A DNA stretch of 32,485 nt from NCBI GenBank assembly GCA_029547385.1, contig JAKPPK010000447.1, positions 1 to 32,485 on the forward strand, in the 5' to 3' direction. The position numbers and the translations under genes were made by a program. How positions within the stretch are numbered: position 1 is the first letter of the stretch; every line of letters begins with the position of its first letter. Shown here in pieces: positions 1 through 32,485 of the stretch. Source of the DNA: Candidatus Latescibacterota bacterium (GTDB lineage Bacteria; Latescibacterota; MWCZ01). The notes under the pieces are model-generated. The model saw only the letters and a list, made by a program, of their open reading frames with translations, was not told the origin of the DNA and ran no database searches.

Positions 1-1706
1 TCCAGCTCCGTGCCGCGTTGAGGGTCGTTTTCGTTGTCCCAGTAGCGCCACGAGAACACGGGTCTCGGATTTGTCAATCGGGCTCCACGTCGTTGGCCAT
101 CTACCCTGAGGTTCTGTATTGCCGGTGGTTTGCTCACGAACACTACCCGCGCAGTGAGCGGAGGGGTTGTGCCTGTCTCCACAGTTATCACGTCACCGTT
201 GCGCACCTGTACCACAATGTTTGGGTCGCCTTCTGCGAGGGAAGCGATCACGTAACCCTTGTATATGCCGCTGGAAGCACTCGATTCGGTCAGAACGCGT
301 TGTGTTCCTGCTGCGCCACCCGAAGAGCTGCGGAACACGATGATTGCTTCATCTTCGAGGTAAGGGCTTTCGTCAATGGCACGAACCTGGATCCAGACGG
401 TGTCGCCATTGGATACCTCACCTCGCTCAGGGAATCGATTTGTAATTGCGTTATCACGTGCCAGAATCAGCTCTTGCGCCTGTTTTGGGGTGCCCGGCGC
501 GTCAAGCGAGGGTGAGGAAAGCGAATTGGCGATACGTACCGAGCCGGTCTGCCCTTCCGGAACCGGTTCCCCCCTCTCCCTGCGCCTTCCACCATCCAGC
601 ACGGGTGCTTTTCGTTGATCTGTCGTGATGAACCCCCACCAGACCCTCTCCGCCGTAATATTGCCCGAGGATCGGTTGTCTATGCCGGAGAGCCCGTTTC
701 CGCGGATGTTGCACGACGAGACAATCGGTGCCGCTCCTTCGTACGCGATGATCCCGCTGAATTCGTTCTTTGCGATCGTACAGCGCGTGATCATCGGGTT
801 CGATTTCGTCACCGAAACGCCGATACCGTTTTTCGCAATTATGCACCCGTCTATTGCAGGATTCGAGCTGTTCGCACAGATGATCCCTGCGGTAGAGCTT
901 CCAACAACGGTATTGCCGGTAATCAGCGGGCTCGACTCCGAAGAGCAGATGATTCCGGTGCTGGTGTTGTTGAGTATGCGATTCAGGCGAAGAATGGGTC
1001 TCGCGCCCTCTTCGCACGAAATGCCGCTTGAGCAATTCTGGATCAAATTGTTCTCGGCAACTACGCTGCTGTCGACACCGACAAACACGAGCCCGTTAAA
1101 ACTGGCGCTGTCAATCGTGCAGTTGCGGATGACAACAGGGCCGGTCGGACGCCTGAGTATGTACTCAGGGATGGGGTTCGCAGAATCAGCCTCTGCAGGC
1201 CGGTCTGCAATGATACCGCGACGAACTTGAATCCCGATTTCCGCGTTCCTGAAAATGGCATTCTCAACACGGCCGTCGGCCATATTGCCGACGTAAAGGA
1301 TTCCTCCCCAGATCCTCCCGGCCCCGCCTTCCGGAATGGCACTCGCAAATGTGACCGGGGCCGTGTCCTGGCCTGCTACAACGAGTCGACCGAGGCAGTT
1401 GATACTGAGTTTTTCCCTGTCCTTCGGCCCCTGGAACAGAATCGTAGCCCCAGCCTCAATTACGAGCGTATCGCCTGCAGAAACAGTCAAACCGTCGGTG
1501 ACAAGGTAGGTTGCGCGTGGCCAGAATCCAGAAACGTTGCCCGCGACAGACGAATCTGCCCTGACGATCTGGGCTCCAGTGGTATCGGCGTGAGGCCCTG
1601 GTGCGCCGGTTTCCCTCTGTGCGAAAGCCGACTGCGTCCAGCAGAAAAGGACGCAACTCAACAGGAAGCGAAGCGCTCGCTCCGTCCATTTGTCGCTTGC
1701 AGTCAT
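1..1706 (-). CDS. secreted right-handed beta-helix (pectate-lyase-like/DUF1565-type) protein, partial (runs off left edge)
   Basis: Manual reverse-strand reading from ATG at 1706 gives MTASDKWTERALRFLLSCVLFCWTQSAFAQRETGAPG... (signal peptide) and then repeats such as ...VVIRNCTIDSASFNGLVFVGVDSSVVAENNLIQNCSSGISCEEGARPILRLNRILNNTSTGIICSSESSPLITGNTVVGSS..., typical of beta-helix coils. Open to base 1, so not in the supplied ORF list. Confidence 0.8.
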   Translation of the reverse strand, partial: MTASDKWTERALRFLLSCVLFCWTQSAFAQRETGAPGPHADTTGAQIVRADSSVAGNVSGFWPRATYLVTDGLTVSAGDTLVIEAGATILFQGPKDREKLSINCLGRLVVAGQDTAPVTFASAIPEGGAGRIWGGILYVGNMADGRVENAIFRNAEIGIQVRRGIIADRPAEADSANPIPEYILRRPTGPVVIRNCTIDSASFNGLVFVGVDSSVVAENNLIQNCSSGISCEEGARPILRLNRILNNTSTGIICSSESSPLITGNTVVGSSTAGIICANSSNPAIDGCIIAKNGIGVSVTKSNPMITRCTIAKNEFSGIIAYEGAAPIVSSCNIRGNGLSGIDNRSSGNITAERVWWGFITTDQRKAPVLDGGRRRERGEPVPEGQTGSVRIANSLSSPSLDAPGTPKQAQELILARDNAITNRFPERGEVSNGDTVWIQVRAIDESPYLEDEAIIVFRSSSGGAAGTQRVLTESSASSGIYKGYVIASLAEGDPNIVVQVRNGDVITVETGTTPPLTARVVFVSKPPAIQNLRVDGQRRGARLTNPRPVFSWRYWDNENDPQRGTEL

Positions 1707-1987
1707 CCCTGAGTACCCCCTGCCAGAACGTGCGCCGGATTCCGCACCCATTCCCTTCCCGCGGGAAGGGGTCCGTCATTTTGAGTTCGGGACAAAATAC
1801 AACAGTAGTAAGTTCGTGCGCGCGAGAGCTAAGGTCAAGGAAGTTCAATAGAAGTACAAGGCAGAAAATGACAAAGATCATATCTGGTGCGGACGCGCGC
1901 ACGTTACAAGTTACGAAATTCGGGGTTCTTTTCCCGTCCGCCGGGGATTACGCCCGACCCCCAAGAGGATGGCAGGCGTTCGGAATG

Positions 1988-3463
1988 TCACTGCTCGATG
2001 CAATTCCGAAGAACGCGCACAACGTCATCTTGCGCTTGGCGCATTGTCTGTGCGGATGGAGAGGTGCCATTCATCATGATCGCGCACGCGAATCTCGCGC
2101 CGGAACGGCTTTCGACAACGCCGGAAAGCGAGCTGACGCCACTCAATGTGCCGGTTTTGCCGCGAAGGTACGCCCGCGTCTCGTCTTCCGTCATCCGATG
2201 TGAAAGCGTGCCGTCCACTCCAGCGGTAGAAAGTGCGGAAAGAAACTCGGGAGCCAGACTGAAGGAACTGCTGGCGGAAGTGATTACTTGAACCAGCATC
2301 CGCGGTGATACTTCGTTGAGCCTGCTGAGGCCGGAGCCGTCCGCCAGTCGGTACGCGTTCGAATCAAGACCGGCGATATCCCGCAACTCGCGCCTCACGG
2401 CGGAAAGACCATCTTCCCAGGTTCCACGCCCGCTCGTGGCAACACCCATTTGTTTGACAAGCGTTTCGCCAAGGAGGTTATCACTCCTCTTCAAGTATCG
2501 GCGAAGAATCACATCCAACGGATCCGAGTACACACGCGCAAGCACCGGCAGATTCCTTGGCGAGGTGCCGATCGACATGCCTCGCTCCACGGTGATTCCG
2601 GCATCCTGAAGTGCACCCATGAACACCGAACCGGCGTATCGGACGGGATCCGGAACCGTCCGCCAGACAGTTATCGGCTCCGCGCGTCCGCCCATCGTGC
2701 CCTTGACGACGATCCCGGAATTGGACCGTTCCACACGGATCCGTGACGACGTGTTGTGTTCGCTTCCTGTTCTGGCTGCGACGGAAACAGGGATTCCCGC
2801 ATCTTTCGGCACGAGCGTCACGTGAACTGGTCGGCCGGGGGCCGACCCCGGGCGCACCGTAACCTGAACGACGTTCCCATTGAGCAGGAAGGCACTGATC
2901 GGGGGACAATAAGGGTAAGGGCGGTCCTCCCACGACCATCCCAACGCATAATTCACGGAGTCAAAATGGGAAGCGTCAACGACAACAGCACCTCGTATCC
3001 GCCGTACTCCGGAGGCGCGCAATGTCTCCGCGAATCCGGTGAGATCACCAGTTACGAGGTCCGGATTTCCGCCGCCGTACAGGTAAATGTTGCCCGTAAG
3101 CACGCTGTCGCCCGAAATCGGAACCCGATCTGCCGTAAGTGTGGTGGCGAATGTCTTCGCTGGGCCAAGAGTGTGCAGCGCAGCCGCCCCGATGAGAACT
3201 TTGGCGTTTGACGCAGGCACGAAGAGCCGATCGGCGTTTTTCTCGTACACCCACTCACGTCGATCAAATGACCAGACGGCGATTCCTACCTGTGCGGGAG
3301 CAAGAGCCCGCCGTTGGACGATGGAGTCCAGTGACGCCGCAATGCAACGCCATGGCGTTTCGGTAGCGAAGGCGTCCACGATGCAGGTCGCGAACAATCC
3401 AATACTTATGCAACCTGCAAGGAAGAACTTTGATCCTTTTCGCATGTTATCTGAAGCCCTCAA
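1988..3463 (-). CDS. dacB: D-alanyl-D-alanine carboxypeptidase/endopeptidase, PBP4 family (peptidase S13)
   Basis: 491 aa ORF with SxxK (PASNAKVL), SxN (KRSDNLLGE) and KTG (RGKTGTLSG) motifs and an N-terminal signal-like segment; start may be internal (MRKGSKFF). Confidence 0.88.
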   Translation of the reverse strand: MRASDNMRKGSKFFLAGCISIGLFATCIVDAFATETPWRCIAASLDSIVQRRALAPAQVGIAVWSFDRREWVYEKNADRLFVPASNAKVLIGAAALHTLGPAKTFATTLTADRVPISGDSVLTGNIYLYGGGNPDLVTGDLTGFAETLRASGVRRIRGAVVVDASHFDSVNYALGWSWEDRPYPYCPPISAFLLNGNVVQVTVRPGSAPGRPVHVTLVPKDAGIPVSVAARTGSEHNTSSRIRVERSNSGIVVKGTMGGRAEPITVWRTVPDPVRYAGSVFMGALQDAGITVERGMSIGTSPRNLPVLARVYSDPLDVILRRYLKRSDNLLGETLVKQMGVATSGRGTWEDGLSAVRRELRDIAGLDSNAYRLADGSGLSRLNEVSPRMLVQVITSASSSFSLAPEFLSALSTAGVDGTLSHRMTEDETRAYLRGKTGTLSGVSSLSGVVESRSGARFACAIMMNGTSPSAQTMRQAQDDVVRVLRNCIEQ

Positions 3464-3579
3464 ATCCGTGTTCTCAGGAAACCTGAAGTCGTCTACGAGG
3501 GTATAATCCCGAGGACGTGTGGGGCAACCCCGTATCGCACTCCTTGGGGTTTTCGCTGATTTGGCACGTTATTCATACC

Positions 3580-4368
3580 ATGCGTTCCACGAGACTGTGC
3601 ATACGCGCTCTTCTCTTCCTGCCCCGTGTTCGGCCGAGGAAGAACGCCGCAACATATTCGAAACGGCGCCTGTACGCACTCGCACCGTCGGTTGCGACGC
3701 TGGCATTTGTCATCCAGTGCGTCGATGGGTGCGAGAATCGCCCGTTTGCGTCGCGGAGTCCTCTCCCGCTGTACGGGGATTTCCGTGCGTACAGTCTTGT
3801 TGACGAACGGCGGACTGCCAGCTCACCGTTGGATACCATAAGCGTGTACTTGTTTGGCGACGGAGTGTCCGACAATGCTGCAGTAACCGTGAACGGAACA
3901 AGAGTTCCCCGGGTGTTGACCGCGGGGAATCAGGCCCTCTTCGGAAATTCGATTCCACTGCAACCAGCGGAAATCCTTCAGGTGGATGTATCGACGACAT
4001 GGCGCAGCGTTCGAAATGTGATAGGGTTGCCCGCGTCTCGTCCCGTCATGGTTTCTCCGGCAGCGGGAAGCTATCTGAATCGTGATGAACCCATTGTGGT
4101 GCGTTGGTCTGGGATCACCGGGGGAGGCGTCGGTCTGCAACTGCACAGGCTTTCCGCAAATGGCGCGCTCGGTGACACACTCTGGACCACTACAGCCGCC
4201 GCAGAGGACGATTCCGTTGTTGTACCGCGGAACGTGTTGAGTGCGGTCAACGACACGACCTTGCTTCTCAGCCTTTGGCACGAGTCTGTCGCGCAGGGAG
4301 AGGGCTTCACCGGTGTCTTCTATATGTCGGCGGGATTCGGGATTCGGCGGCTGGTGCGCTTCAACTGA
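3580..4368 (+). CDS. hypothetical protein with N-terminal hydrophobic segment, Ig/TIG-like beta-rich
   Basis: ORF 3517-4368; likely start MRSTRLCIRALLF at 3580; hydrophobic stretch LAPSVATLAFVIQ, then beta-rich sequence (RPVMVSPAAGSYLNRDEPIVVRWSG). Placed just upstream of the GWxTD gene on the same strand. Confidence 0.55.
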   Translation: MRSTRLCIRALLFLPRVRPRKNAATYSKRRLYALAPSVATLAFVIQCVDGCENRPFASRSPLPLYGDFRAYSLVDERRTASSPLDTISVYLFGDGVSDNAAVTVNGTRVPRVLTAGNQALFGNSIPLQPAEILQVDVSTTWRSVRNVIGLPASRPVMVSPAAGSYLNRDEPIVVRWSGITGGGVGLQLHRLSANGALGDTLWTTTAAAEDDSVVVPRNVLSAVNDTTLLLSLWHESVAQGEGFTGVFYMSAGFGIRRLVRFN

Positions 4369-4428
4369 GTGTGTCTGGGTGTTCTCGAAACTGGTGGGTG
4401 TGAAACGTCGATCCGGGAGATTTTCTGG

Positions 4429-6873
4429 ATGAGAACGAAAGTTACCGCGTTGATCTTGCTCACGATCATCCTGGTGTGTTCTTCGCACGTCCGGGGCCAG
4501 GACGACGAAGCGACCTCCCTCGTAAATCACGCTGCCGTCCAGTTGGCGAACGGAGACTCTGACAGTGCGGAGGTCCTGTACCGAACCGCACTCCGCATCA
4601 ATCCCCGTTTCGCGCTTGCGGCGGTTGGGCTTGGCCGTATCCTGGTTTCCAAAGATAGCATCGATGCAGCGAAACGCTTGTTTGAACAGGCGGAAAGCTG
4701 GGACCGCAACAAGGGTTACAAGCAGTTTGGCGAAGGCCTGATTCTCAAAAAACGCGGGCAGAGAGACCGGGCGAAGACGCGCTTCCAGGAAGCGTTTCGC
4801 AAAAACAACCGGTTTGCTGATGCCTTGCTTGAGGTCGCGCGCATCCAGGCATCAGGTTTCGTCGACAGGTTTGCGGCGAAGCGAACATACAGGCGCGTGC
4901 TGGAAGTGGCCCCCAATCATCCTTCCGCTGCCTACGAACTGGGGCGCCTTCAGGAGGATTCGGGGGAACTGGACGAGGCGATCATCAGCTATGAAGCCCA
5001 GTTACGTGCGAATCCCCAGCACGGGGAAACCATGATCCGGCTGGGGTACACGCTTCTGGACAAACAGCATTACTGGCATGCACGACAGCGTCTTTACGAC
5101 GCGTTGCTCAACACGTCCGGCAAAGAGGGGGAACTCAGTCTGGCGCTTGCTGCAACTTACATGGGCGACAGGCAATTTGCCCGGGCACACGAGGCGTACA
5201 TGCAGGCTCTTCAGCTTCTTCCGGAAGACGAACGCGCTCTTTACGAGGATATCAGCCTTATCACGAGCCCTCAGGAAGCTGCGTATGTGCAACGCGTTTC
5301 CGGCGAACAGAAGGCCATTTTCCTTCAGAAGTTCTGGCTCAGACGCGATCCGACGCCGGCAACCGCGGTGAACGAACGAATGCTGGAGCATTTCCGTCGC
5401 GTGTGGTATGCAAAACGTCATTTCTCGCGGGGAAGGCAGCCGTGGGACGACAGGGGACAGGTGTACATCCGTTACGGAGAACCCGACCAGCGGGCTTCAT
5501 CAAGTAACCCCAACTTCAGCACGAATCATAACGTAGATATGGTTCGCGAGCGATACATGAACGCGATCTACGGGACGAACCCTCCGGAAAGTCTTCAACG
5601 GGGTGTTCTGCCGGTGTTTCCTCTCGTGGACCCCGTTCAGATGCTGCAATCGGGTTTCGAGTCGGGCCAACCGACGCAGTCTACGTCAACAACCGGTCAG
5701 CAGTACGGAGATGTGGGCGAAACCGGCGACACAGGCAGCGATGAAGCGGCTGCATCCGCTGTGACGTCAACGCAACAGGCGAGGGAGCAGGTGCCCACGT
5801 TCAGCGCCATGGCGCAGGCACAGCTCATCAGGTGGGAGGAATGGACGTACACCGGAGTTCTGAATGGGCTCAATCTCACGTTCGTGGACCGAATCGGCCG
5901 CGGGGATTTCCGGTTTGCCACGCCTCCGCCGACAACTGACATGAATAAGGCCACTGTGATGCAGCAATACGCACCGCAGGAGCAGTTGACCATCGCCGCG
6001 ATGGAGGTTCCGGAACAATTCGAGTATGACGCGCAGCAGGCTCCTTTCAATTTCTACTACTACGTCGCGCAGTTTCGGGAGCCCACAACAAGCAAAACCG
6101 AGGTTGACATTTATTACGGGCTCCCTATGGCGGATCTGCAATTCCGTGCCCAGGACGACGGAACCTTCAAAGCGACCGTACAGAACGGGTTTGCCGTTTT
6201 CGACACGTTGTGGAATGTGCAGGGCCGTTTTCTTGACCGAACGGACCTGATCTCGCCGACCCGCCCCAGCCAGGACAGAGGTAGCATCCACGTGGACACC
6301 CGATCAATGGTGCTCGACGGCGGGCAGCGCGTGCTCCTTTCCGTGCAGGCGGAGGACGTCGGCTCGGGACGACTGCAGGCGTACCGGGAAAACGTGCCGA
6401 TCGCGAAATTCGACAGCTCAACTCTGGCTATGAGTGACATCGTGGTGGCAGGTTCCATCCGCCCCGCTGATAGCACCAGCGCGCGAAAGTTCGTCCGAAA
6501 CGGGCTGCACATTCTCCCGATGGCTTCTCGCTCGTTCAGACGAGGGCAACCTATCCACGTGTATTTTGAAATCTACAATCTCACACGTGGCACGGACTAC
6601 GGCGACACAGAATACGAAGTGGAGCACGCATTCCGCACCGGTGCTGGCGAAGGTGGCAGCATCCTTGGCAGCATCGGCAGAATACTCGGTGGCAGCTCCC
6701 GCCGGGTGGGTGTGGCACGCGTCATGGAGGGGATTCGCGGATCCGAGTACCAACATTTCCAACTGTCTACCTCCGGTATACCGAAAGGCGAATACACCCT
6801 GATAATCACCGTAAGAGATTTGAAGAGCAATCAGCGCGTGACGAAAGAACGGCTGGTGATGATTGGGGATTGA
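4429..6873 (+). CDS. TPR-repeat, GWxTD-domain-type secreted protein
   Basis: Start MRTKVTALILLTIILVCSSHVRGQ (signal peptide); multiple TPR-like units (A..LGRILV..; PNHPSAAYELGRLQEDSGELDEAIISYEAQLRANPQHGETMIRLGYTLL); central PWDDRGQVYIRYGEPDQRA resembling the GWxTD domain core. Confidence 0.75.
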   Translation: MRTKVTALILLTIILVCSSHVRGQDDEATSLVNHAAVQLANGDSDSAEVLYRTALRINPRFALAAVGLGRILVSKDSIDAAKRLFEQAESWDRNKGYKQFGEGLILKKRGQRDRAKTRFQEAFRKNNRFADALLEVARIQASGFVDRFAAKRTYRRVLEVAPNHPSAAYELGRLQEDSGELDEAIISYEAQLRANPQHGETMIRLGYTLLDKQHYWHARQRLYDALLNTSGKEGELSLALAATYMGDRQFARAHEAYMQALQLLPEDERALYEDISLITSPQEAAYVQRVSGEQKAIFLQKFWLRRDPTPATAVNERMLEHFRRVWYAKRHFSRGRQPWDDRGQVYIRYGEPDQRASSSNPNFSTNHNVDMVRERYMNAIYGTNPPESLQRGVLPVFPLVDPVQMLQSGFESGQPTQSTSTTGQQYGDVGETGDTGSDEAAASAVTSTQQAREQVPTFSAMAQAQLIRWEEWTYTGVLNGLNLTFVDRIGRGDFRFATPPPTTDMNKATVMQQYAPQEQLTIAAMEVPEQFEYDAQQAPFNFYYYVAQFREPTTSKTEVDIYYGLPMADLQFRAQDDGTFKATVQNGFAVFDTLWNVQGRFLDRTDLISPTRPSQDRGSIHVDTRSMVLDGGQRVLLSVQAEDVGSGRLQAYRENVPIAKFDSSTLAMSDIVVAGSIRPADSTSARKFVRNGLHILPMASRSFRRGQPIHVYFEIYNLTRGTDYGDTEYEVEHAFRTGAGEGGSILGSIGRILGGSSRRVGVARVMEGIRGSEYQHFQLSTSGIPKGEYTLIITVRDLKSNQRVTKERLVMIGD

Positions 6874-7135
6874 TCAAGACTGCATTCCAGATGAATTCAG
6901 TAGTGCCCCTTGGAAACCTGGCGCGTTCCGTTACACGATCCTGAAACACCAGTTGGCAAAACGTACGGGTAACTCTGGACTTCAGTCATCCACATGACGC
7001 GCTGAATCCCATCAAACGTTAAAGTCGAGGAGAAGGTACCACAGGATCTCAGCGTACTAATCCTTCGCGTCGCCGCCTTGACCCATTTCCGCGCTCGCTG
7101 TACCTTAAAACTCTGATCTGAGGCATTTCTACGGC

Positions 7136-7153
7136 GGCGGCAAACCGCCTTTT
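7136..7153 (+). terminator. small hairpin + T run (terminator/attenuator-like) in pfkA leader
   Basis: ggcgg-caaa-ccgcc followed by tttt, about 90 bp upstream of the pfkA ATG. Confidence 0.35.
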
Positions 7154-7244
7154 CACGGTACACGCCGGGTCTTTGCCGAGGTTGCACGGTAGAATCCTCA
7201 CACCCGCGCGCCACACCCCACCGAAGGACAGCGGAGAGAAGCAG

Positions 7245-8285
7245 ATGAAGCGAATTGGAATCCTGACCGGCGGAGGAGATGCGCCGGGCCTGAATGCGGT
7301 AATCAGAGCAGTGACGGTGAGTGCAATTGACTCCGGATATGAGGTACTCGGCTTCCTGCGTGGCTGGGCGGGGATGCTCGAAAAGGATTACGAAATCCTT
7401 ACGAAAGAACGTGTGTACGATATCCACCGTCAGGGAGGAACCATCCTCTACTCGTCGCGGACGAACGTGGCCAAGGTGAAAGATGGGTTTGAGATCGTGA
7501 AGCGCAATCTCGCCGATCTCAACGTCTACTGCCTCGTTGCCGCCGGTGGCGAAGATACGCTCGGCGTGGCGAAGAAACTCGCGGACGCCGGTGGAAACGT
7601 CGTGGGAGTTCCCAAGACCATCGACAACGATGTGAACGCGACCGATTACACGTTCGGGTTTGATACGGCAATCAATCGCGTGATGGAAGCGCTCGACCGT
7701 CTTCACACTACAACCGAAGCGCACCAGCGCATTATGGTTGTTGAAATCATGGGCCGCCACGCAGGATGGATGGCTCTTCACGGTGGAATGGCCGGCGGAG
7801 CCCACTACATCGCGATTCCCGAGGTCCCATTCGATACGGACGAGATCGAGAAACTGTGCAGGGAACGGTACGCGGCCGGGAAGAAATACGCCATGGTCGC
7901 AATCGCCGAAGGGGCTGAAGATCCCAAGCTCACCGCCAAGCTTCAGAGGTCCGCGGAAAAGGACTCATTCGGTCACATCCGCCTCGGAAGCGGGCGTGGT
8001 ATCGCCGAAGTAGTTGCGGAAGAACTGCAGGAACGCACCGGGATTGAAACTCGCCACATCCAGCTCGGCCATCTCCAGCGTGGCGGCGATCCCACTGCGT
8101 TCGACCGTGTCCTGGGAACGCGACTCGGTGTCAAAGTCGTAGACATGATTAACGCTGGCGAGTTCGGCAAGATGGCATCATTGCGCGGCGGCGAGATGGT
8201 AGCCGTGCCGCTTGCGGATGCAGTGGGTGAATTGAAAACGGTTCCGACTGACAGGCTCGATGTGGCGAAGAAATTCTTCGGCTGA
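7245..8285 (+). CDS. pfkA: 6-phosphofructokinase, group III type; PPi-dependent signature
   Basis: MKRIGILTGGGDAPGLNAVIRA, AAGGEDTLGVAKKL, VPKTIDNDVNATDYTFGFDTA, EIMGRHAGW motifs; start at internal ATG with upstream ggagagaagcag. Confidence 0.93.
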   Translation: MKRIGILTGGGDAPGLNAVIRAVTVSAIDSGYEVLGFLRGWAGMLEKDYEILTKERVYDIHRQGGTILYSSRTNVAKVKDGFEIVKRNLADLNVYCLVAAGGEDTLGVAKKLADAGGNVVGVPKTIDNDVNATDYTFGFDTAINRVMEALDRLHTTTEAHQRIMVVEIMGRHAGWMALHGGMAGGAHYIAIPEVPFDTDEIEKLCRERYAAGKKYAMVAIAEGAEDPKLTAKLQRSAEKDSFGHIRLGSGRGIAEVVAEELQERTGIETRHIQLGHLQRGGDPTAFDRVLGTRLGVKVVDMINAGEFGKMASLRGGEMVAVPLADAVGELKTVPTDRLDVAKKFFG

Positions 8286-9350
<1,065 letters not shown>

Positions 9351-9387
9351 GCCCCGCACACGAAATGCGTAACAGAGTGTATCATGT

Positions 9388-9413
9388 GAGGGGCGCACCG
9401 GGGTGCGCCCCTC
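9388..9413 (+). terminator. strong hairpin between gap and pgk
   Basis: gaggggcgcacc-gg-ggtgcgcccctc (12-bp arms) followed by gtgtttc. Confidence 0.6.
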
Positions 9414-9453
9414 GTGTTTCGGGAAAACCAGCATCCATCGGGGAGACCACTCA

Positions 9454-10641
9454 ATGGCGGCACTCACTCTTCGTGACATAGACGTTCGAGGGAAGCGTGT
9501 CCTCGTCCGCGAGGACTACAACGTTCCGTTGGACGAAAACCAGAACATCACCGACGAAACACGGATTCAGGCAACTCTGGAAACGGTCCGCTGGATCATC
9601 GACCGCGGTGGCAAGCTTATCCTTATGGCGCACCTTGGACGCCCCAAAGGCAAGCCCGATCCAAAACAGAGCCTTGCGCCGGTTGCGAAAAGGTTGGCGG
9701 AGATTCTGGGCAAACCGGTTGTGCTGGCGCCAGACTGCGTGGGCGAGGAAACGGAAGCTGTTGTGGGACGAATGAAAGACGGCGATGTCGTATTGCTGGA
9801 AAACCTCCGTTTCCACAAGGAAGAGGAGGCGAATGATCCCGAGTTTGCCGCAAAACTCGCGAAGCTGGGCGATGTGTACGTGAATGATGCGTTCGGCACC
9901 GCTCACCGTGCGCATGCGTCAACGGTGGGCGTCACTGCGCATTTCAAGCAGAACGCGGCAGGCTTCTTGATGGAAAAGGAACTCAAATACCTTGGCGAGG
10001 CGTTGGAAAAACCTGCGCGGCCCTTTGTGGCAATCATGGGCGGGTCCAAGATCAGTGGGAAGATTGACGTGATCAACAACCTCTTGCCAAAGGTTGACGC
10101 GCTTCTTATCGGTGGCGGAATGGCGTACACGTTTTACAAGGCTATGGGTCTGGAGATCGGCAAATCGCTCCTCGAAGCGGACAAAATCGACCTCGCGCGG
10201 GAATTGCTTTCCAAAGCGGGCAAGAAAATCGTCCTGCCGGTGGACACAGTAATTGCCGACGCCTTTGACAACAATGCCACCACAAAAGTCGCAAAACGAG
10301 ACGAGATTCCTGCCGGCTGGGAGGGCGTGGACATCGGCCCTGCGACGGTCAAGGAGTTCTCGGACATAATCAAATCGGCAAAAACGATCGTGTGGAACGG
10401 TCCGCTTGGTGTGTTTGAAATGCCGAATTTCGCGAAAGGTACAGCCGCCATCGCACATGCGGTGGCAGAGGCAACCGACAAGGGATCTATCAGCGTCATC
10501 GGCGGGGGTGACTCCGCGGCAGCCATCACCCAGGCCGGGTTGGCGGAACGGATGTCGCATATTTCCACGGGAGGAGGCGCTTCATTGGAGTATCTGGAAG
10601 GTAAAGTACTTCCGGGAGTAGCGGCTCTCACTCAGAAATAG
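9454..10641 (+). CDS. pgk: phosphoglycerate kinase
   Basis: MAALTLRDIDVRGKRVLVREDYNVPLD, LMAHLGRPKG, VLLENLRFHKEEEAND, GGGDSAAAI, STGGGASLEYLEGK. Confidence 0.97.
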   Translation: MAALTLRDIDVRGKRVLVREDYNVPLDENQNITDETRIQATLETVRWIIDRGGKLILMAHLGRPKGKPDPKQSLAPVAKRLAEILGKPVVLAPDCVGEETEAVVGRMKDGDVVLLENLRFHKEEEANDPEFAAKLAKLGDVYVNDAFGTAHRAHASTVGVTAHFKQNAAGFLMEKELKYLGEALEKPARPFVAIMGGSKISGKIDVINNLLPKVDALLIGGGMAYTFYKAMGLEIGKSLLEADKIDLARELLSKAGKKIVLPVDTVIADAFDNNATTKVAKRDEIPAGWEGVDIGPATVKEFSDIIKSAKTIVWNGPLGVFEMPNFAKGTAAIAHAVAEATDKGSISVIGGGDSAAAITQAGLAERMSHISTGGGASLEYLEGKVLPGVAALTQK

Positions 10642-10661
10642 GTCTCGTCAGCGCTCTGTCG

Positions 10662-10697
10662 GAGAAGCGTCGCTCAACGGTACGGGCGACGCTTCTC
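10662..10697 (+). terminator. hairpin downstream of pgk
   Basis: gagaagcgtcg ... cgacgcttctc (11-bp perfect arms, 14-nt loop). Confidence 0.55.
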
Positions 10698-10876
10698 TGT
10701 ATTTCCGGCTTCACGCGCTCCACAGCGCGATCTGGCGTGTGAAGGAAATGGCGCGGGTATTGCGCATCAGCGACATCATCCCGTATTATTAAAATCTTCC
10801 AAAATCCTGTTTTGCGGTCAGGGTAACCCAATCCCGGTAGATTTCAACCCGGGTTTTCACGTCGGGAGGTTTCTGC

Positions 10877-11632
10877 ATGCGACGCCGAATCGTGGCGGGC
10901 AACTGGAAAATGAACAAAACGGCTGCAGAAGCGGCTGCTCTCGTGGGCGAACTGCGGCCTCTCGTGTCGGACGTCAGCAATGTTGACGTCGTCGTGTGTC
11001 CGCCGTTCACCGCGCTGGCTGCTGTTGCACCGGCGCTCGTGGGAACGAATATCGAACTCGGCGCACAGAACATGCACTGGGAAAAGAATGGGGCCTACAC
11101 CGGCGAGGTGTCCGCGGAAATGCTGCTCACTCTCGGGTGCCGGTACGTGATCCTTGGCCATTCTGAACGCCGCCAGTACTTCCACGAGACAAACTCCGAA
11201 ATCAACAAAAAGGTGAAAGCGGCGTTGGCTGCGGGACTTACGCCTATCCTCTGTGTGGGTGAAACGCTCGAGGAACGGGAAGACGGCCAGACCGAAACGA
11301 TCGTCAAGGAGCATGTTACGGGAGGCCTTCTGGGGCTTTCGCCGGACCAGGTGGGCAAAGTCGTGATCGCGTACGAACCAGTATGGGCAATCGGCACGGG
11401 AAAAACGGCCACTCCGGATCAGGCACAGGCAGTACACGCGTTCATTCGCAACGTTCTGAAACAAATCTCGAACTCGGCAATTGCAGACACCGTCCGGATT
11501 CAGTACGGCGGCAGCATGAAACCGGAAAACGCGAAAGAGCTCATGGGAAAGCCGGACATAGACGGCGGGCTCATCGGTGGAGCTGCGCTCAAGGCGGACT
11601 CCTTTGCGGCTATAGTGAAAGCGGCTGTCTGA
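10877..11632 (+). CDS. tpiA: triosephosphate isomerase
   Basis: MRRRIVAGNWKMNKT, YVILGHSERRQYF, AYEPVWAIGTGKTATP, IQYGGSMKPEN, GGLIGGAALKADSF. Confidence 0.97.
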   Translation: MRRRIVAGNWKMNKTAAEAAALVGELRPLVSDVSNVDVVVCPPFTALAAVAPALVGTNIELGAQNMHWEKNGAYTGEVSAEMLLTLGCRYVILGHSERRQYFHETNSEINKKVKAALAAGLTPILCVGETLEEREDGQTETIVKEHVTGGLLGLSPDQVGKVVIAYEPVWAIGTGKTATPDQAQAVHAFIRNVLKQISNSAIADTVRIQYGGSMKPENAKELMGKPDIDGGLIGGAALKADSFAAIVKAAV

Positions 11633-11672
11633 CCACCGAGAGACGCCGGACTTGGAAAAGAGGCGTGCCAAC

Positions 11673-12044
11673 ATGATATTTTTGAAAATCCTTTTTGTGG
11701 CGGTCTGTCTGTTCCTGATGTTGTCCATCTTGCTCCAATCGGGAAAAGGCGAAGGATTGTCCGGAACGTTCGGAGGATCCTCACAGTTCATGGGTGGACG
11801 CGCAGCTGCCACGTTTCTGACCAAGACGACGACCGCTCTCGCAGCGACGTTCATGTTGCTGTGTGTCGTGATTAGCATATTGGGCAAAAGCGCGGTCACA
11901 GTGCCGGAAGGGCAATCGGAGGCCCAGCGCCGCCTGTCGGAGACGGCGCCCGCCCAGGTTGCGCCGAGTCCACAGGCTCCGTCGCAGGCACCCCAGGGAA
12001 GACCCGCGCCGGTTCCGACGACAACCCCCGGAGGACCTCAGTAA
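11673..12044 (+). CDS. secG: protein translocase subunit SecG
   Basis: MIFLKILFVAVCLFLMLSILLQSGKGEGLSGTFGG...GGRAAATFLTKTTTALAATFMLLCVVISIL: two TM segments and the SecG LLQxGKGxGLS..FGG core; downstream of tpiA as in many bacteria. Confidence 0.9.
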   Translation: MIFLKILFVAVCLFLMLSILLQSGKGEGLSGTFGGSSQFMGGRAAATFLTKTTTALAATFMLLCVVISILGKSAVTVPEGQSEAQRRLSETAPAQVAPSPQAPSQAPQGRPAPVPTTTPGGPQ

Positions 12045-12060
12045 CAGAGACACACCGCGT

Positions 12061-12148
12061 GCGGAAGTGGTGGAATTTGGTAGACACGTAGCGTTGAGGG
12101 CGCTATGCTCGTTAGGGCGTGCCGGTTCAAGTCCGGCCTTCCGCACCA
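12061..12148 (+). tRNA. tRNA-Leu (anticodon GAG), CCA encoded
   Basis: Acceptor gcggaag/cttccgc + A + CCA; anticodon stem tagcg-TTGAGGG-cgcta; long variable arm; T-arm ccggttcaagtccgg. Confidence 0.93.
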
Positions 12149-12159
12149 TATCTTCTGGA

Positions 12160-12195
12160 CCCCCGTTGCCGGCTGGGTAACGGGGGTTTCGTTTT
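12160..12195 (+). terminator. Rho-independent terminator after tRNA-Leu
   Basis: cccccgtt ... aacggggg followed by tttcgtttt. Confidence 0.75.
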
Positions 12196-12303
12196 CGGAC
12201 CAGGTGCATGCAATGTGAACCGGGATAGATATTCGACGTTTCGGTGTATGTATAAAGAGTGGAAACTGCCGCTGGTGAAGCACCCACGGAGGAATGTCCG
12301 CAG

Positions 12304-13302
12304 GTGAGCGTTCTGAGACGAAGAAAATGGGTGGCAAAGAGCCTGTTGAGTAGTGCGGCTGCAATCTTGCTCGTGATGGGCTGCGGCCATGCACCTGAGG
12401 TCCGTGTTGCGCCTGCACCTGAGGGGGAGAGTGGTGAACTTGCCTCTGACGTCGATTTTACGCACGCGTATCTGGATCTTGGAACCCGGTACTATGAAGC
12501 GCAGCGATTTGCAGACGCCATCGAGCAGTTTCGGTTTGCGCTTGAATTGAATCCCTGCTCCGATGAGGCGCACGCCCTCATAGGCATGTCGAATTACCGT
12601 CTCGGCAAACGAGAACTGGCCGAACGGAGTTTCCGTCGCGCACTGCAATTGAATTCCCGAAATCTCCTCGCTCAGAACGGCCTCGCCCTGGTCTCGAATG
12701 ATGAGCGAGAGCGTGCCGCGGCACTGGAATCAGCCATTACGTACAATCCTGACGTGCCTGAACTCCGGAACAATCTCTGCTTCATGTATGTGCAGAGCGG
12801 CGATGTCGAACGTGCGATCCAGGAATGCGAAGCCTCTGTCCGCCTCGATAGCGCCAACGCCTACTCCCGATACAATCTCGGATACGCCTACCAACGACAG
12901 GGGCGGTTCGAAGAGGCTCTGGAGCAGTACCGTCGTGCCCTTGAGATTCGCGCGGAGTGGGCACGAGTTCTGAACAACATCGGCCTGGTGCATTACTACC
13001 GGAGCGAGCTTTCGAATGCCGTGGAGTATTATCGCCGCGCGATCGCCGCGGAAGGGAGCGAAGCGATATACCATTACAACCTCGCACTCGCGTACGAAGC
13101 CATCGGTGTTCGCCTTGCCTCGGCGGAACTGCGGGGAGAACCAGCACGCAACGTGTACGGAGTTGCCGCGGATACGGACTGGAGAGAGATGCTTCGCGAA
13201 GCGGCGAGCGAATACAGCACCTACCTCGAGCTTGCACCGGGGGTATCCGACGCACAGCGGATCCGCGCGAAGGTCGCGGAACTGCGGGCGCGAGCCGGTT
13301 GA
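12304..13302 (+). CDS. TPR-repeat lipoprotein
   Basis: Likely GTG start (VSVLRRRKWVAKSLLSSAAAILLVMGCGHAPEV, lipobox LVMGC); TPR units (ALELNPCSDEAHALIGMSNYRLGKRELAERSFRRALQLNSRN; AYSRYNLGYAYQRQGRFEEALEQYRRALEI). Confidence 0.8.
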   Translation: MSVLRRRKWVAKSLLSSAAAILLVMGCGHAPEVRVAPAPEGESGELASDVDFTHAYLDLGTRYYEAQRFADAIEQFRFALELNPCSDEAHALIGMSNYRLGKRELAERSFRRALQLNSRNLLAQNGLALVSNDERERAAALESAITYNPDVPELRNNLCFMYVQSGDVERAIQECEASVRLDSANAYSRYNLGYAYQRQGRFEEALEQYRRALEIRAEWARVLNNIGLVHYYRSELSNAVEYYRRAIAAEGSEAIYHYNLALAYEAIGVRLASAELRGEPARNVYGVAADTDWREMLREAASEYSTYLELAPGVSDAQRIRAKVAELRARAG

Positions 13303-13312
13303 GGGCGCAGGT

Positions 13313-15160
13313 ATGCGAAACCGGATCCTGATTGCCCCATTGACAGGGACTTCGGGTATACCCTCCATCTCCTTTGGATGCCCGCACTTCTGCGTGGCGG
13401 CGATTGTGGCCGTCCTGATCTCGTGCTTCCTCGCGAATCCCGCATCGGCGCAGGGCTCCAGTTCCGGCTTCAATCCCGACGCGGAACTCGCCAGACTGCG
13501 GTCCACACGTGCGAATTTGGAGCGCGTACAGCGCATGTTTTACCTTGGCGAGCTCACCGCGAACTCAGGTCGGGAAGACGTTGCACAAAACGCGTACGGG
13601 GATGTCCTTTCAACGTTTGAAAGGCTTTCAGGGAACGCACGTTCTCTTGCGCTTCCCTATGCAGCTCAATCAGCGCTTTCGCTTGCCGCGATGACGCACG
13701 TTGCCTACCGGGACTCCCCTCTGCGCTTGGAGCGGTACGCGGCAGACAGCGCGCAACGCGCGGCGCTCCTCGTTCGTACCAGAGAAGCCTACAACAGAGC
13801 GTTGGAATTCCACTACGCGCGGGCAACGTTTGAGGCGCTCTTTTTCCGCGCGTATGCGCTGCAGGAATGGAACACCGGCGGCCTCGACTACGCCGCGGAA
13901 CGACAACCGGGAACTGAACTCCTCGAGCAGACCATACGCGACCTGAATCTCTCCCGGCAGCTATTGGATCAGGCGATCAGAGAACACCAGCAGATACTCC
14001 ATCTCGCGGATTCCCTTGGATTTTCGGGTGGCACCGGGGATCGGGACGTGAGCGAGTGGGTTTCCCTTGCACGGGAACAACTCGCCGCCATACCGCAGCA
14101 GCGGGATTCCCTCGTCGCGCGCGAAGAAGCGCTGCAGACAATTTACATTGAGCGCCGGGCCAGCCGGTGGTTGGCTCGTGCAGAACCGCTTCTCTGGGAG
14201 AAAGTCACGGATCTCGCACGCCGGGATGCAAGGATTGCGGATCCTTTCTTCGATTTTGTGTTACAGAGTAGAATGGTCAACGATGTGTTCCGCCCCTACA
14301 TTTTTGGCCCCTCGGGTTTCCTTCAGGCGCATGACCAGGCCCGCAAAGGCGCGCAGACGGTGCGCTCCGAGGAGTGGATGGCGGAGCGGTTCGCCTGGCG
14401 GCGAAGGCAGGAATGGCGAGACGGCGAGATCGCAATGAGGCTGTCGAGGGAAGGGTTGCGCCACCTGCTCCGGTCACCGGAAATGGTCGACAGTGTTGTT
14501 GTGATGCTTCGAACTGCTGCGGATAGCCTCCCCGGAGAGGCAAGAATAGCTCTTTCCAGGGCGGCGCCACAGCCTCCGCAAATCCGGATGCCGGACCTTC
14601 CAGACCTCGGAGGGGTGGATCCACGGCTTCTTTCAGGTGAAGAACACGCGGCAAAACTGGATGAATACCAGCGCTACGTCACCCGGATGGATTCCGTAAG
14701 CCGTCAGATCGAGGCCTACAGAGCTGCCGTGCGGAGCTTCTCTGAAACGGTCGCGGCGTATGTCGGGCAGCCGCTTCCTTCCGCCGCAGATCGATACCTG
14801 CGTGTCAGAAGGGCACTCCGGGCGACGGAAACGTTGTTGCTCGATACGTTGTCAGCACTGGTATTGGAACAGACGCGTTCCGCACTGGAGCGGTCTCGTC
14901 TCGCGGCAGGCTGGGCGCCTCCGGGGGAAGTATCGGCTTCGATGCAACAGACGATAGCTGATCACGCTCAGACGACGTCCCAGAACTTGCGCCTTGCGGC
15001 GGCCATATCGCGTGAACAGGCTGCCCGGTACCGCGTGGAGGTCTCCCGGCTGCGGCAGACGCCGCTCCGTGACGATCTGGCGGAGACGGCGGCAACTCTG
15101 GAACGCTTCGCCGGAACGCTGGAACAGCAGGCGGCCTTGTTTGCAATGGGAACCGGCTGA
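13313..15160 (+). CDS. hypothetical secreted, largely alpha-helical/coiled-coil protein
   Basis: ATG at 13313 (MRNRILIAPLTGTSG...FCVAAIVAVLISCFLANPASAQGSSS signal peptide); about 10 nt after the TPR lipoprotein stop; A/R/E/L-rich helical sequence throughout. Confidence 0.65.
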   Translation: MRNRILIAPLTGTSGIPSISFGCPHFCVAAIVAVLISCFLANPASAQGSSSGFNPDAELARLRSTRANLERVQRMFYLGELTANSGREDVAQNAYGDVLSTFERLSGNARSLALPYAAQSALSLAAMTHVAYRDSPLRLERYAADSAQRAALLVRTREAYNRALEFHYARATFEALFFRAYALQEWNTGGLDYAAERQPGTELLEQTIRDLNLSRQLLDQAIREHQQILHLADSLGFSGGTGDRDVSEWVSLAREQLAAIPQQRDSLVAREEALQTIYIERRASRWLARAEPLLWEKVTDLARRDARIADPFFDFVLQSRMVNDVFRPYIFGPSGFLQAHDQARKGAQTVRSEEWMAERFAWRRRQEWRDGEIAMRLSREGLRHLLRSPEMVDSVVVMLRTAADSLPGEARIALSRAAPQPPQIRMPDLPDLGGVDPRLLSGEEHAAKLDEYQRYVTRMDSVSRQIEAYRAAVRSFSETVAAYVGQPLPSAADRYLRVRRALRATETLLLDTLSALVLEQTRSALERSRLAAGWAPPGEVSASMQQTIADHAQTTSQNLRLAAAISREQAARYRVEVSRLRQTPLRDDLAETAATLERFAGTLEQQAALFAMGTG

Positions 15161-15170
15161 ACGGCGACCG

Positions 15171-15219
15171 GAACAGAACGCCTGTTCTTATCCTGTCTCG
15201 TCAGGCAGGTTGCCTGCCA
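15171..15219. terminator. two hairpins between convergent genes (bidirectional terminator candidate)
   Basis: gaacag-aacgc-ctgttc (15171-15187) and ggcagg-ttg-cctgcc (15204-15218) in the short gap between convergent ORFs. Confidence 0.45.
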
Positions 15220-15221
15220 AC

Positions 15222-16346
15222 TCAAGACCCGATTTGCGTCGGCGGCCCCAGTTCCTCCAGAAGGTCCCCGATCCTTCGTACCAGGTCGATGTCACCATTC
15301 GGGGGAACCTGATCGGCGCCCGCCAACACCAATCCCCTCTCCTCGCCCAGCACCGCTACCACTCTCTTGGCAAACGACAGAACCCAGTCGCGCTCGAAAG
15401 GCGGCGCAAACATTGCCGACGGTATCCCACCCCAGATTATCGTGTTCGGACTCGATGCGTCGCGGATCTGCTCGAGAGTGAGGTCACCTACCGGCGCCGG
15501 AACCACTGACTCAGGAAAGTCGATACCAGCCGCGACAAGGTCGGCGAACAGGTGGCCCAGCGTACCGTCGATGTGGCATCCGACTACTTTCCCGGAGGCG
15601 TGCAGCGCGGCCACACGTTCCCTGTAGTAATCCCTGCTGAAGCGTCTCCAGAGGCCGCCCACCGCCTCTGCAGAGAGGTTGTCGGGGATCTCCACCACCG
15701 GGTACGGCGCCGCGCATGTCAGGCGGTACAGCTCGTCTTCCGCCCTGCGCATGGCGTCGAGGGTTGCCTCCACCTCCGCCGGTGCGTCGGCAACAAGATA
15801 CGCCAGATTGTTCACCCCGCACCATTCCGCCACCAGAGCGGCCAGCGGCGTGCGGGGCGTCAACGGTACCCCGAGCCCGTCGTCTCCCCAGTGAGCGTCG
15901 CATGCCACAACGGCATCGTAGTTCGGCGAGTAGGAAGCACCCTGATACCACGCAACAACTACCCGCAGATCGTCGGCTGTTTTCACCGGATACTCGAGGA
16001 TTGCCGACGAAAAGGAATCCTCGCAACGCTGTGTTACGCTCGTAAGCGATCCTTCCGGAGAACGAAAAACCCGAAGGGTTTTGCCGTCGCCGATATCCTT
16101 CTCTTCGATCGAAAAAAGTGTCGGGTCTCGCTCGATGGTGACCAAGGGCGGTGTGAAGAGGTAGACACCTACTCGGAGGTCGCGATGAAGTTGCAGTAAC
16201 CCTTCACTGCCCCGGTACTTCGCCTCCAATGTTCCCGCTTGCGTGGTCCCGTGCTGGTAGTACGTAAGATCGGTGAACCACGGCACCGCATCCGGAATAC
16301 CGCCGCGCAACACTGTCATTGCTCGCTCGCGAAGCGTCATCCTCAT
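15222..16346 (-). CDS. uroporphyrinogen decarboxylase (URO-D)/methyltransferase-family protein
   Basis: MRMTLRERAMTVLRGGIPDAVPWFTDLTYY..., GKVVGCHIDGTLGHLFADLVAAGIDFPESVVPAPVGDLTLEQIRDASS..IIWGGIPS; URO-D-like fold signature (H-D-G / G-I-P region). Confidence 0.7.
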   Translation of the reverse strand: MRMTLRERAMTVLRGGIPDAVPWFTDLTYYQHGTTQAGTLEAKYRGSEGLLQLHRDLRVGVYLFTPPLVTIERDPTLFSIEEKDIGDGKTLRVFRSPEGSLTSVTQRCEDSFSSAILEYPVKTADDLRVVVAWYQGASYSPNYDAVVACDAHWGDDGLGVPLTPRTPLAALVAEWCGVNNLAYLVADAPAEVEATLDAMRRAEDELYRLTCAAPYPVVEIPDNLSAEAVGGLWRRFSRDYYRERVAALHASGKVVGCHIDGTLGHLFADLVAAGIDFPESVVPAPVGDLTLEQIRDASSPNTIIWGGIPSAMFAPPFERDWVLSFAKRVVAVLGEERGLVLAGADQVPPNGDIDLVRRIGDLLEELGPPTQIGS

Positions 16347-16391
16347 TCCCTCCAGGCATACAGATTGAGGCGGTACTGAGCGCACGAGATC

Positions 16392-16416
16392 AAAAAGGGG
16401 CGGGAAACGCGCCCTT
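16392..16416 (-). terminator. terminator downstream of half-length carB
   Basis: Minus strand: AAGGGCG-CGTTTCC-CGCCCCTTTTTG, imperfect GC-rich stem with one bulge, followed by a T tract. Confidence 0.55.
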
Positions 16417-16514
16417 CGTTCATTCCGAAAGCCGCATGCCTTCGCTTCAGGTTGCTAACCGATGGGAACCCGGTCGGTCCAGGATGTGGCTATGACGTCG
16501 CGCGAAGCCATCTG

Positions 16515-17966
16515 TCACGTCGCGAAGGTGCGCAACTGGGCCGAGAAGTCCACGATCTCCTTCATATTGCGCAGGAACCAGGGGTCGATCTTTGTCAGCT
16601 CCGCCACATCTTCCACTGTGAAACCGGCTTCGAAGGCAGCCTGAATCTGGAACAACCTTGCTGGCGTGGGGACGGGAAGGTTTGCTTTCAAAAACGCCAC
16701 GGCATCGTCCGCCGGTACCCCGGCGTCTTTCCCGTCCGATCCCAGCCCGTGTCGGTCGATTTCGAGTGATCTCAGGCCCTTCTGCAGCGCTTCCTTGAAT
16801 GTTCTGCCGATGGCCATTGTCTCGCCGACCGATTTCATCTGGATTCCCAACCGGGGTTCCGCACCGGGGAATTTCTCGAATGCCCACCGGGGAATCTTGA
16901 CGACGCAGTAATCGATGGTGGGTTCGAACGAAGCGGGAGTAACCTTGGTGATGTCGTTCGGGATTTCGTCCAATGTGTATCCCACTGCCAGCATGGCGGC
17001 GATTTTGGCGATGGGGAATCCGGTGGCCTTCGACGCAAGAGCAGAAGACCTGCTGACGCGAGGATTCATCTCGATAATCACCATGCGTCCGGTTGCGGGG
17101 TCGACGGCGAACTGGACATTCGACCCGCCGGTTTCAACGCCGATTTCACGGATGACGGCGATTGCGGCGTCTCTCATGCACTGGTACTCTTTGTCGGTCA
17201 GTGTCTGCGCGGGTGCCACAGTGATGGAATCGCCAGTATGAATACCCATCGGGTCCAGGTTTTCTATCGAGCAGATGATGACGACGTTGTCCGCAAGGTC
17301 TCGCATCACCTCCAGTTCGTACTCTTTCCAGCCGATGATCGATTCCTCGATAAGGACCTCGTGAATGGGACTGAGCTCGAGACCGTTTGAAACGACGTCG
17401 CCGAATTCCTCCGTGTTGTACGCGATCCCTCCCCCAGTTCCTCCGAGTGTATAGGATGGTCGGATTATTGCCGGGAAACCCGTAGTTTCGACTATCTTCC
17501 GGGCTTCTGCGAGGGAGTACGCGTACCCACTCCGCGGCAGGTCGACACCGATTCTGCGCATCGCCTCGCGAAACAGCTTGCGGTCTTCCGCTTTGTGAAT
17601 GGCTTCCAGCTTCGCACCTATCAACTCGACACCATGCTTCTCCAATACGCCGCTTTCGGCCAGTTCCACTGCCGTGTTGAGAGCCGTCTGGCCTCCGACG
17701 GTGGGCAGCAATGCATCCGGTTTCTCGCGCTCGATGATTTTCGCGCACACGTCAGCAGTGATAGGCTCTATATAGGTGCGGTTTGCGAAATCCGGGTCCG
17801 TCATGATGGTTGCAGGGTTGCTGTTGACGAGGATCACCTCATACCCCTGAGTTCTCAGTGCCCTGCATGCCTGAGTACCCGAGTAGTCAAACTCGCACGC
17901 CTGACCGATTACTATCGGGCCGGACCCGATAAGCATTATTCGGTGAATGTCTGTTCTTCGCGGCAT
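16515..17966 (-). CDS. carB: carbamoyl-phosphate synthase large subunit, N-terminal half only
   Basis: [99 protein letters not shown]; ends at 483 aa, before the second ATP-grasp half. Confidence 0.9.
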
Positions 17967-17979
17967 GATTCCTCGTTTG

Positions 17980-18642
17980 TCATCGGTGCCGGTACGCTCT
18001 GACCCATTCGATCGTCACTCCCGCACCTATCGTCTCGTCCGTGCGCATGTCGAGGGTGATTCCGGGCGGATTCCCGACGCCGAACGCCGCCTGGTACCGA
18101 ACCTCGACTGCCCCCCGCCAACGCGGAGATTCGTGGAACACATACCCTATTCCGGCACGCCCGATAAGGTCGAACACGCGTGCGCCGAATCCACCCGAAA
18201 CGGTATCCTGCACTACGTAATAGCCGTAAGGCGACCAGGGAGCGTCCACCTTACGCTCGTCGTACACGATGCGCCCTTCCGGGAGACGGCGGGTGCCGAA
18301 GCCGATCCCGGCGAACCCGTACAATCGCTCGGCGCCAAACGCGCGGGGAAAAATCACGTCGCCGGCGACACTCCCGTGATGTACGACGGCCGGCAACGTA
18401 TCGCTGGCAGACACCAGCATGGTGTATGCCGTTGACACGCGGTAGTCCACTGACGAGGAGCCGAAACGCAAACCCGCCTCCAATGCGGGGGACCCGCCAT
18501 ACGCCTTACCCATGGAGTTCACCGGATACGCAGCCTGCTCACACACGTAGTATGAAGACACTGCGGCTTCAGGAGTGCTCACGAGGCCTGCAATGCCAAT
18601 CAGCACTCCGGCGATCGCCCGGAGTACCTGGAATCGCGGCAT
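17980..18642 (-). CDS. hypothetical outer-membrane beta-barrel-like protein with signal peptide
   Basis: [30 protein letters not shown] signal-like N-terminus; alternating beta-strand pattern ([13 protein letters not shown]..., [27 protein letters not shown]); SD aaggag upstream of ATG 18642. Confidence 0.5.
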
Positions 18643-18654
18643 CGCACCCACTCC

Positions 18655-19188
18655 TTAACGAAGGAATCTGTACGTGAAGACGGCTATCGCCGAGAGGAGA
18701 AGGATCCCGTAGGCCACCCGCAATGCCCACACCGCCAGTTTGCGCGCGACCTTGCGTCGCCTTGGATACGGGAGAATGTTCGAACGGGAAACGGGACCCG
18801 TGTCGCTCGCGCCACGTGCGCCACTCTGAGGGAATCTTTCCTTCCCGACGCGTGATGGGACACTCGGGTCGACCGCTGCAAGTGCATCGAGCACGAGCAG
18901 TTTCAACCTTGCGGCCCGGTGCGCAAGCATGTCGTGAGGCGACCAGGCCATCCACTGGTCTATCTCCTCACTCAGTTCCGCGGCAGAATCGAGACGAAGG
19001 CCCAGTTGTCTGAACATCTTCAGTCGCCGCTGCATCTCCTGCCGCTTTGATTCGTCACGCGTTTGTGCCGCTATTCTTTCGCACGAGTCAAGAAACTGAA
19101 GGACATCCTTCCGAATGGCATCCTCGGGCAGAGAAATCAGGTACGATTCCTCAATCAACTCATCGACTCTGGTGCGCGTATCCGTCAT
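18655..19188 (-). CDS. hypothetical tail-anchored membrane protein
   Basis: MTDTRTRVDELIEESYLISLPEDAIRKDVLQFLDSCERIAAQ... charged helical body, single C-terminal TM (LAVWALRVAYGILLLSAIAVFTYRFLR). Confidence 0.5.
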   Translation of the reverse strand: MTDTRTRVDELIEESYLISLPEDAIRKDVLQFLDSCERIAAQTRDESKRQEMQRRLKMFRQLGLRLDSAAELSEEIDQWMAWSPHDMLAHRAARLKLLVLDALAAVDPSVPSRVGKERFPQSGARGASDTGPVSRSNILPYPRRRKVARKLAVWALRVAYGILLLSAIAVFTYRFLR

Positions 19189-19321
19189 TGGTGCTGCCTC
19201 TTCAATCCGGTACACCGGGCACAAAAGAATGTACGCCACGGGCGGCAAAACGGTCAAGCTGACGCCCTTTGTATGAGCATCGTCGCCGCGCTACCTTAGT
19301 CGAAGGGGAAAGGAGACGCCG

Positions 19322-21298
19322 ATGAGACCACCATGGACAAGCAGTACCCCGTTCACGTACGAGATCGGTTACGGGCAAGACTACGTCGGCAACGAGCAGT
19401 TTCTGTCAGATGTGAGGCGCGGGCGCCCGACTCTGCTGCACTGCGGGCATGACGTTCCGCTTAACAGCGCTACGGGCAACACAATTCAGTTCACTCCCCG
19501 GGACATGAAGTACCTGGACCCTGAGGGTATTCCTGCCCGCATGTCCGAGTTGCGTCAGTACGTGGATTCCCTACACGAGGCGGGCGTGAAGTGGGCGGTT
19601 CCGTACCTCATAACGATGCTCATCATCGGTGACCCGGAGAAAAGAACCGGATTCTGGAACCTTTATGACCGGTGGGAGGAATACTCGGCTCTCGGCATCG
19701 GGGAAAAACCCGGACCACCAGAGAGTTGGTTCTCGCGTGAGCCGCGTCCTTTCCCGGGCCACCCGGGCATGTTGGCGTGTGAAACAACTATCTCGCACCC
19801 GGAGGTGCGGCGTTTCCTGCACGCGTGCACCGACCTTGTGGCTCGATGCGGGTACGACGGTGTTTTTCTCGACGTCAATACCCTTATAGGGAGAACCCCT
19901 CACGACGATCGCTGGTTTGGTGAATACCTGTCGACCCGGTACTCCGAAAGCGAGTTGAAACGAAGATTCGGATTCGCATCACTTGGCGACGTGAGACTGG
20001 GAGAAGAGGGTGCCGGCCTGTTGTGGGTGGAAACACAGCGGTTCCGAGCGTGGGCGTTCGGCCAGCTTTTCGCAGCGCTCCGAGATGCGGGACGCGAGCA
20101 CGTGCCTGGGTTCTTCGTGCTTCCGAACAATTCGCCGATGTGCACCATCGAGGGATTTTTCTCGCGCAGGGGCGTTGGCCACGGTATGCGGTACATCCGG
20201 AACGGATGCGATCTGCTGATGTTCGAGGAGATGCAGCAGGCGGGCAGATTCGGCGCCGACCGGATTGTTGACAATATCCTGCAGTACAAAATGGCAGCCG
20301 CGCACGGGATGAGAGGTGTTGTACTCCTGTACAATGCGACGGACAGGGCGGCAATCAACCTCGCCAATGCCGAAGCGGCGGCCGGTGGAGGTGGCGCATT
20401 TGTTCAGTGCGGGTTTGCCGAAGCCGATACCATGAGGTTCTGGCGCGAGTGGTTCGAGCGGCATTCCAGTGTGTTGGAAGGAATGGATTCGCTTCACACG
20501 GTCGGCGTACTCCACTCGTTGGACGAGATGTACTGGGATAACCGCGCCCACCTCGAGGCGCTGTACCGTCTTCGGCAATCTCTGTCGGATCACCACGTGC
20601 TGTTCGACATCCTGCTGCCGGAGCATCTGGAGCAGGGGAAGACTTCGTCGTTCCGGATTCTCGTTCTTCCCGAGGTGCGGCATCTGAGCAATGACCAGGT
20701 GGCCGGGATGGCGAGGTTTTGCCGGAATGGCGGGAAGGTAATCCTGCTCGGTGAATGCGGAACGTTCGATGAAACGGGAGCACGACGAGACGAAAAGCTG
20801 TGTGATGTGCTCGATGTGTCCGCAACCTCGCAGGTGCGTTCGATATCAGATATCGTTCCGACGTGGGGACCGGAGCTGTACGAACTCAGCGAGGAGGACT
20901 ACAATGACTTCGACCTCGTCGCCCGCCTGCCCGACCGCGTTGCTTCCGCTTCGGAGGCCGAACAGGTGCGGCGTTCAGCGCTGGTACCACTTCTCGACAC
21001 ACTTCTGGGTGAACCCTGCACGTTTCTGCAGGACGCGCCTTACAGTCTCCGCGTTTCGGCGTTCCGTTCGCCAGACGGGAGGCGAACCGTAGTTCATCTG
21101 GTGAATTACGACCTGCCCGTGCTCGGGAAAGGGATGTCCGGTAACCCGATTCCTGCCGGTCCCGCGCGAATACGTTACGGAGGTCAACGCGCACACTGGT
21201 TCACTCCCGAGGGTGTGGAAGGCGATGCGAAACGCGGCGGAGACGGGAGTTTTGTCATACCCGCTGTTGAGACCTACTGCATGGTGGTGATTGAGTGA
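19322..21298 (+). CDS. putative glycoside hydrolase, GH42-like architecture (TIM barrel + GATase-like domain)
   Basis: 658 aa; TIM-barrel-like ...CGYDGVFLDVN..., then GATase/trimerization-like FRILVLPEVRHLSNDQVAGMARFCRNGGKVILLGECG and C-terminal beta domain RRTVVHLVNYDLP; strong RBS aaaggaga; no signal peptide. Confidence 0.6.
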   Translation: MRPPWTSSTPFTYEIGYGQDYVGNEQFLSDVRRGRPTLLHCGHDVPLNSATGNTIQFTPRDMKYLDPEGIPARMSELRQYVDSLHEAGVKWAVPYLITMLIIGDPEKRTGFWNLYDRWEEYSALGIGEKPGPPESWFSREPRPFPGHPGMLACETTISHPEVRRFLHACTDLVARCGYDGVFLDVNTLIGRTPHDDRWFGEYLSTRYSESELKRRFGFASLGDVRLGEEGAGLLWVETQRFRAWAFGQLFAALRDAGREHVPGFFVLPNNSPMCTIEGFFSRRGVGHGMRYIRNGCDLLMFEEMQQAGRFGADRIVDNILQYKMAAAHGMRGVVLLYNATDRAAINLANAEAAAGGGGAFVQCGFAEADTMRFWREWFERHSSVLEGMDSLHTVGVLHSLDEMYWDNRAHLEALYRLRQSLSDHHVLFDILLPEHLEQGKTSSFRILVLPEVRHLSNDQVAGMARFCRNGGKVILLGECGTFDETGARRDEKLCDVLDVSATSQVRSISDIVPTWGPELYELSEEDYNDFDLVARLPDRVASASEAEQVRRSALVPLLDTLLGEPCTFLQDAPYSLRVSAFRSPDGRRTVVHLVNYDLPVLGKGMSGNPIPAGPARIRYGGQRAHWFTPEGVEGDAKRGGDGSFVIPAVETYCMVVIE

Positions 21299-21342
21299 GT
21301 GGATGGCCGAACATGCCCGTAGCGCGATAATTCGGGGGACAA

Positions 21343-22479
21343 ATGACCAGGAATGCGCTTATCGAAGCTCTCAAGAGACTCTACGTGGCTTGTCTGGTTG
21401 ATTGGGACAGGAACCACGCCGACAAACTGGTCACCAGTGACGATTCTGCGGAACTGGGATGGGGCGAAGCGTACGTCCTGCGGGCTTTCGTTGGAGCCTA
21501 TCGCTTTACCGGCGACGTCTACTGGATTCGAAGGCTGTGTGCGCACGCAGGAGCCGTACTGGCAAACGCGAAGGACACGCCGGACGGCAAACCGTTCGAC
21601 GCGGTGTATGCTGACGGGTTCCTTGGGTGGGGAACGGACAGGTACTCTGGCCAGTACGATGAATACATGGTGCACGACGGGCACATCTGTACTCCAATTG
21701 CGGAATTTGCCGCGATGGTGTTCGCTGATGGGCGTCTGTACGAGGTGTTCGGGGAAGATGCGACGCGGTTTGTCAGGTTCATTGAGAACCATATCGCTGC
21801 AAAATGGCTCAACGTGTGGGATCGTCGAAGGGACGGTGACGAGGAGTTCGCATGGGGAGAGACAGTGCGGAACTGGGGCGGACTGGATTTCATTCCCCAC
21901 AACCAGTACGCAGCCTTTGGCGCTCTACTCGTGTTTCTGGATGACGTGGTCAGGGATCCCCGTTACTCTTCGGTCATGGGTGCCGCCGCTCAGACCGTAT
22001 ATCGCCAGAAGGCCATTGAGATGGGCGCGTACTTCAAAGCCCATGTCGAATCGCTTCCGGGGACCGATGCGTACGCGTGGAAATACCACGACACCTGTGG
22101 CGCCGAAGACACTTCCCACGCCAACCTCGAGCTGGAGTTTGCCTGGTGGTTGCATGAGCGCGGACTTGTGTTCTCCGACAGCGACATGGACCGGTTCGCC
22201 GGGACGTTTGCCAACGTGATGTGGAACGGCGATGCGGAAGATCCCCGCGTGAATGCGTCGACGGATGGAAAAGGTGATTGGACGGGAGGCAAAACGACAT
22301 GGGGATGGGCACTCTTTTCCCGGCGCGACCCCGCTCTGTGGCACGTTCTCGCCCTAACGTTTCTTTCGGAGTCTGAAGCGCCGACCGGTAGCGGGCTTGT
22401 GGCAATGGGCCGTTTGTTGGAAGCCTGTACCGAGGCAGGAGCCAGCCTGCCAACCAGAGGAGGAATGCAGCGTGGGTAA
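21343..22479 (+). CDS. six-hairpin (alpha/alpha toroid)-like putative carbohydrate-active enzyme, paralog 1 (no evident signal peptide, single domain)
   Basis: 378 aa; LGWGEAYVLRAF, YADGFLGWG, YSGQYDEYMVHDGH, PHNQYAAFG, EDTSHANLELEFAWWLHERG shared with the next two genes; no signal peptide. Confidence 0.65.
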   Translation: MTRNALIEALKRLYVACLVDWDRNHADKLVTSDDSAELGWGEAYVLRAFVGAYRFTGDVYWIRRLCAHAGAVLANAKDTPDGKPFDAVYADGFLGWGTDRYSGQYDEYMVHDGHICTPIAEFAAMVFADGRLYEVFGEDATRFVRFIENHIAAKWLNVWDRRRDGDEEFAWGETVRNWGGLDFIPHNQYAAFGALLVFLDDVVRDPRYSSVMGAAAQTVYRQKAIEMGAYFKAHVESLPGTDAYAWKYHDTCGAEDTSHANLELEFAWWLHERGLVFSDSDMDRFAGTFANVMWNGDAEDPRVNASTDGKGDWTGGKTTWGWALFSRRDPALWHVLALTFLSESEAPTGSGLVAMGRLLEACTEAGASLPTRGGMQRG

Positions 22480-24919
22480 ATGGCGCGGACATATCTGTGC
22501 AGCGATCGGTGTGATGTGGTTGAGTCTGGCTGTGCCGACCTCGACAGCATCGGACGTGCCCGGCGATTTCATGGCCCGCATGATCGCGTGGGACGGGAAA
22601 TACGCCGATTCATACCACAGAACTCGGGATTCCGGGACTCTGGCGTGGGGGGAATCGTACGTTCTTCGCGCATTCATGAGTGCGTATCACGTGACGAAAG
22701 ACCCGTACTGGTTGGGGCGAGTGTGTACCCACGCGGATTCGTTGATAGTCTACGCATGGGATCATCCGGACACGGGATACTACGACCCGGCCTACGCCGA
22801 TGGATTTCTTGGCTGGGGAACGGCTCATTATTCTGACCAGTACGATGAATACATGGTGCACGAAGGGCACGTGATGACACCCGTCGCTGAGCTGGTCGCG
22901 GAGGTGTTCAAGGACTCGACACTGTGGGAGGAATTCGGCGGGCGAGCGCAGACGTATATGGCCTTTCTCACCGACCACATTGCAGCGAAGTGGCTGCGCC
23001 TGTGGCCAGGCACGCCGCCAGCGAGCTTTAAATGGGGTCTCACAGTGCGCGAGTGGTACGGGCTCGATTACGCACCCCACAATCAATACGCGGTGTTCGG
23101 CGCGATGCTGCTGTTCATGGACGACGTTGTTCGAACCGCACGGTATGCGCAGTTGAAACCGGGTGACCCGCCCACGATCTACCGCCAACGCGCAGTGGAG
23201 ATGGGCGAATACTTCAAACGGCATCTTCTCTACCTGCCCGCGTACGACGCCTACTCGTGGAAATACCACAACAACAGCGGAGCCGAAGACGCGTCGCACG
23301 CGAACCTCGAACTGGAATTCGCGTGGTGGCTGAACGAGCGTGACCTGGTCTTCACCGACCTTGACATGCAGCGCTTCGCGCGCACCTTGACGTCCATCAT
23401 GTGGAACAAAAGCCTCACTGCACCCGCCGTGAACATGAGCACCGCGGGAACAGGTGACTGGTCGGGGACGGATTATCTCTGGGGTTGGTCCCTCTTCGGC
23501 AAGTTCGATCCTCTCCTGTGGAGGATTCTCGAACGGTACTACGCCGCAAAAACAGGAGATACCTCGCCCTACGGTATGGCGACCGTTGCAAGGCTTCAGC
23601 GGTTTCGTGACACATTTCTGAACCACGGCATTCTTGTTCCCGAACGATTGAGTGTCATTGACGATGGCGATCGTGTGATTCGTCCGGGAGAGACGGCCAG
23701 AATCGGTGTCACCGTTCGCAATATCGGGAACGCGCGGGACTCAATCATTGTACGGATTTCGGGTCTTGATCCTCTGGTCATCGCATCCGGGACCGATTCG
23801 GTCATCGCAGCGGTGGATTCGGGCGCTGCAGCACTGGTGGAGTTCGTCGTTCGCGCGCCTGTTGACGTTGCGACGAAACGGGTGTCCATTACGGCCCGCG
23901 TTGGTTCACTGTCAGTCACCGGTCAGGTGACCGTTGGTTCACCATCTACCGTTTTCGTGGAAGGGACACCACCCGCGGACGACGGAATTACGCACAATGC
24001 ATTCTATGCTGCGCTGACACCCCCGGTGCACCGCTGGACATGGGCGGAAGGGGACACGTTCTCGACGGCGGCGCTTTTCCGATTTGAATCTGTGGTCTGG
24101 CGCGCTGCGTGGGCGCTCCCGACCCCACAGCAACGTGACACGCTCGCACGGTTCCTGGATATGGGGGGCAATCTCCTGATCACGGGCGGCGGGGTCTTGC
24201 CCGCCTGGATTACGCGATCGCCGGAAGATTCCCTCTTTTTCGCCCGCTATTTCAAGGTAACCGGCGCAGTCGATGTGCACGACAGCCTCGCCGGACTGGG
24301 TGTTTCTGTTCGCCCCTTTGATCCCATGGCCTTCACTGCAATGGGCACGTCCAGGAGATACCTCCGGAGTTCACCCGTCGTTCATTTCGACGTTCTTAAC
24401 TCCTTTGGTCCGCCGCAGAAGCAGATCATTTTCTCCGCGACAGATGCCCAGTTCAACCCGAAAGTCCTGCCCGATTCGATTGGCGGCGTAGGTATAGACA
24501 GTACGTACCGGGCTCTGTTGTTCGGTTGGGATCTGGATGATATGTCCTCCAACACGTCCAGAACCGTTGTGACGCTCGCCCTCACGTGGCTGAGATCGCC
24601 AACCTCGGTCCGGGCCGGAGAATACCCACGACCCGACGCGGTTCGCGAAATTGAACTCAGCGTGGCACCGAATCCGTTCAACCCGCATACGACCATAACA
24701 GCTCGCGGACTCAAGCTGGGGGAACCTGCACGGATCAGTGTGGTAAACGTTCTGGGACAGGTGTGTTGGAGCGCGCGAAATCCCCGGCCCGGTACGGAAT
24801 GGCGCGTCATGTGGGATGGACGGGACGTGCAGGGGGAGTTCGTGGGCACGGGAACGTACTTCGTTGCCATCGAACAGGGTGATGCAAGAAAGGCAACGCG
24901 AATCCAACTGGTTCGGTAG
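22472..24919 (+). CDS. secreted six-hairpin-like putative carbohydrate-active enzyme, paralog 2, with CARDB/NEW3-like, GATase-like and T9SS/FlgD-Ig C-terminal domains
   Basis: GTG start overlapping the previous stop, SD aggagga; signal VGKWRGHICAAIGVMWLSLAVPTSTAS; core motifs as paralog 1; C-terminus VAPNPFNPHTTITARGLKLGEPARISVVNVLGQV...GTGTYFVAIEQGDARKATRIQLVR. Confidence 0.75.
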   Translation: MGKWRGHICAAIGVMWLSLAVPTSTASDVPGDFMARMIAWDGKYADSYHRTRDSGTLAWGESYVLRAFMSAYHVTKDPYWLGRVCTHADSLIVYAWDHPDTGYYDPAYADGFLGWGTAHYSDQYDEYMVHEGHVMTPVAELVAEVFKDSTLWEEFGGRAQTYMAFLTDHIAAKWLRLWPGTPPASFKWGLTVREWYGLDYAPHNQYAVFGAMLLFMDDVVRTARYAQLKPGDPPTIYRQRAVEMGEYFKRHLLYLPAYDAYSWKYHNNSGAEDASHANLELEFAWWLNERDLVFTDLDMQRFARTLTSIMWNKSLTAPAVNMSTAGTGDWSGTDYLWGWSLFGKFDPLLWRILERYYAAKTGDTSPYGMATVARLQRFRDTFLNHGILVPERLSVIDDGDRVIRPGETARIGVTVRNIGNARDSIIVRISGLDPLVIASGTDSVIAAVDSGAAALVEFVVRAPVDVATKRVSITARVGSLSVTGQVTVGSPSTVFVEGTPPADDGITHNAFYAALTPPVHRWTWAEGDTFSTAALFRFESVVWRAAWALPTPQQRDTLARFLDMGGNLLITGGGVLPAWITRSPEDSLFFARYFKVTGAVDVHDSLAGLGVSVRPFDPMAFTAMGTSRRYLRSSPVVHFDVLNSFGPPQKQIIFSATDAQFNPKVLPDSIGGVGIDSTYRALLFGWDLDDMSSNTSRTVVTLALTWLRSPTSVRAGEYPRPDAVREIELSVAPNPFNPHTTITARGLKLGEPARISVVNVLGQVCWSARNPRPGTEWRVMWDGRDVQGEFVGTGTYFVAIEQGDARKATRIQLVR
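24843..24919 (+). repeat. 77-nt near-identical 3'-end repeat, copy A (end of paralog 2)
   Basis: tgggcacgggaacgtacttcgttgCCatcgaacagggtgatgcaagaaaggcaacgcgaatccaactggttcggtag; 75/77 identical to 27437-27513 by eye. Confidence 0.9.
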
Positions 24920-25068
24920 TTGGCAGATTTGGGGACCAGAGGTGGGTGGTGCATCCCTTGAATTCCCGCGAACACACGTGTGATTTCCGGGGGAAGCTTT
25001 CAAACAGGCAGTTTGTTGCGGGGAACCGTTCCGCAAAAGAGGGCCGATCAAAAGCGAGGGGTGAGGGA

Positions 25069-27513
25069 ATGAGGTTGCCAGAAAGGCAGGGGTTGGTGTT
25101 CGTTTTCGCGACGGTCGTTGTGGGGTGTCTCGTTCGGTTTGCGGCGGCAGAGGATCTTCCTGGAGTGTTCACGGACCGGATTTATGCCTGGGGCGCGAGC
25201 ACGAAGGATTCGGATGCGTTCCTGAAAACGGCAAACTCCGCCAATCTCGCGTGGGGCGAATCGTACGTGCTTCGTGCGTTCATGAGCGCCTACCGTTTGA
25301 CGGGAGATACCTACTGGCTTCGCCGCGTGTGCACACACGCGGACTCGCTGATTGCCCATGCGCGGGATTTTCCGGAAGGGGAGTATTATGACCCGGTGTA
25401 TGCGGACGGGTATCTCGGGTGGGGGTGCAAAAACTACTCCGATCAGTATGACGAGTACATGGTGCACGATGGGCACGTGACGACTCCCGTTGCCGCGTTT
25501 GTCGCCGAAGTATACAAGGATTCCACTCTGTGGGACGAATTCGGGGCACGTGCGCAGACGTACTTCGCGTTCATTGCGGACAATATTGCCGCCAAATGGC
25601 TGGCGATTACGCCGAGGACTTCCTCGGGAACAGGGGAAACACTGCGGCTTTGGCGGGGCTGGTCGTTCCTGCCCCACAACCAGTATGCGGCGTTTGCTTC
25701 TTTGCTTCTCTTCCTCGACGACGCGGCTAACACGCCGCGATTTGCCGCGGTGCACCCGGAACGAGTTACGACGGTGTACGGGCAACGGGCGCGCGAAATG
25801 GGGACCTATTTCCGGAGTCGCCTGCAGCTCAACCCGGCATCGAACTCGTATTCCTGGGCCTATCTCGGATACGGTTCGGGCGAGGACGCGTCCCATGCGA
25901 ATCTGGAGCTGGAACTGGCATGGTGGCTGAATGAACGCGGCGTCGTGTTCACTGATCTCGACATGGAACGCTTTGCCCGAACGCTGACGACGAGGATGTG
26001 GAACAAAAGCTTCAATCCTCCGCTGGTGAACAAGAGCACCGAAGGCAACGACGACTGGACCGGGGCGGAAGGCGTCTGGGGGTGGTCCCTCTATTCGAAG
26101 TTCGATCCGTTGCTCTGGCGAATCCTGGAAAGGTACTACAGCGCGCTCCCTACCGTGCGACACCATCAGGTGGCAACACTGGCCCACCTGCAGCGTTTCC
26201 GCGACGTGTTCCTCAACAGTGGGATCATTTTGCCAGAAGGCGTTATTGTGATCGACGATGGTGACCAGGTACTCCGACCGGGAGAAAGGGCGAAGATCGG
26301 TATCTCAGTGCGGAATGTAGGCGTGCAGCGTGATTCGGCGAAGGTCTGGTTATCGCAATACGCTCCCCTCGTCATTGCTCCGGGGGGTGATACCACTTCT
26401 GTCGTGGTCGAGCCGGGGGCCTCTGCCCGAGCCACATTTGATGTTCAGGTTCCCGGGGACGTTGCGACCAGACAGATAACCATCGTGGGTTACGCGGATT
26501 TCTTACCCGCTACGGGGAGCGTCACCACCGGGTACCCGGACGTCGCGTTTGTGGAAGGGCTCCCTGGCGCCGATGGACTCGCCCACAACCAGTTCTATTC
26601 CAGCCTCACTACTGTCGCCCACCGCTGGGTCCATTCGGAAACCGACACCTTCACGACGGTTGCCCTGCGGAACTTCGACGCGATCGTATGGCGCGCCGCG
26701 TGGGCGGTGCCTGCTCCTCAGCAGCGGGATTCGCTGGCAAAATTCCTCGACATGGGTGGCAATCTCCTCATAACAGGTGGCGGTGTTCTGCCCGCATGGA
26801 TTGGGCGGTCAACGGAGGATTCGCTGTTCTTCGCCCGGTATTTCAAGGTGACCGGCGCGATTGATGTGCACGACAGCCTCCAGGGGCTTACCCCGAGCGT
26901 TCGTGCGAAAAACCCGGCGGCGCTCAGCGCAATCGGAGGGTCCAAAAGAAATTTCCGTACCTCGCCACCCATCCATTTCGACGTTCTGCATACATTTGCG
27001 CCCGAAGACCAGACCATCATCTTCGCGGCGACAGACGCCCAGTTGGTTCCGAAAATGCTTCCCGATTCCGTCGGCGGAGTGGGCATTGATTCCACCTACA
27101 ACGCACTGCTGTTCGGGTGGGATTTTGACGATGTGTCCTCGGTGATTGCCACAAAGTCGATGATCACTTACCTCCTCGCATGGTTCAAATCGCCGACGTC
27201 GGTGGAGTCGGGTGGAACGATGCGCCCGACGCCGACAAGTGCACTCAGAATCGTTGCATTGCCGAACCCGTTCAATCCGGCTACCACGATAACCGCTCGC
27301 GGCCTCGCGCAGGGGATCGCTGCGCGAATCGCCGTGACCAACGTGCTCGGGCAGGAGTGTTGGAGTTCGACGAATGCACGACCTGGCCCGGAGTGGAGCG
27401 TCGTCTGGAATGGTCGAAACCAGCGTGGGGAGTCCATGGGCACGGGAACGTACTTCGTTGTAATCGAACAGGGTGATGCAAGAAAGGCAACGCGAATCCA
27501 ACTGGTTCGGTAG
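25069..27513 (+). CDS. secreted six-hairpin-like putative carbohydrate-active enzyme, paralog 3, same multidomain architecture as paralog 2
   Basis: ATG 25069 MRLPERQGLVFVFATVVVGCLVRFAAAEDLPG; core motifs WGESYVLRAFMSAYRLTGD, YSDQYDEYMVHDGH, PHNQYAAFA, SHANLELELAWWLNERG; C-terminus ALPNPFNPATTITARGLAQG...GTGTYFVVIEQGDARKATRIQLVR. Confidence 0.75.
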   Translation: MRLPERQGLVFVFATVVVGCLVRFAAAEDLPGVFTDRIYAWGASTKDSDAFLKTANSANLAWGESYVLRAFMSAYRLTGDTYWLRRVCTHADSLIAHARDFPEGEYYDPVYADGYLGWGCKNYSDQYDEYMVHDGHVTTPVAAFVAEVYKDSTLWDEFGARAQTYFAFIADNIAAKWLAITPRTSSGTGETLRLWRGWSFLPHNQYAAFASLLLFLDDAANTPRFAAVHPERVTTVYGQRAREMGTYFRSRLQLNPASNSYSWAYLGYGSGEDASHANLELELAWWLNERGVVFTDLDMERFARTLTTRMWNKSFNPPLVNKSTEGNDDWTGAEGVWGWSLYSKFDPLLWRILERYYSALPTVRHHQVATLAHLQRFRDVFLNSGIILPEGVIVIDDGDQVLRPGERAKIGISVRNVGVQRDSAKVWLSQYAPLVIAPGGDTTSVVVEPGASARATFDVQVPGDVATRQITIVGYADFLPATGSVTTGYPDVAFVEGLPGADGLAHNQFYSSLTTVAHRWVHSETDTFTTVALRNFDAIVWRAAWAVPAPQQRDSLAKFLDMGGNLLITGGGVLPAWIGRSTEDSLFFARYFKVTGAIDVHDSLQGLTPSVRAKNPAALSAIGGSKRNFRTSPPIHFDVLHTFAPEDQTIIFAATDAQLVPKMLPDSVGGVGIDSTYNALLFGWDFDDVSSVIATKSMITYLLAWFKSPTSVESGGTMRPTPTSALRIVALPNPFNPATTITARGLAQGIAARIAVTNVLGQECWSSTNARPGPEWSVVWNGRNQRGESMGTGTYFVVIEQGDARKATRIQLVR
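27437..27513 (+). repeat. 77-nt near-identical 3'-end repeat, copy B (end of paralog 3)
   Basis: tgggcacgggaacgtacttcgttgTAatcgaacagggtgatgcaagaaaggcaacgcgaatccaactggttcggtag; similarity stops at the stop codon. Confidence 0.9.
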
Positions 27514-27677
27514 CCGGTACGACGGGAGGCAGGGGGGAACGCCGTGCGGTGTTCGAAAGCGGAGCGCAGAGCGCGCGAGCGGCCCTCGAAGAGACATGAA
27601 CGAGACAGCGAACGCAGTGGGGATTAGGCTCGGTTGCACCGTGGACAGGCAGGAATGCCTTGCTGCCTTGTCAGGCA

Positions 27678-27712
27678 GCCTGCCCACCCGTTTGCGGGTC
27701 GGTGGGGCAGGC
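27678..27712. repeat. palindromic intergenic element
   Basis: gcctgcccac ... gtggggcaggc with nested acccg-tttg-cgggt. Confidence 0.5.
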
Positions 27713-27758
27713 GTTCTTGCCTGGCCGTGAATGACGATTCGCCCGGGGCGGTGCCCGC

Positions 27759-27858
27759 GGGCCGAGTTATGTCGGCCCTTCAGGCCTTGGCGGTCGTCAC
27801 AAGACTCAGGCGAGCCCCGACGGGGCGCAGTACCATAGCCCGGCTCAACGGGCCGGGC
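27759..27858. repeat. cluster of three short palindromes (REP/RAYT-associated-like intergenic element)
   Basis: gggccga-gttatg-tcggccc (27759-27778); gccccg-a-cggggc (27814-27826); gcccggc-tcaacgg-gccgggc (27838-27858). Confidence 0.45.
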
Positions 27859-27884
27859 GAAAGAGGGCCTATCGGACGAATCCG

Positions 27885-30761
27885 TCACATCCCGCCCCGC
27901 CCCGCCGCCTCCTCGATCACCTTCGTATCCCGGTAGATGTCTTCCCACCCAGAGTATTCCGCATCGTAGGCGATGACGGCCTCCGCGGGCGCCCCGGCAA
28001 GCGCGGAGAGATCGATGCCACTTCCCGCAACCGGCAGGTGGGCGTCAAACGGCCGTCCGAACAGGTCGAACAACGGCGCGGAGACAAGGACGAACGACAC
28101 GCCCTCGAAGTCCGGCGCCTCAGGCTTCTCACTTTGCGCCCCATGCCCGAAATCAACGGCAACGCGCAGGTCCGTTGCCCCCACTTCCTTCACAAACTGC
28201 CGCATAGACGCAGCCGTGGAACAGAACTTGTGCGGGTGGGGCCGCAGGTGGAGCGTGATTGACCGGGCCGATGCGCGTTCGCAGAGCTCGCGCACGCACA
28301 CGAGGAACCGCTCGTGCGCCCGCTCATGGCTCACTTCGTTTTCCGGTCCGATGTGCAGCTCGAGGAGAGCATCACGCGCGCCGAGAACCTCCATTTTTCC
28401 GAACACATCGTCAAATACCGCGACCGTGCGCGCCCACGCAGGCAGAAACGTATCGAGCAACTGCAGGTCGGGGAACAGGTTGCACCCGGAACTGAAATCC
28501 ACGGCGATGCGCACCTTCTGGCGCTTGATCCATTCGGCCTCTTCGCTCAGGACGTTCACATCCCGGCCATGCAGAGCGTTCCAATCCAGCAGCACGCCGT
28601 CGAAATGCTGGAAGAAGGTTGGCATCCTGAGGATCGCTTCCTTGACGTTGCCCGTCTCGCGTGGTAACCGCAGGAACCTGTTTCGCGGCCGCTCGGGCGG
28701 TGCGACGCGTGGAAGCGCGCGAACAGCTTCCTTCGCCAGCTTCACCTGGAAGATGCGCACGTCGTTGCCGGCGATCGTTGCCTCGTCTGATACGCCTCCG
28801 TCGTGCTGGATCCCGTTGGGCCAGTACCCCGGCTGTCCTTTTTCGGATTGATCAAGCGGAATCTCACGGATATCCTCTATCATGCCCGCTAAGGAACGTA
28901 TCTGGAACGGTCGCGCCTCGAGGGAGTTGTTGAACACGCCGACCGTGTACTCGCCCTCTCCTTTTCGGCACGTAACAAATCCCAGCCCCTCGCCCACCGA
29001 AAACAACTGCTGCGTCGCCAACGCATCAGCGATCACTCGCCGCACGTGCTGCAGCATCACAAACGGGCAGGGGAACTCGCGCTCCGCCTCATTAGGGACC
29101 GGGCCGGACACCGTTGGTTCTGCGTTGAGGCCGAAGGGGGACAGAACGACGGTCAGCAACCCGCTCCCCCGGGTGAACCGGACTGCGGCAGGCTGCGAAC
29201 CAGGCTCCAGCACGGCCTCAGCGACCACCTCGTCAGGGATCGCGGAGATGGTGTGCAGGTCAAACGCCAGTGGTTCCTCGAATACTTCCCCTGTTCGTTC
29301 GAACCGCACGGTGGTTCCGGCGGGAACGCGGATTGCGTGCCCGATTCCGAGCTCCGGCCACAGGCGGCGCGCGTTCTCCGCCGTTGCCACCACGTGCCCG
29401 CCCGACGCCATAAATGCGTCCAGCTTGTCGCGGGTTTCAGTTCCCGCGTTCTCATCGGACAAAGCACCTGCAATGACGATGAGCCCGTATTGCCGCAGAA
29501 CCCACGGTGCTGCATCCGAGAGGAGGCAATCCATCATGTCGCCCCACGGTGTTGGGGAGAGGAAGCCCCGTTCGTCTCGGTAGTACCCCGCGTCAACATA
29601 GCCCGGATACGCGAGCGAAAGCACTTCGTGCGTAAGGTAATCTCCCGCGCCGTAGGGGATGCCGCCCCAGACCTGGTAGGACGTGTCGCCGTAATACCCG
29701 CTGCCGGAGTAGAGGTGCCGCGGCATCGCCCAACCGGCGTAGTGATCCAGCATGAGAGCCACCGGGGCGTGCATGGTTCCGGGCGAGCCGTGTTCTTCGA
29801 TGAACCTGCCCATGGCGGCCTGAATGTTCCCGATCGGCGAAAGCTGCCCGTCCGCGCCGAAGTACGACGACTCGAATCCTATTGCGGCGCAGTTGTACAT
29901 CCAGTGGGAGTAGATAAGCCGCTTCAGGAGCGCCGTGCTGGTTCCGGCATCTGGGCCCCATTTCAGCCCGCCGGGGTCGGTGCCGGAGCTCTCATACACC
30001 TTCCATCCCCATCGGTTCCACACCGACGCGTTGCCGAACCAGAGAACGCCGTATTGCTTTCCGGCGCCGCGAATGAACGCGTAGTACACCTGCGAGTTGG
30101 GCAGTGCCTGCGCGGTTTCGGCGCCAATGAGGGTGTGGTTGCCCTCCTTGATGAAATAATGCCCGAAGCAGAGGGAAACCAGCGTGCACATATGGTTTCC
30201 GAGATCGTCGCAAAGGCGCTGAAAATGCCGCTGGAAGTTCAGGTACTGGCGCACTCGATCCTGCGGCGACGGGCACTGCTGATGCGCAAAACGCCCGATG
30301 TAGCGCCCATCCTGTTCGCCGTTGTCGAATCCGAGGAAGCGGTCGCCCAGTTCCCGCTCCAGCCTTTCCACCATACCCGGTGGTGTCTGGTAGTTGCACC
30401 AGGATCCCTCAAGCGGCGAACCCGGAACGTACCCCCAGAAATCGAACAGCCACAGCTTCCGACAGCGCACCTCCTCCACAAGGTCCCAGAAATTCTCCGC
30501 AAGGACCGTCGTATAGAACGGCCATATCACCCGCCCCAGCCCCGCGTTCACATACCGGTCCAACTCCTCCCGGAACGCAACGAGTTTCCCGCCCTGGACG
30601 CTGAAGCCGCGGAGTGTGGTGAGCTGGGTGCGGTTTTCGAACGTCTCCCAGGTGGGCATCCGCACGTGATATCTCTCGTAATCCGGGTGCTCGGCCGGCT
30701 CGAGGAGGTACGGGTAGTGGGTGACTGCCGTCACCGGATCGGAGAGTCGGTCTTGTGGCAT
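27885..30761 (-). CDS. putative glycoside hydrolase (TIM barrel + GATase-like) fused to C-terminal xylose-isomerase-like TIM-barrel domain
   Basis: Likely start MPQDRLSDPVTAVTHYPYLLEPAEHPDYERYHVR at 30761; GATase-like QYGLIVIAGALSDENAG...KLDAFMASGGHVVATAENARRLWPELG; C-terminal VDFSSGCNLFPDLQLLDTFLPAW...ITLHLRPHPHKFCSTAASMRQFVKEVGATDLRVAVDFGHG resembles AP-endonuclease-2/xylose-isomerase-like barrels. Confidence 0.6.
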   Translation of the reverse strand: MPQDRLSDPVTAVTHYPYLLEPAEHPDYERYHVRMPTWETFENRTQLTTLRGFSVQGGKLVAFREELDRYVNAGLGRVIWPFYTTVLAENFWDLVEEVRCRKLWLFDFWGYVPGSPLEGSWCNYQTPPGMVERLERELGDRFLGFDNGEQDGRYIGRFAHQQCPSPQDRVRQYLNFQRHFQRLCDDLGNHMCTLVSLCFGHYFIKEGNHTLIGAETAQALPNSQVYYAFIRGAGKQYGVLWFGNASVWNRWGWKVYESSGTDPGGLKWGPDAGTSTALLKRLIYSHWMYNCAAIGFESSYFGADGQLSPIGNIQAAMGRFIEEHGSPGTMHAPVALMLDHYAGWAMPRHLYSGSGYYGDTSYQVWGGIPYGAGDYLTHEVLSLAYPGYVDAGYYRDERGFLSPTPWGDMMDCLLSDAAPWVLRQYGLIVIAGALSDENAGTETRDKLDAFMASGGHVVATAENARRLWPELGIGHAIRVPAGTTVRFERTGEVFEEPLAFDLHTISAIPDEVVAEAVLEPGSQPAAVRFTRGSGLLTVVLSPFGLNAEPTVSGPVPNEAEREFPCPFVMLQHVRRVIADALATQQLFSVGEGLGFVTCRKGEGEYTVGVFNNSLEARPFQIRSLAGMIEDIREIPLDQSEKGQPGYWPNGIQHDGGVSDEATIAGNDVRIFQVKLAKEAVRALPRVAPPERPRNRFLRLPRETGNVKEAILRMPTFFQHFDGVLLDWNALHGRDVNVLSEEAEWIKRQKVRIAVDFSSGCNLFPDLQLLDTFLPAWARTVAVFDDVFGKMEVLGARDALLELHIGPENEVSHERAHERFLVCVRELCERASARSITLHLRPHPHKFCSTAASMRQFVKEVGATDLRVAVDFGHGAQSEKPEAPDFEGVSFVLVSAPLFDLFGRPFDAHLPVAGSGIDLSALAGAPAEAVIAYDAEYSGWEDIYRDTKVIEEAAGRGGM

Positions 30762-31005
30762 GGTTGCTGGTTCCTGCGTCAGGAGGGGGAGGGAATACGG
30801 TGACCTGAAAACGTATGATCGCGAGGGGGTATCAGCGGGGCAAGTACCCCGCGCCACCAAGGAGCCAGGGCACTCTCGCCGAGAACGCCGTGCGCCCCGG
30901 CGAACATTCACCAACCGCCGTCATCATTAGGACGACTACGTTCAGTTGGTGATGCGCAATACGAGCGGAATCCAGAACAGAGCAACGCTCGCGCTTGCGA
31001 CGCAG

Positions 31006-31497
31006 TCAGTGCTTCATCTCCTCAGGCAGTGGTTCAACCTCCACCTGAACGAGTTCAATCCCGCTGATGCGCACCATCTCTTCAATCGTCTGCAGCTTGT
31101 AGGGCTTCGCGTAAAAGATGCGTTTGATGCCGACGTTTATCAGCACCTTGAGGCAGTGAATGCACGGTGTCGCGGTGATGTAGATGGACGCGCCGTCAAT
31201 GCTGTTCCCGTGCTTCGCGGCCTGTGCGATGGCGTTGATTTCCGCGTGGATTGTGCGGAAACAGTTCTCCTCCACCGTCCCGTCCGGCGCGGTCGAGCGG
31301 TACACGAGGCAACCGACCTCCGTGCAGTGCGGCATTCCAGCCGGAGAACCATTGTACCCAGTCGCAATAATGCTCCGTTCCCGCACGATTACCGCACCGA
31401 TTTTCGCCCGCGTGCAGGTGGAACGCTCGGCCACCAGTTGCGCGATCCGCATGAAGTACGTGTCCCACCCGAGCCTGTGTTCGTGCGCGTCAGTCAT
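31006..31497 (-). CDS. dCMP deaminase / ComEB-like cytidine deaminase
   Basis: [62 protein letters not shown] zinc-binding motifs. Confidence 0.92.
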
Positions 31498-31511
31498 CCG
31501 CGAACCCTATC

Positions 31512-32162
31512 CTATGACTCCAGTTCGATATCCCAGTAGACGTCGGAGATGAATTTCTCCCAGCTCTCTTTTCGGTGGCGGAGCGGAATCCCGAATGAAG
31601 GTGCCCACCTGGGCCGTCGCGGCTGTTTCAGAAGTCGCATCCCTACTTCTTCCGGCATCCGGTCTCCTTTGCGTTCGTTGCATCGGACGCACGCCAGCAC
31701 GCAGTTCTCCCACGTGGCGTGACCACCCCGCGAACGCGGCAGAATATGGTCGATCGTGAGGTTTTCGCTGGAGAGCTTCTCGCCGCAGAACTGACAGGTG
31801 TAACGGTCGCGTATGCAAAGATTCCGGCGGGAGAAGGCAACGTTGGCTCGCGGCATGCCGCTGTAGGTGGTCAGGATGATGATTTCGGGGATTCGGAACA
31901 CCACGCGCACGGACCGGACACAGTCCTGCGTGGGCGCGTGCCGGGAAAGGTCCGCCCAGGTGTCAAAGTCATACAGCGCAAAGGTGTCGGGCGCGATGAC
32001 CTTGGCCACATCCTCGTACACGAGGCTGATTGCGCGGCGCACCTGCGTGAAACCTACCGCCATCCAGTGACGGTTCAACACCAGCGTGTGCGCGGAGAGC
32101 AACGCTTCCATTCGCAGGGAAGCAGTTACCGCGGTGTCGGTGATCACCTCCTTCCAGCGCAT
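31512..32162 (-). CDS. HNH endonuclease
   Basis: RDRYTCQFCGEKLSSENLTIDHILPRSRGGHATWENCVLACVRCNERKGDR: CxxC...DH...N...CxxCN HNH signature; start uncertain (32216 or 32162). Confidence 0.85.
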   Translation of the reverse strand: MRWKEVITDTAVTASLRMEALLSAHTLVLNRHWMAVGFTQVRRAISLVYEDVAKVIAPDTFALYDFDTWADLSRHAPTQDCVRSVRVVFRIPEIIILTTYSGMPRANVAFSRRNLCIRDRYTCQFCGEKLSSENLTIDHILPRSRGGHATWENCVLACVRCNERKGDRMPEEVGMRLLKQPRRPRWAPSFGIPLRHRKESWEKFISDVYWDIELES

Positions 32163-32266
32163 GGAGGAAATACTGCGAACCCGATGCTTCAGAACTTGAA
32201 ATGTAAACGGACACACCCCGCGTGCGCCAGCCCGGTGGCTCGCCTCGTGTCAAATGCAGGGAGGTT

Positions 32267-32485
32267 CTAATCTCCCGGCACCGGCGCGGGGAGGTCGTTT
32301 TCCGAGTCTATGAGCCAGTTAAGCAGAATGTCCCGCATCTCCCGCTCGACCTGCGGGAATTCGTCGGCCACATTCCGCGATTCTGCGGGGTCGTTTTCGA
32401 GGTCGAACAACATCGTTAACGGCCACCCTTCTCCGCGCCATACATCCGCCGGGGACATCGTATCCCACATCAGGTCGCCGACAGA
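32267..32485 (-). CDS. sulfatase, C-terminal fragment (runs off right edge)
   Basis: ...SVGDLMWDTMSPADVWRGEGWPLTMLFDLENDPAESRNVADEFPQVEREMRDILLNWLIDSENDLPAPVPGD; the LFDLxNDPxExxNVAD motif is typical of sulfatase C-termini. Confidence 0.75.
   Translation of the reverse strand, partial: SVGDLMWDTMSPADVWRGEGWPLTMLFDLENDPAESRNVADEFPQVEREMRDILLNWLIDSENDLPAPVPGD

Follow-up and report, generated by a model that had tools for sequence, protein, structure and literature searches.

A candidate toroid-fold carbohydrate-active enzyme family, triplicated in tandem within one genus of Latescibacterota

Toroid folds are found in several kinds of carbohydrate-active enzymes, including PL33 polysaccharide lyases, GH76 alpha-1,6-mannanases, cellobiose and GlcNAc 2-epimerases, and the unsaturated glucuronyl hydrolases of GH88 and GH105. 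They are also known in proteins that do not act on carbohydrates, such as LanC, linalool dehydratase-isomerase and complement C3d. The Latescibacterota are uncultured bacteria that are thought to break down complex polysaccharides, and Latescibacteria have been described as degraders of algal polysaccharides equipped with PL12, PL15, PL17, PL21 and GH88 enzymes (PMC4454575). The candidate enzyme family considered here is spread through this phylum and has no Pfam or NCBIfam model; it would be part of the unseen sugar chemistry of the Latescibacterota.

The window (the whole stretch of DNA that was analysed, 32,485 nucleotides) is the complete contig C526 of a 3.5-Mb metagenome-assembled genome. 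Positions 19322-27513 hold four co-directional genes (Table 1): a GH42-like gene followed on the same strand by three consecutive paralogs, here called P2, P3 and P4. This arrangement had been read from the sequence in an earlier note and is borne out, as is the presence in the paralogs of the motif blocks listed there, except that P3 carries WWLNERDLVF where the note had ERG. The start codon of P3 was placed at GTG 22472, which makes the gene share 8 bp with P2, and that of P4 at ATG 25069 rather than at GTG 24946, in both cases by eye from the signal-peptide-like start and the alignment. The gap between the GH42-like gene and P2 is 44 bp, and the four genes probably form one transcription unit; a scan for promoters and terminators gave signals no more than expected by chance. 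The closest named record, a Candidatus Latescibacterota bacterium (L004), represents a second species of the genus and has all four genes in identical order, so that the GH42-like gene lies upstream of the paralogs in both species. No transporter was found in the four-gene cluster. The window had been said to lack SusC/SusD genes, which is correct, and the whole genome is without a SusD-type gene. Most other genes of the window have housekeeping functions (phosphofructokinase, GAPDH, phosphoglycerate kinase, triosephosphate isomerase, half of CarB, a deaminase and an HNH nuclease). The CarB gene (16515-17966, minus strand) encodes the N-terminal half only, with 483 aa and three CPSase_L domains; the same is seen in the second species, that is, a split carbamoyl-phosphate synthase large subunit.

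Table 1. Coordinates of the four-gene cluster, its domains and the neighbouring gene in the window
Feature	Position	Strand	Remarks
GH42-like protein	19322..21298	+	658 aa; no obvious signal peptide
P2, toroid domain alone	21343..22479	+	378 aa; by eye no obvious signal peptide; L004 orthologue 86% identical
P3	22472..24919	+	815 aa; signal-peptide-like start, toroid domain, C-terminal type IX-like sorting domain
P3 toroid (catalytic) domain	22544..23650	+	from alignment; orthologue 94% identical, dN/dS 0.07
P3 middle			beta and Rossmann-like regions, read by eye
P3 C-terminal tail	24596..24916	+	FlgD/Por_Secre-like
P4	25069..27513	+	814 aa; architecture as in P3
P4 toroid (catalytic) domain	25141..26241	+	from alignment
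P4 C-terminal tail	27190..27510	+	FlgD/Por_Secre-like
Opposite-strand neighbour	27888..30761	-	reading frame 27885-30914, 1009 aa; likely start 30761, as in L004

A search of the genome with P2 returned exactly three places, each at E 1e-112 or better and with no further copy, so that chance is excluded. Over the shared domain P2 is 51% identical to P3 and 48% identical to P4, with long invariant blocks. When 42 relatives were placed in a FastTree phylogeny, the six paralog sequences from the two species formed one clade (support 1.0), within which every paralog pairs with its own orthologue from the other species. Thus, among the sampled genomes, the triplication is confined to the genus, and it predates the split of its two species. 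With between-species dN/dS values of 0.22 (P2), 0.13 (P3) and 0.14 (P4), next to 0.18 for the GH42-like gene and 0.10 for the opposite-strand neighbour, all three copies are under purifying selection. Over their last 107 residues, P3 and P4 are 65% identical to each other in the window and 95% identical in L004 (positions 13254-13574 and 15840-16160 there). This fits gene conversion in one lineage, limited to the tail, in which the L004 tails were homogenised.

At E 1, P2 has zero matches in Pfam and NCBIfam. The toroid domain of 19 relatives likewise showed no clear Pfam or NCBIfam family, and in P2 and ten distant relatives the toroid domain stayed below the cut-offs of the GH76, GH88, GH127, GlcNAc 2-epimerase and LanC models. 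Over this domain, 20 members and the ten distant relatives give only weak Pfam matches, most of them with toroid families (best among the 19 relatives, E 0.0018); the strong Pfam matches in relatives are to accessory repeats. Searches of PDB sequences with single proteins and with profiles of 2, 3, 20 and 23 rows gave no full-length relative of the catalytic domain, and no catalytic family was matched by the 3-, 20- or 23-row profile. Every PDB match of the 23-row profile with E < 0.005 is a toroid-fold protein: LanCL2 (the best, E 1.3e-6), GH76 (E 4e-6), cellobiose 2-epimerase (E 5e-5) and GlcNAc 2-epimerase (E 5e-4). Since the alignments shown are short helix-hairpin repeats that include no catalytic motifs, these matches reflect kinship of fold, not family membership. 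A plasmid search with one distant relative gave no match, and a literature search turned up no relevant description of the family. With a six-row profile, relatives were detected in 13 of 64 Latescibacterota genomes; with a 20-row profile the number rose to 23 of the 64, and outside the phylum 8 of about 320 genomes had a relative. This is a real, conserved family with a genus-specific triplication. Judged against Pfam, NCBIfam and the PDB, the family is new but its fold is familiar, and it does not amount to a new kind of system. Members of one subfamily (L041-L048) have ~60-100 additional residues, which may be beta-rich, inserted between the YS and EYxVHxG blocks.

An AlphaFold model of P2, built from a six-sequence alignment, has a pTM of 0.81 and a mean pLDDT of 74 (low confidence at residues 85-104 and 166-185). 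It consists entirely of helical pairs, about six. The top of its Foldseek list is mostly toroids (PL33, linalool dehydratase-isomerase, GH105, GH88, GH116 and GH8), at E values never below 0.012 and TM scores of about 0.4-0.46; viral models gave no significant match. Because the model and the 23-sequence profile both lead mainly to toroids, an (alpha/alpha)n toroid is predicted with moderate confidence, at the level of fold only. The earlier proposal of an unassigned toroid family therefore stands in the Pfam, NCBIfam, PDB-sequence and Foldseek comparisons. The best Foldseek match is the PL33 lyase BT4410 (probability 1.00), but with E 0.012, TM 0.44 and 11% identity. PL33 has a C-terminal beta part, whereas P2 stops after the toroid; on these values, and with no C-terminal beta-sandwich in P2, placement in PL33/Hepar_II_III was rejected. 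GH88 and GH105 enzymes are toroids of similar size, but their places in the Foldseek list are non-significant (E 0.19 or worse), and a single family member matches the GH88 Pfam model, at E 0.31 only. GH76 and the 2-epimerases share the (alpha/alpha)6 hairpin repeats (profile E 4e-6 to 5e-4); the likeness is to generic hairpins, however, with no full-length or catalytic-site alignment, and the relatives' Pfam matches fall below cut-off.

Eight residues are invariant across 23 sequences (W40, W96, W246, Y248, D256, F277, D281 and T288), although the invariance of D256 is doubtful in a distant subgroup, where its alignment spans a gap. In the 20-member alignment N187, H259 and Y248 are invariant, and it is in its conserved Asn, His and Tyr that the family resembles toroid polysaccharide lyases. 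The groove cluster of invariant residues proposed in the earlier note receives weak support from a secondary-structure proxy based on helix ends: 16 of 22 conserved polar or aromatic residues fall on the side predicted to face the groove (P 0.035), while for strict invariants the same proxy gives P 0.11-0.15.

The paralogs differ in their ends. P3 and P4 begin, by eye, like proteins with signal peptides, and their tails match the sorting-domain model TIGR04183 just below its cut-off of 23 bits (P3, E 1e-4 and 22.1 bits; P4, 19.1 bits); the P4 tail also matches CHU_C at E 0.0012 (19.4 bits, below the cut-off of 27). These weak matches and by-eye readings suggest export signals and sorting tails in both proteins. 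The genome encodes a homologue of SprA (E 2.9e-200, 666 bits). A sorting tail is absent from P2 and from the GH42-like protein, as is, by eye, a signal-peptide-like start.

The GH42-like protein is 89% identical to its orthologue in L004. It does not reach the Pfam cut-off for GH42 or GH42M; its match to the GH42 trimerisation domain has E 0.016 and 15.2 bits, where the cut-off is 25.8. Compared with GH42 beta-galactosidases, it is thus far below the trimerisation-domain cut-off, whereas two paralogs in the genus come close to it (E 2e-5 and 6e-5, the nearest paralog at 24.6 bits), one of them also matching GH42 at E 0.003. From two sequences, AlphaFold gave no usable model of it (pLDDT 36). 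The genome contains several divergent GH42-like paralogs (G000:C163, C459, C58 and C60), and the window protein shares 26-31% identity with its counterparts in G016 and G001.

Gene context does not indicate a single substrate, either for the cluster or for its relatives. The neighbours of 22 relatives are diverse and often nothing of note. One relative lies near a sulfatase (L039), one has a heparinase II/III-like gene two genes away (L036), one is close to an FG-GAP protein that partly matches a rhamnogalacturonan lyase (L042), and one is followed by genes that by eye resemble those for a sugar-nucleotide dehydrogenase, an epimerase and a glycosyltransferase (L045). The sulfatase that had been placed close to the cluster is not there, as all 24 PF00884 matches in the genome lie off contig C526. 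Co-occurrence was looked for among the neighbours of the 22 relatives, and no partner gene proved constant. Together with the lack of a sulfatase on the contig, this leaves the suggestion of a pathway acting on a sulfated or uronic polysaccharide unsupported.

The family may have the chemistry of a lyase, a hydrolase or an epimerase. It could be a distant branch of a named, or recently named, CAZy lyase or hydrolase family that lies beyond the reach of Pfam, NCBIfam and PDB sequences. In its lyase-like form, N187 would be the neutraliser and H259 and Y248 the base and acid. PL33 at the head of the Foldseek list, the invariance of these three residues in the 20-member alignment and the heparinase II/III-like gene near one relative all fit such a descent. 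We nevertheless think it unlikely: the PDB profiles of 3, 20 and 23 rows found no catalytic family, H259 is not conserved in the distant subgroup, which retains N187 and Y248, and no uronic-acid pathway genes were recognised next to the cluster.

The proteins could also be sugar or polymer epimerases or isomerases, or glycan-tailoring enzymes, and so not degradative. Single members weakly match GlcNAc 2-epimerase (E 0.0018) and D-glucuronyl C5-epimerase (E 0.0033), cellobiose 2-epimerases are among the PDB profile matches, and the genes downstream of the L045 relative include, by eye, the epimerase-like one named above. But the matches span one or two hairpins, and exported copies with surface-type tails beside a GH42-like gene fit degradation better, which makes this reading improbable in our judgment. 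It would be more surprising still if the toroid had a non-sugar substrate or were a binding or scaffold domain. That LanCL2 is the best PDB profile match and linalool dehydratase-isomerase is second by fold would agree with such a role, but the LanC matches cover hairpin repeats only, and a GH42-like partner has been kept in both species.

On balance, and with somewhat better than even confidence, we take P2, P3 and P4 to be an unnamed (alpha/alpha)6-type toroid family of carbohydrate-active enzymes (new with respect to Pfam, NCBIfam and PDB sequences), duplicated in tandem, kept by selection and working both outside (P3 and P4) and inside (P2) the cell. Tandem duplication in one Latescibacterota genus would have produced the three copies, which selection then retained. 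P3 and P4 would be exported by the Sec route; a type IX-like system would then probably deliver them to the cell surface or anchor them there, and an external glycan would be their substrate. Fragments of the material that P3 and P4 attack would be imported and probably processed in the cytoplasm by P2 and the GH42-like glycosidase. A bolder version is that these proteins found a new family of glycan-cleaving enzymes, one that has a catalytic arrangement of its own, the genus having split its copies between cytoplasm and cell surface so that one glycan is processed in two compartments; we offer it tentatively, as possible yet doubtful. P2 is compact and has no export signal, which makes it a practical protein for a structure and a glycan screen; these could name the family together with its relatives in other phyla.

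The gene on the opposite strand beyond P4 is a conserved neighbour and is not counted into the four-gene cluster; its 90% identical orthologue is adjacent to the cluster in L004 as well. It had been described as a glycosidase/isomerase fusion. The isomerase part holds, in that a xylose-isomerase-like TIM barrel forms the C-terminus (AP_endonuc_2, E 6.6e-9), but the large N-terminal part belongs to an unassigned family and matches no glycosidase family. Outside the phylum, a full-length homologue is encoded at G108:C9:1417-4287 (E 5.6e-209), and partial relatives occur in G017. The product of 15222-16385 (minus strand) in the window resembles, by eye, the uroporphyrinogen-decarboxylase superfamily, with no match in Pfam or NCBIfam; genes that resemble it lie near GH42-like paralogs and near the G108 fusion homologue.
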